A stretch of DNA of 64,000 nt from positions 1-64,000 of the forward strand of contig CASFCL010000005.1 in the NCBI GenBank assembly GCA_949293255.1, given 5' to 3'. Made by a program: the position numbers and the translations under genes. This DNA comes from an uncultured bacterium. GTDB taxonomy: Bacteria; Bacillota_I; Bacilli_A; RFN20; CAG-826. The notes below the pieces were generated by a model. The model saw nothing but the letters and a program-made list of their open reading frames with translations, was not told the origin of the DNA and made no database searches. This document shows positions 1 through 64,000 of the stretch, piece after piece (position 1 is the first letter of the stretch; each line of letters starts with the position of its first letter).

Positions 1-69
1 AACTTAAAAGACCTAATTTATATATCGTGTTCTAATTTGTATTATGATATTAAACCTGCTTATGAATAA
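1..69 (+). CDS. Possible C-terminal end of a gene entering from the left
   Basis: Frame 1 is open from the window edge to a TAA at 67-69 and encodes about 22 residues ending in KPAYE. There is no start because the window begins inside it. The peptide is too short to recognise. It is as likely to be a chance open frame as a real gene end, so treat it as a marker for checking the neighbouring sequence. Confidence 0.2.
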   Translation, partial: NLKDLIYISCSNLYYDIKPAYE

Positions 70-110
70 CTTTTACCCACAAATTCTATTGATGACTAAT
101 TATTTTATGT

Positions 111-1376
111 TTATTTCCTATGCCCACCAATTTGTCCATGTCTAAGTTTAGCAGTAGAAGATTTAGATAAAGCACTAGTTCTAGTAACGGAGTTATCACC
201 AAATTTTTGATGGATTTCATCTAAAGCTAATAAGGTGTTATGATCTTTTTCTTTTTTATCTTCATCATCAAATAAAGATAGTTGTTTTGATTTAATATCA
301 GTTAGATTTCCAAAAGAGATACCTATTTGTCTAACAGGTTTATTTTTAATATATTTTTTAAATAGATACATTAATCCTTCATATATTTCATCATTTAAAT
401 CAGTTGGTTCCATTAGTTGGCATTGTCTTGAGAATCCACCTTCAGTAGTAGCTGAAAAAGAATATCTAATAGAAAGATGAATAGTAGAAGTATATAGATG
501 ATATTTTCTTAATCTTTGAGAAAGATCATCAACCATCTCTTTAATAATTAAAGGTATTTCTTCAATAGAGTAATCTCTCATTAATACTTGACCTAAAGAT
601 AAGTTTTTATTTACTGGATCATATTTTTCTCTAATATTGGTATTATCAATTCCATTAGCGTTGTTATATAACTCTTCTCCCATAACACCAAATAGCTTTA
701 TTAAGATATCTTTATCATAGTGAGCTAAATCATAAACAGAATATATTCCTAAATTATTTAATCTTTTTTGGTAGCCACTTGCTATTCCCCATAACTCACT
801 TAAAGGTTTAATAGGCCATAACTTAGTAGCAATATCTTCTTTTTCCCATATAGCAATATAGTCATTATCTTTATTTTTCTTAGCTTCTTTATCATCAGCA
901 ACTTTAGCCATAAACATCGAATTACCAATGCCGCATGTTAAAGTTAAACCTGTTTCTTCATAAACTTTCTTTTTTATTTTTCTACATAACTCTACTGGGC
1001 TACATTTATATAACTTTAGATATGGAGTTAAATAGATAAAAGATTCATCAATTGAATAGACATGAATATCATCAATTCCCACAAAATCTAAAAAAATTGA
1101 GACGACTTTAGCAGACATTTTGACATATTTTTCCATTTGTGGGAGAGCATAGATCATATTAGGTATATTTTTAGGAAGATCTCTTCTTCTACATCTAGAA
1201 GGTACTCCTAAATCTTTTAAATATGGAGAGACACTTAAAACAATGGTCGATTCTTTCCTTGTTGTATCTGTTACAACTAATGGTGTAGTAAAAGGATCGA
1301 GTCCTCTTTCAACACATTCAAAGCTAGCATAGTATGCTTTGATATCAAAAACTGCATAGTAATCCTTTCGTTCCAT
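111..1376 (-). CDS. Y-family DNA polymerase (DinB/UvrX-like)
   Basis: A 421-residue translesion DNA polymerase of the UmuC/DinB/ImpB superfamily, which copies past damaged bases. The palm catalytic acidic residues are visible: D11 in the FDIKAYYASFE motif and D110-E111 in YSIDESF, the family's invariant SIDE motif. The length and the Arg-rich RCRRRDLP stretch near residue 61 fit the UvrX/YqjW-type branch of low-GC Gram-positives better than E. coli DinB, which is about 350 residues. The C-terminal half would be the little-finger domain. No Shine-Dalgarno precedes the ATG; a TGGTATTTT extended -10-like sequence lies 12 bases upstream, so the leader may be very short. The gene stands alone, with no umuD-like partner in view. 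Confidence 0.9.
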   Translation of the reverse strand: MERKDYYAVFDIKAYYASFECVERGLDPFTTPLVVTDTTRKESTIVLSVSPYLKDLGVPSRCRRRDLPKNIPNMIYALPQMEKYVKMSAKVVSIFLDFVGIDDIHVYSIDESFIYLTPYLKLYKCSPVELCRKIKKKVYEETGLTLTCGIGNSMFMAKVADDKEAKKNKDNDYIAIWEKEDIATKLWPIKPLSELWGIASGYQKRLNNLGIYSVYDLAHYDKDILIKLFGVMGEELYNNANGIDNTNIREKYDPVNKNLSLGQVLMRDYSIEEIPLIIKEMVDDLSQRLRKYHLYTSTIHLSIRYSFSATTEGGFSRQCQLMEPTDLNDEIYEGLMYLFKKYIKNKPVRQIGISFGNLTDIKSKQLSLFDDEDKKEKDHNTLLALDEIHQKFGDNSVTRTSALSKSSTAKLRHGQIGGHRK

Positions 1377-1425
1377 AAAGTGATAAATAAAATACCATAT
1401 TTCTCAAAGAATAAAAATGCATTGA

Positions 1426-1992
1426 CTTTTTATTATAAGATTTTTGAAAATAGCTCCTGATAACTCCTTGTGTGAAGATATTTCTTTTGTTGAAAATCTT
1501 TACCTTATATTTAAAGCAAGAGTAGTATCTATTTTTTTTAATTAATGTTTGGGATAAGATAGTAATTCCAAACATAACATTTGTCGATGAAAAGACTAAG
1601 GATGCTTGTTTTGATGGTATTGATAGAGACTTAGTTGTTGCGATCAGTTTAAAAGGATGCTTGAAAAACACCATTTAAAAAAAGTTATTTGCTGAGATAG
1701 TTGACGAAACTATAAAAAGAATTCATCCGACAATAGCTATTATTTATAATGTGTAAACTAAATCTAAAATTTTAAATGATCAAATAACTAAATTAGAGTT
1801 AAGAGGTGCAAAAGTGTTGATTCCTAATAATATTCTTTTAGAAAGAAATAATTCTAAAAAAGAGGTAAATTTAATGGGTAAGTTTAAAAATCAGCATCCT
1901 AGCATAGGCACAAATGTTAACCCACAGACCAAATTGTTTAATTTTCTTACTATTATTAAAAATGTCTTAACTAAAAACTTATTCACCATAAA
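1426..1992 (+). pseudogene. Decayed DUF4417-family protein
   Basis: Conceptual translation with frameshift correction gives a string of pieces that follow DUF4417 in order. IAPDNSLCEDISFVENLYLI with KARVVSIFFN (frame 1, from about 1441) matches the family's pattern of an I-x-PD-x-S-L/I-Y-x-DMP motif followed by an R-A/V motif. Then VWDKIVIPNITFVDE and CFDGIDRDLVVAISLKGCL (from 1547, another frame) match the VIPxVxW and FDGIPxxSxVAVSxxGC motifs. A stop follows, then ETIKRIHPTIAIIY, another stop, and LELRGAKVLIPNN. At least one frameshift (about 1540) and two nonsense codons (about 1676 and 1756) break it, and the N-terminal third is missing. DUF4417 proteins are common in phages and mobile elements of Firmicutes. 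The family assignment is from remembered motifs. Confidence 0.6.
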
Positions 1993-2268
1993 ATGAATAT
2001 GCATAAACAAAATAAACATATAGAAGGTAAAAGTGAATATGAAAAAGGGAAGAGTAAAATTACTGCATCGTTAGATTATTTACAAAAATATTATTTAGAT
2101 AATCTTGATAAAGTAGAAATGATTAATAAAAGCAAAGGTAGGTTTAATTTCGATAAAGTTGTTGGTATTTACATAGATTTAAAGACAAATGAGAATGTTG
2201 AAACCAATAAAGTTATAGTACATTATTCAAAGACAGGGTATCACTTCGTCCCTGCTAGGCCAAAATAA
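1993..2268 (+). CDS. Polymorphic toxin type 50 (Ntox50-like) domain, probably a cut-off C-terminal part
   Basis: A 91-residue frame that reads as one complete domain: KQNKHIEGKSEYEKGKS at the start, NFDKVVGIYIDL in the middle and VIVHYSKTGYHFVPARP at the end. These blocks match the type 50 polymorphic toxin domain (predicted RNase; family pattern KQxKHIxGTxxY, VDFGKxIGxY, IHYSKxGxHIVPxxP). The ATG overlaps the TGA of the upstream DUF4417 debris (ATGA at 1993) and has no Shine-Dalgarno, so the domain was probably the C-terminus of a single DUF4417-Ntox50 protein, now separated by a frameshift. All apparent key positions (two His, HYS, final PARP) remain, so the domain itself may be intact even if no longer well expressed. 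Confidence 0.65.
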   Translation: MNMHKQNKHIEGKSEYEKGKSKITASLDYLQKYYLDNLDKVEMINKSKGRFNFDKVVGIYIDLKTNENVETNKVIVHYSKTGYHFVPARPK

Positions 2269-2279
2269 GAAGGAAAAGA

Positions 2280-2791
2280 ATGGTTAGATATCAAAAAGAA
2301 ATAGAATGTGGTTATGACATTTTTTTAACATACATGCATAAACACAACGAAGGGGAATTTGTGTTTATATTTGATGATAAAAAAGTGTATGCTACTTAAG
2401 AAACAATTTATGAAGATGAAAATGGATATGAAGATGATGATCCTCGTTATGATGAGTATAATACTGTTCTTTTTAAAACGATAAATAATCAATATCTTGA
2501 AATTAATTATTTAAAAATGCCTAATGAAATCATTCATAATAATGTGATTATTTTTAAAAAAGAAAATGACTACTTTTTAAAGTATCAAGTGATAATTAAG
2601 AAAATATTTCACGTTTTTATTGATATCGATAGTAATTTTTAGTGGTTTTAAAAAGAAAATTGAAATTTATAAAAATTTGAATTTCTTGGTACTCATCGAA
2701 AAAACATTGCTAAAGTTAGATATTTTTTTGATAGTGTCAAAAAAATAAAAAGTTTTTTGGTAAATTTTTCTTTTTGCTAGCATCTTGTTAG
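2280..2791 (+). pseudogene. Broken gene next to the toxin domain, candidate immunity protein
   Basis: Starts with ATG 11 bases after the toxin stop, behind an AAGGAAAAGAA purine run. The frame encodes 39 residues, an in-frame TAA (2397-2399), then a further 80 residues rich in acidic and aromatic residues (YEDENGYEDDDPRYDEY, PNEIIHNNVIIF) to TAG at 2640. With frame corrections homology to a second fragment at 18026-18202 continues: FKKKIEIYKN, KNIAKVRYFFDSVKK and a final LLASC followed by TAG at 2789. It therefore carries one nonsense codon and at least three frameshifts. I do not recognise the family. Position directly after a polymorphic-toxin domain and a small acidic product suggest the cognate immunity protein, which is inference. 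Confidence 0.5.
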
Positions 2792-3030
2792 TAAAGGAGG
2801 AAAAAATTAATTTTTATGAATTTGTTTTATTTTATTTATCACTAGCTTATTTTGAATAATTAAATTTATGGACATTAAATTTATATTTCTATCTAGCTTT
2901 AAGGTAAGTATAAATTCAAGAGTTGTAGTTAGTGATTTGATTGATATTTAAGTAGGAAGAATTATTAAAATTATCATTTTATGATAAATCCCAAAAATAG
3001 TTGAAATTTTAGTATTAATTTCTACATATT
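2792..3030. other. AT-rich intergenic stretch
   Basis: A purine-rich AAAGGAGG at about 2793-2800 precedes an ATG that meets a stop after nine codons. No longer frame, RNA gene or convincing hairpin is seen. It may hold further debris from the decayed toxin/immunity locus. Confidence 0.4.
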
Positions 3031-3035
3031 TTTTG

Positions 3036-3041
3036 TATAAT
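3036..3041 (+). promoter_or_regulatory. -10 box upstream of the diadenylate cyclase
   Basis: A perfect TATAAT lies 28 bases before the GTG start and ahead of the CGAGGG ribosome-binding site. No good -35 is seen 17 bases upstream. The box lies inside a longer TTG-initiated reading frame, which argues against that earlier start. Confidence 0.4.
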
Positions 3042-3068
3042 AATGAAACCGATACGAGGGAATTTAAA

Positions 3069-3920
3069 GTGAATAGTTTTGTTAGTTTGTTATCGATTTT
3101 TGATTATCCTACAGCACCAGTAATTTGTGAATTTATTTTTGTATTTTTAGCATTAACGGCAGTTAATGTTTTCATTGATTTATTTATTAAAAGATTGCCA
3201 ATTAATATTACTTTAGGAGTATTAAGTGGAGCCTTTATTATCTTTTATACATTCCAATTTTTAATTTTTTCAATTGTAATTTTAGCAGCAATTATTATTT
3301 TAGTTATCATTTCTATTTTCGTTAACCTTGCAGAATTTAGATTTATATTTGCAAATAAAACAACTCAAAAAAGAAATGATAAAGTTTTACTTAATAAAAA
3401 CTTAGGTGAAATTGATAAGATTTATAATAAAGAAGAATTATATAAAACAGTTAATGAAACAGTTATGTATCTATCAAAAAGAAAGATTGGTGCAATCATG
3501 ACTTTTGAAAAGAAAGATAACTTAAAAGCAATTATTAAAAATGGAAGTATTCTAAATGCTCCTGTAACTTTTGAACTTTTAATTACAATCTTTTATCCAG
3601 GAACTAGACTTCATGATGGAGCAGTTGTTATAAAAGATAATATCATTACAGCAGCTAGTGTTTATTACACTCCAACAACAAAACCATTAACTGGTAAATA
3701 TGGATCACGTCATAGAGCCGCAATTGGAATTAGTGAAATTTGTGATGCAGTTACAGTTGTAGTTAGTGAAGAAACTGGAAGAATTTCAATTGCATATAAT
3801 GGAGAACTTGAAACTTACGCTCCTGATAGATTTTATAAAGCTTTCACTAATATCATGTCTGAATCTGATGTATTAAGTGCTGATGATTCAACTGGAGGAC
3901 ATTCAGTTAATGGATTCTAA
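3069..3920 (+). CDS. cdaA: Membrane diadenylate cyclase (CdaA/DacA type)
   Basis: Makes cyclic di-AMP from two ATP; this messenger controls potassium and osmolyte balance and wall stress in Firmicutes. The N-terminal 80 residues form about three membrane segments, as in CdaA. The cytoplasmic DAC (DisA_N) domain follows, with both catalytic signatures: DGA at about residue 183 (LHDGAVVI) and RHR at about residue 214 (GSRHRAAIGISE). The length of 283 residues fits the CdaA family. I chose GTG 3069 because GAGGG sits just upstream, whereas the longer TTG frame from 3033 runs through a TATAAT box. The next gene overlaps by 11 bases. The usual neighbours cdaR (YbbR repeats) and glmM are absent. 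Confidence 0.92.
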   Translation: MNSFVSLLSIFDYPTAPVICEFIFVFLALTAVNVFIDLFIKRLPINITLGVLSGAFIIFYTFQFLIFSIVILAAIIILVIISIFVNLAEFRFIFANKTTQKRNDKVLLNKNLGEIDKIYNKEELYKTVNETVMYLSKRKIGAIMTFEKKDNLKAIIKNGSILNAPVTFELLITIFYPGTRLHDGAVVIKDNIITAASVYYTPTTKPLTGKYGSRHRAAIGISEICDAVTVVVSEETGRISIAYNGELETYAPDRFYKAFTNIMSESDVLSADDSTGGHSVNGF

Positions 3921-4545
3921 AAAGTCAGAAAGTAATTTAAAAAGAATTCAAGATTATTACGATTACTTAATTAATATTTTATCTTTAGTAAAGTTAGCAA
4001 AATTAATTCCTGAAAATAATAATGAATATTTAAAAAAAATTGAAGAAACAGCTTTAGAGGCATTAAATGAGTTTTTAAATTTAAGAATTGAAAGAACTAA
4101 TTTTTTCTCTAGAGATGTTTATCCAACCCCCTTAGTAAAAATAGAAACTTTATGTTTTAATAAGGAAAACAGTATCTTAATTGAAGATGAGACAAAATTT
4201 ATATCTTCATATTTAGATTTATTTTCTACTCCAATTTATGGAGTAAAAAATTTAATAAAAAGAAAATTAAATTCAGATATTAAAGATGAAGATATTAAGT
4301 TAATTAGTGTTATTTCTATAAAAAATGAAGATATCAATCAGAAAGTTAATTCTCTTCCTCTTCCTGAAATTAGACTCTATTTTAAAGTGAGAGTTGATGA
4401 AGAGAAATTAACTTTACCTAAAAATTTAAAATTTTATCAATTTAATGACTTATATAAATTAAGTTTTGAAGTCGATAGTGATAAAATAAGTAATGTATTA
4501 GATGCATTTATATCTGATTATGAAGATTGCATTTATATAAATTAA
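3910..4545 (+). CDS. Uncharacterised protein overlapping cdaA
   Basis: A 211-residue soluble protein with no signal peptide or membrane segment. I do not recognise it. The first 70 residues look helical (QDYYDYLINILSLVKLAKL, KKIEETALEALNEFLNL); the rest alternates charged and hydrophobic residues. The start ATG lies inside the cdaA end, 11 bases after GGAGGA, so the two genes are translationally coupled. That tight overlap suggests a role with the cyclase or with c-di-AMP, in the place where other Firmicutes carry cdaR, but it lacks the YbbR repeats and N-terminal anchor of CdaR. The function is unknown. Confidence 0.8.
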   Translation: MDSKKSESNLKRIQDYYDYLINILSLVKLAKLIPENNNEYLKKIEETALEALNEFLNLRIERTNFFSRDVYPTPLVKIETLCFNKENSILIEDETKFISSYLDLFSTPIYGVKNLIKRKLNSDIKDEDIKLISVISIKNEDINQKVNSLPLPEIRLYFKVRVDEEKLTLPKNLKFYQFNDLYKLSFEVDSDKISNVLDAFISDYEDCIYIN

Positions 4546-4558
4546 GTAGGAGGTAGTT

Positions 4559-5269
4559 ATGTCAACACACATTAATGATAACGCAAGATTTGCAAAAACC
4601 GTTCTTATGCCAGGTGATCCTTTAAGAGCTAAATATATCGCTGAAAATTTCTTAGTAGATTATGAAGAAGTTACTTCAGTTAGAGGAATTTTAGGTTACA
4701 CTGGAAAAACAAAAGAAGGAAAAGAAATTTCTGTTATGGCTAGTGGAATGGGTATTCCTTCTATCGGTATTTATTCTCATGAACTTTATAGCTTCTATGG
4801 AGTAGAAAATATTATTAGAATTGGAACTTGTGGTGGTTATCAAAAAGAATGTCACGTTGGTGATATAATTTTAGCAACTTCAGCATGTTCATCATCAAAT
4901 TATGCTTATCAATTTGATCTTAAAGGTGGAGTTATTGCTCCTTGTAGCGATTTTGGCTTACTTTTTAAAGCTTATAACAATTCTCAAAAATTAGGATTAA
5001 ATGTTCATGTTGGACCTATTTTTAGTAGCGATGTATTTTATGATAATGATCCAAATTATTATAAAAAGTTTGCTGCTTTAGGAGTTTTAGGTGTTGAAAT
5101 GGAAAGTTATGGCTTATTTTTAAATGCTATGAAACTTCATAAAAAGGCCTTATGTATCCTCACAGTTAGTGATACATTCGTCAATAAAGATGAAAAAGAT
5201 TTAACAAAAGAAGAAAGACAAGAAAAATTAAACGATATGTTTAAACTTGCTTTAACAATGGCTGATTAA
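4559..5269 (+). CDS. deoD: Purine-nucleoside phosphorylase, DeoD type
   Basis: Splits purine (deoxy)ribonucleosides with phosphate to free base and sugar-1-phosphate, for purine salvage. At 236 residues it has the hexameric DeoD-type length. Visible landmarks are MPGDPLRAKYIAENF near the N-terminus (phosphate loop), RIGTCGGY at about residue 88, the purine-site EMESYG at about residue 180, and SDTFV near residue 204, where DeoD enzymes carry the catalytic SD. A GGAGG ribosome-binding site lies 5 bases ahead of the ATG. It closely follows the cdaA pair and may share its transcript. Confidence 0.95.
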   Translation: MSTHINDNARFAKTVLMPGDPLRAKYIAENFLVDYEEVTSVRGILGYTGKTKEGKEISVMASGMGIPSIGIYSHELYSFYGVENIIRIGTCGGYQKECHVGDIILATSACSSSNYAYQFDLKGGVIAPCSDFGLLFKAYNNSQKLGLNVHVGPIFSSDVFYDNDPNYYKKFAALGVLGVEMESYGLFLNAMKLHKKALCILTVSDTFVNKDEKDLTKEERQEKLNDMFKLALTMAD

Positions 5270-5278
5270 TAAGGAATT

Positions 5279-5287
5279 TGATATAAT
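5279..5287 (+). promoter_or_regulatory. Extended -10 promoter giving a leaderless start
   Basis: TGATATAAT (TG-n-TATAAT) ends 8 bases before the ATG at 5296 and no ribosome-binding site intervenes. The -35 region is weak, as expected for an extended -10 promoter. The transcript would start at or next to the ATG. Confidence 0.5.
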
Positions 5288-5295
5288 ATTTAAAC

Positions 5296-5967
5296 ATGTT
5301 TATAAATTTTTTAACTACATTTATCGATCTTCCTGAATGGGCAATATTATCTATTATTATATGTGCCTCAGTTTTTGTTATTTTAATAATTTTATTTTTA
5401 ATATTATTTCCAATCTTTAAAAGAAGAATGGATTTTAAAAATTTCCAAAACAAATATTATAAAGAGATTAGAAAAATTGCTGATTTAAAAGATTATTACT
5501 TAATTAACAATTTAACTTTAAGAAATAACAATCAAGTCTTATGTAAAATTGATCATGTCTTATTTGGTGATAAATATATTTATGTCATTAAAGATAGATA
5601 TTATAGAGGTGCAATTAGTGGAGAAAGAGAAGATAACACTTGGTTATTTTATTCTTTAAAAGGAACCAGAGAAGAAATGTCTAATCCAATGAAAGTTAAT
5701 CTTCAAAGATTAGAAAAACTTGCAGCAATCACTCAAATTGATAAATCATTCTTTATTTCAATTGTTATTATTAACAATAACTGTGCAGTTAAAAACAATG
5801 TTGAATTAAACGGAGATAATAGTTTTATCGTCCCAATTTCTAAATTATTTAAATTAGTTAAAACCATCGAAAATAGAGACGTTAAAAAGATGAACGAAAA
5901 TCAACTTCGCTATGCTGTTGAAGATATCTCTAGACTTTATGGTCGAGGAAAAAATGAAGAAAAATAA
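5296..5967 (+). CDS. Membrane-anchored protein with NERD-like nuclease-related domain
   Basis: A 223-residue protein. Residues about 15-42 form one strong membrane segment ending in a basic stop (FKRRMDFK). The following region has the pattern of the nuclease-related NERD domain: KIDHVLFGDKYIYVIKDRYYRGAISG, where D and the K-D-R-Y-Y-R-G block take the places of the usual D and E-V-K-x-Y-x-G motif. The usual E-x-K is replaced by I-K-D-R, so nuclease activity is doubtful. The next gene overlaps by 14 bases. A membrane-tethered, possibly inactive NERD protein is the best reading; substrate and role are unknown. Confidence 0.6.
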   Translation: MFINFLTTFIDLPEWAILSIIICASVFVILIILFLILFPIFKRRMDFKNFQNKYYKEIRKIADLKDYYLINNLTLRNNNQVLCKIDHVLFGDKYIYVIKDRYYRGAISGEREDNTWLFYSLKGTREEMSNPMKVNLQRLEKLAAITQIDKSFFISIVIINNNCAVKNNVELNGDNSFIVPISKLFKLVKTIENRDVKKMNENQLRYAVEDISRLYGRGKNEEK

Positions 5968-7183
5968 AATTTTTGATACATCTTTTAAAAACCTTAAAGA
6001 CAACCTATCTTATACCTTACTTTGCTCCTCTTTTATGAGCTTGATAGTGATTGTTTTATATGCTCTTGCAGCATCAATTTTAGGTACTTCAGATTTATTT
6101 GATTCATCTTTAGGAATGTTAATCTTTTTACTAATGGCTGCTATTTTATTTGGAATTTTATCACCATTTATTTATTCATATTTTACTTGTAATTTAGTTC
6201 TTCAAAGTGATAAAAAAGATCAAGTTAGACTCAGAAGTTTTTTTAAAACCGCAATTTTAGGAACTCGTAGACCTGCGAAAGGTCAGCTTGATAATTTCAA
6301 TAATATCCTTACAACTTTTTTAATTTATATTACTTTAATGTTTGGTTTAAATCTAATTGTAGTTCCAATTATTTTTCAAAATGATGGGGAATTTGCAAGG
6401 ATTTTTAACGAAATGGTGGAATCTAATAATTTTATGTTAAGTGAAAAAGATGCTCAATATGTTCTTCATGTTTTAGAGATTCCTAACTTAATAATCTATT
6501 TTATTTGTTCATATTTTAGCTTCCTTTATTTCCTTAATAATATGACTAAAAATACTTTCAGATATTTAATGGCTCCTTTATTTTTTGAACTTCCTAATAG
6601 AGCTAAAAGAAGTTTATTTAAAACAGTTTTAAAGCAACATAAAAAAGAATTTAATAAAGATTATTATAGGGTTGGATCAATTCCTTTAGTTGTTTATTTA
6701 GTTGTTTTTCCAATTAGTTATTTTGCTTTATATTTTACTAGAATTCCTGGTTTAAGTATTTCAATTATTAATTTAACTGCTTTTTCAATTACGCTTATTT
6801 TAATTCTTCCATTTTTACCTCTTGTCTATAATTTTTATATTTGCATCTGGCCAAAACGGGAAGGATATTTCTTAGGATTTGTAATTACTAATGCTAAAAA
6901 AGAGTTAGATTATCTTAAAAGCCATCCTGTAGAGATGTCTGAAGAAGAAAAAAATAGATTAAAAATTGCTGAGAGAAATATTGAAAAATTACATGAAAGA
7001 TTCAGTGCTAAAACTGGTCAAAATGAAGAAGTAAGTAATGTAGAGGAAAAAGAAACTAAAGAAGAAACTTTAAATGAAGTTAAAGATAACGAAAATAAAG
7101 TAGAAGAAAATATCGATATAAAAGTAGAAGAAGAAAAACCAAAAAATATCGATAGTAACGAAGAAAATAAAGATTCTAAGTAG
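5954..7183 (+). CDS. Uncharacterised polytopic membrane protein with acidic tail
   Basis: A 409-residue membrane protein. About six hydrophobic segments can be seen (near residues 20-45, 50-75, 125-145, 180-200, 250-270 and 280-305). The last 100 residues are a hydrophilic, highly charged Glu/Lys/Asn-rich tail (EEVSNVEEKETKEETLNEVK), probably disordered in the cytoplasm. I chose the ATG at 5954, which has GAGG 5 bases upstream, over earlier starts within the preceding gene. I do not recognise the family. Overlap with the NERD-like gene suggests a joint membrane function. Confidence 0.7.
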   Translation: MKKNKIFDTSFKNLKDNLSYTLLCSSFMSLIVIVLYALAASILGTSDLFDSSLGMLIFLLMAAILFGILSPFIYSYFTCNLVLQSDKKDQVRLRSFFKTAILGTRRPAKGQLDNFNNILTTFLIYITLMFGLNLIVVPIIFQNDGEFARIFNEMVESNNFMLSEKDAQYVLHVLEIPNLIIYFICSYFSFLYFLNNMTKNTFRYLMAPLFFELPNRAKRSLFKTVLKQHKKEFNKDYYRVGSIPLVVYLVVFPISYFALYFTRIPGLSISIINLTAFSITLILILPFLPLVYNFYICIWPKREGYFLGFVITNAKKELDYLKSHPVEMSEEEKNRLKIAERNIEKLHERFSAKTGQNEEVSNVEEKETKEETLNEVKDNENKVEENIDIKVEEEKPKNIDSNEENKDSK

Positions 7184-7216
7184 TTAATTATGATTATAAA
7201 AATTAGATTTATAGAA

Positions 7217-7243
7217 ATAAAAAAACTTCCCTTTGAGGAAGTT
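7217..7243 (-). terminator. Intrinsic terminator of tRNA-Gly
   Basis: Reading the minus strand, AACTTCC and GGAAGTT arms around a six-base loop are followed by a run of seven or more T. It lies just past the 3' end of the tRNA gene and also faces the end of the plus-strand membrane-protein gene. Confidence 0.8.
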
Positions 7244-7256
7244 ACTGCTTCAAATC

Positions 7257-7330
7257 TGGAGCAGGTGACGGGAATCGAACCCGCATAGCCACCTTGGCAA
7301 GGTGGTGTTCTACCACTGAACTACACCTGC
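7257..7330 (-). tRNA. tRNA-Gly (GCC)
   Basis: A 74-base cloverleaf read on the minus strand. Acceptor arms GCAGGTG/CACCTGC pair, the anticodon stem CACCT/AGGTG closes the loop TTGCCAA with anticodon GCC, and the T-loop is GGTTCGATTCC. A discriminator T and an encoded CCA end the gene. It reads GGC/GGT glycine codons. Confidence 0.95.
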
Positions 7331-7341
7331 AACGCTTGATT

Positions 7342-7371
7342 ATTATATACTGATTTCAATTAGTTTGTAAA
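7342..7371 (-). promoter_or_regulatory. Promoter of tRNA-Gly
   Basis: On the minus strand TTTACA (7366-7371) and TATAAT (7342-7347) are separated by 18 bases, with the tRNA starting 11 bases after the -10. The -35 overlaps the ribosome-binding site of the divergent gltX. Confidence 0.65.
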
Positions 7372-7388
7372 GGAGAAATTAAAAAAAC

Positions 7389-9047
7389 ATGGATAGATTA
7401 GATTTAGCAAATTTGATTTTTAACGATGTAGACCAAAGTATTGATGATTTAGAAAGATTATATCCTCCTAGAAGCTTAAAAGAAGGTAGTAAAGTAACTA
7501 GATTTGCCCCTTCTCCAACAGGATTTTTACATTTAGGAAGTTTATTTACTTCAATGGTTGCTAGAAAAGTTGCAACCGATAGTGAAGGTGTATTTTATTT
7601 ACGTTTAGAAGATACCGATAGTAAAAGAGAAATTGAAGGAAGTGGAAATATCGTTATTGCTCAACTTCAAAATTTCAATCTTTCACCAATGGAAGGATAT
7701 TTTGGTGATCATGAAGAAGGAATTTATGGTCCATATAAACAATCTTTAAGAAAAGACATTTATCGAATTGTTATTAAAGATATGTTAATTAAAGGTTTAG
7801 CTTATCCATGTTTTGCTAGTGAAGAAGAGTTAAATAAATTAAGAGAGGAACAAACTAAAAATAAAGAAATTACCGGATATTATGGAAAATATGCTCTTTA
7901 TAGAGATTTAGATGTTGATACTGCTTATAAATGGATAAAAGAAGGAAAACCATATGTTATTAGATTTAAAAGTAGTGGAAATCATTTAAATAAAATTAAA
8001 TGTCACGATGAAATTAAGGGTGATTTAGAGTTAACTCAAAATGATCAAGATATTGTTATTTTAAAAAGTGATGGACTTCCTACCTATCATTTTGCTCATA
8101 TTGTCGATGATCATTTTATGAGAACAAATATGGTAACTAGAGGAGAAGAATGGCTTTCTTCGTTACCAATTCATTTAGAAATATTTAAAGCTTTAAATTT
8201 TAAAGCTCCTAAGTATGCTCATCTTCCAGTTATTATGAAACTTGATAATGGAACAAAAAGAAAGTTATCAAAAAGAAAAGATCCTGAAGCAAGTGTCGAT
8301 TATTTCTTAAAAGAAGGTTATGAGCCACATTCTTTACTTGTTTATTTAATGACAATTGCTAATTCAAATTATGAAGATTTTATCGTTAGAACTAAAGATT
8401 ATGATTTAGATCATTTTAAATTTTCTCTTAAAAATATGTCTTTAGATGGTGCTTTATTTGATATTGATAAATTAAATTTCTATGGAAAAGAAATTTTATC
8501 AAAGATGAATAAAGTAGAAATTGCTAAAAAATCATATGAATGGAGTAAGAAGTATTGTCATGAGCTTGAAGAGTTTATTAATAAAGATTACTCCCGTTAT
8601 GAAGAGATTTTAAATATTGAAAGAGAAAGAAAAAATCCTCGTAAGGATTATGCTAAGTTTAGTGATATCTATCCAGCAATTAAGTTCTTTGATTACGATA
8701 ATTTTACAAAAATTATCGATGAAGGTATTGAATTTAATCCTAATATTGATAAAGAAATTATTAAAGGTTTCCTTAAAACATATGGAAAAGCATATCGATT
8801 ATTAGAAGAAGAGAATTTATGGTTTAACGATGTTAAAGAGTTAGCTACAAAGTATAATTTCTGTAGCGATAATAAATTATATAAAGCTGATCCATCAAAA
8901 TATTTAGGTAATATCAACGATGCTTGTGAACTTATTAGAGTAGCGGTTAGTGGGAGAAAAGTAACTCCAAACTTATATTCAATTCTTAAGATTTTAGGAA
9001 AAGAAGAGCTTAATAAAAGAATCGATTACGTTATCTCTAAAATGTAA
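7389..9047 (+). CDS. gltX: Glutamyl-tRNA synthetase
   Basis: Charges tRNA-Glu with glutamate in the cytoplasm; a class Ib aminoacyl-tRNA synthetase. The HIGH-type motif is seen in FAPSPTGFLHLG at residues 39-50 and the KMSKS-type motif in KRKLSKRKD at about residues 293-301. At 552 residues it is longer than the usual 480-500, with about 35 residues before the catalytic core, beginning DRLDLANLIFND. An AAAGGAG site lies 14 bases ahead of the ATG. No T-box leader is seen between it and the divergent tRNA-Gly. I cannot judge by eye whether it is discriminating (Glu only) or also charges tRNA-Gln; no gatCAB genes are in view. Confidence 0.95.
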   Translation: MDRLDLANLIFNDVDQSIDDLERLYPPRSLKEGSKVTRFAPSPTGFLHLGSLFTSMVARKVATDSEGVFYLRLEDTDSKREIEGSGNIVIAQLQNFNLSPMEGYFGDHEEGIYGPYKQSLRKDIYRIVIKDMLIKGLAYPCFASEEELNKLREEQTKNKEITGYYGKYALYRDLDVDTAYKWIKEGKPYVIRFKSSGNHLNKIKCHDEIKGDLELTQNDQDIVILKSDGLPTYHFAHIVDDHFMRTNMVTRGEEWLSSLPIHLEIFKALNFKAPKYAHLPVIMKLDNGTKRKLSKRKDPEASVDYFLKEGYEPHSLLVYLMTIANSNYEDFIVRTKDYDLDHFKFSLKNMSLDGALFDIDKLNFYGKEILSKMNKVEIAKKSYEWSKKYCHELEEFINKDYSRYEEILNIERERKNPRKDYAKFSDIYPAIKFFDYDNFTKIIDEGIEFNPNIDKEIIKGFLKTYGKAYRLLEEENLWFNDVKELATKYNFCSDNKLYKADPSKYLGNINDACELIRVAVSGRKVTPNLYSILKILGKEELNKRIDYVISKM

Positions 9048-9065
9048 TTTTAAAAGCAAGAATTT

Positions 9066-9096
9066 AAAAAACCATGGAATTTAGCATGGTTTTTTG
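9066..9096 (+). terminator. Terminator after gltX
   Basis: Arms AAAACCATG and CATGGTTTT flank a short loop and end in a T-rich tail, 19 bases after the gltX stop. The A-tract on the other side makes it potentially bidirectional, also serving the minus-strand leucine-rich-repeat gene. Confidence 0.75.
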
Positions 9097-9146
9097 CTTT
9101 TTTACAAATATTGTTGCTGTCTTAATTTATTCTTCACTTCCCCAAA

Positions 9147-10301
9147 TTATTGGTTTCTACCATCTTCTGCATAGTGCCAATAATTACCAGTTTTGGTAGG
9201 TTCTGTTTCACTATAATAATAAATTGAAGCATCTGTCATTTCATAGGTATCATTACCAAATTTGATTGTACTCCATTCTTATGGTGTTCCACCATAATAA
9301 ACATTTTTAATACCAGTTCCACCAAAAGCACCATAATTAATAAATGTTACACTATTAAACATAATAACATTCGTGATCCAAATACAATTCCAGAACGCAC
9401 GATATTCAATAGAGGTGCCACTACTAGGAATATTTACTCTACTGATATGGGTAAGGTAATAGAAGGAAGATTGATAAATAATATATTGGCTTACTATCGT
9501 GCCCTCATATGCCACAAATGATGAAGGAAGAACCAAATCTGTATCTTTTGCCCAATAACCCTGTAAATAAGATACGTTATCATCGTGATAGAAGGTATAA
9601 CGATCATCAGTGTAAGAAAGTCTAGATTGACCACCTTCTTCATAAGTATGTAATGCATATCTAGCAAGATAACCATAGTCTTCACTACCTTCGACAAGAG
9701 GAAGCTCACTATTATTTATAATTTCAACAAGACTAATACAATCTAAGAAACCATATTGTCCAATCGTTGTTAAAGATGCTGGGATAGTGATGCTTGTTAA
9801 TCGATAGCAATTAAAGAAAGCACCATATTCAATAGTGGTGACGCCATTTCCTAATGTCAAGCTTGCTAAATTCTTACAAGAGTAGAAGGCATTACCTCCA
9901 ATACTAGTAACACTATCAGGGATAACTACACTGTATAAGCTATATCCAGCATAGAAAGCGCCATAACCGATTCTAGTAACAGGTAAGCCATTATGTGTGG
10001 ATAGAATGTTAAGGTTAGCCCCAGTAAAACGACTTTGACCAACTTCATATGCTGTACCATCTTCGATCAAGTTAAATACAAAATCTTCTTCAGTTACAGG
10101 TTGAAATGCTCCACATAATCTGCACTTTCCTTCATGATAGAAGTGCTCGCCATAATCAGATACTACATCATGTCCACAAGTTAATTTTATTAAAATTAGT
10201 AGTAAATAATATCGGTTCAATCGAAGTTTTTTAATTTCTATCTCCAAACCGCAAAAAAGCAAATTTTTAAGAGTTTTGCGGTTTTGATTTAATAACTTCA
10301 A
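9147..10301 (-). pseudogene. BspA-type leucine-rich-repeat protein with premature stop
   Basis: Encodes leucine-rich repeats of the BspA/Treponema type, about 23 residues each (IPDSVTSIGGNAFYSCKNL, IPASLTTIGQYGFLDC), a family usually displayed at the cell surface. A Cys-rich CGH...CRLCG element lies N-terminal, as in related proteins of gut Bacilli. The long frame stops at TAA 9279-9281 in VYYGGTP*EW; relatives read GGTxEEW here, so GAA has become TAA. Reading through, 43 further family-like residues (ETEPTKTGNYWHYAEDG) reach TAA at 9147. The 5' end is also doubtful: the only upstream start is TTG without a ribosome-binding site, and an inverted repeat (AACCGCAAAA/TTTTGCGGTT) lies in the first 20 codons. 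It is probably a dying gene. Confidence 0.75.
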
Positions 10302-10310
10302 TAATATAAA

Positions 10311-10345
10311 ACCCCTTTACTAAACTAATTGTCTAGTAAAGGGGT
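10311..10345 (-). terminator. Terminator after tRNA-Glu
   Basis: Twelve-base perfect arms ACCCCTTTACTA/TAGTAAAGGGGT around an 11-base loop; the minus-strand product continues into TTTTATATT. It ends the tRNA-Glu transcript and separates it from the leucine-rich-repeat gene. Confidence 0.85.
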
Positions 10346-10359
10346 AATTTCATTTCAGA

Positions 10360-10436
10360 TGGTACAGCATACGGGATTCGAACCCGTGAATGTTGCCTTG
10401 AGAGGGCAATGAGTTAAGCCACTTCTCCAATGCTGC
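10360..10436 (-). tRNA. tRNA-Glu (CTC)
   Basis: A 77-base cloverleaf on the minus strand. Acceptor arms GCAGCAT/ATGCTGT pair (one G-T), the D-arm is GAG...CTC, the anticodon stem TTGCC/GGCAA encloses CTCTCAA with anticodon CTC, the T-loop is GGTTCGAATCC and ACCA ends the gene. The short variable loop excludes Leu and Ser. The identity rests on the anticodon alone. Confidence 0.85.
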
Positions 10437-10447
10437 AAGTGAGCATT

Positions 10448-10456
10448 ATTATATCA
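10448..10456 (-). promoter_or_regulatory. Extended -10 promoter of tRNA-Glu
   Basis: On the minus strand TGATATAAT (TG-n-TATAAT) ends 11 bases before the mature tRNA. It sits directly after the stop codon of the upstream phosphatase-like gene. Confidence 0.6.
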
Positions 10457-10458
10457 AA

Positions 10459-11580
10459 TTAAATCTTATCATTAAAGATTGTCATGTATAATTTTGTCTC
10501 TTTTTTAGTTATACCAGCATGATTTCCTTTAAAATCATCTTTACTTGGTCCTAAGCCATCGTTAATAGAGAGATTTCCTTTAGCTAGTAGGAAGTAATTT
10601 CCGAAGAAAGTTTCAAAATATTTATTAGGTGTACCATAACCAAAGGTATGTTCTTTAATAATTTCTTCTTTTGTTTTTATAATGAAATTATCCTTTAAAT
10701 TTTTATTATAGAATTCAATGAATTTTTCTTTGTTTTTTACAAAAAACGTTGCAAATCTCCCCTCAATTGTCAAATATGGCTTTTCTAAAGTAGTTAAAAA
10801 TTCTTTATTATCATTATAAAAATATTGTTCAATATCAACCATTCCATGATCAGCAACAAGAACAAATAAAGTATCTAAATTCATGTTAACTAATCTTTTT
10901 AATTCAAAATCCAAAATGGATAAAATATCTTTAATTTTTTGATCATTTGTTCCTAGTTCATGCATCGAATGATCTGGTTCAGTGCAATAAGAATAGACGA
11001 ATTTATGATTTTTAAGAAGTTGATTAGTTTTCTTAAAATGATTTTTTAAGTTTTCTTCTTCGCTAAGTAAAGGATCAAATGTTTGAAAAGATTGAGTAAA
11101 AGTAGCAATTTCTTCATTAGCTTCTTTATTCATTAATTCCCAAATATAAGTTATAGGAAAAATCTCTTCTCTAGCTTCTGGATGGAAAGTATTAGGATAG
11201 ATTTTTGATCTCATAGAAAAGGTATCACAAAAATCATCGTATTTTTCAAAGTATTGGTTCCAACCTAAATATCCAGTTTCAATTGGATATTTTGCAGTTG
11301 TTAAAGTGGTAGTAGCGCAAACTGTTGTTGGAGGGTAAACTGAGTCAAATTCGATATGTTTTCTTGAATAAATATAAGGAATTACATCTTTATGTTTTTC
11401 AATAATATATTTCCCTAAAGCATCAAATAAGACTAAACAAACTTTCTTCTTTTTAGATTTTTTTAAGATTTTATCTAAAGGTTCAAAAGTGTCATGAAAA
11501 GGAGTGACTCCAAAAAATTTTAATAATGAATTTCCTACGTTAGTAAGGGTAGTTTTTTTAGGTAATGTAAATTTATTCAT
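10459..11580 (-). CDS. Alkaline phosphatase superfamily protein (nucleotide pyrophosphatase/phosphodiesterase-like)
   Basis: A 373-residue enzyme of the metal-dependent type I phosphodiesterase group. Visible metal and nucleophile sites are VLFDALG at about residue 50 (first Asp), PPTTVCATTTLTTAKYP near residues 83-99 (Thr nucleophile region), EPDHSMHELG near residue 205 and VADHGM near residue 248, all in the family order. No signal peptide is seen, so it probably acts in the cytoplasm. Substrate is unknown. The ATG follows a TAAAAT -10 by only 6 bases with no Shine-Dalgarno, suggesting a leaderless mRNA. Confidence 0.8.
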   Translation of the reverse strand: MNKFTLPKKTTLTNVGNSLLKFFGVTPFHDTFEPLDKILKKSKKKKVCLVLFDALGKYIIEKHKDVIPYIYSRKHIEFDSVYPPTTVCATTTLTTAKYPIETGYLGWNQYFEKYDDFCDTFSMRSKIYPNTFHPEAREEIFPITYIWELMNKEANEEIATFTQSFQTFDPLLSEEENLKNHFKKTNQLLKNHKFVYSYCTEPDHSMHELGTNDQKIKDILSILDFELKRLVNMNLDTLFVLVADHGMVDIEQYFYNDNKEFLTTLEKPYLTIEGRFATFFVKNKEKFIEFYNKNLKDNFIIKTKEEIIKEHTFGYGTPNKYFETFFGNYFLLAKGNLSINDGLGPSKDDFKGNHAGITKKETKLYMTIFNDKI

Positions 11581-11586
11581 GGGTAA

Positions 11587-11614
11587 ATTTTACTAAATAT
11601 TACTCATAAATCAA
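11587..11614 (-). promoter_or_regulatory. Promoter with leaderless spacing
   Basis: On the minus strand TTGATT and TAAAAT are separated by 16 bases, and the -10 ends 6 bases before the ATG of the phosphatase-superfamily gene. There is no room for a ribosome-binding site. Confidence 0.5.
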
Positions 11615-11625
11615 ATAAAAAAAAC

Positions 11626-11650
11626 GCCCTTATGTAAAGCACATAAGGGC
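11626..11650 (-). terminator. Terminator after rpsD
   Basis: Perfect ten-base arms GCCCTTATGT/ACATAAGGGC with a five-base loop, followed on the minus strand by eight T. It is placed 27 bases after the rpsD stop. Confidence 0.9.
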
Positions 11651-11676
11651 ATAAATGAACAATCGAGTTATTAAGA

Positions 11677-12279
11677 TTACAGTAATCTGTTGTAGTATTC
11701 AACGATGAGTGATTCGTTGATATCTTGAGCAAGTTCATTTCTTTCTGGAAGTCTAGTATATTTTCCAGAGAAGTTTACTTTATCAAGTTCAACATAACCA
11801 ACTGTTGCACCAGTATTTTCAAGTGATGCTTTTAAGAAGGCGATTGATCTTGAGTTTTCTTTGACTGAAATTTCATCGTTTACGCTACAAATATAACTTG
11901 GAATATCAATCTTTTTACCATTTACAAGGATGTGGCCGTGGTTGACAAGTTGTCTTGCTTGTCTACGAGTTGTAGCAAATCCTAAACGGTATACTAAGTT
12001 ATCAAGTCTTGATTCAAGAAGTCTTATGAATTCAGTACCTGTAACACCTTTTTTCTTACTTGCGACAATGTATAATCTTCTAAATTGTCTTTCGTTAACA
12101 CCATAGGTGTCTCTTAATTTTTGCTTTTCGGAAAGTTGTTTTCCGTATTCTGATTGTTTCTTTTTATCTGCTCCGTGTTGTCCAGGTGCAGTTTGTCTCT
12201 TTTTTAATTCTTCACCAGTTCCAAGAAGTGAGTAATTAAGTCTACGAGCTCTTTTCCATTTTGGTCCAGTATATCTCAT
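11677..12279 (-). CDS. rpsD: Ribosomal protein S4
   Basis: Primary 16S rRNA-binding protein that nucleates the 30S body. The start MRYTGPKWKRARRLN and the S4 RNA-binding domain (RLDNLVYRLGFATTRRQARQL, then VNHGHILVNGK) are typical; 200 residues is the normal length. It lacks the N-terminal zinc-binding Cys set (C- form). As in Bacillus it is a single-gene unit outside the alpha operon, with its own strong promoter, a long leader and a terminator. Confidence 0.97.
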   Translation of the reverse strand: MRYTGPKWKRARRLNYSLLGTGEELKKRQTAPGQHGADKKKQSEYGKQLSEKQKLRDTYGVNERQFRRLYIVASKKKGVTGTEFIRLLESRLDNLVYRLGFATTRRQARQLVNHGHILVNGKKIDIPSYICSVNDEISVKENSRSIAFLKASLENTGATVGYVELDKVNFSGKYTRLPERNELAQDINESLIVEYYNRLL

Positions 12280-12435
12280 TTTGTTTTCTCCTTTCTTTAC
12301 TTAACCATAAAGCAAGGTCTAAATCCCATTCTCCGGATGAATTAATTAATTTCACTTTGTAGCTTAAGTTACTTTATTCTAACGATAGTTCATCAGACGA
12401 GAAGTATATTAGATGCTGCTTGCACTAAAGTGCTC
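12280..12435 (-). promoter_or_regulatory. Candidate S4 autoregulatory leader of rpsD
   Basis: About 150 bases of untranslated RNA separate the promoter from the rpsD ATG. The RNA contains a GCACTTTAGTGC hairpin near its 5' end (around 12420) and further short pairings such as AATTAATTCATCCGG before the GGAG site. In Bacillus, S4 represses its own mono-cistronic mRNA through such a leader. The function is inferred from location and length; I did not fold it. Confidence 0.5.
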
Positions 12436-12439
12436 ATAA

Positions 12440-12468
12440 AATATATCAAATAGATATGTGTTAGTCAA
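12440..12468 (-). promoter_or_regulatory. Promoter of rpsD
   Basis: Minus-strand TTGACT (12463-12468) and TATATT (12440-12445) are separated by exactly 17 bases. The same hexamer pair and spacing drive infC at 19724-19752. Confidence 0.8.
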
Positions 12469-12554
12469 TGAAATTATGATTATTAATCCTACTGAACAAT
12501 TTTTCATCTATTAGTAAAAGTGTTCATTATAAATAATATACAAGGAACTTATAT

Positions 12555-13734
12555 ATGATTATTAGAGAAGAATATTTAAAAAAGATCAGACCTTTTTATG
12601 AAAAAGACTTAGTAAAGGTAATCATTGAAATTAGAAGAAGTGGCAAGTCGGTTATTTTAAATGAGATTATGGATGAAATTTCTAAGTATTCAAAAAATGT
12701 TATTTATATAATTTTTGAAAAATCATCGAATTTATTAAAAAATCCTAACGGATATGAACTTATTAATTTTATCAATTCATTAAAAAAAGAAGATGGAAAA
12801 TATTATATTTTTATAGATGAAATTCAAGAATTAAAAATCGTCCTATTGCGATAAAGGATTTAAGATTAGACAATAATTCAATTTTTATAACTGGAAGTAA
12901 TTCGAAACTTTTATCAAGTGAGATTTTAAATAAATTGAGTGAAGATTTGTTGATTTTAGAATAAGACTATTCGTTTATAAAGAAATTAAAGAATATTTAA
13001 GTGAATTAAATAATGAACCATCAATTAATGATTATTTAATTTGGGGAGGATTCCCAGCTAGATTTCTACTTGACGATGTTTCAAATCGAAAAGAATATTT
13101 AACTGGTTTACAAGAAACAATTATTTATAACGATTTAATAAGAAGATATAAAATAAGAAAAGAAGTTCCTTTTAAAAAGATTGTTAATTTTATTTTAGTT
13201 TCAAATTCAAGAATAATTTCGGCAAGAAATATTTATAATTACGTTATAAAAGAGTGTGAGGGTATTTCATTAAATACAGTTTTAAAATATATCGAATATT
13301 TAAAAGAAGCTTATATTATTGATGAAATTCCTAAATTTTCAAATAAAGTTAAAAAAGAATTAGCCTATTTTTATAAAGTTTATAATGCTGATGTATGTTT
13401 TAATTCTTTACTTAAAATGAATAACAGATTTGACTATGATCATAATCTTGAAAACATCGTATTTAACGAACTTTTATTTAGAGGATATTCTTTAAAAGTT
13501 TATGAAAATAATGGAAAAGAAATTGATTTTTATGCTTCGAAAAAAGGTAAAGAATATTTCATTCAAGTTGCTTATAGTGCTAATGAAAAAGCTTATAAAA
13601 GAGAATTTGGTGCTTTAGAAGGAATTGGATACTTATCACAAAAAATTGTTATTACAACTGACGAGCAAGATTTTTCTACAAGTGAAATTAGGCATATTTC
13701 ACTTAAAAAATTTTTTAGAAATGGAAGATTATAA
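12555..13734 (+). pseudogene. Broken AAA-family ATPase with DUF4143-type C-terminus
   Basis: The pieces follow a typical AAA_14/DUF4143 ATPase. Residues 1-99 hold a Walker A variant (IEIRRSGKS; usually GxRRxGKS) and Walker B YIFIDEIQE. A frame change at about 12838 leads to IAIKDLRLDNN and FITGSNSKLLSSE (sensor-like), then TAA at about 12962. A third open stretch from 12967 carries KEIKEYLSELN, DYLIWGGFPARF, the AYIIDEIPKFS winged region and the C-terminal nuclease-like KEIDFYASKKGKEYFIQVAY. Lost bases at the two joints remove segments. The intact C-terminal frame (ATG 13417) could still be translated but probably has no function. These ATPases are often scattered, horizontally moving genes. 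Confidence 0.85.
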
Positions 13735-13828
13735 TGTTTAAAGTTTTAGTGAAAATATCTTTATATAAACTTTAACAAATAGAGTTTTTAATATAAAATA
13801 TTAAAAAGATTAACGAGGTCTATAGAGT

Positions 13829-15568
13829 ATGGAAAGTTTATTAACATTTGTCGATACAGGAATGGTTATTGGATTAGTTTGTGGAATTGTAGGAGGTGTC
13901 CTACTTTTAATTGCTATTTTCTTTGTTTTAAATAAATATGTTTTTGCTATTAGTAGAGCAAAGAAAGCTTTAAAGCAACTTGAAGATAAATATGAATATC
14001 TTCATGCTTTACTTACAGGTCAAGATACATCTTATATTTCTAGATTAGATATTATTTCAAGAACTAATCTTTTATATGGAGATGTCCATGCAGAATTTTT
14101 TAAAAGATATAAAGAAATTAGAGATGTTAACGATGTTACAATTCAAAGATTCATTTATGAATTAAGAGGATTTTTAGAAGAAAAGAAAATTAAAGATTTT
14201 AGAGCTTACTATAAAGAAAATTATCTTAAATTCCAAAAATATGAAGAGATGGTCAATCAGCTTAATGATGATCTCATCAATAAAATGAAGCCTGAAGAAG
14301 AATGTAGACAAGATGCATTAACTTTAAAAGATAGATTTAGAGAAGTTAAATCAAAATATAATGCTAATGAATTTAAACTTGAATTTGTTAGCGATTCATT
14401 CCAAAAAGTTTTCACAGTAATTGATAAAAGATTTGAAGATTTTGAAATGCTCGTTGAAAATGCAAATTATGAAGAAGCTCAAGACTTATTACCAAAAATT
14501 TCTTCAATTTTAGAAGATTTGAATTTAATGATTACTGCACTTCCTAATTTAATTATTAATGTTAATGAAGTTTTACCTCAAAAATTAAAAGATCTCGATG
14601 TTAGATATCGAACAATGGTCGCAAAAGAATTTCCATTAGGATATTTAAATGTAAATGGTGAATTATCTTCAATGAATGAAGCAATTGAAAATTCAACAAA
14701 ACAAATCTTAAATTTAAGTATTGCTGGAGTTAAAGAAAAACTTGATGAAGTTTCAAATAAAATTAATGATTTAAATGCAGCTTTAGATCAAGAAGAAAAG
14801 TCAAAAATTGAATTTGATGAAAAATTTGAAACAGTTTCAAATAAATTCTTAGGTTTAGAAAAAGAGATTGTTAAAGTTACTCTTAATATTCCAAAATTTA
14901 CAAAATATTATCAAATTGATGAAAAGCATAATGCTGATCTTCAAGAAATTAGAACTCTTTCAGATAAAGTTAGCAAAGATAAAAGACATCTTCAAACATG
15001 TCTTCACTCTTATGAAAAAACTCCATATTCAATTTTAATTCAAAGAACTGTTGATTTAGATATTGGAACTCAAGAAACTCAAGAAAAATTTAATGCCTTT
15101 AAAGCTTATCAAGCAAGTTTAAAAAAAGAATGCGAAGATGCTTATAATGACATTAAATCTAATTACATGAAACTTGCTGAATATGAAGCAAAAGTTAGAG
15201 ATTTATTACACGATGATATCTATGCAAATTTTGAACCTTCATTTACTCAAAGTTTCGATTTAATCGATGAAATTAGCTCTTTACTTAAGAATACACCAAT
15301 TGATGTAAATGAAGTTAAAAAGTGCCATGATAATTTAAATGAAACTGTCTTTACTTTATATACTCAAGTTGATGATTTACTTAAACTTAAAGCCCAAGCA
15401 AGAGAAAATATCCTCCTTATAAATAAGGATAGAATGAAGTTTTCTGATGTTAATGATTTATTAACTCAAGCAGAAAAACAATATAATATTGGTGATTTTA
15501 GAAGATCATACGAACTTACTTTAACTATTTTAGAAAAGCTTAAAATTAAAGCCGGAAGAATTGATTAA
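13829..15568 (+). CDS. ezrA: Septation ring regulator EzrA-like protein
   Basis: A 579-residue protein with one membrane segment at about residues 12-38 and then a long, almost entirely helical, coiled-coil-rich cytoplasmic region. That is the EzrA plan: an N-terminal anchor followed by spectrin-like repeats that restrain FtsZ ring assembly. B. subtilis EzrA is about 560 residues. The strongest support is order: ezrA, a NifS-type cysteine desulfurase and thiI follow each other in Bacillus as they do here. The ribosome-binding site is a weak GAGG about 12 bases ahead of the ATG. Sequence similarity alone would be modest, as for all EzrA proteins. Confidence 0.8.
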   Translation: MESLLTFVDTGMVIGLVCGIVGGVLLLIAIFFVLNKYVFAISRAKKALKQLEDKYEYLHALLTGQDTSYISRLDIISRTNLLYGDVHAEFFKRYKEIRDVNDVTIQRFIYELRGFLEEKKIKDFRAYYKENYLKFQKYEEMVNQLNDDLINKMKPEEECRQDALTLKDRFREVKSKYNANEFKLEFVSDSFQKVFTVIDKRFEDFEMLVENANYEEAQDLLPKISSILEDLNLMITALPNLIINVNEVLPQKLKDLDVRYRTMVAKEFPLGYLNVNGELSSMNEAIENSTKQILNLSIAGVKEKLDEVSNKINDLNAALDQEEKSKIEFDEKFETVSNKFLGLEKEIVKVTLNIPKFTKYYQIDEKHNADLQEIRTLSDKVSKDKRHLQTCLHSYEKTPYSILIQRTVDLDIGTQETQEKFNAFKAYQASLKKECEDAYNDIKSNYMKLAEYEAKVRDLLHDDIYANFEPSFTQSFDLIDEISSLLKNTPIDVNEVKKCHDNLNETVFTLYTQVDDLLKLKAQARENILLINKDRMKFSDVNDLLTQAEKQYNIGDFRRSYELTLTILEKLKIKAGRID

Positions 15569-15571
15569 TTA

Positions 15572-16711
15572 ATGATTTATTTTGATAACGCTAGTACAAC
15601 AATCCCTTCAAAAGAAGTTTTAGAGGAATTTATTTCATGTGCCTCTAATAGTTTTGCTAACCCTTCTTCTTTACATTATTTAGGGATGAAAAATGAGAAT
15701 GAAATTAGTCGTATAAAAACTGAAATTTTAAATTTATTAAAATTAAATGTTTCTCAATACGATGTAATTTTTACTAGTGGAGCAACTGAATCAAATAACT
15801 TAGCAATTTTTGGAACATGTCGACAATATAAAAATCGTGGCAACCATATTATTACAACAAAAATTGAACATGAATCAGTTTTAAATCCTTTTAAAGAACT
15901 TGAAAAAGAAGGATTTAAAGTTACTTATTTAGATGTTGATGAAGAAGGGAAAATTAATATCGATTATTTAAAAAGTTTGATCACAAAAGATACAATTTTT
16001 ATCTCTATAATGGGTGTAAATAATGAAGTTGGAAATATTTTAAATATTGAAGAGATAAAAGAAGCAATTAAAGCTTATCCAAAAATTATTTTTCATTCAG
16101 ATTTAGCTCAATCAATTGGTAAAGTTAAGCAAGATTATAGAGTTCTTGATTTAATGACTTTATCAAGTCATAAAATTCATGGATTAAAGGGTGTAGGATG
16201 TTTAATTAAGAAGAAAAATATCGTTTTAAAACCTTTAATTTATGGAGGAGAACAACAAAATAACATCCGTAGTGGAACGATTGATTTTCCTAATATTGTT
16301 GGCTTTAAAGTAGCTTTAAAAGATGCTATTTCTAACTTTGATAAGCATCAAGAAAATGTTAAAAAAGTATATGTTTTCTTATATGAATCGTTAAAAAGTA
16401 TCGATTCAATAAAGATAAATTCTAAAATGAATTGGTGCCCATATATACTTTCAATTTCATTAAAAAATAAAAAAGCGAGCGTAGTAATTGAAGGATTATC
16501 TAATAAAGAAATTTATGTAAATGGAGTTAGTGCTTGTAATTCAAAAAAGAATGAGCCTTCATATGTATTAAAGGCATTTAATAAAGATGATACTTTAGCT
16601 TTTAACCCAATTAGAATTTCTTTATCTTATTTAAATACAGTAGAAGAAGCAAAAGTATTTATTGAAGAATTTAAATCAATTTTATCATCAATTAGAGGGG
16701 AGACAAGGTAA
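15572..16711 (+). CDS. Cysteine desulfurase, NifS/IscS family
   Basis: A PLP enzyme of 379 residues that takes sulfur from cysteine, leaving a persulfide. Landmarks are FTSGATESNN near residue 69, the PLP lysine in SSHKIHGLKG near residue 207, RSGTIDFPN near residue 233 and the catalytic Cys in VSACNSKKNEPS near residue 312. It sits 3 bases after ezrA and overlaps thiI by one base, so it is the likely sulfur donor to ThiI for 4-thiouridine in tRNA (the NifZ role known in B. subtilis), rather than a general Fe-S enzyme. Confidence 0.93.
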   Translation: MIYFDNASTTIPSKEVLEEFISCASNSFANPSSLHYLGMKNENEISRIKTEILNLLKLNVSQYDVIFTSGATESNNLAIFGTCRQYKNRGNHIITTKIEHESVLNPFKELEKEGFKVTYLDVDEEGKINIDYLKSLITKDTIFISIMGVNNEVGNILNIEEIKEAIKAYPKIIFHSDLAQSIGKVKQDYRVLDLMTLSSHKIHGLKGVGCLIKKKNIVLKPLIYGGEQQNNIRSGTIDFPNIVGFKVALKDAISNFDKHQENVKKVYVFLYESLKSIDSIKINSKMNWCPYILSISLKNKKASVVIEGLSNKEIYVNGVSACNSKKNEPSYVLKAFNKDDTLAFNPIRISLSYLNTVEEAKVFIEEFKSILSSIRGETR

Positions 16712-17871
16712 TGGATTATAACGTAATTATTATTAGATTTGGTGAATTATCTACCAAAGGAAAAAATAAAAAAGATTTTATTACAAGACTTGCTAGATCA
16801 ATTAGACATCATCTTGTCGAGTATAAAGATGAGCTTGAAATCGATGTCCGCCACGACCATATTTATATCAATTTAAAAGAAAAAAATATGGATTTAGTAG
16901 AGATTTTGAAAAATATACAAGGAATGTACTCTTTTTCACTCGCTTTAAAAGTTGATGCTGATATCGATAATATTTTAAATACATGTTTAGAACAAATTCA
17001 ATTAGAAGAAGGTAAAACTTTTAAAGTTCATGCTCGAAGAATTGATAAATCTTATCCTTATATTTCAGATGATATCAATAGAATGGTAGCTTCAAAACTT
17101 TTAAAAAATACTTCTTTAAAAGTTGATGTTCATAATCCTGATATTTTATTAAGTATTGAAATTAGAGATGATGGAGCCTACATTTTTACGCAAACAATTA
17201 AAGGAATTGGTGGATATCCAGAAGGATCAATTGGAAGATGTTTAATGATGCTTAGCGGAGGAATTGATTCTCCTGTAGCAAGTTATCTTCTTATTAAAAG
17301 AGGCGTTGAACTTTCTTTTATTCATTTTGCATCACCTCCATATACAAATAGTGGTGTCATCAATAAATTAGAAGATATTTTAAATATTTTGAGTGATTAT
17401 CAAGCTAAAATTAATTTATACATCATTCCTTTTACAAAGATTCAAGAGAAAATTTATGATGTTTCTTATCCAGGATATCAAGTTACGATCATGAGAAGAA
17501 TGATGTATCGAATTGCTAGTGAATTTGCTAAAAGAAAACATATTTACTCTTTAGCAAATGGAGAATCAATTGGTCAAGTTGCTTCTCAAACTTTAGAATC
17601 GATGTATGTAATTAATAAAGTTACAAATTTCCCAATCATTAGACCTTTAGCAACTTACGATAAAGTTGAAGTAATTAAGATTGCAAAAGAAATTAACACT
17701 TACGATATTTCAATTAGACCATTTGAAGATTGCTGTACAATCTTCCCAGTTTTAAATCCAAAAACTGCTCCTAAAGAGAGTGAGTGTTTAGCAATTGAAG
17801 AGCTTGCAGATTTTGATAGTTTAATTGAAGAAGCTCTTTCAAGTTACGAACATCGAATTATTAAAAAATAA
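16711..17871 (+). CDS. thiI: tRNA 4-thiouridine synthetase ThiI
   Basis: Adenylates U8 of tRNA and inserts sulfur received from the cysteine desulfurase encoded just upstream. The order is an N-terminal ferredoxin-like part (IIIRFGELSTKGKNK), a THUMP domain to about residue 165, and a PP-loop ATPase with SGGIDSP at residues 182-188. At 386 residues it lacks the C-terminal rhodanese domain of the E. coli enzyme, as in Bacillus. Cys-containing FEDCCTIFP near residue 343 lies in the catalytic part. The start overlaps the desulfurase stop. Confidence 0.95.
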   Translation: MDYNVIIIRFGELSTKGKNKKDFITRLARSIRHHLVEYKDELEIDVRHDHIYINLKEKNMDLVEILKNIQGMYSFSLALKVDADIDNILNTCLEQIQLEEGKTFKVHARRIDKSYPYISDDINRMVASKLLKNTSLKVDVHNPDILLSIEIRDDGAYIFTQTIKGIGGYPEGSIGRCLMMLSGGIDSPVASYLLIKRGVELSFIHFASPPYTNSGVINKLEDILNILSDYQAKINLYIIPFTKIQEKIYDVSYPGYQVTIMRRMMYRIASEFAKRKHIYSLANGESIGQVASQTLESMYVINKVTNFPIIRPLATYDKVEVIKIAKEINTYDISIRPFEDCCTIFPVLNPKTAPKESECLAIEELADFDSLIEEALSSYEHRIIKK

Positions 17872-17879
17872 GAAAATTT

Positions 17880-17912
17880 CAAAAAATCCTTGCAAAACAC
17901 AAGGATTTTTTA
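17880..17912 (+). terminator. Terminator after thiI
   Basis: Arms AAAATCCTTG and CAAGGATTTT around a short loop, followed by a run of T. It closes the ezrA-desulfurase-thiI unit. Confidence 0.85.
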
Positions 17913-18025
17913 TTTTTTTTTGCTCTTTTAAATTTTAGAAATTCTTGTTTTAGATGCAAAAAAAGATTAAAAAAGTTAGTAAAAGAGCAAAAAATGCTCT
18001 TCTATAATAAGATTTATATGTTTAA
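17913..18025. other. Intergenic stretch with repeated GCTCTTT/AAAGAGC arms
   Basis: TGCTCTTTTA at about 17931 is inverted at about 17980 as TAAAAGAGCA, and a further ATGCTCTTC follows at about 17995, so alternative hairpins can form. No reading frame of note is seen. Confidence 0.35.
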
Positions 18026-18202
18026 TTATATATAACTATATTATTAATAGTAATTTTTGTTACTGATGAAGAGCAATTTAAATATTCGAAAATCCTTTTA
18101 TTATTATCTAAAAACTTTGCAGAAATCAAGTATTTTTTTGACAGTGTACAAAAAAATAAAAAATATTTTGGTAAATTTTTTGAATTGTTGGCATCTTGTT
18201 AA
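18026..18202 (+). pseudogene. Orphan C-terminal fragment, paralogue of the candidate immunity gene
   Basis: An open stretch without a start codon encodes about 58 residues ending KNFAEIKYFFDSVQKNKK, then FELLASC and TAA. It aligns with the debris at about 2630-2791 both as protein (KNIAKVRYFFDSVKKIK and LLASC) and as DNA, including flanking AGTAATTTTT and GCATCTTGTTA. The N-terminal part is missing. It is a second, truncated copy of the gene that follows the Ntox50-like domain. Confidence 0.6.
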
Positions 18203-18337
18203 GTGAAAGGATATCTTTCGTTACTTGCAAGTTCTTGCTCGGGGTAGTACCCGCTCAAGAGTCGTTCTTTGACATTACAAAAAAAGATTATATCTTGTTT
18301 TAGTTATGAGATGGTTGCTACGCATTTTTTATATAAA
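18203..18337. other. Unexplained structured element, locally GC-richer
   Basis: It contains a perfect palindrome ACTTGCAAGT (about 18221) and then CTTGCTCGGG, a six-base loop GTAGTA and CCCGCTCAAG, which pair in 8 of 10 positions. A TTTGACATTAC and A-run follow. The plus frame RISFVTCKFLLGVVPAQE runs to about 18302 without a start. It lies between the orphan fragment and the rplT terminator. I cannot assign it: possibilities are a small RNA or a remnant of a mobile element. Confidence 0.35.
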
Positions 18338-18370
18338 AAAAGTGTATAGCTTCAACAACTATACACTTTT
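18338..18370 (-). terminator. Terminator after rplT
   Basis: Twelve-base perfect arms AAAAGTGTATAG/CTATACACTTTT with a nine-base loop. T-runs on both sides make it bidirectional. It ends the infC-rpmI-rplT transcript. Confidence 0.85.
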
Positions 18371-18392
18371 AGTTTTTTTAATTAATTACTTA

Positions 18393-18740
18393 TTAAGCAC
18401 CCTTAGCAATTTTAACTAATTCTGCAAATCCTTTTTCATCGTGGATTGCGATTTCGCTTAACATCTTTCTATTAAGATCGATTTGAGCAACTTTTAATCC
18501 GTGCATAAATTTGGAATATGAGATGTTATTAATTCTACAAGCAGCATTGATTCTTTTAATCCAAAGTCTTCTGAAATCTCTTTTAATATTTCTTCTATCG
18601 ATATAAGCATATCTAAGTGATCTCATGACTTGTTCATGAGCTGTTTTATAGATTCTGTGTTTGCTACCGAAGTAACCTTTTGCTAATTTTAATACTTTCT
18701 TTCTTCTTAAATGTGTTACGTTTCCGCCTTTTACTCTCAT
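18393..18740 (-). CDS. rplT: Ribosomal protein L20
   Basis: Binds 23S rRNA early in 50S assembly and represses its own operon by binding the leader. The 115-residue product starts [18 protein letters not shown] and contains [17 protein letters not shown] and [16 protein letters not shown], all typical. GGAGG precedes the start. It is last in the infC operon, the conserved order. Confidence 0.97.
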
Positions 18741-18758
18741 TTTAAAGTTACCTCCTTA

Positions 18759-18953
18759 TTATTGTTGAATGAGATACTTAATTCTCTTGTAATCTGATTT
18801 TGAAACAGTTGTTTCTTTTCTTAAGTGTCTCTTTTGTTTATGTGTTTTGTGTGGTGCAAGATGTGAAACATATGCATGGTGTCTAGTTACTTTGCCACTT
18901 CCAGTAACTTTAATTCTCTTAGTAAGAGCTTTTTTAGATTTCATTTTTGGCAT
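18759..18953 (-). CDS. rpmI: Ribosomal protein L35
   Basis: A 64-residue, very basic 50S protein. MPKMKSKKALTKRIKVTGSG and KVTRHHAYVSHLAPHKT are the normal L35 blocks, where HLA and the preceding basic stretch contact rRNA. It lies between infC and rplT with gaps under 20 bases and shares their L20-controlled transcript. GGAG precedes the ATG. Confidence 0.97.
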   Translation of the reverse strand: MPKMKSKKALTKRIKVTGSGKVTRHHAYVSHLAPHKTHKQKRHLRKETTVSKSDYKRIKYLIQQ

Positions 18954-18968
18954 AAATTTACTTCTCCT

Positions 18969-19541
18969 TTACTTTTTTACTTTACTTGCTAGGATGCAAG
19001 TGAGCCATTTACCATCTAAAACAGGTTGTTTTTCGATGGTAGAGTTTTCTTTGACGTATTCTAAGAACTTATTTAGAACTTCTTGTCCAATTTCTGGATG
19101 GGAGAGTTCTCTTCCTTTAAATTTAACTCCGACTTTAACTTTATTTCCGTCTTCAAGGAAACGATTAGCGGCTTTAACCTTTGTTAGAATGTCGTGTTCA
19201 CCAATTTTTGGAGATAATTGAATCTCTTTGATCTCAATTATTTTTTGGTTACGTTTTGCTTCTTTAGCTTTCTTTTGCTTTTGGAAGCGGAACTTACCAT
19301 AATTTAAGATTTTACAGACTGGTGGTTTGGCATTAGGAGCTACGCATAGAAGATCTAATTCTAAGTCTCTAGCTTTATTTAATGCTTCATAACGAGACAT
19401 TTTACCGAGTTGATTGCCATTTTCATCAATGACTAATACTTCAGGAAAATGTATTTTTTCATTAACAATGTCGCCTCCATATTTATCAAAGCGATCTTTC
19501 TTGTCGAATCTTTGTTGTGGATTCATTTGATTTGGATTGAT
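18969..19541 (-). CDS. infC: Translation initiation factor IF-3, probable AUC start
   Basis: Binds the 30S subunit and rejects wrong start codons. The N-domain (FPEVLVIDENGNQLGKMSRYE), the Lys-rich linker (KFRFQKQKKAKEAKRN) and the C-domain (RNQKIIEIKEIQLSPKIGEHD) are all present. The first ATG (19526) lies 24 bases from the excellent AGGAGG at 19551-19556, which is too far. In frame, ATC at 19539-19541 lies 9 bases from it. infC genes are known for rare AUU/AUC-type starts that IF-3 itself counter-selects, giving autoregulation; B. subtilis and E. coli use AUU. I therefore place the start at ATC, giving about 190 residues. ATG remains the alternative. Confidence 0.93.
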   Translation of the reverse strand: MNPNQMNPQQRFDKKDRFDKYGGDIVNEKIHFPEVLVIDENGNQLGKMSRYEALNKARDLELDLLCVAPNAKPPVCKILNYGKFRFQKQKKAKEAKRNQKIIEIKEIQLSPKIGEHDILTKVKAANRFLEDGNKVKVGVKFKGRELSHPEIGQEVLNKFLEYVKENSTIEKQPVLDGKWLTCILASKVKK

Positions 19542-19556
19542 AACTTTGTTCCTCCT

Positions 19557-19717
19557 AACTTAAAGTTTATAAGCGATAATTAAAAATAAAACGGACGCAC
19601 AAGTTCTGCGTCCGTCGTAATAGTCATCATTAATATAAATTTATTACATTTACTGTAGCTATTTACCAATTAATCAGTATTAATCTGGTGAGAATGGACG
19701 CTCTTCTTTCTACGTGC
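19557..19717 (-). promoter_or_regulatory. L20-type leader with attenuator, upstream of infC
   Basis: The leader RNA holds a strong terminator hairpin (19591-19615, arms ACGGACGCA/TGCGTCCGT) followed on the minus strand by TTTATTTTTA. An earlier leader segment contains GCGTCC (minus strand, 19701-19696), which can pair with the GGACGC of the terminator arm and so form a competing structure. This is the layout of the L20 leader of Bacillus infC-rpmI-rplT, where L20 binding favours termination. Confidence 0.75.
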
Positions 19718-19723
19718 TCAATT

Positions 19724-19752
19724 AATATATAGATTTATTGACTTAAAGTCAA
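19724..19752 (-). promoter_or_regulatory. Promoter of the infC operon
   Basis: Minus-strand TTGACT (19747-19752), 17 bases, then TATATT (19724-19729). It is identical in both hexamers and spacing to the rpsD promoter. Confidence 0.8.
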
Positions 19753-19816
19753 GGAAAATTAGTCAATATTTAAAAATTATTTATCTTAAAGTTTTTACAT
19801 TAAAAGTAGTAGGATT

Positions 19817-19861
19817 TGTAAAATAAATGTAAAATAGATAGGTGAAAGAAGATATTTTACA
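19817..19861 (+). promoter_or_regulatory. Pho-box-like repeats upstream of the HAD-MFS-GDPD operon
   Basis: TGTAAA occurs at 19817 and 19828, exactly 11 bases apart, and the reverse unit TTTACA occurs at 19794 and 19856. Arms ATGTAAAATA/TATTTTACAT (19827-19836 and 19853-19862) form a perfect inverted repeat. The B. subtilis PhoP site is TT(A/C/T)A(C/T)A repeated with 4-6 bases between. The same 11-base period occurs before pstS in this window. Confidence 0.45.
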
Positions 19862-19888
19862 TTTTTTAAAATAAAATATAGAGAAGTT

Positions 19889-20530
19889 ATGGATAGAGCG
19901 ATATTTTTTGATTTAGATGGTACTTTATGGGACGCAATTTCTTCTTTATGCATAAGTTGGAATAAAGCGATGGAGGAACATAATTTACCTTATCGATTTG
20001 ATGAAATAAAAATGATGTCTTATATGGGATTAACTCCTATTGAAACTGCTCCTTTAGCTTTTCCTGATGTTTCTATTGATAAAGGATTAGAATATTTTAA
20101 AATTTGCTTAGATAGTGAAATTAAATATTTAAGAACAAATCCTGGAAAAATGTATGATGAAGAAAGAGAAATTTTATCGATGCTATCGAAGAAATATCCA
20201 CTTTTTATCGTTTCAAATTCTGATAAAGGTTATATTGAAGATTATTTAGATTCACTCAATATGAATGAGTATTTTGTTGATCATGTTTGTGCTGGCGACA
20301 CTGGCTTAGAGAAGTGGGAAAATATTTTATTTTTAAAATCAAAATATGAGATTAAAGAAGTAATTTATGTTGGAGATACTTTAAAAGATTATAAAGAAGC
20401 TACTAAAGCAAAAGTTAAATTTATTCATGCTAGTTATGGCTTTGGAAAGATAGACGAAAAGGTTTTTAAAATATCTAACTTAAAAGAAATGTTAGATATT
20501 GTTGATACAGTTTTTGATACTTTTAATTAA
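19889..20530 (+). CDS. HAD-family hydrolase, phosphoglycolate-phosphatase-like
   Basis: A 213-residue cytoplasmic phosphatase of the haloacid dehalogenase superfamily. Motif I FFDLDGTLWD (nucleophile D8, D10), motif II FIVSNSDKGY near residue 110, and motif III/IV EVIYVGDTLKDYKEA near residues 166-180 are complete. The cap between residues 15 and 85 is the small helical type. The substrate is unknown. It leads a run with an MFS transporter and a glycerophosphodiesterase, so a phosphorylated product of that pathway is likely. GAGAAG lies just before the ATG. Confidence 0.85.
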   Translation: MDRAIFFDLDGTLWDAISSLCISWNKAMEEHNLPYRFDEIKMMSYMGLTPIETAPLAFPDVSIDKGLEYFKICLDSEIKYLRTNPGKMYDEEREILSMLSKKYPLFIVSNSDKGYIEDYLDSLNMNEYFVDHVCAGDTGLEKWENILFLKSKYEIKEVIYVGDTLKDYKEATKAKVKFIHASYGFGKIDEKVFKISNLKEMLDIVDTVFDTFN

Positions 20531-20548
20531 AAAGAGGAGGAAAAACAT

Positions 20549-21991
20549 ATGGAAAATCAACAAATCGTGCAACAAAGTAGTGAAAGTTCGCCTTTAAAAT
20601 TAAATTTAAAGAGAACAATTATTATCGGCTTTGCTTTCTTTGGAATTCTTTTATTCTGGCAAGTTTATGACTCTTGGTGCTCACCTTTTTTAACAAGGCT
20701 TTTCCAAGATGCATTTAACATTACTGATGCAAAAGAAGTTCAATATTTAGTTGGTATTATCATGGCTTTAGATAATTTAGCTGCGTTAATTTTACTTCCA
20801 ATATTTGGAAAATTATCAGATAAAACTAAAACGCCAATTGGTAAGAGAATGCCTTATATTTTGGTAGGAACTTTAGTTAGTGCAATTTGTTTCCCATTTA
20901 TTCCAGTAGCATTCCATTATAACAATGCAGTTGGCGTCATTATTTTAATGGCAATTGTCGTTATCTTTATGATGATGTACAGAAATCCAGCTGTTAGTTT
21001 GATGCCTGATATGACTCCAAAACCATTAAGATCAAAAGCAAATGCAATCATTAATATTATGGGTTATATTGGTGGAGCTTTTGCAACTGTTGTTGGAATT
21101 GTATTTGTTTTAAGTCAATATTTAGGAACCGAAACAAATAAAGATCACACCTGGCAATATAACAACATCTGGGCAATTGAAATTCCTTTCCTCGTTGCCT
21201 CAGCTTTAATGATAGTTTCTTGCTTAGTTTTATTCTTCTCTATCAAAGAAAATAAGATTGCAGAAGAAGTTAAATTAGACATGGAAAGAGGAGAAGCAAT
21301 GTCTGAAGTTAAAGGTATTGCTGATGACAATCAAAAGATGTCTAAAAACGTAAAAACCATGCTAATCCTTATTCTTTTAGCAGAATTCTTCTGGTTTATG
21401 GCCGATAATGGTATCGGAACTTTCATGCAAAATTATACAATTTCTTACCTTCAAACGTCTTCAGGAAGCAACATGATCAATACAATTGTTGGTGGTGTTG
21501 GAAGCGTAATTGGTTTTGTAGTTGGTGGAATTATTGCTAGTAAAATTGGAAGAAAATGGACTGTTTTTGGAGGCTTAGGAATTACTGTTCTTTCACTTCT
21601 TTTATGGTCAATTTTATCATTTGCTTTAGCTGATTTTGCTAAAGGAAGTGGCGAATATCCATGGTATTTATATATCGTATTTTTTGTTAAAGGATTTGGC
21701 ATGTCATTAGTTCATGTTAACTCTTATCCAATGGTTGTTGAACTTTGCTCATCTAAAAAGATTGGACAATTTACAGGATATTATTATGCATCTTCAATGA
21801 TTGCTCAAACAGTTACTCCAATGTTATTTGGCTTACTTTTGTTAAACGAAAATTTTGATTTCACAATTCTTCCTGTCTACGCTCTTATTTGCACAGCTAT
21901 CGCACTTGGAATATTCTTCTTTGTTAAAAATGTTGAAACAAAAAAGACAGATTTTAAGAAAGGTTTAGAAAGTTTAGACCAAGGTGACTAA
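20549..21991 (+). CDS. MFS transporter (SLC45/GPH-like)
   Basis: A 480-residue inner-membrane carrier with about 12 membrane segments. The first half contains GKLSDKTKTPIGKRMPYILVG, the loop 2-3 motif in the form seen in the SLC45/glycoside-pentoside-hexuronide-type transporters, and DSWCSPFLTRLF in helix 1. A similar loop IASKIGRKWT lies in the second half. The Lys/Glu-rich stretch after helix 6 is the central cytoplasmic loop. Substrate is probably a sugar or glycerol-type compound; the adjacent glycerophosphodiesterase and HAD phosphatase point to glycerophosphodiesters or a glycoside. Eighteen bases separate it from the HAD gene and GAGGAGG precedes its start. Confidence 0.85.
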   Translation: MENQQIVQQSSESSPLKLNLKRTIIIGFAFFGILLFWQVYDSWCSPFLTRLFQDAFNITDAKEVQYLVGIIMALDNLAALILLPIFGKLSDKTKTPIGKRMPYILVGTLVSAICFPFIPVAFHYNNAVGVIILMAIVVIFMMMYRNPAVSLMPDMTPKPLRSKANAIINIMGYIGGAFATVVGIVFVLSQYLGTETNKDHTWQYNNIWAIEIPFLVASALMIVSCLVLFFSIKENKIAEEVKLDMERGEAMSEVKGIADDNQKMSKNVKTMLILILLAEFFWFMADNGIGTFMQNYTISYLQTSSGSNMINTIVGGVGSVIGFVVGGIIASKIGRKWTVFGGLGITVLSLLLWSILSFALADFAKGSGEYPWYLYIVFFVKGFGMSLVHVNSYPMVVELCSSKKIGQFTGYYYASSMIAQTVTPMLFGLLLLNENFDFTILPVYALICTAIALGIFFFVKNVETKKTDFKKGLESLDQGD

Positions 21992-21992
21992 T

Positions 21993-22733
21993 ATGAATAA
22001 GCAAAAAGTTATAAATAAGTTGCATCCTTTATTTAAAAAAGGTGTTGCTCATAGAGGTTTACATAACGAAAACGATACAGAAAATAGCCTTGCAGCCTTT
22101 AAAAATGCAAAAGATCATCAAGTTCCAATTGAACTTGATGTTCATCTTACTTTTGATGATCAATTAATTGTTTGCCATGACTCTGAATTAAAAAGAGTCA
22201 CCTCTAGAGATGGAGTTATTGAACAATTATCATTAACAGCAATTAAGGAAGACTACGTCTTGTTAAATGGTGAACAACTTCCTACTTTAAAAGAAGTTTT
22301 AGATTTAATTAATGAAAGTGTACCAATTGTTATTGAATTAAAACCAGATACAAAGACTAAAAATTATAAAAAGTTAGCTTTGAAAGTTTTAGATGAACTT
22401 AAAAACGTAAAAGATAAATCTAAATTTATGATTATTAGCTTTTATCCTCAATGCTTATTCCCATTTAAAAATAAAGGATTTATTAGGGCTTTGCTTTTAT
22501 CAATTCATCATCAAAAAGTTTATTTCTTTAGACACTTTTTTGAAGCTTTAGATGTTGAACAAACATATTTTAAAATCAAAAAATACCAAGACATGAATAA
22601 AAATAAATATGTTATGGCTTGGACAATTACAAATCAAAAAGAATTAGATAATGTAATTGATTATGTTGATAACATAACTTATCAAGAAATTGATCCTCAA
22701 TTTATTATCGATACTCTTGATAAGAAGTACTAA
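21993..22733 (+). CDS. Glycerophosphodiester phosphodiesterase
   Basis: Hydrolyses glycerophosphodiesters to sn-glycerol-3-phosphate and an alcohol. Family landmarks are GVAHRGLHNENDTENS (catalytic HRG and EN-S), ELDVHLTFDDQLIVCHD (metal E-x-D and catalytic H-D), and IELKPDTKT (E-x-K). At about 246 residues it has no signal peptide, so it is the cytoplasmic type. I prefer ATG 21993 with AAGGTGA ahead; a GTG nine bases earlier is also possible. It overlaps no gene but abuts the MFS stop, which links transport and hydrolysis. Such enzymes belong to the Pho regulon in B. subtilis. Confidence 0.92.
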   Translation: MNKQKVINKLHPLFKKGVAHRGLHNENDTENSLAAFKNAKDHQVPIELDVHLTFDDQLIVCHDSELKRVTSRDGVIEQLSLTAIKEDYVLLNGEQLPTLKEVLDLINESVPIVIELKPDTKTKNYKKLALKVLDELKNVKDKSKFMIISFYPQCLFPFKNKGFIRALLLSIHHQKVYFFRHFFEALDVEQTYFKIKKYQDMNKNKYVMAWTITNQKELDNVIDYVDNITYQEIDPQFIIDTLDKKY

Positions 22734-22802
22734 AAGTTTAGTTATTATTAAAAGGAATATATTTAGTATAAAATATAAATATAGATAAGAGAGGATTTCT
22801 TT

Positions 22803-23690
22803 ATGGATTTAAATGTTAAATACGCTGTTATTCCATGTGCTGGAAGAGGTACAAGATTTTTACCTATTACAAAAGGTGTGGCAAAAGAAATGTGTCCAAT
22901 CATCGATAGACCAACCCTTGATTACATAATTGAAGAATGTATTGATAGTGGAATTACAAATATTGTTTTAATTGTTTCTAAGGATAAGGCCGATATTAAA
23001 AAATATTATTCAATCGATGAAGAATTTGAAAAAGAATTAGAAAGAGCTGGAAAAATCAAAGAAAGAGACTTAATTAGAAAAATCGCTACGAAATGTCATA
23101 TAGATTATGTTTTACAAGAAGAACTTTTAGGTCTTGGACATGCTGTTTTACTTTCAAAAGAAGTAGTAAAAGATAACAATTTTATCGTTTGCTGTGGCGA
23201 TGATATTTGTACTTATGAAAAAGGCAATCCACCTGTAAAACAGCTTATTGAAGGATTTAAAATGAGTGGAGGAAAATGTATTGTTGGAGGTAAAAAAGTT
23301 CCTCACGCAGACATTGTTAAATATGGTGCAATGGATGTAAAAGAAGCAATCAATGACAGATTATATTCATTAAAAGGAATTATTGAAAAACCAAAACTTG
23401 AAGAAGCTCCTTCAGATTTAGCAAGTTTAGGAAAATGGTGTTTCCCAGCTAAAATTTATGATTATTTAGCAAAGACTCCAAAAGGAAAAGGTGGAGAGAT
23501 CCAACTTACCGATGCAATTGCTTTATTAAATAAAGATGAAGACGTTTATTTCTATGATTTTATTGGAACTAGATATGATTGTGGAGATAAGCTTGGGTAC
23601 TTAAAAGCAATCGTTGATATTGCTTTAACTAGAGAAGATTTAAAGGACAGATTTAAAGAATATTTAAAAACACTAGATTTAGGTGAATAA
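22803..23690 (+). CDS. galU: UTP-glucose-1-phosphate uridylyltransferase
   Basis: Makes UDP-glucose for wall, lipid and capsule sugars. The nucleotidyltransferase signature AVIPCAGRGTRFLPITKGVAKEM is at residues 8-30, with DRPTLDYIIEEC following, EELLGLGHAVL near residue 105 and GDDICTYEKG near residue 137. The 295-residue length is standard for GalU. GAGAGGA lies before the start. It is followed 9 bases later by an unknown gene, so they are probably co-transcribed. Confidence 0.95.
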   Translation: MDLNVKYAVIPCAGRGTRFLPITKGVAKEMCPIIDRPTLDYIIEECIDSGITNIVLIVSKDKADIKKYYSIDEEFEKELERAGKIKERDLIRKIATKCHIDYVLQEELLGLGHAVLLSKEVVKDNNFIVCCGDDICTYEKGNPPVKQLIEGFKMSGGKCIVGGKKVPHADIVKYGAMDVKEAINDRLYSLKGIIEKPKLEEAPSDLASLGKWCFPAKIYDYLAKTPKGKGGEIQLTDAIALLNKDEDVYFYDFIGTRYDCGDKLGYLKAIVDIALTREDLKDRFKEYLKTLDLGE

Positions 23691-23699
23691 AGAAAAATA

Positions 23700-24593
23700 A
23701 TGGACTTTAGCAGTGATTTTATTATAAAAAGTGAGTTAATTAAGGTCTTTTCAAACATAAAAGAGCTTAATTTTAACCTCTCAATAAATCAGCTAAAAAG
23801 AAAAGTCTACGATTATTATTTCGCTCATACTGATGAGTTTTTAGGTTTATTTTCTAATGATACAATTGAAGTAATTACATCTATTTTAGTAGATGGAATG
23901 AAAGATGTTAAAATCCAAAATGAAGATGGTGAATTGCTTTATAAATCTTTAATTATTGATAGTGAAAATAATATTGATGAGAATTTTAGAAATTTACTTC
24001 TTAAATTAATAGGTGAAACTTCAAATATTATTGAAAGAGTTACAAACAATACTCTTGTTAAAGGATTAATTGATCTTTATGGATGCATTTCTTTTAACGA
24101 TTTATATAGAATTTTTAAAGATTATCGACCATTAATAAATTTTGAGGATTTTAAAAAGATTATCGATGATTCTAGATTAATAAATTATTACTGTGAAGTA
24201 AATGAAACTCACATTTACCGTAAAGAAGCTAGCGAAAATTTAAAAGAAATAATGTTCTTTCAAAAATCATTACATGATCGATACAAAATCTTTAGTATTG
24301 AAAATGTAATTTATTTTGCAAATAGATTTCATTTTAGAGGAGTTAAAACTCCTTATGAATATGAAAGAACTAGCGCATCAGCCGAACTTTTTCCAGAATT
24401 TGTCGAAGGAGAAAATCCTTCTAAAGAAAAGTATGCACCTTTATTAATTTTCAATTCAACACAACCTAAACGGCATTTTTGTGGATATTCATTTAACGAA
24501 ATTATTAAAAAAATAGATGATGGAGATGATGCTATAAAGTTTAAATTAAATAAAAAAGAAGATGATGATAAAAACGGTGGTAACGTAGCTTAA
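23700..24593 (+). CDS. Uncharacterised protein downstream of galU
   Basis: A 297-residue soluble protein, no signal or membrane segment, ending in an Asp/Lys-rich tail (KLNKKEDDDKNGGNVA). I do not recognise it. The first 180 residues look helical, with LVKGLIDLYGCISFNDLYRIF and a later RFHFRGVKTPYEYERTSA block being the most distinctive pieces. It might be a helical-repeat accessory protein, but nothing proves that. It lies 9 bases after galU and ends against the convergent VTT-family gene. Confidence 0.7.
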   Translation: MDFSSDFIIKSELIKVFSNIKELNFNLSINQLKRKVYDYYFAHTDEFLGLFSNDTIEVITSILVDGMKDVKIQNEDGELLYKSLIIDSENNIDENFRNLLLKLIGETSNIIERVTNNTLVKGLIDLYGCISFNDLYRIFKDYRPLINFEDFKKIIDDSRLINYYCEVNETHIYRKEASENLKEIMFFQKSLHDRYKIFSIENVIYFANRFHFRGVKTPYEYERTSASAELFPEFVEGENPSKEKYAPLLIFNSTQPKRHFCGYSFNEIIKKIDDGDDAIKFKLNKKEDDDKNGGNVA

Positions 24594-24597
24594 ATTT

Positions 24598-25437
24598 TTA
24601 ATTTTCTATATGTTTTTCCGCTTCTTTTTCGTTTTCTATAGTGTTTCCTACATTATTATTTTCAATTTTTTGTTCTTCAATTTTCTTATTTCTTTTAAAT
24701 TTGGTTGATAAATAAGAAGTAAATTTATCAAATAATGCATTAAGTTGATTGGTATAAATCATTGATAAAACAAAAGCTGCAATTCCTAAAACACATAAAA
24801 TTGCAATAATTGTTATACCCCACCAAGTTGTATATGGAATAAACTCTCCTGATAAAAATAGTAAATTTCCTAAGATAGATGTTGGTCTAGTTACGATTTG
24901 ACAAAATAGGAAAAATGGCCATGAAATCGAAGGAAGAATACCACAAATTGTACAAATTAAGTCATCTGGAAAGAAAGGAAATAAGAACATAAAGAAAGTA
25001 ACAACTTTTTCTTTACCTTTCATTTTTTCAATATATTTATCGACATTTTCTTTTCCTCCACCTATCCAATAGACAAATCTCATGCCAATTACTCTTCCTA
25101 AGAAGAAAGCAAGTATTGATCCCAACAAGATTCCAATTAAGGAGTAGAAGAAACTTGGCCACATACCAAATAAGAAACTACCTCCAATAACTGTTATTGA
25201 AGATGGGATTGGTATAAAAGTGACTTGTAAAAATGAAATTAATATAAAGATTAAAGGTCCATAAGCACCAAATGAGGCGACATAATCTTGAAATTCTTCT
25301 AAAGTTAAATCTAAAATTCCAAAGTGGTCAAAAAGAAAATATGCACCAATGCAAACTGCTGCTATAACTATTACGCTAATTATTATTTTAAGTAACGTTT
25401 TTTTAAATTTCTTCTTGTTTTTAATTTTGAATTTCAT
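24598..25437 (-). CDS. TVP38/TMEM64 (VTT/DedA superfamily) membrane protein
   Basis: A 279-residue membrane protein. After a basic N-terminus and one membrane segment (about residues 14-33), the VTT-domain pieces are clear: FIPIPSSITVIGGSFLFG near residue 75, SLIGILLGSILAFFLGRVIG near residue 100, and FFMFLFPFFPDDLICTICG near residue 150, which holds the family F-x-P-D-D/G signature. Relatives move lipids (such as undecaprenyl or phosphatidyl lipids) across membranes; the substrate here is unknown. The C-terminal 45 residues are charged. It overlaps the upstream DUF1275 gene by 17 bases. Confidence 0.87.
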   Translation of the reverse strand: MKFKIKNKKKFKKTLLKIIISVIVIAAVCIGAYFLFDHFGILDLTLEEFQDYVASFGAYGPLIFILISFLQVTFIPIPSSITVIGGSFLFGMWPSFFYSLIGILLGSILAFFLGRVIGMRFVYWIGGGKENVDKYIEKMKGKEKVVTFFMFLFPFFPDDLICTICGILPSISWPFFLFCQIVTRPTSILGNLLFLSGEFIPYTTWWGITIIAILCVLGIAAFVLSMIYTNQLNALFDKFTSYLSTKFKRNKKIEEQKIENNNVGNTIENEKEAEKHIEN

Positions 25438-26131
25438 TGTGGTTATTTAAAAGCATTTTATTAATTATTTCAACAATAATTAATAATACTACCATGCATA
25501 AAACAATTAAAATATGGTAGTAAAAGTCAATATATGGATGTAAAACATAAAAGATAACAACCCCAATTATAAAAGAGATGATGATTAGAAAAATATCGAG
25601 TGCATCGAGTAAAAATGTAATATTCTTCTCTTTAATTCCGTCAACAATTTTGGCTGTAATTTGCTTAATCATAGCAGTCATCATAGTAGTAGAAAGTTGA
25701 TGACTATTTAACTTAGTAAATGAATGAGAAAGTAAGGCACCAGTTAAAGAAAATAAAATAGGTCCACCATAAAATAAATAGTCAGGATTAATTTGATCTA
25801 AGGTTTTAAAAATTAGGGATAAAGATAAAAATACTATCATTGTTGAATAAATTATTATTCTATATAAAAATTCTTTCTTTTTTAAGAAAAGATGAAGAAG
25901 TTCTGAAAAAATGATACCAACAATGAAAGCTAATAAAATAAAAAGATAAAATAGGGATTTCATATAGTTACTATCAATTAGATTAGTAAAAATATAGATT
26001 AAATTTCCGGTTTGCATTCCAGAAAAAGCATTAAAATAAATGAATGAAAAAAGCTCTAAATAACCTCCGATAAAGACAAGTATTAAAGCTTTTAATAGAT
26101 TAACGTTAAAGCGATCTTTCAAACTTTCCAT
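25421..26131 (-). CDS. DUF1275 (YoaK-like) membrane protein
   Basis: A membrane protein with about six hydrophobic segments. GGYLELFSFIYFNAFSGMQTGN at its N-terminus is the DUF1275 signature (D/E-x-x-S...F-x-x-x-x-T-G-N), and HQLSTTMMTAMIKQ matches a second conserved block. I set the start at ATG 26131 (236 residues). An earlier GTG (26155) would run through a TATAAT box that ends 9 bases before this ATG, so the mRNA is probably leaderless or nearly so. The function of the family is unknown. Confidence 0.82.
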   Translation of the reverse strand: MESLKDRFNVNLLKALILVFIGGYLELFSFIYFNAFSGMQTGNLIYIFTNLIDSNYMKSLFYLFILLAFIVGIIFSELLHLFLKKKEFLYRIIIYSTMIVFLSLSLIFKTLDQINPDYLFYGGPILFSLTGALLSHSFTKLNSHQLSTTMMTAMIKQITAKIVDGIKEKNITFLLDALDIFLIIISFIIGVVIFYVLHPYIDFYYHILIVLCMVVLLIIVEIINKMLLNNHNEIQN

Positions 26132-26235
26132 AACATTAATATTATATATTTCCACTTACGTATATTCATTAATATTTTGTGTCAATTATATTGCTTTTGA
26201 AATCGATTATACTAAAATATTTTATTGAAATAGTT

Positions 26236-27438
26236 ATGGCAGTTTTATTATTACTTTTAATATATTTGGTATTTATTTCACTTGGTTTACCAGATTCAAT
26301 TATTGGATCTAGTTGGCCATCAATTTGTGAAAGTTTACAAATTAGTGAAGATTTGCAGGGATTTTTAACGGCAACAGTAGCAATTTGCACAGTAATTTCA
26401 TCTTTTTCTACTGTTTATTTGGTTAGATGGTTAAAAGAAAGAGGAGTAGTAATTTTATCGATAATTTTAACTGTAGTTGGCTTGATTTCGATGTCATATT
26501 CTTCTAATTTTATATTGTTTATACTTTCTGCAATTCCTTTAGGTTTAGGAGCAGGAGCTATTGATACAGTTTTAAATAATTATGTTGCGATTCATTATAA
26601 AGCTCTTCATTTAAATTGGCTTCATGCTTTTTGGGGAGTAGGAGCAATGGTTTCGCCTTTTATAATAAGTGTTTTTTTAACTGATATTAATGGATGGAGA
26701 AATGGAGCATTAGTTATTGCTTGTATTCAAGCAACAATCGGATTAATTTCTTTGATAGGTTTTCCACTTTGGAAGAAAGTTGAATTTGATCATCTTAAAG
26801 AAAGAAGAGAAGAGCAAAACGAAGAAATTAAAAAAGAAAAAATCGGAATAATTAAAACTTTTAGATTAAAAGGTGTAATTTTTGCAGTTACTGCATTCTT
26901 TAGTTATATAGCGATTGAATCTTTGATGTTTTCTTGGTTTTCTTCAATGTGTGTTTTTGGACTTAATGTTTCTAATCAAGATGCGGCCATGTGGGCTGGA
27001 CTTTATTTTATAGGAATGACTGTTGGAAGATTTATTTCAGGCATTGTCTCTTTAAAAATTAAAGATAAATATATGATTAGAATAGGCGAAGTGATTTTAC
27101 TAGTTGGAGTTATCTTATTAATGATGACCTTTAATCCTTATATAATGCCATTTGGAGTTTTCTTAGTTGGATTAGGGTGTGCTCCGATTTATCCAGCAAT
27201 TATTCATTCAACACCAGATCGATTTACAGAAAAATATTCAGGAAATGTCATGAGTGTCCAAGTTGGATGTGCATATATTGCTAATGTAACAATTGGACCT
27301 TTATTTGGAGTTCTTGCAAAAGCAACTACATTCTTACTTTTACCTTATGCAGTTTTATTATTTTTAATTATTTGCTTATTATGTAATGAAATAACTTTAT
27401 ATAAGACTAAAAATAAAGATGTATTTTTAAATAAGTAG
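26236..27438 (+). CDS. MFS transporter, fucose-permease-like
   Basis: About 400 residues with 12 hydrophobic segments. The blocks LGLPDSIIGSSWPSI near the N-terminus, GLGAGAIDTVLNNYVA near residue 115, HAFWGVGAMVSPF near residue 140 and GRFISGIVSLKI near residue 275 are those of the FucP/FHS-like MFS group. A longer frame from 26179 adds a hydrophobic stretch, but that stretch carries AT-rich promoter-like sequence, so I start at ATG 26236. No ribosome-binding site is clear. Substrate unknown. Confidence 0.82.
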   Translation: MAVLLLLLIYLVFISLGLPDSIIGSSWPSICESLQISEDLQGFLTATVAICTVISSFSTVYLVRWLKERGVVILSIILTVVGLISMSYSSNFILFILSAIPLGLGAGAIDTVLNNYVAIHYKALHLNWLHAFWGVGAMVSPFIISVFLTDINGWRNGALVIACIQATIGLISLIGFPLWKKVEFDHLKERREEQNEEIKKEKIGIIKTFRLKGVIFAVTAFFSYIAIESLMFSWFSSMCVFGLNVSNQDAAMWAGLYFIGMTVGRFISGIVSLKIKDKYMIRIGEVILLVGVILLMMTFNPYIMPFGVFLVGLGCAPIYPAIIHSTPDRFTEKYSGNVMSVQVGCAYIANVTIGPLFGVLAKATTFLLLPYAVLLFLIICLLCNEITLYKTKNKDVFLNK

Positions 27439-27464
27439 GCACTAAATCATTAAAAATAATCAAT

Positions 27465-27533
27465 TGTAAAGAAATTCATTTAATTTTTTACAATTTCTTT
27501 ACAACTTTAAGATATTTTGAAATCGGCATAATA
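27465..27533 (+). promoter_or_regulatory. PhoP-box-like promoter of the pst operon
   Basis: TTTACA at 27487 and 27498 are direct repeats with an 11-base period (5-base gap), the B. subtilis PhoP-box layout. An inverted TGTAAA at 27465 and the arms TTGTAAAGAAAT/ATTTCTTTACAA make a perfect 12-base inverted repeat. A likely -10, CATAAT, is at 27528-27533. The location in front of pstS fits phosphate-starvation activation by the PhoP-type regulator encoded in the same cluster. Confidence 0.7.
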
Positions 27534-27577
27534 AATAAAATTTTCTTGTACATTTTAGAAGGAGAATTTTTACTTTT

Positions 27578-28513
27578 ATGAAGAAAAAAATGTTAAGTGT
27601 TCTCGTATTTGGATTAGTAGTTGGTGCGGGATTAGTGTCGTGTGGTGGAAGTAGTGAATTTGATAACACAAGAAATATTACTTGTTATACAAGAGATACA
27701 ACCAGTGGTACAAGAGACGGATTTTTCTCAGGTATCGGACTTAAAGATGCTGCAGAAAACAATGCTCCATTAAAAGAAGGAACTGTTACAGTTGCAAGTA
27801 ATGGTGAAATGATTAGTTCTTTAAAAAATGATGTTTATGGAATTGGTTACTTTTCTTTATCTTCATTAGCTACTTCAGATTTAAAAGGTGTTACCTACAA
27901 TGATGTAGTTCCATCAGAAGCTAATGTTATTAACGGAACTTATGGATTAACCCGTAATTTTAACTATTGTGTTAGAGACGATTTCAATAATTCAACAGTC
28001 GGACAAATTGTAGATGCATTTCTTGCATATATGTTTTCAACTGATGGCCAATTAATTATTGAAAATGAAGGTGGTATTGTTAAAACCGATGCAACTTATT
28101 CATGGGATAGTGTAAAAGCAAATTATCCAGTTACAACTCAAAACAATAGTTCAGTTACTGTTAGATTTGGCGGGTCAACTTCAGTTCAAGGAATCGCAAC
28201 TGCATTAACAAGCGCTTTCTCAAAATTATGTGGAAACTTTGTTGCAAATCACAATCATAGAGGAAGTGGTGATGCATACAAAAATACTCAAGGGGATAAT
28301 AAAGATAGCTCAACTGGTCTTGATATAGGTTTTGCAAGTAGAGAATTTAACCTTGATACTACAGAACCTTTAAGTGCAGATAGTTATGGATTAATTTGTG
28401 TTGATGCAATTGTTGTAGCAGCAAATAAAGAAAATCCAATTGAAAAAATTACCGACGAAGAATTAGTTGATATGTATACTGGTGAAGTTTCAACTTGGAG
28501 TGAAATTTTATAA
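27578..28513 (+). CDS. pstS: Phosphate-binding lipoprotein PstS, halves in reversed order
   Basis: Extracellular phosphate receptor of the Pst importer. A lipoprotein signal ends in GLVSCGG (lipidated Cys at residue 22). In most PstS proteins the GSTSV phosphate loop is N-terminal and the SGTRD loop follows. Here the order is reversed: TTSGTRDGFF near residue 45, NDVYGIGYFSLSS near residue 90 and FSTDGQLIIENEGG near residue 155 come first, then FGGSTSVQGIATALTSAF near residue 195, GFASREF near residue 252 and YTGEVSTWSEI at the end. I recall this permuted order in other Firmicutes PstS. GGAG precedes the ATG. It opens the pst-pho operon. Confidence 0.93.
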   Translation: MKKKMLSVLVFGLVVGAGLVSCGGSSEFDNTRNITCYTRDTTSGTRDGFFSGIGLKDAAENNAPLKEGTVTVASNGEMISSLKNDVYGIGYFSLSSLATSDLKGVTYNDVVPSEANVINGTYGLTRNFNYCVRDDFNNSTVGQIVDAFLAYMFSTDGQLIIENEGGIVKTDATYSWDSVKANYPVTTQNNSSVTVRFGGSTSVQGIATALTSAFSKLCGNFVANHNHRGSGDAYKNTQGDNKDSSTGLDIGFASREFNLDTTEPLSADSYGLICVDAIVVAANKENPIEKITDEELVDMYTGEVSTWSEIL

Positions 28514-28518
28514 AATAA

Positions 28519-28533
28519 CCTAGTTTTGCTAGG
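28519..28533 (+). terminator. Weak hairpin between pstS and pstC
   Basis: CCTAG and CTAGG pair around a five-base loop, with a short ATTTTG after it. It may be a partial terminator or a 3' end stabiliser that keeps pstS mRNA more abundant than the permease genes, a common pattern for binding proteins. Confidence 0.35.
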
Positions 28534-28546
28534 ATTTTGAGCACAA

Positions 28547-29485
28547 ATGGATGGTTTGGAGAAAAATATTAAGCATAAAAAAATTACCGATTTAATATCA
28601 AAAATCGCCTTTTTAACTATCACCACCATTTGTGCTTCAGTCATTGTTGTTATTGTAGCGATCATTGCAATTAGAGGGTTTACTCCTTTCTTTACAGATT
28701 ATGTTGTAGATGGAGAAACTGTAAGAGTAAACTTTTTTGATTTTTTAACTGGATTAAGTTGGGAAAGAGGAAGTGCAGATTACGGAGTATTATTCATTTT
28801 TATTGATACTCTTTATATAACTTTTTTATCCTTATTAATTTCAGTGCCAATATCAATACTGACTGCTTTATTTATTGTAAGAATTGCACCAAAGTGGCTT
28901 AGTAATATTTTAAATGTAAGCGTTGAGCTACTTTCTTCGGTTCCATCGATTATTTTTGGTTTATTTGGAGCCGGAATTATTGCTGTAATAATTAGAGATA
29001 TAGGAAGCCTTATTGGAATACAAACTGCCGGAGGACTTTCAATCTTAACAACTGTAATTGTATTATCAATGATGATTATGCCAACAATTACAATGGTTTC
29101 AGTTACTTCTTTAAAAGCAGTAAAACCTGAGTTAATTAATGGATCACTTGCATTAGGAGCAAGTAAAACACAAACCGATTTTAAAATTTGTCTAACAAGT
29201 GCAAAAAGCGGAATTATGGGTGGAGTCATTTTAGGAGTTGGTAGAGCATTAGGTGAAGCTACAGCTGTAACAATGGTTTGTGGAAATATCGATGTAGGGC
29301 CAACTTTTGGTCTTTTTGAAACAACAAGAACTTTAACAAGTACAATGCTTAGTGGATTCCATGAAGCAAGTGGAGTAACTTATGATATTCGCTTTAGTGT
29401 TGGGGTAGTTTTAATTATTTTGATTTTAGTTACAAATATTATTTTAAATTTTGTAAAAAAGCGTATTGGGAAGATGGGAAATTAG
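28547..29485 (+). CDS. pstC: Phosphate ABC transporter permease PstC
   Basis: One of two membrane subunits of the phosphate importer. About six membrane segments in 312 residues. The permease motif that docks on the ATPase is NGSLALGASKTQTDFKICL at about residue 196 (the EAA-type loop), preceded by LLSSVPSIIFGLFGAGI, which is typical of PstC/PstA. GRALGEATAVTMVCGN near residue 233 is a further signature. No strong ribosome-binding site is seen before ATG 28547. The stop is next to the pstA start. Confidence 0.95.
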   Translation: MDGLEKNIKHKKITDLISKIAFLTITTICASVIVVIVAIIAIRGFTPFFTDYVVDGETVRVNFFDFLTGLSWERGSADYGVLFIFIDTLYITFLSLLISVPISILTALFIVRIAPKWLSNILNVSVELLSSVPSIIFGLFGAGIIAVIIRDIGSLIGIQTAGGLSILTTVIVLSMMIMPTITMVSVTSLKAVKPELINGSLALGASKTQTDFKICLTSAKSGIMGGVILGVGRALGEATAVTMVCGNIDVGPTFGLFETTRTLTSTMLSGFHEASGVTYDIRFSVGVVLIILILVTNIILNFVKKRIGKMGN

Positions 29486-29486
29486 T

Positions 29487-30749
29487 ATGGAAAACAAGAA
29501 TTTAAAAATACGTAAAACAAAAGATATCTTGTTAAATTCAATGACATATTTATTTTCTAGTTTTGGAATTGTGATTTTGCTTGCCATTATTATTTATGTT
29601 TTTGCAAACGGACTTCCAAACTTATCTTGGGATTTAATTTCAAGTGATTACACCTCATATACTTATACTTTAAGAAGTGAAACACCTGAAAATATAAATG
29701 GTAGTTTAGTTTATGAAGATCCAAATATTGAAGGTTCTTATTTTTCATCAAAATGGGGAATTTCTTTATATGATGGTAATGATGTTGAAGGGAATGCAGC
29801 TATAAAAGTAGCTCATATTGATGAAAATTCACCTTTAAATAATATGATTGATACAACTTCTGAAAAACTTGAATACATTAGTTTAACTGTTGAAGATGAA
29901 ATTTCGATTATCCAAGTTGAATATTATTCATTAGATGAAAATGGAGCAACTGTTACAAATTATTTAAATGCATTAAGTAGAAGAGGTGCAGAAAATATGA
30001 TTAATGTACTTAACCAAGGAGAGTATATTTCTTCTTTAATGTTAAATACGCATGGTGGAGGAATAAGAGGTTCATTAATTTCCACCTTATACTTAATTCT
30101 TTTTACTTTATTATTCGCTTTACCTTTAGGAATTGGAGGTGCAATTTATTTAAATGAATATGCTCCAAAAAATAAATTTACGAATATTTTAAGATCCTTC
30201 ATAGATATGATTGGAGGAGTTCCTTCAATTATATTTGGACTCTTAGGTTTAACAATTTTTGTTCCAATTGTTTCATCAATAACCGGAAGTAATAGCGGAA
30301 CAATATTGAGTGGGTCTTTAACAATGGCATGCATGCTTTTACCTACAATTATAAAAACTACAGAGGAATCTTTAAAAGTTATACCGGATAGTTATAGAAA
30401 CGGATCTTTAGCTTTAGGAGCAAGTAAAACACAAACGATCTTTAAAGTAATTATTCCTAACGCTTTGCCAGGAATTCTAACTTCAGTTTTATTAGCGATA
30501 GGAAGAATTATTGGAGAGTCTGCAGCATTAATTTTTGCGATTGGAACGATGATTATGGATTCACCAACACCAATTACTCAAGGTACTTCTTTAGCTGTTC
30601 ATATCTGGGTTTTGGTCGGTGGAGAAAATCCTAATTATGGAGCAGCTTCAGCTATAGCAATTATCATTTTACTTGTTGTATTTTTAATGAATATATTAGT
30701 TAAATTTATTGGTTATAGATTCCGCAAAAAGCAATTAGGAAGAGGATAA
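29487..30749 (+). CDS. pstA: Phosphate ABC transporter permease PstA with extra extracytoplasmic domain
   Basis: Second permease subunit. The C-terminal 240 residues are standard: GVPSIIFGLLGLTIF, then RNGSLALGASKTQTIFKVII and GRIIGESAALIFAIG. Unlike typical PstA (about 280-300 residues), about 140 residues are inserted between the first membrane segment (about 22-43) and the second (about 192-214). The insert is hydrophilic, Asn/Ser/Asp/Glu-rich, and would lie outside the cell. It contains HIDENSPLNNMI and IQVEYYSLDENG. I set ATG 29487; the longer frame from 29466 lies in the pstC end. The insert could touch PstS or be a separate sensor domain. Confidence 0.93.
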   Translation: MENKNLKIRKTKDILLNSMTYLFSSFGIVILLAIIIYVFANGLPNLSWDLISSDYTSYTYTLRSETPENINGSLVYEDPNIEGSYFSSKWGISLYDGNDVEGNAAIKVAHIDENSPLNNMIDTTSEKLEYISLTVEDEISIIQVEYYSLDENGATVTNYLNALSRRGAENMINVLNQGEYISSLMLNTHGGGIRGSLISTLYLILFTLLFALPLGIGGAIYLNEYAPKNKFTNILRSFIDMIGGVPSIIFGLLGLTIFVPIVSSITGSNSGTILSGSLTMACMLLPTIIKTTEESLKVIPDSYRNGSLALGASKTQTIFKVIIPNALPGILTSVLLAIGRIIGESAALIFAIGTMIMDSPTPITQGTSLAVHIWVLVGGENPNYGAASAIAIIILLVVFLMNILVKFIGYRFRKKQLGRG

Positions 30750-30752
30750 AAT

Positions 30753-31565
30753 ATGGAAAATGTTATAGAGCAAAATGAGATTTTAAATATAGATAAAAAT
30801 CTAAATGAAGATGAAAATATTGATATTTTTACCATTGAAAAAGTTAATTTATTTTATGGAAATAATCATGTTTTAAAGGATATTTCGATGAAAATAAAAG
30901 ATAAAGAGGTAACAGCTTTTATTGGTCCTAGTGGATGTGGAAAGTCAACTTTACTTAGATGTTTGAATCGAATGAATGATTTAATTCAAGGATGTAAAGT
31001 TGAAGGATTAATAAAGTATGAAGATCAGGATATTAAAGATATAAATGTTTTAACTTTAAGAACAAATGTAGGTATGGTTTTCCAAAATCCTAACCCATTC
31101 CCAATGTCAATTTATGATAACATCGCCTATGGTCCTAGATGTGCTGGAATAAAGAAAAAAGAAATCTTAAATCAAATTGTTGAAGATTCATTAAAGAAAG
31201 CTGCTTTATATGATGAAGTTAAGGATAGATTAAAGGACAGTGCTTTAGGTTTAAGTGGTGGTCAACAACAAAGATTATGTATAGCTAGATGTATTGCAAT
31301 GTCTCCAAAAGTAATTTTAATGGATGAACCTACTTCAGCTTTAGATCCAATTGCAACAAGTAAGATTGAAGATTTAATTAGAGAGTTAAAAAAAGATTAC
31401 ACAATAATAATTGTCACACATAACATGCAACAAGCTACTAGAATTAGCGATAACACCGCATTTTTCTTACTTGGTGAGGTTGTTGAATTTGATAAAACTG
31501 AAAGATTATTTAAATCGCCACAAGATAAAAGAACAGAAGATTATATTACCGGGAGGTTTGGTTAA
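30753..31565 (+). CDS. pstB: Phosphate ABC transporter ATPase PstB
   Basis: Powers phosphate import. Walker [10 protein letters not shown] lies near residues 55-63, [10 protein letters not shown] follows (a PstB mark), the Q-loop is in [20 protein letters not shown], the ABC signature is [13 protein letters not shown] near residue 167, and Walker B is [23 protein letters not shown] and the ending EDYITGRFG complete the family pattern. The first 27 residues ([20 protein letters not shown]) form an extra, acidic N-terminus. It begins 4 bases after pstA. Confidence 0.97.
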
Positions 31566-31567
31566 TT

Positions 31568-32203
31568 ATGAAACAAATCGAAGAAGAAATCGAATATTTA
31601 AATCAAATGTTAATGAAGATGGGAGATATTGTTCTTGAGAACATAAACAACTCCTATAGTTATTATAAAGGTGAAATTAAAGATCCTCATATCAACGATG
31701 ATATTGTCGATAAGCATGAAAGATTAATTGAAGAAATGGCTTTAGATATCATGGTTAAGGAAAAACTTTTTGCTAGCGATCTTCGTAGAGTTAGTGGAAT
31801 TTTACTTTTAGTTAATGATATTGAAAGAATTGGTGATCATGCTGAAGATATTGAAACATACGCAACTAAACTTAAAAAATGTAAGAAAAATAATGTCATA
31901 AATATTGATGAAATATTTTTACTTACACTCAAAATGGTTAATGACTGTATCGTATCTTTTGTCAAAAACGATGCAGAACTGGCACATTCTGTCATAAAAA
32001 ATGATGAAATCATTGATAATTTGTTCGAAAAATGTATCGAAAATTTAAAAGAAAAGAGTGAAATAATTAAAGATAGTGGTTATATTATTTACACAACACT
32101 TATTATAAAATATATAGAGCGTATTGCTGATCATGCTGTCAATATCGCTGAATGGGTAATTTATATTATTAATGGTTACCATAAAGACAAAAAGATTTTT
32201 TAG
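31568..32203 (+). CDS. phoU: Phosphate regulator PhoU
   Basis: Two-repeat helical bundle of 211 residues that links the Pst importer to the sensor kinase and lowers signalling when phosphate is plentiful. Each repeat has a metal-binding D/E-x-x-x-D pattern: VNDIERIGDHAEDI near residue 88, and IKYIERIADHAVNIAEW near residue 187. MKQIEEEIEYLNQMLMKMG at the start is typical. It starts 3 bases after pstB and is followed by the two-component genes. Confidence 0.95.
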   Translation: MKQIEEEIEYLNQMLMKMGDIVLENINNSYSYYKGEIKDPHINDDIVDKHERLIEEMALDIMVKEKLFASDLRRVSGILLLVNDIERIGDHAEDIETYATKLKKCKKNNVINIDEIFLLTLKMVNDCIVSFVKNDAELAHSVIKNDEIIDNLFEKCIENLKEKSEIIKDSGYIIYTTLIIKYIERIADHAVNIAEWVIYIINGYHKDKKIF

Positions 32204-32211
32204 AGGAAAAG

Positions 32212-32892
32212 ATGAGCTACTTAATTTATTCATTAGAGGATGATAAAAATATTTCTAGAATCATTAATGTTTCATTAACTCATCAAGGCTATGAAGTTAA
32301 ATCTTTTGAAAACGGAAAGAGTTTTCTTGATGCATTTTATAGCCAAAAACCAGATCTTATTTTACTTGATATGATGCTTCCTGATATTGATGGAAGAGAT
32401 ATTTTGAAGATTATTAGAGATGATAGTGATAATGAAAATATTGGAATTATTATAATTTCAGCTAAATCAATGGCACTTGATAAAGTTGATGCTTTAGATT
32501 TAGGAGCTGATGATTATATTTCAAAACCTTTTGATATTTTAGAATTAACAAGTAGAGTAAATGTTCAATTTAGACATAAAGAAAAATTAGAAAATAAGAA
32601 TGAATTGAAATATAAACAATTTAGATTATTACCTTCAAGCAAGGAAGTTTTTATAGATAACGAACAAATAAAATTTACAAAAAAAGAGTTCGATATCTTC
32701 TATCTTTTAGTGAAAAATCATGGACAAACTGTTTCTAGAGAACAATTAATTAACGTTATTTGGGGTGAAAACAAAGATTTAGAAACTAGAACTATTGATA
32801 TGCATATAAAATCAATTAGAAATAAACTTAATGATAAAGATTCTAAAATCATTGTTTCATATTATGGAGTTGGCTATTGTTTTAACTTATGA
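32212..32892 (+). CDS. phoP: Response regulator, PhoP type
   Basis: OmpR-family DNA-binding response regulator of 226 residues. The receiver has acidic ED at 9-11, phosphoacceptor D53 in LILLDMMLPDIDG, and K in DDYISKPFD near residue 104. The C-terminal winged helix contains TKKEFDIFYLLVKNHGQTVSREQL and RTIDMHIKSIRNKL. Position within pst-phoU and before a HisK gene makes PhoP the likely identity. It would bind the TTTACA repeats before pstS. It ends in TGA overlapping the next ATG (ATGA), proof that UGA stops here. Confidence 0.9.
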   Translation: MSYLIYSLEDDKNISRIINVSLTHQGYEVKSFENGKSFLDAFYSQKPDLILLDMMLPDIDGRDILKIIRDDSDNENIGIIIISAKSMALDKVDALDLGADDYISKPFDILELTSRVNVQFRHKEKLENKNELKYKQFRLLPSSKEVFIDNEQIKFTKKEFDIFYLLVKNHGQTVSREQLINVIWGENKDLETRTIDMHIKSIRNKLNDKDSKIIVSYYGVGYCFNL

Positions 32893-34556
32893 GAATTAGA
32901 ATTGTTTTAAGTAATTTCTTTATTTTACTTACTTGTTTAGTACTTTTTCTTTCTGGAGGAAGTATCATAATTTCTTCAATAAATGAAACGACAACTCATA
33001 ACGAATTACAAAATTATTTAGAAGTTGCTTGTAGATATTTTGATGGTTCAAACGCAGATGATTTAGGTAAATTATTAACTTTTGAAAACGATTATTTAAG
33101 GGTTAGTGTCATCGGAATTGATGGTGATGTTATCTATGATAACTTTGAAGATGAATCCACTATGGAAAATCACCTTAATAGACCTGAAATTTCATCTTTA
33201 GGATCTTTCCAGACAAGATATTCTGATACATTAGAAATAAACATGGTTTATTTAGCTAGACTTGATGATGGATATTATGTTCGCTTAGCAATTCCGGTTA
33301 GTATCGTTGATGACATAATTTATGGATTTAATCTCTATTCGGTTATTGCTTTATTAATCTTATTAATATTATCTTCAATTTCAATGTTATTTTTAACTAA
33401 AACTATTACTAAACCAATTACATTAGAGGTAAGAAGACTTGGAGCAGTTTTAAATATGAATCTTGATATCAAAGATGACGATGTTAAAACTTTATCTAAA
33501 CAAATTGAAATGGTTAGAGAAGAGCTAGATTCAGAAGTTAAAAAAGCAAATATTGAAAAAAATAAAGTCGACTATATTATCAATAATATTCAAGAAGGCT
33601 TAATAATTTTAAATGCTGTTAAAGAAGTAGTGCTTATAAATAAAGTTGCTTTAAGTGGTTTTGAATTAAAAAGTGAAGAAGTCTTAAATAAAAATTACTT
33701 ATATTTATTCAGAAATAATGAAATTGTTAATTTTGTTGATGAAGCTTTTAATAAAAAAGCAAATTTATCAAAAGAAATTAAATTGAATGACAAAAATTAT
33801 TTATTTGAATTTAATTATCTAAATGAAGATTGGAATAAAAAGAATGATGGTGGATCTTTATCAATTATCATGATTGATGTAACAAAATTAGATGAAGTTC
33901 AAAAAATGAAAAGAGATTTCTTTGCAAACGCATCTCATGAACTTAAGTCTCCTTTAACTTCAATTATCGGTAATTTGCAACTTTTAGACCAAAACTTTAT
34001 AAAAACTAAAAAAGAAAAAGATGAAGTTATAAAATCTTCAATCAAAGAAGCAAAACGTATGTCAAAAATCATTTCTGATATGCTTGAATTATCATATTTA
34101 GAAGGAAAAGAAAAAGTTAGAGTGGAGAATTTAAAATTAGATTCTTTTATCAATTCAATTGTTGAAAGATATCAACCTACTTTAAAAGAGAAAAATATTA
34201 AATTAAATTTAAATTTGACACCTGCTGAGATCGTAATAGAAGCAAATGATGCTGATTACTTACTTAGTAATTTAATTGATAACGCCATTAAATATACAAA
34301 TAGTGGTGGCATCATTAATATTGAATTATTAGAAAACCATTTAGTTATAGAAGATAATGGAATTGGTATAGCAAAAGAAGATCAAGAAAGAATATTTGAA
34401 AGATTCTATCGAGTCGATAAAGCAAGAAGTAAAGAGCTTGGTGGCACTGGATTAGGCTTATCAATTGTCAAACATATTTGCGTAAAATATGGTTATAAAA
34501 TAGAAGTAAATTCAGAAATTAATAAGGGTACAAAATTTACAATTATTTTTAAATAA
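32889..34556 (+). CDS. phoR: Sensor histidine kinase, PhoR type
   Basis: Membrane kinase of 555 residues that phosphorylates the neighbouring regulator. Membrane segments at about 4-26 and 150-172 flank an extracytoplasmic sensor of about 120 residues (FENDYLRVSVIGIDGDVIYD). A HAMP-like linker and a PAS domain (NIQEGLIILNAVKEVVLIN) follow. The HisKA box is FFANASHELKSPLTSI with H350; ATP-binding motifs are NLIDNAIKYT, IEDNGIGI, FERFYRVDKARS and GGTGLGLSI. Four-base overlap with the regulator gene indicates coupling. Confidence 0.9.
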   Translation: MRIRIVLSNFFILLTCLVLFLSGGSIIISSINETTTHNELQNYLEVACRYFDGSNADDLGKLLTFENDYLRVSVIGIDGDVIYDNFEDESTMENHLNRPEISSLGSFQTRYSDTLEINMVYLARLDDGYYVRLAIPVSIVDDIIYGFNLYSVIALLILLILSSISMLFLTKTITKPITLEVRRLGAVLNMNLDIKDDDVKTLSKQIEMVREELDSEVKKANIEKNKVDYIINNIQEGLIILNAVKEVVLINKVALSGFELKSEEVLNKNYLYLFRNNEIVNFVDEAFNKKANLSKEIKLNDKNYLFEFNYLNEDWNKKNDGGSLSIIMIDVTKLDEVQKMKRDFFANASHELKSPLTSIIGNLQLLDQNFIKTKKEKDEVIKSSIKEAKRMSKIISDMLELSYLEGKEKVRVENLKLDSFINSIVERYQPTLKEKNIKLNLNLTPAEIVIEANDADYLLSNLIDNAIKYTNSGGIINIELLENHLVIEDNGIGIAKEDQERIFERFYRVDKARSKELGGTGLGLSIVKHICVKYGYKIEVNSEINKGTKFTIIFK

Positions 34557-34594
34557 ATAGACTATTAAAGCCTTTTAGTTTAGTCTTAATAAAT

Positions 34595-35787
34595 ATGATA
34601 GAAAAGAAAATTTTTGGTAATGTTTTATATGGTCAAAGCGGAGGCCCAACAAGTGTAATAAATGCATCTGCTTTTGGTTTAATAAATGCTGCTTTAAAAA
34701 ACGAAAATATAGAAAAAGTATACGCAATGAGATATGGAATAAATGGTATTTTAAGTGACAATCTTTTAGAAATTAAAGATGATAAAAATCTAAAAAAACT
34801 ACTTAATACTCCTGGAGTGCATTCGGTTCAAATCGCTATAAACTTGATGATTTTTCAAAAAACACTGCAGATTTCCAACAAATTTTAAAAATATTCTAAA
34901 AATACAATATCAGATATTTCTTTTATAACGGTGGAAATGACTCGATGGACACCATTAATAATATTTCTAAATACTTAGAACTGAATGATTATAAATGTAA
35001 TTGTATTGGTATCAATAAAACCATTGATAACGATTTAATGAATACTCATTTTTCTTTAGGATTTGCCTCAAGTGATAAGTTTATTATCAATAGTGTAATT
35101 GAAGTTTATCTTGATGATTATTCTATATAAAAAAAGGAAGAGTTAACATCATTGAAACAATGGGAAGAAATGCTGGATTTTTAGCGGCTAGTTCAATTGT
35201 AGCTAAAGTTAAAGGTTGCTCTCTTGATTTAATTTATGTTCCTGAAGATGTTTTGATATCGAAGATTTCTTAAATCAAGTAGAGAAAATTTATTTAGAAA
35301 AAGGTAATTGCCTTGTCGTTATTAGTGAAGGAATAAGAAATAAAGAAGGTAAATTATTCTTTGAAACTAATGAAAATTTTGACGTTTTCGGACATTAACA
35401 ACTTGGTGGAGCTGCTGCTAAATTATCAACTGTTGTTGAAGATAGATTAAACTTCCCTGTTAGATATATATTGAACTTTCTTTACTTCAAAGAGCAAACT
35501 CAATGTTTTTAAGTAAAACTGAAGTTGATCTTGCTATTAAATTATCTGAGTTTGCCTTTAATAAAGCACTTGAAGGAGAAAGTAACAAAGTTGTAACTAT
35601 CGAATATAAAAACAAGAAATTTTCTTTCAATTTATTCCCAATCGATTCAATAGCTAACAAAGAAAGAAAACTTGATCTTGAATATATTGATAACAAAAAA
35701 CATATCATTAAAGACTCATATATTGACTACATTTTACCTTTAATTGATGGAGAAGATGGGCTCATTGATGTTTATAAATGTGATTGA
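34595..35787 (+). pseudogene. Broken PPi-dependent phosphofructokinase
   Basis: The first frame has GNVLYGQSGGPTSVINASAF, the PPi-PFK phosphate-binding block, and RYGINGIL. Later pieces follow in order in changing frames: YFFYNGGNDSMDTINNISKY, CIGINKTIDNDLMNTHFSLG, ETMGRNAGFLAASS (sugar binding), VVISEGI and QLGGAAAKLSTVVEDRLNFP. There are stops at about 34886, 35128 and 35396 and frameshifts near 34840, 35250 and 35470. The final frame to 35787 encodes 94 residues. The gene was an enzyme of glycolysis using pyrophosphate; it is clearly dead. Loss suggests that an ATP-PFK elsewhere takes over or glycolysis is altered. Confidence 0.93.
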
Positions 35788-35845
35788 TGCAGTCGAAAAA
35801 ATTTTAAATTCGAAATTAATATATTATTAAAATCTTTTTACAAAA

Positions 35846-35873
35846 TTGACATAAATATAAAGGTTGTAATAAT
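35846..35873 (+). promoter_or_regulatory. Promoter of rplM-rpsI
   Basis: A consensus TTGACA at 35846-35851 is followed after 15-16 bases by TAATAAT at 35867-35873. Confidence 0.65.
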
Positions 35874-35879
35874 TTTATA

Positions 35880-36020
35880 TCACGGAGTTTGTGGAAAGGA
35901 TTTCGTTAGACGATTTATATCATAATTTTCTTTACAAGTATATTCTAAAAGAATATAATCTTTAAGACACGATTTCTAATGAAAGAATTTTTGTCCCGGT
36001 AAGACTATAAATTTATGAAA
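35880..36020 (+). promoter_or_regulatory. Candidate L13 leader upstream of rplM
   Basis: About 140 bases of transcribed, untranslated sequence. It contains TATTCTAAAAGAATA (an 11-base hairpin, about 35941-35955), TTTACAAG, TTTAAGACACGATTTC and TTTTGTCCCGGTAAG. Firmicutes rplM mRNAs carry an L13-binding leader at this position. I assign it by position and these blocks; I did not fold it. Confidence 0.5.
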
Positions 36021-36033
36021 GGAAATTGATTGT

Positions 36034-36492
36034 ATGAATAGAGAAACAACTAGTTTAAAGAAAGAAGAAATTACTCGTAAATGGTATGTTGTAGATGCAA
36101 CCAACAAAACATTTGGCAGACTTGCAAGTGATGTTGCAGTTTATTTAATGGGTAAAGAAAAACCATCATGGACACCAAACCAAGATTGCGGTGACTACAT
36201 TGTCGTTATTAATTGCGAAAAAGTTAAGTTCACAAGTCCACACAAATTATTTAACAAAAAGTATTATAACGTCAGCGGTTACAATGGTGGTATGAGAGTT
36301 AGAACTCTTAAAGAAATGCTTGAAAAATACCCAGAAGAATTATTTGAAAGAGCAGTCTGGGGAATGCTTCCAAAAGGAAGATTAGGTAGACAAATGGCTA
36401 AAAAGTTATTTGTTTATAAAGGTTCTGAACACAAACACACAGCTCAAAACCCACAACCACTCGAATTTTCAAATTTAGGAGGTAACAAATAA
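36034..36492 (+). CDS. rplM: Ribosomal protein L13
   Basis: 50S protein of 152 residues. [19 protein letters not shown] near the start, [20 protein letters not shown] and [18 protein letters not shown] are standard blocks. AAAGGAAA precedes ATG. It is followed by rpsI with a one-base overlap, the universal pair. The pair lies apart from the alpha operon, unlike Bacillus, where it follows truA next to rplQ. Confidence 0.97.
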
Positions 36493-36887
36493 TGGCAGCT
36501 AAGAAAGAATTTTTCTACGGTACAGGTAGACGTAAAAGCTCAGTAGCTAGAGTCTTCGTAAAACCAGGAAAAGGAAGTATCACTGTTAACGAACAAGATG
36601 TAAACGCATACTTCCCATATGCAACATTAGTTTTGGATTTAAAACAACCTCTTACAATTTTAGGAGTTGAAGGTAAATATGATATCGTTGCTACTGTTAA
36701 AGGCGGCGGTTTCTCAGGACAAGCTGGTGCTTTAAGACTTGGTATTGCTAGAGCTTTACTTGAAGCAGGTGAAGATAGAAAATCACTCAAAGTTAACGGA
36801 ATGTTAACAAGAAATGCAAGAGTTAAAGAAAGAAAGAAATACGGTCTCAAAAAGGCAAGAAGAGCTCCACAATTCTCAAAACGTTAA
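36492..36887 (+). CDS. rpsI: Ribosomal protein S9
   Basis: 30S protein of 131 residues. [19 protein letters not shown] near the start, [22 protein letters not shown] in the middle and the basic [17 protein letters not shown] tail, whose final Lys-Arg reaches the P site, are all present. GGAGG precedes the start, inside the end of rplM. Confidence 0.98.
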
Positions 36888-36915
36888 TCTTTTTAGAAAA
36901 CTGTTTAACTATTAC

Positions 36916-36944
36916 AAAATGGATTGGAATTTCCAATCCATTTT
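36916..36944 (+). terminator. Terminator after rpsI
   Basis: Perfect twelve-base arms AAAATGGATTGG/CCAATCCATTTT with a five-base AATTT loop, followed by CTTTTA. Confidence 0.85.
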
Positions 36945-37017
36945 CTTTTAAATATTAAAAGGAATGAAATTAAAGATTATTAAATGTATAATAACAAGGC
37001 TAAAGAAAGGATTTTAA

Positions 37018-38148
<1,131 letters not shown>

Positions 38149-38149
38149 T

Positions 38150-39205
38150 ATGGATATAAATTTATTTGATTATTATTTACCTGAAGAATTAATTGCTCAA
38201 TCTCCATCTTCAAAAAGAGATGAATGCAAACTTTTAGTTATCAATAGAGAAACCAAAACATACGAAGATAAACACTTCTATGATATTCTTGATTACCTTC
38301 ATGAAGGCGATGTTTTAGTTAGAAATAATACAAAAGTTATTCCTGCTAGACTATTTGGTGTTAAAGATCAAACTGGAGCAAAAGTAGAAGTTTTATTATT
38401 AAAAGATTTAGGTGATGATACTTTTGAATGTTTATGTGGTAATGCAAAAGCAATCAAACAAGGAACTGTCATTCATTTTAAAGATGATATTTTAATTGGG
38501 ACTTGCGTTGGAGTTTTTGATGAAGGTATTAGACATATTAAATTTAAATATGAAGGAATCTTTTTAGAAGAACTTGATAAGGTCGGGTTAATGCCTCTTC
38601 CTCCTTATATTCATAAACAAGTTGATGATAACAATAAATATCAAACTGTATATGCAAAAGTTAGTGGAAGTAGTGCAGCTCCTACAGCTGGATTTCATTT
38701 TACAGAAGAACTTTTAAAGAAAGTTAAAGAAAAAAGAATTGAAATTGTTGATATAACTTTAAATATTGGTTTAGGAACTTTTAGACCAGTAAAAGTTAAG
38801 GATACAAAAGACCATATTATGCATTCAGAATCCTATGAAATTTCAAAAAACGCTGCAGAAACCCTAAATTTAGCAAAAAAAGAGCATAGAAGAATCATTG
38901 CAATTGGTACAACTTCAGTTAGAACTTTAGAAGCTAATTTTGCAAAATTTAATGAGTTTAAAGAAGAGAAATCTTCAACGAATATTTTTATTTCTCCTGG
39001 CTATGAATATAAAGCCATCGATTGTTTAATAACAAATTTTCACTTACCAAAATCGACATTAATTATGTTAGTTAGTGCATTTATGGGAAGAGAATTTACT
39101 TTAGAAGTTTATAAATATGCAGTTGATCAAAAATATAGATTCTTCTCGTTTGGAGATGCTATGTTTATATACGGAAACTATGATTATAACAAGGAAAACA
39201 TATAG
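38150..39205 (+). CDS. queA: S-adenosylmethionine:tRNA ribosyltransferase-isomerase
   Basis: Builds the cyclopentene ring of epoxyqueuosine on tRNA using S-adenosylmethionine. FDYYLPEELIAQSPSSKRDE at the start, VRNNTKVIPARLFG, the SGSSAAPTAGFHFTEELL block near residue 172 and FHLPKSTLIMLVSAF near the end define QueA. 351 residues is normal. It starts 2 bases after tgt and is followed 4 bases later by queH. Confidence 0.97.
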   Translation: MDINLFDYYLPEELIAQSPSSKRDECKLLVINRETKTYEDKHFYDILDYLHEGDVLVRNNTKVIPARLFGVKDQTGAKVEVLLLKDLGDDTFECLCGNAKAIKQGTVIHFKDDILIGTCVGVFDEGIRHIKFKYEGIFLEELDKVGLMPLPPYIHKQVDDNNKYQTVYAKVSGSSAAPTAGFHFTEELLKKVKEKRIEIVDITLNIGLGTFRPVKVKDTKDHIMHSESYEISKNAAETLNLAKKEHRRIIAIGTTSVRTLEANFAKFNEFKEEKSSTNIFISPGYEYKAIDCLITNFHLPKSTLIMLVSAFMGREFTLEVYKYAVDQKYRFFSFGDAMFIYGNYDYNKENI

Positions 39206-39208
39206 AAA

Positions 39209-39832
39209 ATGAAAGAAGATTACTATAAAGAATCCTTAAAAATAATTAAAGATATAAAAGAAAAAGATAAAGAACCTGAACTCCTTTTACATGTTTGTTG
39301 TGGTGCTTGTTCTTGCTTTCCTCTTTTATTTTTAGCAACAATTTTTAAAATTACTATCTTATTTTCAAATTCAAATATTTATCCATATGAAGAATTCAAC
39401 ACAAGATTAAATGCTTTAAAAAAGTATGTAGCAGTAGTTGAAGAAAAATTAGATACAAAATTTAATATTATTGTTGATGATTATGACTATAACAATTTTG
39501 CTCAAGATTTAATTCCTTTAAAAGATGAAAAAGAGGGTGGAGCAAGATGCCATTTATGCATCAAAAAAAGATTTGTTCGATTATTTGAATACGCTAAAAA
39601 TAACAATTTTAAATACGTTACAACAGTAATGTCTATTTCAAGAAATAAAGATGCAATTTATTTAAATAAATTAGGAAAAGAATTTGAAAAAATGTATCCT
39701 GAAATTAAATATATCATCTGTGATTTTAAACGAAATGGTGGACAAGAAATTGGTATTGAATTATCTAAAAAATATGGAGTTTATAGACAAGAATATTGCG
39801 GGTGTGAATTCTCGTTAAATTTAAAACATTAA
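39209..39832 (+). CDS. queH: Epoxyqueuosine reductase QueH
   Basis: Reduces epoxyqueuosine to queuosine in tRNA, replacing QueG. At 207 residues it has the DUF208/QueH Cys set: LHVCCGACSC near residue 30, RCHLC near residue 113 and EYCGCEFS near residue 198. These Cys bind an Fe-S cluster and metal. It completes a three-gene tgt-queA-queH unit. No preQ1 synthesis genes are in view, so preQ1 or preQ0 may be imported or the genes may lie elsewhere. Confidence 0.93.
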   Translation: MKEDYYKESLKIIKDIKEKDKEPELLLHVCCGACSCFPLLFLATIFKITILFSNSNIYPYEEFNTRLNALKKYVAVVEEKLDTKFNIIVDDYDYNNFAQDLIPLKDEKEGGARCHLCIKKRFVRLFEYAKNNNFKYVTTVMSISRNKDAIYLNKLGKEFEKMYPEIKYIICDFKRNGGQEIGIELSKKYGVYRQEYCGCEFSLNLKH

Positions 39833-39844
39833 AAGCGATTTATT

Positions 39845-39853
39845 TGATAAAAT
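39845..39853 (+). promoter_or_regulatory. Extended -10 with leaderless spacing
   Basis: TGATAAAAT (TG-n-TAAAAT) ends 7 bases before the ATG at 39861. No ribosome-binding site lies between. Confidence 0.5.
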
Positions 39854-39860
39854 ATAATCT

Positions 39861-40604
39861 ATGAACAATAAAGTTGAATTATTTGTCGTTTCACATAAAA
39901 AGCTCGATAGATCTTTTTATCCCGATAGAAGCATTATTTATGTAGGAAAACATAGTGATTTTTATAAAGAAGAGCAAGATTTTAGCGATAATAGTGGTGA
40001 AAATATTGCTGATCTTAACTATACATATTGTGAATGTACTGCAATTTATTGGATTTATAAAAATTCTAATGCCGATGTAGTAGGTGTTGAACATTATAGA
40101 AGATTCTTTAGAAATTTTTTCAATTTAAAATCAAAAAAATATTTTGTTAAAAAGTTAAAAAAATACGACTACATCTTACCTTTTCAATATTACATGATTA
40201 ATACAGTTAAAAAAGATTTAATCAAACATCATGGCCAATTTTCTTACGATATTTTAAAAGAAGCTTTTGAAAATGTTTTCCCTGAGCATTTAGATTGTTT
40301 TAATAAGGTTATGAACTCACATCATTTAACTTTATTTAATATGATGGTTGCTAAAAAAAGCGACTTCGATAAATACTGCGATTTTATATTCCCTATTTTA
40401 GATTATGTCTTTAAAAATTGTGAAATACCTACTGATCCAGTGCAACGTAGATTGGTTGGATTTTTATCAGAAAGATTGATGAATATCTTTTTAGAAAAAG
40501 AGAAAAAAGAGAGAAAATTAAAAGTAAAACATCGTTTAGTTTTATTTTCATATAAATATAAAAAAGTTGAAAATTGCGATAAAAACCCTGCAAAAATGAG
40601 GTAA
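39861..40604 (+). CDS. DUF4422-family protein, probable glycosyltransferase
   Basis: A 247-residue protein. VELFVVSHKKLDRSF at its start, the ECTAIYWIYKNSNADVVGVEHYRRFF block near residues 58-85, DYILPFQYYM and HHLTLFNMMVAKKSDFDKYC are typical of DUF4422, found in capsule and exopolysaccharide clusters. The next gene encodes a nucleotide-sugar dehydratase, which supports a role in surface sugars. A TGATAAAAT extended -10 ends 7 bases ahead of ATG with no Shine-Dalgarno: probably leaderless. Confidence 0.8.
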   Translation: MNNKVELFVVSHKKLDRSFYPDRSIIYVGKHSDFYKEEQDFSDNSGENIADLNYTYCECTAIYWIYKNSNADVVGVEHYRRFFRNFFNLKSKKYFVKKLKKYDYILPFQYYMINTVKKDLIKHHGQFSYDILKEAFENVFPEHLDCFNKVMNSHHLTLFNMMVAKKSDFDKYCDFIFPILDYVFKNCEIPTDPVQRRLVGFLSERLMNIFLEKEKKERKLKVKHRLVLFSYKYKKVENCDKNPAKMR

Positions 40605-40614
40605 AATTTAAAAA

Positions 40615-41622
40615 ATGAACATTCTAGTTACTGGCGGATTTGGATTTATTGGTGCTTCTTATTTAAGAAAATATGCAACCAAAGATTGTGATGATAAATA
40701 TTTCACAATCGATATTTTTAATGGCAATGGAAATATTGAAAATATCAAAGATTTAATCGATAACAAACTTGTAACTTTTTATGAATGCGACATTAGAGAT
40801 AAAGAAAAAGTTGATGAAATTTTTGAAATAATTAGACCTGATTTAGTTATAAACTTTGCAGCTGAAACTAGTGTAGATTATTCGTTTAAGAATCCTAATA
40901 TTTTCGATGATGTTAATGTAAAAGGTGTTAGCAATCTTTTAGAAGCATCAATTAAATACAATGTTAATAGATTTCATCAAATCTCAACTGATGAAGTTTA
41001 TGGTTCTTATTCAAAGAAAGGAAAATATGGTTTTAAACCTTCTCATCCTTTAAATCCAAAAAATCCTTATTCACTTAGCAAGGCAAAAGCTGATAATTTA
41101 TGTTTAATTGCAAGAAAGAATGCAAATTTAAAAATAACTATTTCAAGATCATGCAATGTTTTTGGAGAATTGCAATCAGTCGATAAATTAATCCCGCATT
41201 CTATCCAAAACGTTTTAAATGGAAGAAAGATTGAAGTTTATGGCGATGGCAGCAATCGCCGCGAACGGATTCACGTAGACGCGTTATGCGTAGCGATAAA
41301 TAAAATTGTGACCTTAAATATGATTCCAAAACCAATTTTCCATATTGCTAGTGGTGTTGAATATTCTAATAACGAAATTGCAAAGATGATTATTGATGAA
41401 CTTAATTTGCCTGATGAGAGTATCGAATATGTAACTGATCGAGAAATTAACGACAGCAGATATTTACTCTATTTAGATAAGGTAGATTCGTTGATTATGC
41501 CAATTAGTGTTCTCACAGTTGAGGAACAACTTAGAAATTTATATAGACTTTTATACACTCAAAAATCAGATTTTTTAAAAAATTCGCAAAAAAGATTGAA
41601 GAATTTAGGACGCCTTAGATAA
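40615..41622 (+). CDS. NAD-dependent dTDP-glucose 4,6-dehydratase-like epimerase/dehydratase
   Basis: A 335-residue extended short-chain dehydrogenase. NAD-binding GGFGFIGASYL lies at residues 7-17, the D-I-R block at CDIRDKEK near residue 60, the active site at STDEVYGS near residue 123 with YSLSKAKAD (Tyr-x3-Lys) near residue 150, and GDGSNRRERIHVDALC near residue 211 takes the place of the RmlB G-D-G-x-x-x-R-D-W block. RmlB is the nearest known relative, though UDP-sugar dehydratases cannot be excluded. TAAAAT ends 7 bases before the ATG and no ribosome-binding site is seen. One 57-base segment (41241-41297) has markedly GC-rich codons. Confidence 0.85.
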   Translation: MNILVTGGFGFIGASYLRKYATKDCDDKYFTIDIFNGNGNIENIKDLIDNKLVTFYECDIRDKEKVDEIFEIIRPDLVINFAAETSVDYSFKNPNIFDDVNVKGVSNLLEASIKYNVNRFHQISTDEVYGSYSKKGKYGFKPSHPLNPKNPYSLSKAKADNLCLIARKNANLKITISRSCNVFGELQSVDKLIPHSIQNVLNGRKIEVYGDGSNRRERIHVDALCVAINKIVTLNMIPKPIFHIASGVEYSNNEIAKMIIDELNLPDESIEYVTDREINDSRYLLYLDKVDSLIMPISVLTVEEQLRNLYRLLYTQKSDFLKNSQKRLKNLGRLR

Positions 41623-41651
41623 AAATTTTTGCAAATTTTTTAAATTTCCGT

Positions 41652-41681
41652 TTGACATATATATTATATATATAGTATCAT
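41652..41681 (+). promoter_or_regulatory. Promoter of the S10 operon
   Basis: TTGACA at 41652-41657, then 18 bases of alternating AT, then TATCAT at 41676-41681. The AT-alternation also offers TATATT choices. Confidence 0.6.
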
Positions 41682-41689
41682 TTTTTGGC

Positions 41690-41795
41690 TTACGAATTGT
41701 GTTGAAGTGCGAGGTTGCTGATACACCCACAGGCGTTGTCATGAAGGTGTTCAGGGAATTCGCATAGAGCAATCGAAAGCGATGTGAAATTTAAT
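41690..41795 (+). promoter_or_regulatory. Structured leader before rpsJ (S10-operon leader)
   Basis: A GC-richer block in AT-rich surroundings: GTGCGAGGTTGCTGATACACC, then GGTGTTCAGGGAATTCGCAT. CTGATACACC pairs with GGTGTTCAG (one bulge) and GCGA with TTCGC as an outer stem. This arrangement recurs before rpsJ in Firmicutes. It is the likely site for control of the whole S10 operon, by L4 or another product. Confidence 0.6.
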
Positions 41796-41810
41796 GAAAG
41801 GAGAATATTC

Positions 41811-42122
41811 ATGGCAAAAGTCAAAAAGATCAGAGTTCGTTTACAAGCTTACGATCACCAAATTCTTGATATGGCAGTTGAGAAGATTGTAAATGTAATT
41901 CGCAAATCAGGTGCTACAGTTGTTGGACCAATTCCACTCCCAACTGAAAAGCAAGTTTACACAATCTTAAGAGCTGTTCATAAGTATAAGGATTCTCGTG
42001 AACAATTTGAAATCAGAACCCACAAAAGAATTATTGATATCAAGAATCCTAACAATGGAACAATTGAAGCTTTAAAGAAATTAGATTTACCAAGTGGTGT
42101 TGATATCGATATCAAATTATAA
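41811..42122 (+). CDS. rpsJ: Ribosomal protein S10
   Basis: 30S protein and NusE transcription factor. 103 residues from [43 protein letters not shown] and the F-E-I-R-T-H-K-R block are standard. I set ATG 41811 with AAAGGAG 8 bases ahead; the earlier ATG at 41784 lies in the leader. First gene of the operon. Confidence 0.97.
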
Positions 42123-42136
42123 GGAGGTAAGACGAA

Positions 42137-42835
42137 ATGAAAGAAATCATTGGACGTAAAATTGGGATGACTCAGGTTTATGGCGAAGATGGAACAATGT
42201 ATGCAGTCAGCGTAATTGAAGTCTTACCAAACGTAGTCACTCAAAAGAAAACATTAGAAAAAGATGGTTACGAAGCAATTCAAATTGGTTATGAAGATAA
42301 GAAAGAATCAAGATTAAACAAATGCGAAAAAGGAATCTTCGCAAAAGCTAACGTAACAGCAAAAGCAAACTTATTCGAACTTAAAGGTGATGAAATGAAT
42401 AAGTTTGAAGTCGGAAACGAAATCAAAGCAGATTTATTCCAAGTTAATGATATCGTCGACGTTATCGGTACCTCAAAAGGTAGAGGATACGCAGGTGTCA
42501 TTAAGAGATGGGGACATACAATCGGACCTAAAGGACATGGTTCAGGCTACCATAGAGGACAAGGATCCTTCGCTAACAATGGTAGATGTAACAACCGTGT
42601 TATCCCAGGTAAGAAAATGTCTGGTCATATGGGAAATCAACAAGCAACTGTCTTAAATCAAATTATTGTTGGTGTATCAGTTGAAAAGAATTACATTCTT
42701 ATAAGCGGTGGCGTCCCAGGACCTAAAAAAGGACTTGTCAAAATTAGAAGTGCTGTCAAAACAAATAAGAACCCAGTAAAAGTTCAAACCTTAATTGATA
42801 GAACTCCTAAAGCTGAAGAAGTCGCAGCAAACTAA
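42137..42835 (+). CDS. rplC: Ribosomal protein L3
   Basis: 50S assembly initiator near the peptidyl-transferase centre. 232 residues: IIGRKIGMTQVYGEDG at the start, GTSKGRGYAGVIKRWGH and GSIRxSF-like GSFANNGRCNNRVIPGKKMSGHMG region in the middle, VPGPKKGLVKIRSAV near the end. AAGGAGGT precedes the start. Confidence 0.98.
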   Translation: MKEIIGRKIGMTQVYGEDGTMYAVSVIEVLPNVVTQKKTLEKDGYEAIQIGYEDKKESRLNKCEKGIFAKANVTAKANLFELKGDEMNKFEVGNEIKADLFQVNDIVDVIGTSKGRGYAGVIKRWGHTIGPKGHGSGYHRGQGSFANNGRCNNRVIPGKKMSGHMGNQQATVLNQIIVGVSVEKNYILISGGVPGPKKGLVKIRSAVKTNKNPVKVQTLIDRTPKAEEVAAN

Positions 42836-42853
42836 TGAAAGGAGATTTGAAGA

Positions 42854-43474
42854 ATGGCTAATATGAAATTAAAAGTTTATTCCCAAGATGGTAAAGAAGT
42901 CTCCACAATTAGTGTTTCAAAAGACGTCTTCGGAATTGAACCAAATGAACAAGTAATGTTCGATGCAGTTGTTACTTATCAAGCAAACAAAAGACAAGCA
43001 ACAGCAAAAACAAAGAAAAGATTTGAAGTAAGCGGTGGTGGTAAAAAACCATTCAGACAAAAAGGAACTGGTAGAGCAAGAGCTGGTTCATCAAGATCAC
43101 CAATTTGGGTTGGAGGCGGCACAGTCTTCGGTCCTACTGGAGTACAAAACTTCAAAGTTAAACAAAACAGAAAAGAGCACAATCTTGCTTTAAGAAGTGC
43201 ACTCTCATTAAAAGTTAAAGACTTAATCGTCCTCGACAGTTTAACTGTTAATGGAAAAACAAGAGAAATGGTCGATGTTTTAAAAGCATTTGACGTAGAA
43301 TGCAAAAAGACTTTAATTGTCTCTTGCGATGATAAAGTAGTTCAAGCAAGCAACAATTTAAGTAATGCAAAACTCACTTACGTTAATAACATTTCAGTTT
43401 ATGACTTATTAAATAATGAAAAAGTTATTATGCTTCAAAGTGATGTCAAAACTTTAGAGGAGGGACTTAAATAA
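42854..43474 (+). CDS. rplD: Ribosomal protein L4
   Basis: 50S protein of 206 residues whose loop lines the exit tunnel; in some bacteria it represses the S10 operon. VVTYQANKRQATAKTKKR, GGGKKPFRQKGTGRARAGSS and SPIWVGGGTVFGP form the tunnel loop. GAAAGGAG precedes the ATG, and the end overlaps the next start by one base. Confidence 0.97.
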   Translation: MANMKLKVYSQDGKEVSTISVSKDVFGIEPNEQVMFDAVVTYQANKRQATAKTKKRFEVSGGGKKPFRQKGTGRARAGSSRSPIWVGGGTVFGPTGVQNFKVKQNRKEHNLALRSALSLKVKDLIVLDSLTVNGKTREMVDVLKAFDVECKKTLIVSCDDKVVQASNNLSNAKLTYVNNISVYDLLNNEKVIMLQSDVKTLEEGLK

Positions 43475-43896
43475 TGCCTAGAAAGAAAACCGCTGAAGTA
43501 GTCGAAGAAACAGTAGTTGCTGAAGAAGCAAAACCTGCTAAAAAGACAACTTCAAGAAGAAAAACAAAAGCTAAGGAAGAAGTTAAAGTCGTTACTTCTA
43601 AAGCTACAATTCACGATTTCGATTGTATTATCGAACCAGTTATCACTGAAAAGAGTATGACTGCTTCACAAGAACAAAATAAATTTACCTTCATTGTTAA
43701 AAAAGATAGCAATAAGACTCAAATTAGAAGAGCAATCGAAAGAATTTACAATGTCCACGTTACAGGAATTTCAACTGTTAATGTAAACTCTAAAAAACTC
43801 AGCAGAGGAAGCCGCTACAAAGGTAGCGTCCCTGGATATAAGAAAGCAATCGTCTCATTAAGAGATGGTGAAACAATCAATTTATTCGCTGAGTAA
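43474..43896 (+). CDS. rplW: Ribosomal protein L23 with N-terminal tail
   Basis: Tunnel-exit docking protein for trigger factor and SRP. The core begins near residue 47 (ATIHDFDCIIEPVITEKSM) and ends RDGETINLFAE. The first 45 residues (EETVVAEEAKPAKKTTSRRK) are an added Ala/Glu/Lys/Thr tail; usual L23 is about 95 residues, this one 140. The tail resembles those of L22 and L5 in the same operon. Confidence 0.96.
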   Translation: MPRKKTAEVVEETVVAEEAKPAKKTTSRRKTKAKEEVKVVTSKATIHDFDCIIEPVITEKSMTASQEQNKFTFIVKKDSNKTQIRRAIERIYNVHVTGISTVNVNSKKLSRGSRYKGSVPGYKKAIVSLRDGETINLFAE

Positions 43897-43926
43897 TATT
43901 AATTAACTTATATATAGGAGAAAATT

Positions 43927-44757
43927 ATGCCAGTAAAGACTTATAAACCATACACTCCTTCAAGACGTAAAATGGCAACATTAAGTTTTGAAGAGATTAC
44001 TAAAAAGACTCCTGAAAAAAGTTTACTTGTTACACTTAAGAAAAGTGGAGGTAGAAATAACCAAGGAGTAATTACTACCCGCCATATTGGTGGTGGTAAT
44101 AAAACCAAATATAGAATTATCGATTTCAAGAGAAATAAAGATGGTATTGAAGGAAAAGTTGCTTCCATCGAATACGATCCAAATAGAAACGCACACATTT
44201 GCTTAATCAATTATGCAGATGGTGAAAAGAGATACATTCTCCAACCAAAAGGATTAAAAGTTGGTATGAAAATTATCTCTGGAGATCACGCAGATGTTAT
44301 CGTCGGTAACGCAATGTTACTCGAAAACATTCCAGAAGGTACATTAATTCACAACGTCGAATTATCACCAAAGAAAGGCGGACAACTTTGTAGAAGTGCT
44401 GGTTGTTCAGCTCAAATCCTTGGTAAAGAAGGAAAATATGTTATCGTCAGACTTCAATCTGGTGAAACAAGAAAAATCCTTGGAAAATGTAGAGCTACAA
44501 TCGGTGTTGTAGGAAATGAAGATTACAACCTTGTTAACTTAGGTAAAGCAGGTAAAACAAGATGGCTTGGTGTAAGACCAACAGTTAGAGGTTCCGTCAT
44601 GAACCCAACAGATCACCCACACGGTGGTGGTGAAGGTAAAGCACCAGTCGGTAGAGATGCACCTCGTACTCCATGGGGTAAGAGAGCATTAGGCGTTAAG
44701 ACAAGAAGAAACAAAAAGAACTCAACTAAATTAATTATTAGAAGAGTTAACGGATAA
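43927..44757 (+). CDS. rplB: Ribosomal protein L2
   Basis: 50S protein needed for subunit joining and peptidyl transfer. 276 residues: [39 protein letters not shown], and the near-catalytic block [20 protein letters not shown] with its conserved His. GGAG precedes the start. Confidence 0.98.
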
Positions 44758-44776
44758 TTAGGAGGAAAGGTAAATT

Positions 44777-45082
44777 ATGTCACGTAGTTTAAGCAAAGGA
44801 CCATTCGTTGATGAATCATTAATGAAAAAGGTCGAAGCATTAAATGCCGCTAACAAAAAAGCAGTCATTAAAACTTGGTCACGTAGAAGCACAATCTTCC
44901 CAGAATTCGTTGAACACACATTCGCTGTCTACAACGGCCACACATTTATTACAGTTTATGTTACCGAAGATATGGTCGGTCATAAATTAGGAGAATTCGC
45001 TCCAACTAGAACATTCAAAGGCCATTTCGGAAATAACGCAGAAGATAAGGCAGCAGCAATGAAGGCTGCTGGTAGAAAATAA
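44777..45082 (+). CDS. rpsS: Ribosomal protein S19
   Basis: 30S head protein of 101 residues: [40 protein letters not shown] and [18 protein letters not shown] are canonical. GGAGG precedes ATG. Confidence 0.98.
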
Positions 45083-45094
45083 GGAGGTTAAAAC

Positions 45095-45679
45095 ATGGCA
45101 GATACAGAAAACAAAGTAGTCGAAGCTGAAGTTAAAGAACCAAAAGCTAAGAAAACTACCAAATCAACAAAAACAACCTCCACAAAGAAAGCTGCTACTA
45201 AAAAAGTAGAAGCAACCGAAGAGAAGACTCCAAAAGCTAAGAAAACAACTAAAAAAGCTGCAGCTAAAGAAGTAGTTGAAGAAAAAACTCCAAAAGCTTC
45301 AAAGAAAGCAGCAAAGGTTGAAGAAGTTAAAAAACCAGTTGTTACCGAAGCAAAAGCAAAAGCCTTAACATTAAAGATTACTCCAAGAAAAATTAGACTT
45401 TCTTGTGATCTTGTAAGAGGAAAAGATTGTGACGAAGCACTTGCAATTCTCTTCAATACTCGTCATAAATCCGCTCCAATCGTTGCAAAAGTTATTAAAT
45501 CAGCTATGGCAAATGCAGTTAATAACTTCAATATGAGAGAAGATAGATTATATGTCGCTTCAATCATGGCTAGCGATTCAGTCAAAATGAAAAGATATCT
45601 TCCACGTGCTAAAGGTAGTGCAAGCGGTCTTGTTAAAAGATATAGCAACCTTTATGTCGTAGTTAAGGAAAGAATGTAA
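45095..45679 (+). CDS. rplV: Ribosomal protein L22 with long N-terminal tail
   Basis: Tunnel protein. The L22 core starts near residue 86 (AKALTLKITPRKIRLSCDLV) and ends KRYSNLYVVVKERM. The first 85 residues are low-complexity Lys/Ala/Thr/Glu with internal repeats (EEKTPKAKKTTKK, then EEKTPKASKKAAK). Usual L22 is about 110 residues, this one 194. The tail would extend from the ribosome surface. Its role is unknown. GGAGG precedes ATG. Confidence 0.95.
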   Translation: MADTENKVVEAEVKEPKAKKTTKSTKTTSTKKAATKKVEATEEKTPKAKKTTKKAAAKEVVEEKTPKASKKAAKVEEVKKPVVTEAKAKALTLKITPRKIRLSCDLVRGKDCDEALAILFNTRHKSAPIVAKVIKSAMANAVNNFNMREDRLYVASIMASDSVKMKRYLPRAKGSASGLVKRYSNLYVVVKERM

Positions 45680-45694
45680 GGAGAGTAATTATTT

Positions 45695-46396
45695 ATGGGT
45701 CAAAAAGTTAATCCAGTAGGAATGAGAATTGGCATTACCAAAGATTGGAATTCAAGATGGTTTGCCTCTAAAAAAGAATATGCAACTCTCCTCAACGAAG
45801 ATATTAAAATCAGAGAGTTTGTTGCAAGTAAACTTCCAAAAGATGCTCTTCTTTCACACATTGAAATTGAAAGAAAGAAATCTGACAGAGGTTTCTATGT
45901 AAAAGCATTAGTTTTTGTTGGACGTCCTGGTCTCATCATTGGTGAAAAAGGCGAAGCAATCAAAAACTTACAAAAACAAGTTGCTGACATCCTTCCAAAA
46001 GGAAACAACGTAAAAATCGAAGCAATCGAAGTTAAAAATCAAAACTTAGATGCAAAGATCGTTTCTGAAAAGATTTGTCAACAACTCGAAGCACGTGCAT
46101 CATTCAGAATTGTTCAAAAGAGAGCACTTGCTGACGTTAGAAGAAGCGGCGCTAAAGGTTGTAAAACTGCTGTTAGTGGAAGACTTGCTGGTGCAGATAT
46201 TGCTAGAACCGAAGGTTATAAAGATGGAACAATGGCTATCAATACCTTAAGAAGTGATATCGATTACGCATGTTCAGAAGCTATGACAACCTATGGTAAA
46301 CTTGGTGTCAAAGTTTGGATTTGTAGAGGTGAAAATTCAACCGCTACAAAACCAGTTGCTGCAACTGAAGAAAGAGAAGCTAAGAAAGGAGAATAA
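45695..46396 (+). CDS. rpsC: Ribosomal protein S3
   Basis: 30S head protein at the mRNA entry. 233 residues: GQKVNPVGMRIGITKDWNS, the KH domain with GRPGLIIGEKGEAIKNLQ and RTEGYKDGTMAINTLRSDI are standard. A short Ala/Thr/Glu/Lys tail (KPVAATEEREAKKGE) ends it. GGAG precedes the start. Confidence 0.98.
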   Translation: MGQKVNPVGMRIGITKDWNSRWFASKKEYATLLNEDIKIREFVASKLPKDALLSHIEIERKKSDRGFYVKALVFVGRPGLIIGEKGEAIKNLQKQVADILPKGNNVKIEAIEVKNQNLDAKIVSEKICQQLEARASFRIVQKRALADVRRSGAKGCKTAVSGRLAGADIARTEGYKDGTMAINTLRSDIDYACSEAMTTYGKLGVKVWICRGENSTATKPVAATEEREAKKGE

Positions 46397-46399
46397 ACT

Positions 46400-46819
46400 A
46401 TGTTACAACCAAAAAGAGTTAAATATAGAAGACCTCATATCATCAAATATGAAGGACTTAGTAAAGCTGGTAACGAAGTAAGTTTTGGTGAATATGGTCT
46501 CCAAGCAACTAGCGGAAACTATGTAAGCGATCGTCAAATCGAAGCTTGCCGTATCGTCTTAAGTAGATATACAAAGAAAGGTGGAAAAGTTTGGATTAGA
46601 ATATTCCCTCACCTTGCAAAAACTAAAAAACCTGCTGAAGTCCGTATGGGTAGTGGTAAAGGTTCTCCAGAATATTGGGTAGCAGTCGTCAAAAAGAACA
46701 GAGTTATGTTCGAAGTCGCTGGTATCCCTGAAGAAGACGCCATCCATGCCTTAAAACAAGCAAGTTATAAATTAAACGTTAAAACACGTATTGTTAAAAG
46801 AAATAAGGAGGCTAAATAA
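46400..46819 (+). CDS. rplP: Ribosomal protein L16
   Basis: 50S protein near the A site. 139 residues: [20 protein letters not shown] at the start, [20 protein letters not shown], and [18 protein letters not shown]. Three bases separate it from rpsC, where AAAGGAG gives the ribosome-binding site. Confidence 0.98.
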
Positions 46820-46821
46820 AC

Positions 46822-47019
46822 ATGAAGATTAATGATATCAGAGAAAAAACTACTGAAGAATTAAACAGTCAAATTTACTCCTTAAAAGAACAACTCTTCA
46901 ACTTAAGAAGAAAAAAAGCTGTCGGTCAATTAGAAAACTTAAGTGAAATTAAAAGAGTTCGTAAAGACATCGCAAGAATTTATACAGTTCTTAAAGAAAG
47001 AGAACTTGGAGTTAAATAA
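46822..47019 (+). CDS. rpmC: Ribosomal protein L29
   Basis: A 65-residue two-helix 50S protein at the tunnel exit. INDIREKTTEELNSQIYSLK and LFNLRRKKAVGQLENLSEIK are typical. GGAGG precedes the start; 12 bases to rpsQ. Confidence 0.97.
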   Translation: MKINDIREKTTEELNSQIYSLKEQLFNLRRKKAVGQLENLSEIKRVRKDIARIYTVLKERELGVK

Positions 47020-47031
47020 GGAGCTTAAGTT

Positions 47032-47361
47032 ATGAACCAAAAGAAAAGAATTCAAGGTGTTGTTGTTTCAAATAAAGGTGACAAGACCATCACAGTTAAA
47101 GTTGAAACTTATGTCAAACACCCAATTTATAAGAAAAGAGTTAAATCAAGTCATAAATTCCGTGCTCATGATGAATTAAATTCATGTAAAGTTGGTGATA
47201 TCGTCACCATCGAAGAATGTAGACCACTCTCAGCAACAAAGAGATTTAAATTAATCTCAATTGATAAGAAAGCTCTTGAATCAGTTAGAGTCGCTGAAGA
47301 AAAAATGGTCCAAGAATTACTTCACGAAGAAGAAGCTAACGAAGTAGAGGAGGCCAAGTAA
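47032..47361 (+). CDS. rpsQ: Ribosomal protein S17
   Basis: 30S protein. [40 protein letters not shown] and [15 protein letters not shown] are the standard core of about 83 residues. A Glu-rich tail of about 25 residues ([20 protein letters not shown]) is added. The next start is 2 bases on. Confidence 0.97.
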
Positions 47362-47362
47362 T

Positions 47363-47737
47363 ATGATCCAAACAGAAACAAATTTAGTTGTTGCAGATAA
47401 CTCTGGTGCTCGTAAAGTTAGAGTCTTCAGAATTTATGGTGGTAGCCATAGAAAAAGCTGTAGCGTTGGCGATATCGTCTTATGTGCAGTTAAAGATGCT
47501 ACTCCAAATGCAAAAGTTAAAAAATCAGATGTCGTTAAGGCAGTAATCGTTAGAACTAGCTATCCAATTCAAAGAAAAGATGGTTCTTCAATTAGATTCG
47601 ATGATAATGCATGTGTCATTATTACTGATGATAAGCAACCAGTAGGAACCCGTGTCTTTGGACCAGTCGCTAGAGAATTACGTGAAAAGGGAGAAGGCTT
47701 CATGAAGATCGTCTCTCTTGCCACTGAAGTTTTATAA
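47363..47737 (+). CDS. rplN: Ribosomal protein L14
   Basis: 50S interface protein of 124 residues: [19 protein letters not shown] at the start, [20 protein letters not shown] and [23 protein letters not shown] [25 protein letters not shown] precedes the start. Confidence 0.98.
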
Positions 47738-47750
47738 GGAGGTACTAAAG

Positions 47751-48062
47751 ATGAAATTAAGAAGAGGTGATAAAGTTATTGTCGTATCTGGTAAAGATAA
47801 AGGCAAAACCGGTATCGTTCAAAAAGTACTTCCACAAGAGGATAAAGTTGTTGTTGAAGGTATCAATGTTCGTAAAAAACATCAAAAACCAACTCAAGGA
47901 AATCCTCAAGGCGCTATCAATGAAATCTATGCTCCAATCTATGCTTGTAAAGTTGCTTTCTATGATGAAAAAACTAAAAAAGCTGTCAAAGTTGGTTATA
48001 AATTAGATAAAGATGGCAATAAAGTAAGAGTCAACAAAAAGACTAATAAGGAAATTAAATAG
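47751..48062 (+). CDS. rplX: Ribosomal protein L24
   Basis: 50S assembly initiator. 103 residues from [20 protein letters not shown] (KOW motif) through [23 protein letters not shown] 47751 has GGAGG 8 bases ahead; the longer frame lies in rplN. It ends in a Lys/Asn-rich tail. Confidence 0.97.
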
Positions 48063-48073
48063 GAGGTAGAAAC

Positions 48074-48715
48074 ATGGCAGAAGCAAAGAAAACTACAAAG
48101 AAAACAGTCAAAGCTGAAGAAAAAGTAGAAGCAAAAGAAACTACCTCAAAAGGTGGCAACTTAAAACCAGCATACACCACAAGACTTCAAGAAAGATTCA
48201 ATTCAGAAATCAAAGAAACTTTAATGAAGAAATTTGAATACAAATCAATCATGCAAGTACCTCATCTTGATAAGATCGTTGTCAACATTGGTGTTGGTGA
48301 TGCTACTCAAGATAAAAAGAGAATTGAAGAAGCTGTCGAAGAACTTGGTCTTATCACTGGTCAAAAACCAATTATCACCAAGGCTAAAAAATCAATTGCT
48401 ACCTTCAAATTAAGAGAAGGAGAACCAATCGGTTGTAAAGTTACCCTTCGTGGAATAAGAATGTACGAATTCTTCGACAAATTAGTTTCCATTTCACTTC
48501 CACGTGTTAGAGATTTTAGAGGTGTTTCTAAAAACTCATTCGATGGAAGAGGTAACTACACACTTGGTATCAAAGAACAATTAATCTTCCCTGAAATTGA
48601 TTACGATAAAGTAAACAAAGTCAGAGGTATGGATATTGTTATCGTTACAACAGCAAAAAGCGATGAAGAAGCATTTGCTTTACTTAAAGAGCTCGGAATG
48701 CCTTTTAGTAGATAA
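48074..48715 (+). CDS. rplE: Ribosomal protein L5 with N-terminal tail
   Basis: Binds 5S rRNA. The core starts near residue 34 ([20 protein letters not shown]) and includes [19 protein letters not shown] and [20 protein letters not shown]. The first 32 residues are low-complexity Lys/Thr/Glu/Ala ([20 protein letters not shown]). Usual L5 is about 180 residues, this one 213. GGAGG precedes ATG. Confidence 0.97.
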
Positions 48716-48733
48716 TAGGAGGGATTGAAAGAT

Positions 48734-48919
48734 ATGGCAAAAACTAGTTTAAAGGTCAAACAATCAAGACCTCAAAAATTCAAAGTTAGAGAGTATACAC
48801 GTTGCAAAAGATGTGGAAGACCTCATAGTGTCTATTCAAAGTTCGGGCTTTGCAGAATCTGCCTTCGTGAACTCGCATACAAAGGCGAGATCCCAGGCTT
48901 AAAGAAATCATCATGGTAA
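48734..48919 (+). CDS. rpsN: Ribosomal protein S14, zinc type (S14Z)
   Basis: A 61-residue 30S head protein. Two zinc pairs are visible in [20 protein letters not shown], marking the zinc-dependent short form. ATG 48734 follows GGAGG at 12 bases; a frame three codons longer has no better start. It ends KKSSW as usual. Confidence 0.97.
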
Positions 48920-48937
48920 TAAAGGGAGGAAATAACT

Positions 48938-49336
48938 ATGCATCAAGATCCAATTGCAGATATGCTTACACGCATTAGAAATGCAAACGCATTACATCAC
49001 GAAAAAGTTAGCCTTCCTTCAAGCAAAATTAAGGTAGGAATCGCTAATATCTTACTTAAAGAAGGTTTCATTTCTAACTACAATGAATCCAAAGATAAAA
49101 CTGGTAAGAAAACATTAGAAATTACCTTAAAATATGGTCCAAAAGGTGAAAAGGTTATCTCTGGTTTAAAAAGAATTTCAAAACCAGGTTTAAGAGTTAC
49201 TTGCGATAGCAAAAACATCCCAACAGTTTTAAAAGGATTAGGTATCGCAATTATCTCAACATCAAAAGGCTTATTAACAGATAAAGAAGCACGTCAACTT
49301 AACGTTGGTGGCGAAGTCATCTGTTATGTATATTAA
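48938..49336 (+). CDS. rpsH: Ribosomal protein S8
   Basis: 30S protein of 132 residues. [20 protein letters not shown] at the start, [19 protein letters not shown] and [20 protein letters not shown] near the end are standard. GGGAGG precedes ATG. In many bacteria it represses the spc genes by binding L5 mRNA. Confidence 0.98.
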
Positions 49337-49348
49337 GGAGGATAAATT

Positions 49349-49912
49349 ATGTCACGTATTGGTAATAAATTAATTCCTCTTGAAGAAGGCGTTACAGTTA
49401 CAGTTAATGGTGATGTTGTCACAATTAAAGGTGCTAAAGGTGAAGATATAGTCAAATTCAATCCTGATCTCATCAGTGTCGAAGTTAAAGACAACAACAT
49501 TCATGTAACTAGAGCAAATGACGAAAAAGCAACTAAACAAATGCATGGAACAATTAGAGCTTTAATTAATAATGCAGTTCATGGTTGCCATAAAGAATTC
49601 GTCAAAATCTTAGATATCATCGGTATTGGTTACCGTGCAGAAATCAAGGGTAGAGATGTCGTATTAAATGTTGGATATTCACATCCAGTTACAATCTCAC
49701 CACTTGAAGGCGTTGAAGTTAAAGTATTTGATGCCAAAATCAAAGAAGTCAACTGCTCAATTGAAGTTAGAGGTATCGACAAATTCAAAGTTGGTCAAAC
49801 AGCTGCTTTAATTAGAGAAGTTAGACCACCAGAACCATACAAAGGTAAAGGTATCAAATATAGAGATGAACACATACTTCGTAAAGAAGGTAAACGTGCA
49901 GGTAAGAAATAA
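49349..49912 (+). CDS. rplF: Ribosomal protein L6
   Basis: 50S stalk-base protein of 187 residues: SRIGNKLIPLEEGVTVTVNG, GTIRALINNAVHGCHKEF and the final EPYKGKGIKYRDEHILRKEG, which is the typical C-terminal signature. GGAGG precedes the start. Confidence 0.98.
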   Translation: MSRIGNKLIPLEEGVTVTVNGDVVTIKGAKGEDIVKFNPDLISVEVKDNNIHVTRANDEKATKQMHGTIRALINNAVHGCHKEFVKILDIIGIGYRAEIKGRDVVLNVGYSHPVTISPLEGVEVKVFDAKIKEVNCSIEVRGIDKFKVGQTAALIREVRPPEPYKGKGIKYRDEHILRKEGKRAGKK

Positions 49913-49922
49913 GGAGTAGCTT

Positions 49923-50279
49923 ATGATTAATCAAGTTAGTAAAAATACTGTTAGAGTTAGAAAACATAAAAGAGTAAGAGCTAAGATTAGTGGTACAGCT
50001 ACCTGCCCACGTCTTTGTGTCTTCAGAAGTAATAAAAATATTGAAGTTCAAGCTATTGATGATGTAAAAGGTGTTACCCTTTGCTCATCAAGCAGTGAAC
50101 AACTTCATTTAGAAAGAGGCAACAATATTGAAGCAGCTACAAAAGTTGGTGAAGATATTGCTAAAAAATGCCTTGCTATGAATATTGAAACTGTCGTATT
50201 TGATCGTGCTGGATATATCTATCACGGCCGTGTCGCTGCTGTTGCTGATGCAGCAAGAAAAGCAGGCTTAAAGTTCTAG
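49923..50279 (+). CDS. rplR: Ribosomal protein L18
   Basis: 5S rRNA-binding 50S protein of 118 residues. [36 protein letters not shown] and the ending [20 protein letters not shown] with KAGLKF are standard. GGAG lies just ahead. Confidence 0.98.
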
Positions 50280-50289
50280 GAGTAATTTT

Positions 50290-50913
50290 ATGGAAGAAAA
50301 TAAAGTACAAGCAACAGTTGAAGAAACAGCAAATACTGCTTCTCAAGAAAATAAACCTGAAGGAAATAGACCTGCTAGACCACAAAGAGGTCAAAGAGGT
50401 AGAAGACAAGGACACGCTCAAAGAAGAGAAGTTGTCAAAGAATACGAAGAAAAAGTCGTTAGAATTAACCGTGTTACCAAGGTTGTTAAAGGTGGTAAGA
50501 GAATGAAATTCTCAGCCCTTGTCGTCATTGGTAATTCAAAAGGAAAATACGGCTTTGGAACAGGAAAAAGTGGCGAAGTCCCAGATGCAATCAAAAAAGC
50601 AGTCGAACAAGCTAAGAGAAATATCAACACTGTCGTCCTTGTAAAAGGAAACACAATTTCTCACGAAGTAGTCGGCAACTTCGGAGCAACAAAGGTTTTC
50701 TTAAAACCAGCTCCAGAAGGTACTGGAATCATTGCTGGTGGTGCTGTTAGAGCTATTATTGAACTTGCAGGTATTCAAAATGTTTACTCAAAAGTTTATG
50801 GTAGCAGAACCCCAATCAATGTTATTAGAGCAACATATGCTGCTTTAAGTAGCCTCAAAGATTTCCGTAGTGTCGAAACCTTAAGAAAAGGAGGTAATGA
50901 AGATGTTAAATAA
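50290..50913 (+). CDS. rpsE: Ribosomal protein S5 with N-terminal tail
   Basis: 30S protein guarding decoding accuracy. The core begins near residue 50 ([20 protein letters not shown]) with [20 protein letters not shown] and [20 protein letters not shown]. The first 48 residues are Glu/Asn/Pro/Arg-rich ([20 protein letters not shown]), partly RG-repeat, unlike the Lys/Thr tails of L5, L22 and L23. Its end overlaps rplO by about 11 bases; rpmD, normally between them, is missing. Confidence 0.97.
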
Positions 50914-51343
50914 TCTTAAACCTACTGAAGGATCAAGAAAATCAAAAATCAGACGCTGCAGAGGTCTCGGTAGCGGTCTTGGAAAAAACGGTGGTTCAGG
51001 AAATAAAGGTCAAAATTCAAGAACTGGCGGCGGTGTCCGTTTAGGATTTGAAGGTGGACAACTTCCTTTATACCGTAGACTTCCAAAAAGAGGTTTCAAA
51101 AACATTAACCATTTAACATATGCTACAGTTAACGTTGGCGATTTAAATTGCTTCGAAGATGGTAGCGTAGTAACAATGACCCTCTTAAAAGATCATGGAT
51201 TAATTAAGAAAGAATTTGATGGTTTAAAAGTTCTTGGACAAGGTAAACTTGAAAAGAAACTTACAATTAAGGCTAACAAATTCTCAGCAAGTGCACTTGA
51301 AAGTATAAAAACTGCAGGTTCTACTGCTGAAGTAGTTGAATAA
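50903..51343 (+). CDS. rplO: Ribosomal protein L15
   Basis: 50S protein of 146 residues. [40 protein letters not shown] and [20 protein letters not shown] are standard. ATG 50903 lies 8 bases after AAAGGAGG, better than the ATG at 50897. The start lies inside rpsE. Confidence 0.98.
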
Positions 51344-51380
51344 TTTCTTATTTAGTTTAAAATTTTAAAGGGCCTTTCAG

Positions 51381-52724
51381 ATGAAGAAATTTATTAAGAT
51401 TTTTAAGAATAAAGAAGTCGTCAATCGTATATTCTTTACGATTATGATTTTGTTTGTCTTTAGAATTGGTTGTTCAATTACAGTTCCAGGTATCGACGCA
51501 AGTGGATTAACTGATGAACTTAATGGAAACAATCTTCTAAGTTTGATGAATCTTCTAGGTGGAGGTGCTCTTCAAAACTTCTCCGTATTTGCACTAGGTG
51601 TTTCACCTTACATTACATCTCAAATTATTATTCAATTGTTATCGATGGATGTTCTTCCGGCATTAACTGAGCTCAACCGTCAAGGACAATATGGAAGAAA
51701 GAAAATTGAGATGGCAACACGTTATTTGACTCTTATGCTTGCAGCAGTTCAAGCATACGGAATCATTCAAACTGCACTTGGTGTTGATTGGATTGCGTTC
51801 ACATTAGAAGAGAATTTCCTTAGTTATGCATATATTGTTACCGTTATGGTAGCAGGAGCAATGCTTGTTATGTGGCTAGGAGATCAAATTACTTCCAAGG
51901 GTATTGGAAATGGTATCTCAGTTATCATTTTTGCTGGTATTGTCTGTTCATTACCATCTCAAATGTATCAAGCCTTCTCAACTTGGGTAGTAGCAAACTT
52001 TGGACATGGTTCATATGAAACAACAAAAGGTGTCTTTGAATTTATCTTATATGTTGCTTCATACATATTAGTAATTGCCTTCGTCGTTTTCTTAGAATTA
52101 TCTAGAAGAAAGATTCCTGTACAACACGCAACTCGTACTGGAAATAACGAAAAGCTTGCTAAAGCAAGCTTCTTGCCAATTAAAATCAACTCAGCTGGTG
52201 TCATTCCTGTCATCTTCGCAAGTTCGATTTTAATGGCTCCAAGCGTCATCGCTTCGTTTATTTCTTCAGAATCAGTTAACGCTGAATGGTTAAACATTTT
52301 CAATTATACAACCCTTTATAATACCAACGGTGTTGGTGTTCCTTGGGGTTTGATGATTTATATTACATTGATATTTGCATTCACATTCTTCTATGCAAAT
52401 CTTCAAATCAATCCTGCAAGACTTGCCGAACAATTCCAAAAGAACGGCAGTTACATACCTGGAATTAGACCTGGTGTTGAAACTGAAAAATATGTTCGTA
52501 AGGTCTTAAATAGGATTACGTTTGTTGGAGCTTGTGCACTTTCATTTATCGCAGCACTTCCTCCAATCCTTACTATGTCAATTCCTGATTTCCAAGCAAA
52601 TGGATCATTAGCATTAGGAGGAACCGGACTTATTATCGTTGTCGGTGTCGCTCTTGAGCTTAATAATCAAATTGAAGGACTTATTGCAGGAAAGAGCTAC
52701 GATGAAGTTATCGGAGGGATGTAG
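51381..52724 (+). CDS. secY: Protein translocase subunit SecY
   Basis: Channel of the Sec translocon. 447 residues, ten membrane segments. VVNRIFFTIMILFVFRIGCS near the N-terminus, GGGALQNFSVFALGVSPYIT (plug), GNGISVIIFAGIVCSLP and GSYIPGIRPGVETEKYVRKV are family marks. The ribosome-binding site AAAGGG is modest. It precedes adk and map as in Bacillus. Confidence 0.98.
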   Translation: MKKFIKIFKNKEVVNRIFFTIMILFVFRIGCSITVPGIDASGLTDELNGNNLLSLMNLLGGGALQNFSVFALGVSPYITSQIIIQLLSMDVLPALTELNRQGQYGRKKIEMATRYLTLMLAAVQAYGIIQTALGVDWIAFTLEENFLSYAYIVTVMVAGAMLVMWLGDQITSKGIGNGISVIIFAGIVCSLPSQMYQAFSTWVVANFGHGSYETTKGVFEFILYVASYILVIAFVVFLELSRRKIPVQHATRTGNNEKLAKASFLPIKINSAGVIPVIFASSILMAPSVIASFISSESVNAEWLNIFNYTTLYNTNGVGVPWGLMIYITLIFAFTFFYANLQINPARLAEQFQKNGSYIPGIRPGVETEKYVRKVLNRITFVGACALSFIAALPPILTMSIPDFQANGSLALGGTGLIIVVGVALELNNQIEGLIAGKSYDEVIGGM

Positions 52725-52726
52725 AA

Positions 52727-53374
52727 ATGTTAAATATTATATTAATGGGACCTCCTGGTGCAGGAAAAGGTACCAACGCCAAAAGAATTTCTGCTTCTTA
52801 TAAATTACCACATATTTCAACAGGAGATATGTTTAGAGAAGCAATTAAAAATCAAACAGAACTTGGTATGCTTGCTAAATCTTATATGGATAAAGGTTTA
52901 CTTGTTCCAGATGAAGTTACAATCGGTCTTGTTAAAGAAAGACTTGCTAAAGATGATTGTAAAGTAGGATTCCTTCTTGATGGATTCCCACGTACAATCC
53001 CTCAAGCAGAAGCCTTAACAAAAATCGGTGAGGAATTAGCTAGACCAATCACCCACGTATTAAATATCGTCGTACCAGAAAGCGTACTTGTCGATAGAAT
53101 ATGTGGTAGAAGAGTTTGTAAAACTTGTGGTGCTCCATATCATGTTACAAATCTTAAACCAAAAGTTGATGGAATTTGTGATTTATGTGGTGGTAACTTG
53201 GTTCAAAGAGCTGATGATAATGAAGAGACCTTAAAATCTCGTTTAAATGAATATCATCATCAAACTGAACCATTAATCAAATACTATTCTAACTTCAATT
53301 TAGTTCACGATTTAGATGGAACTAAATCATTAGATAGTATTAGCGAAGATATTAAGTCAATTTTAGGGGAGTAG
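52727..53374 (+). CDS. adk: Adenylate kinase
   Basis: Interconverts ATP, AMP and ADP. 215 residues: P-loop GPPGAGKGTNAKRI at 8-21, AMP site STGDMFREAI, FLLDGFPRT, and a lid with a Cys4 zinc site (CKTCGAPYH, then CDLCGG), as in Gram-positive enzymes. It starts 2 bases after secY. Confidence 0.98.
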   Translation: MLNIILMGPPGAGKGTNAKRISASYKLPHISTGDMFREAIKNQTELGMLAKSYMDKGLLVPDEVTIGLVKERLAKDDCKVGFLLDGFPRTIPQAEALTKIGEELARPITHVLNIVVPESVLVDRICGRRVCKTCGAPYHVTNLKPKVDGICDLCGGNLVQRADDNEETLKSRLNEYHHQTEPLIKYYSNFNLVHDLDGTKSLDSISEDIKSILGE

Positions 53375-53383
53375 AATTTATTA

Positions 53384-54151
53384 ATGTCAATCATTATTAA
53401 ATCTCCCCGCGAGATTGCTTTAATAAGAGAGTCTGGGAAAGTTGTTAGCGAAGTATTCGCTTTCCTTAGAGAAAAAACTAAACCAGGTATCTCGACTTAT
53501 GAACTTGATAAGATGGTTGGAGAGTTCATACGTTCAAAAGGCGGAATCCCATCTTCATATCACTATGGAGGATTCCCAGGAAATATCTGTATCAGCGTAA
53601 ATGACACCCTCTTACATGGTATTCCTTCAAAAAAGATTATTCTTAAAGAAGGCGATATCGTAAGTTATGATGTTATGGTTACATTAAACGGTTATGTAGC
53701 TGATGCATGTCGAACCATGCCGGTGGGCAAGATTAGTGAAAATGCACAAAGATTGATGGATACAGCAAAAAAATGCTTCGTCAATGCAGTGAAGATAATC
53801 AAGCCCGGTATTCACATCGGAGATATTTCTGAAATAATTGAGAAGACTGCTCATGAAGCTGGCTATACTTGTACTGATCTATATACAGGTCATGGAGTAG
53901 GTAGAGAAGTTCATGAAGATCCTTACGTACCTAACGTTGGTAAAAAAGGACAAGGACCACTCCTTAGAAAAGGAATGACAATTGCAATTGAACCAATGTT
54001 AAATGAAGGTAAAGTAGAACTCGTTACGATGAAAGATAATTGGACTGTAAAAACAAAAGATGGAAAACTTAGTGCCCATTATGAAAATACAGTAGCAATT
54101 ACTGATGATGGATATGAAATACTCACATTAGAAGAAAAAGAGGAGATTTAA
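53384..54151 (+). CDS. map: Methionine aminopeptidase type I
   Basis: Removes the initiator Met. 255 residues: HYGGFPGNICISVNDTLLHG, the metal Asp pair in YDVMVTLNGYVADACRT, GHGVGREVHEDPYVPN and the Glu in TIAIEPMLNEGK. A metal His and Glu complete the site. infA starts on the next base after its stop. Confidence 0.97.
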   Translation: MSIIIKSPREIALIRESGKVVSEVFAFLREKTKPGISTYELDKMVGEFIRSKGGIPSSYHYGGFPGNICISVNDTLLHGIPSKKIILKEGDIVSYDVMVTLNGYVADACRTMPVGKISENAQRLMDTAKKCFVNAVKIIKPGIHIGDISEIIEKTAHEAGYTCTDLYTGHGVGREVHEDPYVPNVGKKGQGPLLRKGMTIAIEPMLNEGKVELVTMKDNWTVKTKDGKLSAHYENTVAITDDGYEILTLEEKEEI

Positions 54152-54370
54152 ATGGCAAAACAAGATGTAATAACCGTTGAGGCGGTAGTTGTAGAAGCAT
54201 TACCAAACACAAATTTTAAAGTAAAGCTTGAAAATGATGTCGTCATCCATGCCACTGTTTCAGGTAAAATCCGTATGCATTACATACGCATATTACCTGG
54301 TGATAAAGTTGACGTCGAACTATCCCCTTATGATTTAAACAATGGCAGAATCGTCTATCGTCATAAATAG
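54152..54370 (+). CDS. infA: Translation initiation factor IF-1
   Basis: A 72-residue OB-fold factor that binds the A site of 30[41 protein letters not shown] and [12 protein letters not shown] are standard. AGGAG lies in the map end. Confidence 0.98.
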
Positions 54371-54393
54371 ACAAATTTGAAGGAGGAAAGTTT

Positions 54394-54507
54394 ATGAAAG
54401 TAAGACCCTCAGTAAAACCTATGTGCGACAAGTGCAGAGTTATCAAAAGACATGGTAAAGTCATGGTCATTTGCTCTAACCCAAAGCACAAACAAAGACA
54501 AGGTTAA
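54394..54507 (+). CDS. rpmJ: Ribosomal protein L36
   Basis: A 37-residue 50S protein: [20 protein letters not shown], then [17 protein letters not shown]. The Cys3-His zinc site (C-x2-C, C, H) is intact. GGAGGA precedes ATG. It lies between infA and rpsM as expected. Confidence 0.98.
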
Positions 54508-54527
54508 TTTTTGGAGGAAATTAAATT

Positions 54528-54902
54528 ATGGCACGTATTGTCGGTGTTGATGTACCAAATGAAAAGGTAGTTGTAGTTGCTTTAACTTACGTCTACGGCA
54601 TTGGTTTATCAACTTCTCAAAAAATCTTAGCTAAGCTTGGAATTGATGAAGGAAAAAGAGTCAAAGATCTTAGTGAAGATGAATTAACAAAAATCAGAGC
54701 TGAAGTAGCTCATTATAAAGTTGAAGGTGACCTTAGAAGAGAAGTCATGCTCAACATTAAACGTCTTCAAGAAATTGGATGCTACCGCGGAATTAGACAT
54801 AGAAGGGGACTTCCAGTTAGAGGACAAAGAACAAAAACTAACGCTCGTACTCGTAAAGGTCCACGTAAGACTATTGCGAATAAGAAGGAAGCAGTTAAAT
54901 AG
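54528..54902 (+). CDS. rpsM: Ribosomal protein S13
   Basis: 30S head protein of 124 residues. [38 protein letters not shown], and the basic end [20 protein letters not shown] are standard. GGAGG precedes ATG. Confidence 0.98.
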
Positions 54903-54920
54903 TTGGGAGGTAGATAGAAT

Positions 54921-55310
54921 ATGGCAAAGAAACAAACCACCCGTAAAAAGAAAATTAAAAGAGCTTATACGAAGGGTGTCGCTCACATTCATGCATCTTT
55001 CAACAATACTATCGTCACAATCACTGATGAAAAAGGTAATGTTATTGCATGGTCTAGCTCAGGTGTATTAGGATTTAAAGGAGCTAAGAAATCTACTCCA
55101 TTTGCAGCTCAAGGTGCTGCTGAAGCAGCAGCTAAAGCAGCTGTTGATCAAGGAATTAAAACTGTTGATGTCGATGTTAAAGGACCAGGTGCTGGTAGAG
55201 AATCAGCAATTAGAGCCCTTGCAACCGCAGGTTTAACAATTACATCAATCGTTGATACAACACCAATTCCACACAATGGATGCCGTCCACCAAAACGTCC
55301 ACGTGGTTAA
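54921..55310 (+). CDS. rpsK: Ribosomal protein S11
   Basis: 30S platform protein of 129 residues: [40 protein letters not shown] and [18 protein letters not shown] at the C-terminus. GGGAGG precedes ATG. Confidence 0.98.
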
Positions 55311-55329
55311 TAAAAGGAGGACTTAATCA

Positions 55330-56325
55330 ATGGAAGATTTCGAACTTAAAATTGCACATCCATTCGAAAAAACTGAATTCAGAATTGAACTTTCAGAAGA
55401 CGATGGAAAATATGCAAAAATCGTTTGCGAACCACTTGAAAGAACTTTCGGTCATACATTAGGAAACGCTATGAGAAGAACTCTTCTCCAAGCTATTCCT
55501 GGTACAAGTGTTTACGCTATTGAAGTCGAGGGTGCTGTACATGAATTCTCAGCCTTAAAAGGTGTTGAAGAAGACTTAACTCAAATTATTCTTAACTTAA
55601 AAGACTTAGTTTTAAAATCAGATACTATCGGCGAAGGAACATATGAATGCTCAGTAGATTTTAAAGGTCCAAGAACCTTTGTCGCTGGCGATTTAGATCT
55701 TCCTACAGGACTTGAAGTTGTCAATCCAGAACTCGTCATTGCTCATATTGCTGAAGGTGGAGAACTCCACATGCACATCCATATGAAAAATGGTAGAGGA
55801 TTTGCAACTAGTGAAGAAAATAAGACTCTTAATGTACTTCCTGTTGGTGCAATTGCCACCGATTCAAACTATAGCCCTGTTACAAGAGTCAATTATACAG
55901 TAGAAGAAACTCGTGTTGGACACGATCCACGTTTCGACAAACTCATCTTAGAAGTTTGGACAAATGGCGGAGTTTCCTCTAAAGATGCAGTCGCTATTGC
56001 AGCAAAAATGCTTGTCAATGGCTTCTCAAATTTCTTAAAACTTAATGACAAATTTGCTAATATTTCACTTGAAAAAGAGGCAGTCGAAACTTATGAACCT
56101 CAATTTGAGAATCTCTCAATTGAAGATCTTGATCTCTCAGTTAGATCATATAACTGCTTAAAGAGAGCTAATATTCAAACCGTTGCTGAATTAACTCAAA
56201 AGAGTGAATCAGAAATGATGAAAGTTAGAAATCTCGGTAAGAAATCATTAAAAGAAGTCAAAGATAAACTTGAAGCAAAAGGTTTAAGTTTTAAAGAAGA
56301 CAAAAATGATGAAATAGGAGATTAG
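55330..56325 (+). CDS. rpoA: RNA polymerase alpha subunit
   Basis: Assembly platform of RNA polymerase. 331 residues: N-terminal domain with EPLERTFGHTLGNAMRRTLL and VEGAVHEFSALKGVEEDL, C-terminal domain with LSVRSYNCLKRANIQTVAEL and VRNLGKKSLKEVKDKLEAKG, which contacts UP elements and activators. GGAGG precedes ATG. Confidence 0.98.
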   Translation: MEDFELKIAHPFEKTEFRIELSEDDGKYAKIVCEPLERTFGHTLGNAMRRTLLQAIPGTSVYAIEVEGAVHEFSALKGVEEDLTQIILNLKDLVLKSDTIGEGTYECSVDFKGPRTFVAGDLDLPTGLEVVNPELVIAHIAEGGELHMHIHMKNGRGFATSEENKTLNVLPVGAIATDSNYSPVTRVNYTVEETRVGHDPRFDKLILEVWTNGGVSSKDAVAIAAKMLVNGFSNFLKLNDKFANISLEKEAVETYEPQFENLSIEDLDLSVRSYNCLKRANIQTVAELTQKSESEMMKVRNLGKKSLKEVKDKLEAKGLSFKEDKNDEIGD

Positions 56326-56328
56326 TTT

Positions 56329-56724
56329 ATGCAAATCGGTAGAAAAAATGTTCATGGTAAGGGTGGTGTCAGATTTAAAACCCCTTACACTTCATCAAAA
56401 CAAAAAGCTCAAGTAAGAAACCTTTGCACTGAACTTGTAATTTTTGAAAAAGTAACTGTTACTCGTTCAATGGTTAAAGATGTTATCAAAACATTTGACC
56501 ACTTGGTAACTCTTGCAAAAAGAGGCGATCTTCATTCAAGAAGACAAGCTGCTAGTATTTTAAGAAAATATAATTTAGCTAGTGATGTAGATGCATTAAA
56601 TAAATTATTTACAGAATTAAAAGACAGATTTGCTAGTAGAAACGGTGGATACTTAAAGGTCTACAAACTTGAAAATAGAAAAGGAGACAATGCTCCTGTA
56701 AGACTTCTTACTTTAGCAGATTAA
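56329..56724 (+). CDS. rplQ: Ribosomal protein L17
   Basis: 50S protein of 131 residues near the exit tunnel. YTSSKQKAQVRNLCTELVIF, VTRSMVKDVIKTFDHLVTLA and the RLLTLAD ending fit. It starts a little differently from most L17 (QIGRKNVHGKGGVRFKTPYT rather than MAYRKLGR). Last gene of the alpha operon. Confidence 0.96.
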   Translation: MQIGRKNVHGKGGVRFKTPYTSSKQKAQVRNLCTELVIFEKVTVTRSMVKDVIKTFDHLVTLAKRGDLHSRRQAASILRKYNLASDVDALNKLFTELKDRFASRNGGYLKVYKLENRKGDNAPVRLLTLAD

Positions 56725-56740
56725 TTTGTGAAAAAGTAAA

Positions 56741-56773
56741 AACAAGCATCAGATTCTCCTGATGCTTGTTTTG
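56741..56773 (+). terminator. Terminator of the ribosomal supercluster
   Basis: Arms AACAAGCATCAG/CTGATGCTTGTT, six-base loop, then TTGTTTTT. It lies 17 bases after rplQ. Confidence 0.9.
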
Positions 56774-56791
56774 TTTTTAAAAGAATATTTT

Positions 56792-57436
56792 ATGGAACAA
56801 ACTAAATTTATTGTTTTCGATTTAGATGGGACGTTATGTAATACAATAATTGGCCTTTTTAATGCTAGTAAAGACTATTTTAAGGCCAAGAATTTAGAAT
56901 TCAATTATACTTTAGATGATATTAAATCATTTATTGGAAATGGTGCTAGGAAGCTATTTCAAAGACTATTAAAATCCGATACAATCGATGAAAATGAATA
57001 TCAAGAATACTTAAAATATTATTTACAAGATCAATATGTTTCTAGATTATATCCTAATGTTAGAAAAACATTATTAGAATTAATTTCTAGAGGGTATAAG
57101 TTATTAATTTATTCAAATAAACCAAATAATTTACTTCAACCATTAGTAAGTTATAAATTTAAAGGAATTGAGTTTATACATATTCAAGGTCAAGATGATA
57201 ACTATCCATGTAAGCCTGATCCAACTTTACTTAATATAATCTTAAATAAGCATGAACTAGATTCTAAATATGGATATTATGTAGGTGATAGCTACGTAGA
57301 TGTATTAACAGGTAAAAATGTTAATCTTAAAACGATAGTGGTAAAATATGGTTATGGTGATTTAGCTAAAATCAAAGAAACAAAACCTGACGTCATTATC
57401 AAAAATTTTAAAGAATTATTAGAGGTAATTAAGTAA
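56792..57436 (+). CDS. HAD-family hydrolase, phosphoglycolate-phosphatase-like
   Basis: About 214 residues. Motif I FIVFDLDGTLCNT, motif II LLIYSNKPNN, motif III/IV YYVGDSYVDVLTGKN. Helical cap of the Gph type (FIGNGARKLFQRLL). Start ATG 56792; the longer frame begins inside the rplQ terminator. Its stop overlaps the next ATG by one base. Substrate unknown. Confidence 0.85.
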   Translation: MEQTKFIVFDLDGTLCNTIIGLFNASKDYFKAKNLEFNYTLDDIKSFIGNGARKLFQRLLKSDTIDENEYQEYLKYYLQDQYVSRLYPNVRKTLLELISRGYKLLIYSNKPNNLLQPLVSYKFKGIEFIHIQGQDDNYPCKPDPTLLNIILNKHELDSKYGYYVGDSYVDVLTGKNVNLKTIVVKYGYGDLAKIKETKPDVIIKNFKELLEVIK

Positions 57437-57768
57437 TGAGCGAAAAAGAAGAATTACTATTTGGACTTAAAAGATGGATGCAAAAAGCAGTTAAATATAG
57501 CACTGATTTTGAATCTTTTGATGACTTTTTAGATAGTGAACTTCATTTTGACGCAGTTTGTTATTGTTTTGAAATGGTTAGTGAAATCTCTAATAACTTA
57601 ATCAAATATCAAGACGTTATTGATACATATAAAAGCATTGATTTTGATGTTTTAACAAATCTTAAACAAAACATCTATAAAGGAGATAATATCAATTTAA
57701 GTGCATTTGAAGCTTATTTAGAAATTATCTTTCCAGATTTTTTAAAAGCATTAATAGGAGGTAAATAG
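57436..57768 (+). CDS. HepT-like (DUF86-like) protein without the RNase motif
   Basis: A 110-residue helical protein. The layout W/M-x-x-A-V-x-Y...F-x-x-F-x-x-D-x-x-x-x-D-A-V resembles the HepT/DUF86 fold: FESFDDFLDSELHFDAVCYC, then FEMVSEISNNLIKYQDVIDT. The R-x4-H-x-Y catalytic motif of HepT toxins is absent (the region reads LKQNIYKGDN), and no MntA nucleotidyltransferase lies next to it. It is probably not a toxin. It is coupled to the HAD gene and closely followed by spx. Assignment is by pattern only. Confidence 0.5.
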   Translation: MSEKEELLFGLKRWMQKAVKYSTDFESFDDFLDSELHFDAVCYCFEMVSEISNNLIKYQDVIDTYKSIDFDVLTNLKQNIYKGDNINLSAFEAYLEIIFPDFLKALIGGK

Positions 57769-57770
57769 TA

Positions 57771-58214
57771 ATGGTAACAATTTATACATCACCAAGTTGT
57801 TCAAGTTGTAGAAAAGTAAAGAAGTGGTTTGATGAACAACATATTCCTTATAAAGAAAAAAATATATTTACTTCTGTTTTAGATGTTAATGAATTAAAAA
57901 GAATTTTAGAATTAAGTGAAAATGGAACCGATGATATCATCTCAAAAAGAAGCAATATTATTAAAGAACAAAAGGTTGATATCGACTCTATGACAGTCAA
58001 TGAACTTCTTGAATTCATTAAAAAGAACCCATCAATTTTAAAAAGACCAATCATGGTTGACGATCGTAGAATTAAGGTTGGATACAATTCAGAAGAGATT
58101 AGAACATTCCTTCCAGCTGCTAGAAGAATGGCAGAATTATTCTGCTCGCATCGAGAAGCTAGAGAATGTTGCGATGGTTGCTCAGATTGTGACTGTAACA
58201 AAAAATCTTCATAA
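57771..58214 (+). CDS. spx: Spx-family regulator (ArsC-like fold) with Cys-rich tail
   Basis: Stress regulator that binds the RNA polymerase alpha C-terminal domain. The redox CxxC is C10-C13 in TSPSCSSCRK; RPIMVDDRRIKVGYNSEEIR is the typical Spx C-terminal block. The protein is 147 residues, a little longer than B. subtilis Spx (131), with an added tail holding six Cys (CSHREARECCDGCSDCDC). The tail might bind metal or sense thiol stress. GGAGG precedes the start. Confidence 0.9.
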   Translation: MVTIYTSPSCSSCRKVKKWFDEQHIPYKEKNIFTSVLDVNELKRILELSENGTDDIISKRSNIIKEQKVDIDSMTVNELLEFIKKNPSILKRPIMVDDRRIKVGYNSEEIRTFLPAARRMAELFCSHREARECCDGCSDCDCNKKSS

Positions 58215-58266
58215 ATATTGGGGTTTTGCAAGGTTTTTTAGAAAATAATCAAGTTTTACAAAATTA

Positions 58267-58290
58267 AAAGGATGCAAATTGCATCCTTAT
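58267..58290 (+). terminator. Terminator after spx
   Basis: AAGGATGCAA and TTGCATCCTT form a perfect hairpin with no or little loop slack, followed by ATTTTTATTTTT. The A-rich flank on the other side could also serve the convergent CYTH gene. Confidence 0.75.
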
Positions 58291-58314
58291 TTTTATTTTT
58301 TATTCTTAATTAAA

Positions 58315-58899
58315 TTATTTTTTAATTGTTTCTAAGGCTCTAGTTTGTTTTGATTTTAAATTATCAACGTAAACAATTCCGACCTCTTCACAGATTGCTT
58401 GAAGTTGTGCACGAGCTTTATCTAATGCATTACCTTCAACCTCAAGTTCGTAGTCAACGATACCGTTATATTCATTTTTATCGATAGCTACTTTTTTAGT
58501 TAAATCGTCATCTTCAATTTCAATACGATGAGTTGAAAGTTTTGCTAAGATTCTTAAATCTTCAACTTTAACCCCAAACATCTTTACGAATTCTTTAATT
58601 GTTCCATCTGGGAATTCTTTTGTTCTAGATAATTTTCTATATGATTCTCTTGTGATGCTTTGATCTTTTTCAAGAAGACCTTCAGCCATGGGTGCTTTTA
58701 AAGTAAGCTTATAAGAATTTTCAAGATACCTAATTCTTAAACCTATTCCAAGTGACTTTAAAAATAAATCTTCAGTATCAATATAATAGTTAATTTGATC
58801 GTATTCTTTTGATACTTCATCTTCATAGTAATGTACGATTTTATCGTATTCTTCTTTAGTGATTAATGCTTTTGCTTCAATTTCAATATTAGCTGCCAT
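58315..58899 (-). CDS. CYTH-domain protein (YjbK-like)
   Basis: A 194-residue member of the CYTH triphosphate-tunnel family. The ExExK signature is E6-E8-K10 in NIEIEAK. RIRYLENSYKLTLKAP, KEFVKMFG, HRIEIEDDDLTKKVAIDKNE and YELEVEG give further charged tunnel strands. Substrates are polyphosphates or nucleoside triphosphates. In Bacillus yjbK lies near spx and the NAD kinase gene, and the same set recurs here. AGAGGA precedes ATG. Confidence 0.88.
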   Translation of the reverse strand: MAANIEIEAKALITKEEYDKIVHYYEDEVSKEYDQINYYIDTEDLFLKSLGIGLRIRYLENSYKLTLKAPMAEGLLEKDQSITRESYRKLSRTKEFPDGTIKEFVKMFGVKVEDLRILAKLSTHRIEIEDDDLTKKVAIDKNEYNGIVDYELEVEGNALDKARAQLQAICEEVGIVYVDNLKSKQTRALETIKK

Positions 58900-58958
58900 A
58901 ATTACAAAATCCTCTTGAAATATGATACAATAATTAAGCGAATATTTAAAGAAACGTT

Positions 58959-59726
58959 ATGAAATTTTTTAAAACAGTAATTATTGGCGATAGCAAAACA
59001 AAAGAGTTAGAAAAAGAATTAATTCATCTTCTTGAAAAGGAAGGTTATATTCAGAATAATGAAAATTTTGATTTTATAATTTCAATTGGTGGAGATGGAA
59101 CTTTTTTAAGAACTGTACAAGATTATTATGAAAAAGATCCTTTATTTATTTCAATCAATATGGGAAATCTTGGCTATCTTTGTGAGTTTGAAGGAAATGA
59201 AATTGATAAAGTAGTTAAATTACTTAAAAATCCTTTAATTAAGGAGATTTCTTTATTAGAAGGAAATTATGAAAATGAAAATTTTTATGCTTTGAATGAA
59301 ATTAGAGTAGAAGCAACTCATGGTAGTTCAATTAAGTTTGATGTAAAAATTAATGATACATTTTTAGAAACAATTAAAGGCGATGGCTGCTTAGTTTCTA
59401 CTTCAATAGGAAGTAGTGGCCTTGCTAGAAGTTTAGGTGGAAGCTTAGTTGATAACGAAATTGAAATGTTAGAGTTTGTTGAAAAAGCACCTATTGAAAA
59501 CAAAACATATCAATCCATTAGATCACCATTTGTTTTAAATAAGGAAAAAGTCATTTCCATTTGTAATATTAAGGATAAGTTTGCAATTGCTTATGATTGT
59601 AAATATAAAGAATTTGAAAAAATGAATGGAGATATTACTATTAAATTATCAAATAAGAAAATAAGAATATTAAAAAATGCGGAAAGTAATTATATTTTAA
59701 AAACCAGGAGGGCTTTCTTAGGATGA
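58959..59726 (+). CDS. nadK: NAD kinase
   Basis: Phosphorylates NAD to NADP. 255 residues: SIGGDGTFLRT with GGDGT at 44-48, NMGNLGYLCEF (NxGxxG block), ALNEIRVE and the diphosphate-binding DGCLVSTSIGSSGLARSLGG are standard. TGATACAAT (58923-58931) is a possible extended -10. The stop overlaps the next gene's start by 4 bases. Confidence 0.95.
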   Translation: MKFFKTVIIGDSKTKELEKELIHLLEKEGYIQNNENFDFIISIGGDGTFLRTVQDYYEKDPLFISINMGNLGYLCEFEGNEIDKVVKLLKNPLIKEISLLEGNYENENFYALNEIRVEATHGSSIKFDVKINDTFLETIKGDGCLVSTSIGSSGLARSLGGSLVDNEIEMLEFVEKAPIENKTYQSIRSPFVLNKEKVISICNIKDKFAIAYDCKYKEFEKMNGDITIKLSNKKIRILKNAESNYILKTRRAFLG

Positions 59727-60115
59727 AAAATTACACTGTTTTCCTTGATCAAACACAAATTTTAACAATATGTTTAGTAGTTTCAATTGTAGTAGTAGTT
59801 GGAACATTAGTTACTTTTTTATTACTTAAAAAGTTTAATAAACTTCCTTTTAAGAGTAATAAAAAAGTAGAAAAGAAAGCCGAATTTAAAATTGAAAATA
59901 ATGATGAATTACTTGCAACTTTTGGTGGGAAAGAAAATATTGAACAAGTTGAATTAAAAGGTTCAAGACTTAGCATTCAATTAAAAGATATGAATTTATT
60001 TAGCAAAGAAAAAATAAAAGAATTCGGTATTGATAGAATTCTTTTAATGTCTAATAAAATTATTTTAATTGGTGAAGGTGTTAACTCAATCTTTAATTGC
60101 ACCAAGATTGATTAA
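59723..60115 (+). CDS. Membrane-anchored PTS EIIB-like domain lacking the catalytic Cys
   Basis: A 130-residue protein. A membrane segment at about residues 12-35 and a basic linker precede a domain patterned like glucose-family EIIB: ELLATFGGKENIEQVELKGS, RLSIQLKD and IKEFGIDRILLMSNKIILIG. EIIB has N-I-x-x-V-x-x-C-x-T-R-L-R; here K-G-S-R-L-S replaces it, so the phospho-Cys is missing and phosphotransfer is not expected. The start overlaps nadK. The 3' end overlaps convergent maf by 30 bases. Confidence 0.7.
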   Translation: MKNYTVFLDQTQILTICLVVSIVVVVGTLVTFLLLKKFNKLPFKSNKKVEKKAEFKIENNDELLATFGGKENIEQVELKGSRLSIQLKDMNLFSKEKIKEFGIDRILLMSNKIILIGEGVNSIFNCTKID

Positions 60116-60658
60116 ATCTTTTTCGATTTCTTCAAGAGGAAATCCCATTACATTATAGTAAGATCCGTTTATCTCTTTTATTAAATGATAATCTGAATCA
60201 TCTTGAATTCCATAGCTTCCAGCTTTATCTAAAACTTTTTCATTTTGAATATATTTTTTAATAAGTTCGTCACTTAATTTGTTAAAAGTAACCTTTGTTA
60301 CAACAGCTTTTTTAATTAACTTGTCTTTATAAATAATAGTGTACCCACTTATTACTTGATGAGTTTGTCCACTTAACATTTTAAGCATATTAAAGGCGTG
60401 ATCTAAGTTGTGTGGCTTACCTAAAATACTATTTTCTAAATATACAACTGTATCACAAGAAATTATTAAATCTTGGGGTTTAGCAATGTTTTTGATTGAA
60501 TTTGCCTTGTTTTCTGATTGAATAAGAGGAAAATCAAAAGGGTTATCTAACTCTAAATCATGTTCTTCATAAAGAGGTTTGATAATCTTAAAATCAGGTA
60601 CTAATTTTTTTAAAAGTTCAATTCTTCTAGGAGAAGTAGAACACAATATAATATCCAT
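60086..60658 (-). CDS. maf: Maf-family nucleoside triphosphate pyrophosphatase
   Basis: A 190-residue cytoplasmic house-cleaning pyrophosphatase for modified or non-canonical nucleotides. ILCSTSPRRIELLKKL at 4-19, ISCDTVVYLENSILGKP near residue 65 and GSYGIQ near residue 155 are the Maf blocks. It starts 2 bases from the rnj stop and has no promoter of its own. Confidence 0.93.
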   Translation of the reverse strand: MDIILCSTSPRRIELLKKLVPDFKIIKPLYEEHDLELDNPFDFPLIQSENKANSIKNIAKPQDLIISCDTVVYLENSILGKPHNLDHAFNMLKMLSGQTHQVISGYTIIYKDKLIKKAVVTKVTFNKLSDELIKKYIQNEKVLDKAGSYGIQDDSDYHLIKEINGSYYNVMGFPLEEIEKDLINLGAIKD

Positions 60659-60659
60659 T

Positions 60660-62354
60660 TTATTTAACGTTTGAAGTGACTCTATTCATGATTAAAGGAA
60701 TAATCATTGGATTTCTTTGAGTCTTTCTAAAGAAGTATCTACTAACAACACTTCTAACTGTGTTTTTAATATCATTAAAGGTAACTTTTTTAGAAGCAAA
60801 TAATTCATTTAATGCATCAGTAATTTGAGTTGAAGCGTGTCTAGTAAGATGATCTTCATAAGGACCATAACTAACAAAACCAACAGTAATTACTTTTGGT
60901 GAACCGATGATAATATTTTGTTTACTATCTAAAGTGATAAGGACAGAAACCATTCCGTCATCTTGTAAAATTTTGCGGTCGCGAATAACAGCAGTTGACA
61001 CACCATTTATATCGTATCCATCGATATAAATATCTTCTGCTAAAATTCTATCTCCATCGCGAATCTTATGATTTTCTAAAATTAATGTGTCACCATTTCC
61101 TAAAACAAAGATGTTTTCTCTAGGAATTCCGATTGTAGTAGCTAAATCAGCGTGCATTTTTAACATATGGTATTCACCATGAGCAGGCATGAAATATTTT
61201 GGTTGGAAAAGTTTAAGATTCATTCTTAATTCTTGTCTTGATGGGTGACCAGAAGAGTGGATATCGCTAAATACAGAATTTGTAATGACATCTGCTCCTA
61301 ATTTTGTTAATTGGTTAACAACTTTTTGAATTGAAGCACCATTTCCTGGAATAGGAGAAGAAGAAAAGACAACAGTATCACCTGGAGTAACTTTTAAACC
61401 TTTAAAAGTTCCATTAGCAATTCTACTTAAAGCAGCCATTTGCTCACCTTGGCTTCCTGTACAAAGAATTAAAATCTCGCTATCTTTCATTGATGGAATA
61501 TCTTCAACATTCTTAATTAATGAGGTAGGAATTTTGATATAACCAAATTTTCTAGCACATTCAACAGTATTAATCATACTTCTTCCAACAATAACAACTT
61601 TTCTATTATGGTTAATCATACAATTGATGATTTGTTGAATTCTTGAAACGTTACTTGAGAAGGTAGAAACAATTAATCTACCTGGAGCTCTATCAAAAAT
61701 ATCGTTAATTGAGTTTAAAACGTTTCTTTCTGATGGTGTCCAACCTTCTTTTTCAGCGTTAGTAGAGTCTGCAAGTAATAAATCAACACCTTCTTGACCC
61801 ATATTAGCAATTTTATAAAGTTCAATATCAGGTCCAACAGGAGTTAAATCGATTTTAAAGTCACCAGTTGTAACAATTCTTCCTTCGCTTGTATCTATAC
61901 AAATTCCAAATGAATCTGGAATAGAGTGAGTAACTCTAAAGAAATTAACTGTAAATTCGCTAATTTCAAATGTAGTATTTTCATCAATTTCGACAATTTT
62001 CACAGCTTCTTTTATCTTATGATCTTCAAGTTTTTGGCGGATTAAAGCAGCAGCAAGTTTTGGAGCGTAAATTACTGGAATTTTTACAGTCTTGACTAAA
62101 AAAGGAATAGCACCAATATGGTCTTCATGACCATGAGTAATAAGCAGTGCTCTAATTTTCATTTGGTTTTCTTTTAAGTGTTGATAATTTGGAATGACAT
62201 AATCAACACCAACTAAATCATCTTCAGGGAATTTAACACCTGCATCGATAATAATTAAACTGTAGTCAGATTCAATGCAATATGTATTTTTTCCAACTTC
62301 TCCAAGGCCTCCAAGAGCATAAATTTTAATAGGATTATATTTATTTGCTGCCAT
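60660..62354 (-). CDS. rnjA: Ribonuclease J
   Basis: Metallo-beta-lactamase/beta-CASP ribonuclease with 5'-3' exo and endo activity, central in mRNA turnover of Firmicutes. 564 residues: YALGGLGEVGKNTYCIESD, zinc motif LITHGHEDHIGAIPFL near residue 75, TTGDFKIDL, STNAEKEGWTPSE, beta-CASP STFSSNVSRIQQ and HSSGHPSRQEL, PAHGEYHML. RnjA or RnjB cannot be fully told apart by eye. AAGGAGGA precedes ATG. A strong promoter lies upstream. Confidence 0.95.
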   Translation of the reverse strand: MAANKYNPIKIYALGGLGEVGKNTYCIESDYSLIIIDAGVKFPEDDLVGVDYVIPNYQHLKENQMKIRALLITHGHEDHIGAIPFLVKTVKIPVIYAPKLAAALIRQKLEDHKIKEAVKIVEIDENTTFEISEFTVNFFRVTHSIPDSFGICIDTSEGRIVTTGDFKIDLTPVGPDIELYKIANMGQEGVDLLLADSTNAEKEGWTPSERNVLNSINDIFDRAPGRLIVSTFSSNVSRIQQIINCMINHNRKVVIVGRSMINTVECARKFGYIKIPTSLIKNVEDIPSMKDSEILILCTGSQGEQMAALSRIANGTFKGLKVTPGDTVVFSSSPIPGNGASIQKVVNQLTKLGADVITNSVFSDIHSSGHPSRQELRMNLKLFQPKYFMPAHGEYHMLKMHADLATTIGIPRENIFVLGNGDTLILENHKIRDGDRILAEDIYIDGYDINGVSTAVIRDRKILQDDGMVSVLITLDSKQNIIIGSPKVITVGFVSYGPYEDHLTRHASTQITDALNELFASKKVTFNDIKNTVRSVVSRYFFRKTQRNPMIIPLIMNRVTSNVK

Positions 62355-62414
62355 ATTTTCTTAAAAAATCCTCCTTAACTACAAAAATTGTGCGTATTTA
62401 CATTTTCTAGCACG

Positions 62415-62443
62415 ATTATATAAAATCCCGACACTATAAACAA
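62415..62443 (-). promoter_or_regulatory. Promoter of rnj-maf
   Basis: On the minus strand TTGTTT (62438-62443), 17 bases and TATAAT (62415-62420). It lies between the def stop and the rnj ribosome-binding site. Confidence 0.65.
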
Positions 62444-62445
62444 GT

Positions 62446-62994
62446 TTAAATTTCGACTGCATCAATCTTTTTAAAAGGATTAGCCTTATCTATATGATCA
62501 TAGAATAAAACACCTTTTAAATGGTCGATTTCATGTTGAACTACAATTGCACCAAAACCGGTAAAAGCATATTCAACTTCTTTATTTACGCATAAATCAA
62601 ATGCTTTAACAGTTACTTTGTATGATCGATAGACAAAGCCTTCATGTGACTTATCGACACTTAAACATCCTTCTCCGCTCCCTAAATAACATTTTTTAAT
62701 AGACTCAGAGATAATTTTAGGATTAACAAGCATATATTCTTTTTCTTTATTGTTATCGTCAATATAATAAATAGCTATCATTGTTTTATTTAATCCAATT
62801 TGTGGTGCGGCAAGTCCAACACCAGAGCGAATTTCAGGATGTTTTTTAAGATATTCTTCATCTTGCGAGAGTTTTAAATACTCTAACATATCTTTTAAAG
62901 TTTCTTCATCTTCTTTAGAAAGTGGAAGATCTACTGGTATTGATCTTTCCCTTAACGATTTCTTGTTATCTTTTACTATTTTGAATTTATGCAT
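62446..62994 (-). CDS. def: Peptide deformylase
   Basis: Removes the formyl group from new peptides. 182 residues: GVGLAAPQIGLNKTM (motif 1), GEGCLSVDKSHEG (motif 2, metal Cys) and VVQHEIDHLKGVLF (motif 3, H-E-x-x-H). The Gram-positive type II length. TGTTATAAT ends 6 bases ahead of ATG, with no ribosome-binding site: leaderless. Confidence 0.95.
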   Translation of the reverse strand: MHKFKIVKDNKKSLRERSIPVDLPLSKEDEETLKDMLEYLKLSQDEEYLKKHPEIRSGVGLAAPQIGLNKTMIAIYYIDDNNKEKEYMLVNPKIISESIKKCYLGSGEGCLSVDKSHEGFVYRSYKVTVKAFDLCVNKEVEYAFTGFGAIVVQHEIDHLKGVLFYDHIDKANPFKKIDAVEI

Positions 62995-63000
62995 GTAAAA

Positions 63001-63009
63001 ATTATAACA
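63001..63009 (-). promoter_or_regulatory. Extended -10 of def, leaderless spacing
   Basis: Minus strand TGTTATAAT (TG-n-TATAAT) ends 6 bases before the def ATG. It is part of a compact divergent region with the ylbF promoter. Confidence 0.6.
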
Positions 63010-63034
63010 TAAATTAACGCAGTAGTCTAAATTA

Positions 63035-63043
63035 TGCTATCAT
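63035..63043 (+). promoter_or_regulatory. Extended -10 of ylbF, leaderless spacing
   Basis: TGCTATCAT (TG-n-TATCAT) ends 6 bases before ATG 63050. TTAACG lies 18 bases upstream as a weak -35. No ribosome-binding site. Confidence 0.55.
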
Positions 63044-63049
63044 ATTTTT

Positions 63050-63382
63050 ATGAATTCTGAGTTACTTGATAAAGTTTATTTATTAAAAGAATCGATGATT
63101 AATTCAGATGAATATAAAGAATTAAAAAAAGCTGAATTAATGATGGAAAATGATGAAGAAGTTCAGCTTTTAGCATATAAAAAAGATATGTTAATAGTAG
63201 AGATGGAAGATAAACTCAAAATTTACAAAAAAGATCATCCTGAAATTTTAAAAATTAATAAAGATATCGCTACGATTATTGAAAAAATGTCACAAATTGA
63301 AAGTGTTAAAAAATATAATGAAGTATATAAAAAATATTCAGAAATTATTGATTATATAAATAAGGAAATATTCTCAATTTAA
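63050..63382 (+). CDS. YlbF/YmcA-family protein
   Basis: A 110-residue helical protein. LLDKVYLLKESMINSDEYKE, then KKDMLIVEMEDKLKIYKKDH, fit the YlbF/YmcA/YaaT group of RNase Y-complex helpers, and the order ylbF, rsmD, coaD matches ylbF-ylbH-ylbI in Bacillus. Sequence alone is weak; order raises the confidence. It starts at a leaderless promoter and ends 1 base before rsmD. Confidence 0.72.
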   Translation: MNSELLDKVYLLKESMINSDEYKELKKAELMMENDEEVQLLAYKKDMLIVEMEDKLKIYKKDHPEILKINKDIATIIEKMSQIESVKKYNEVYKKYSEIIDYINKEIFSI

Positions 63383-63383
63383 T

Positions 63384-63932
63384 ATGTTAAGAGTAATTGG
63401 TGGAAAATATCGTCATCGCAAATTAGAGCAACCTCCTTTAGAGATAACTAGATCAACCAAAGATAGTGCTAAAGAAGGTTTATTTAATTCGCTTGGATTA
63501 AGAATAAATAATTCTTCTTTTTTGGATTTATTTTCTGGAAGTGGAGCAATAGGAATTGAAGCTTATTCTAGAGGAGCAAAAAAAGTTTATTTAAATGATG
63601 CTTCACCTTTAGCTTTTAAAATAATTAAATCAAATCTTAAATCTTTAAATATAAATGATATTCAAGTTACGAATTTAGATTATAAAGAAGCTTTAAATAA
63701 ATTTATTAATAGGAAAATTAATTTTGATATCATCTTTTTAGATCCACCTTATAAATTAATTATTGACCTTAATTTTATAGAATTTTTAAAAAATAGTGGG
63801 CTTTTAAATGGAAATTGGTTAATTATCATTGAATCTGATAAAGATTTAGATAATGATATTTCTTTAAATTACGATGTAAAAAAGTTAAAATATGGAAAGA
63901 GTATTATGTATATTATTAAGGAGAAGTTATGA
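63384..63932 (+). CDS. rsmD: 16S rRNA (guanine966-N2)-methyltransferase
   Basis: 182 residues. Start MLRVIGGKYRHRKLEQPP, R-S-T-K-D block TRSTKDSAKEGLFN, SAM-binding FLDLFSGSGAIGIEAYSRGA and catalytic FLDPPYK (N/D-P-P-Y) define RsmD. It ends in TGA overlapping the next ATG. Confidence 0.94.
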   Translation: MLRVIGGKYRHRKLEQPPLEITRSTKDSAKEGLFNSLGLRINNSSFLDLFSGSGAIGIEAYSRGAKKVYLNDASPLAFKIIKSNLKSLNINDIQVTNLDYKEALNKFINRKINFDIIFLDPPYKLIIDLNFIEFLKNSGLLNGNWLIIIESDKDLDNDISLNYDVKKLKYGKSIMYIIKEKL

Positions 63933-64000
63933 ATATAGCAGTTTATCCTGGAAGCTTTGATCCAATTACAAATGGTCATTTAGATATTATTAAAAGAGCT
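63929..64000 (+). CDS. coaD: Phosphopantetheine adenylyltransferase, cut by the window end
   Basis: The first 24 residues, including YPGSFDPITNGHLDIIKR with the (H/T)xGH-type nucleotidyl motif TNGH, are those of CoaD, the penultimate coenzyme A enzyme. GGAGAAG precedes ATG and the start overlaps the rsmD stop by 4 bases. The rest is outside the window. Confidence 0.9.
   Translation, partial: MNIAVYPGSFDPITNGHLDIIKRA

Follow-up and report, generated by a model that had tools for sequence, protein, structure and literature searches.

A three-gene operon in an uncultured Bacilli genome appears to be a conserved module for the uptake and breakdown of deacylated phospholipids, preceded by a reversed, species-specific copy of a regulatory box; we assign this reading a probability of about 0.6. 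The genome is small (1.25 Mb) and AT-rich (29.5% G+C), and the operon lies in the 64-kb stretch of contig C5 that was analyzed as a whole (the window). The operon encodes a HAD phosphatase, an MFS carrier and a glycerophosphodiester phosphodiesterase (GDPD). We propose that the MFS protein imports glycerophosphodiesters (both the substrate and the direction of transport are what we infer), that a cytoplasmic GDPD would split these compounds to sn-glycerol-3-phosphate and an alcohol, and that the HAD phosphatase may then take phosphate off glycerol-3-phosphate or another product. Such activity on glycerol-3-phosphate is known from HAD proteins (PMC9765544). Across the genus, the main role of the operon is probably the supply of glycerol-3-phosphate, carbon and phosphate.

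Family matches confirmed the three functions that an initial annotation had read from the open reading frames. The first gene (19889-20530, + strand, 213 aa) codes for a HAD_2 protein (PF13419) with all membership motifs (DxDxT, S/T, K, GDxxxD), which occur here as DxDGT, S109, K142 and GDTxKD and are invariant in 16 congeneric sequences. The second gene (20549-21991, + strand, 480 aa) codes for the MFS carrier, and the third (21996-22733, + strand) for the GDPD (PF03009, 3.7e-19, over the cut-off), with the catalytic HRG, EN, ExD and HD residues invariant in 19 sequences. The gaps between these genes are 18 and 4 bases. No signal peptide is visible in the GDPD sequence, which suggests a cytoplasmic enzyme. 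The proposal that a diesterase and a phosphatase would fit phosphate scavenging holds up insofar as both enzymes make phosphorus chemistry plausible.

The carrier is harder to classify. It matches MFS_1 and, more weakly, MFS_2/GPH (PF13347, 57 bits against a 27-bit cut-off), but its score with the TIGR00792 gph model (54.7 bits) stays below the curated subfamily cut-off of 231 bits. The predicted structure (pLDDT 79.5) is an MFS fold that seems to resemble many groups, including MelB, SLC45A4, MFSD2A, EfpA and SUC1, and a PDB search with the protein sequence matched no solved structure. The label "SLC45-like" given earlier therefore has no more than loose backing from the family matches and a generic MFS fold.

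Better, if circumstantial, guidance as to what this protein may carry comes from its neighbors. Orthologues are present in 24 of 26 congeneric genomes (61-74% identity), with only a few of them lacking a HAD gene before the MFS gene. Among wider relatives, a HAD gene lies upstream in 25 of 76 cases and a GDPD gene directly downstream in 57 of 78; relatives without GDPD have as neighbors a Zn-phospholipase-C-like gene (below the cut-off), a patatin or a cardiolipin-synthase-like PLD gene. Since GDPD adjoins the carrier this often, and phospholipase-like genes stand near it where GDPD is missing, a glycerophosphodiester carrier is the expected pattern, and an importer of these compounds is our best guess. 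To this extent the earlier suggestion of an importer for organic phosphate compounds stands, even though the fold and family matches are generic and some relatives lack both GDPD and HAD. The same generic resemblance to MelB, SLC45A4, MFSD2A and EfpA would also suit a carrier for something unrelated, such as a sugar, a drug or a lysophospholipid, with GDPD and HAD serving lipid turnover only; given the tight and wide linkage to GDPD and phospholipase-like genes, we find this alternative rather unlikely.

The distribution of glycerol-3-phosphate genes is consistent with the proposed role. In half of the congeners (13 of 26) we could not detect gpsA (PF07479); glpK, coding for glycerol kinase, is present in all 26, so that an external supply of glycerol-3-phosphate may be important to these bacteria. 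The presence of gpsA does not track the operon, and because the operon is near-universal with or without gpsA, this pattern is no test of its role.

The initial annotation had also noted that TTTACA/TGTAAA units with an 11-base period precede both this operon (19817 and 19828) and pstS (27487 and 27498), with perfect inverted arms at either site. All of this is correct. The pstS promoter (27477-27518, + strand) consists of a degenerate first box, the tandem TTTACA-N5-TTTACA at 27487-27503 and TAAGATATTTT as the -10 region. It overlaps an inverted repeat (27464-27504) with 13-bp arms, TTGTAAAGAAATT at 27464-27476 and AATTTCTTTACAA at 27492-27504. Downstream follow pstS-pstC-pstA-pstB-phoU (27578-32203, + strand) and genes for an OmpR-type response regulator and a histidine kinase (32212-34556, + strand), with best matches to PhoB-type and PnpS-type proteins below the curated cut-offs; this pair is the presumed reader of the box. 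As an aside, PstS (27578-28513) has its halves swapped relative to the usual profile, with residues 31-165 matching profile positions 161-291 and residues 186-309 matching 3-125. This permuted order has precedent, since the solved structure of a phosphate-binding protein PstS 2 (PDB entry 4h1x) aligns collinearly.

Comparison of the 26 congeneric genomes by pattern search leaves us with good confidence that TTTACA-N5-TTTACA represents the Pho box of this genus. Upstream of pstS, the exact tandem occurs in 11 of 19 genes and the TTWACA form in 18 of 19, the exception (G014) being TTTACA-N5-TTTACT with one mismatch. The usual form, found in nearly all, is TTTACA-N5-TTWACA-N4-TTTAC(A/T)-N4-TATGATATTTT, comprising three boxes and an extended -10. 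This three-box pattern gave 21 matches in the 26 genomes (17 before pstS, 3 between pstS and pstC, 1 before a small ORF) and none for the reversed control pattern. It has no match in the genome under study because the first pstS box is degenerate there. Two-box sites also occur at six pit genes (PHO4 family), and every one of the 21 two-box sites that the genus has at pstS, pstC and pit points forward. The conservation at pstS and pit, the three-box result against the control and the putative Pho box of the same form at Streptococcus pneumoniae pstS1 (TTTACACAATCTTTACA; PMC4913102) together argue for this assignment.

The sequence before the HAD-MFS-GDPD operon has the form of this box, but it is a reversed copy that is specific to this species. 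TGTAAA at 19817 and 19828 on the + strand reads as TTTACA-TTTAT-TTTACA on the - strand (19817-19833), which places the tandem 55 nt ahead of the start codon of the HAD gene, on the strand opposite to the genes that it precedes, unlike the tandem at pstS. This orientation had gone unmentioned before. The tandem overlaps a perfect 12-bp inverted repeat (19825-19864) with the arms AAATGTAAAATA (19825-19836) and TATTTTACATTT (19853-19864) and a 16-nt spacer. An RNA hairpin formed by these arms was ruled out as a special feature, since its folding z-score (-0.83) is ordinary. The outermost TTTACA unit (19794-19799, + strand) might be a weak -35 element of the operon, although a promoter scan found no good sigma-70 promoter on the + strand at this position. 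The site contains no third box, no TATGATATTTT and no -10 with the geometry seen at pst and pit; a 42-nt matrix built from pstS promoters scores it at -4.9, compared to 5.5 for pstS of the same genome, and gave no convincing match before the operon in any congener. A two-box direct repeat was absent upstream of all 23 other congeneric copies (one of which, in G009, is cut 64 nt upstream by a contig end). A search of both strands out to 350 nt likewise gave no two-box site at any of 80 MFS loci fetched from public genomes, a set that includes some of the congeneric species. Palindromes of the form TTTGTAAA-N6-TTTACAAA precede the same operon in two congeners (L016 and L021 among the loci), with a related one in a third, and may be the operator of another regulator.

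Further upstream lies the divergent infC gene with its own promoter (TTGACT-17-TATATT, 19752-19724). Its leader contains a strong terminator-like hairpin (19590-19616, - strand) that is a candidate attenuator; no Rfam family matched this stretch of the window, the hairpin included, or the ugp locus described below. A recurrent intergenic element, (A)TTTGCARGGTTTTT, was seen in many congeners (L020, L024, L028, L031, L073, L194 and others), sometimes within a terminator-like hairpin, and also in the window at 58217-58238.

A genome-wide search for the motif, as had been suggested with the Pho proposal, gave a divided answer. The exact pattern occurs at four sites in the 1.25-Mb genome, compared to none for the reversed pattern, yet the TTWACA form occurs four times in either version. 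Two of the exact sites are those before pstS and the HAD-MFS-GDPD operon, and another falls inside a thioredoxin-reductase-like coding sequence. The fourth points forward and lies 75 nt before a Ugp-like importer operon (G000:C12:20000-32900, L077), which encodes an ATPase, two permeases and lipoproteins, one of them P68/UgpB-like; after these come genes for a thermonuclease-like protein and a UshA-like 5'-nucleotidase. This operon is a likelier second Pho operon than HAD-MFS-GDPD. We saw no such site ahead of the nearest ugpC homologues (G001, G007), and in G014 a reversed two-box site precedes the homologous ugpA gene.

Whether the motif is equally frequent elsewhere was one question on which the Pho proposal had been said to turn. 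Outside pst and pit, the 26 genomes contain 25 intergenic two-box sites. The reversed control gives about 21 (30 control sites were inspected, of which 13 qualified, and this share was scaled to 49), so that there is no excess. We preferred the reversed pattern over a first-order Markov null, which yielded a much lower number of chance sites (1.5 per Mb, resting on only 3 simulated matches), because it is the more cautious control. On the basis of the reversed pattern in 26 genomes, the chance of a further site in the 64-kb window is about 0.09 anywhere and about 0.02 upstream of some gene. Several other genes carry such sites. Upstream of an Atg22-like (UMF1-type) MFS gene, a possible Pho member, the two-box site is reversed in three congeners and forward in one other, and several further congeners have degenerate boxes in forward orientation there (L055, L062, L070, L181, L240-L243). 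Two-box TTTACA/TGTAAA sites were also seen before a LacI/CcpA-like regulator gene in four congeners (L049, L063, L189, L195) and before a lipoprotein gene without Pfam match in two (L193, L199).

From the sequence data, Pho control of the HAD-MFS-GDPD operon in this species is doubtful, although a real prospect. The shared motif is a Pho box, as the initial annotation assumed, but Pho control as a rule for this operon did not survive: we rate membership as possible and go no further because the box is absent from the other copies, reversed, and of a type no commoner than the control outside pst and pit. Outright dismissal would nevertheless be too strong, since the chance of an upstream site in the window is only about 0.02. 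Similarly, reversal alone does not exclude function, because the Atg22-like homologues carry sites in both orientations, and absence from congeners is moderate evidence only, because the comparison is between species and the ugp site, too, is missing from its nearest homologues. About evenly balanced, in our judgment, is the view that AT-rich DNA produced the tandem by chance, or that it serves a different regulator, one recognizing TGTAAA repeats or palindromes. The lack of excess over the control, the palindromes before the operon in congeners and the sites before LacI/CcpA-like and lipoprotein genes speak for it; the low chance for this particular region and the absence of a short-spaced TTTGTAAA/TTTACAAA-type palindrome from the present copy speak against it.

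If Pho control is real, it could be activation or repression, with activation the likelier. For activation, the response regulator would bind the reversed tandem in phosphate starvation and switch on the three genes, a lineage-specific recruitment comparable to that of ugpQ or glpQ elsewhere. The site is one of four exact matches in the genome, two others precede pstS and the Ugp-like/nuclease/5'-nucleotidase operon, and the neighborhood is functionally apt. Ugp, GlpQ/UgpQ and UshA regularly belong to Pho regulons (PMC4415409). Set against the missing third box and -10 geometry, the low matrix score, the opposite orientation of all pst and pit sites and the lack of the site in 23 congeneric copies and 80 loci, this remains an unlikely reading. 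Repression at low phosphate, by PhoP bound just downstream of the possible -35 at 19794 so as to block the promoter, would suit the reversed orientation and has a precedent at Bacillus subtilis tagAB (PMC6232261). However, the position of this -35 is hypothetical given the promoter scan, and an organophosphate importer that is shut off in starvation makes little sense, which renders this variant very improbable.

Taken together, a Pho promoter with tandem boxes and an extended -10 is well supported for a genus of uncultured Bacilli from gut and rumen, a previously unassigned MFS family is pointed to as a likely glycerophosphodiester importer, and a single motif match near a plausible gene proves insufficient for regulon assignment. 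The genus pstS promoter resembles that of S. pneumoniae pstS1 in having TTTACA-N5-TTTACA about 75-90 nt before the gene, and differs in usually having a third box and an extended -10; the operon copy differs further in being reversed. Escherichia coli ugpBAECQ combines Pho-regulated glycerophosphodiester uptake with a diesterase, as proposed here, but relies on an ABC importer, and the present genome has a separate Ugp-like ABC operon with its own box. Transport of glycerophosphodiesters by carriers other than ABC importers has precedents in Mycoplasma GlpU and fungal Git1/Tgp1. In M. pneumoniae, GlpU (MPN421) is needed for glycerophosphocholine uptake and its gene is numbered beside that of the glycerophosphodiesterase GlpQ (MPN420); uptake is followed there by release of glycerol-3-phosphate, as we propose for the module here (PMC4766277). 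The likeness is one of gene arrangement and reported function; that report mentions no HAD gene, and no Pho box is reported. GPH/MFS_2 and SLC45/SUC carriers are similar to the MFS protein by fold and weak sequence match (MFS_2, MelB, SLC45A4, SUC1), although it falls below the curated GPH cut-off. Git1 and Tgp1 are eukaryotic and similar by function, as glycerophosphodiester carriers tied to the phosphate response, with tgp1 being a phosphate-acquisition gene (PMC10865970). Should the regulator have recruited the importer, diesterase and phosphatase in this species through the reversed two-box site, which seems improbable on present evidence, the operon would serve the use of phospholipid remnants when phosphate is short, as a bacterial non-ABC counterpart of these fungal systems.
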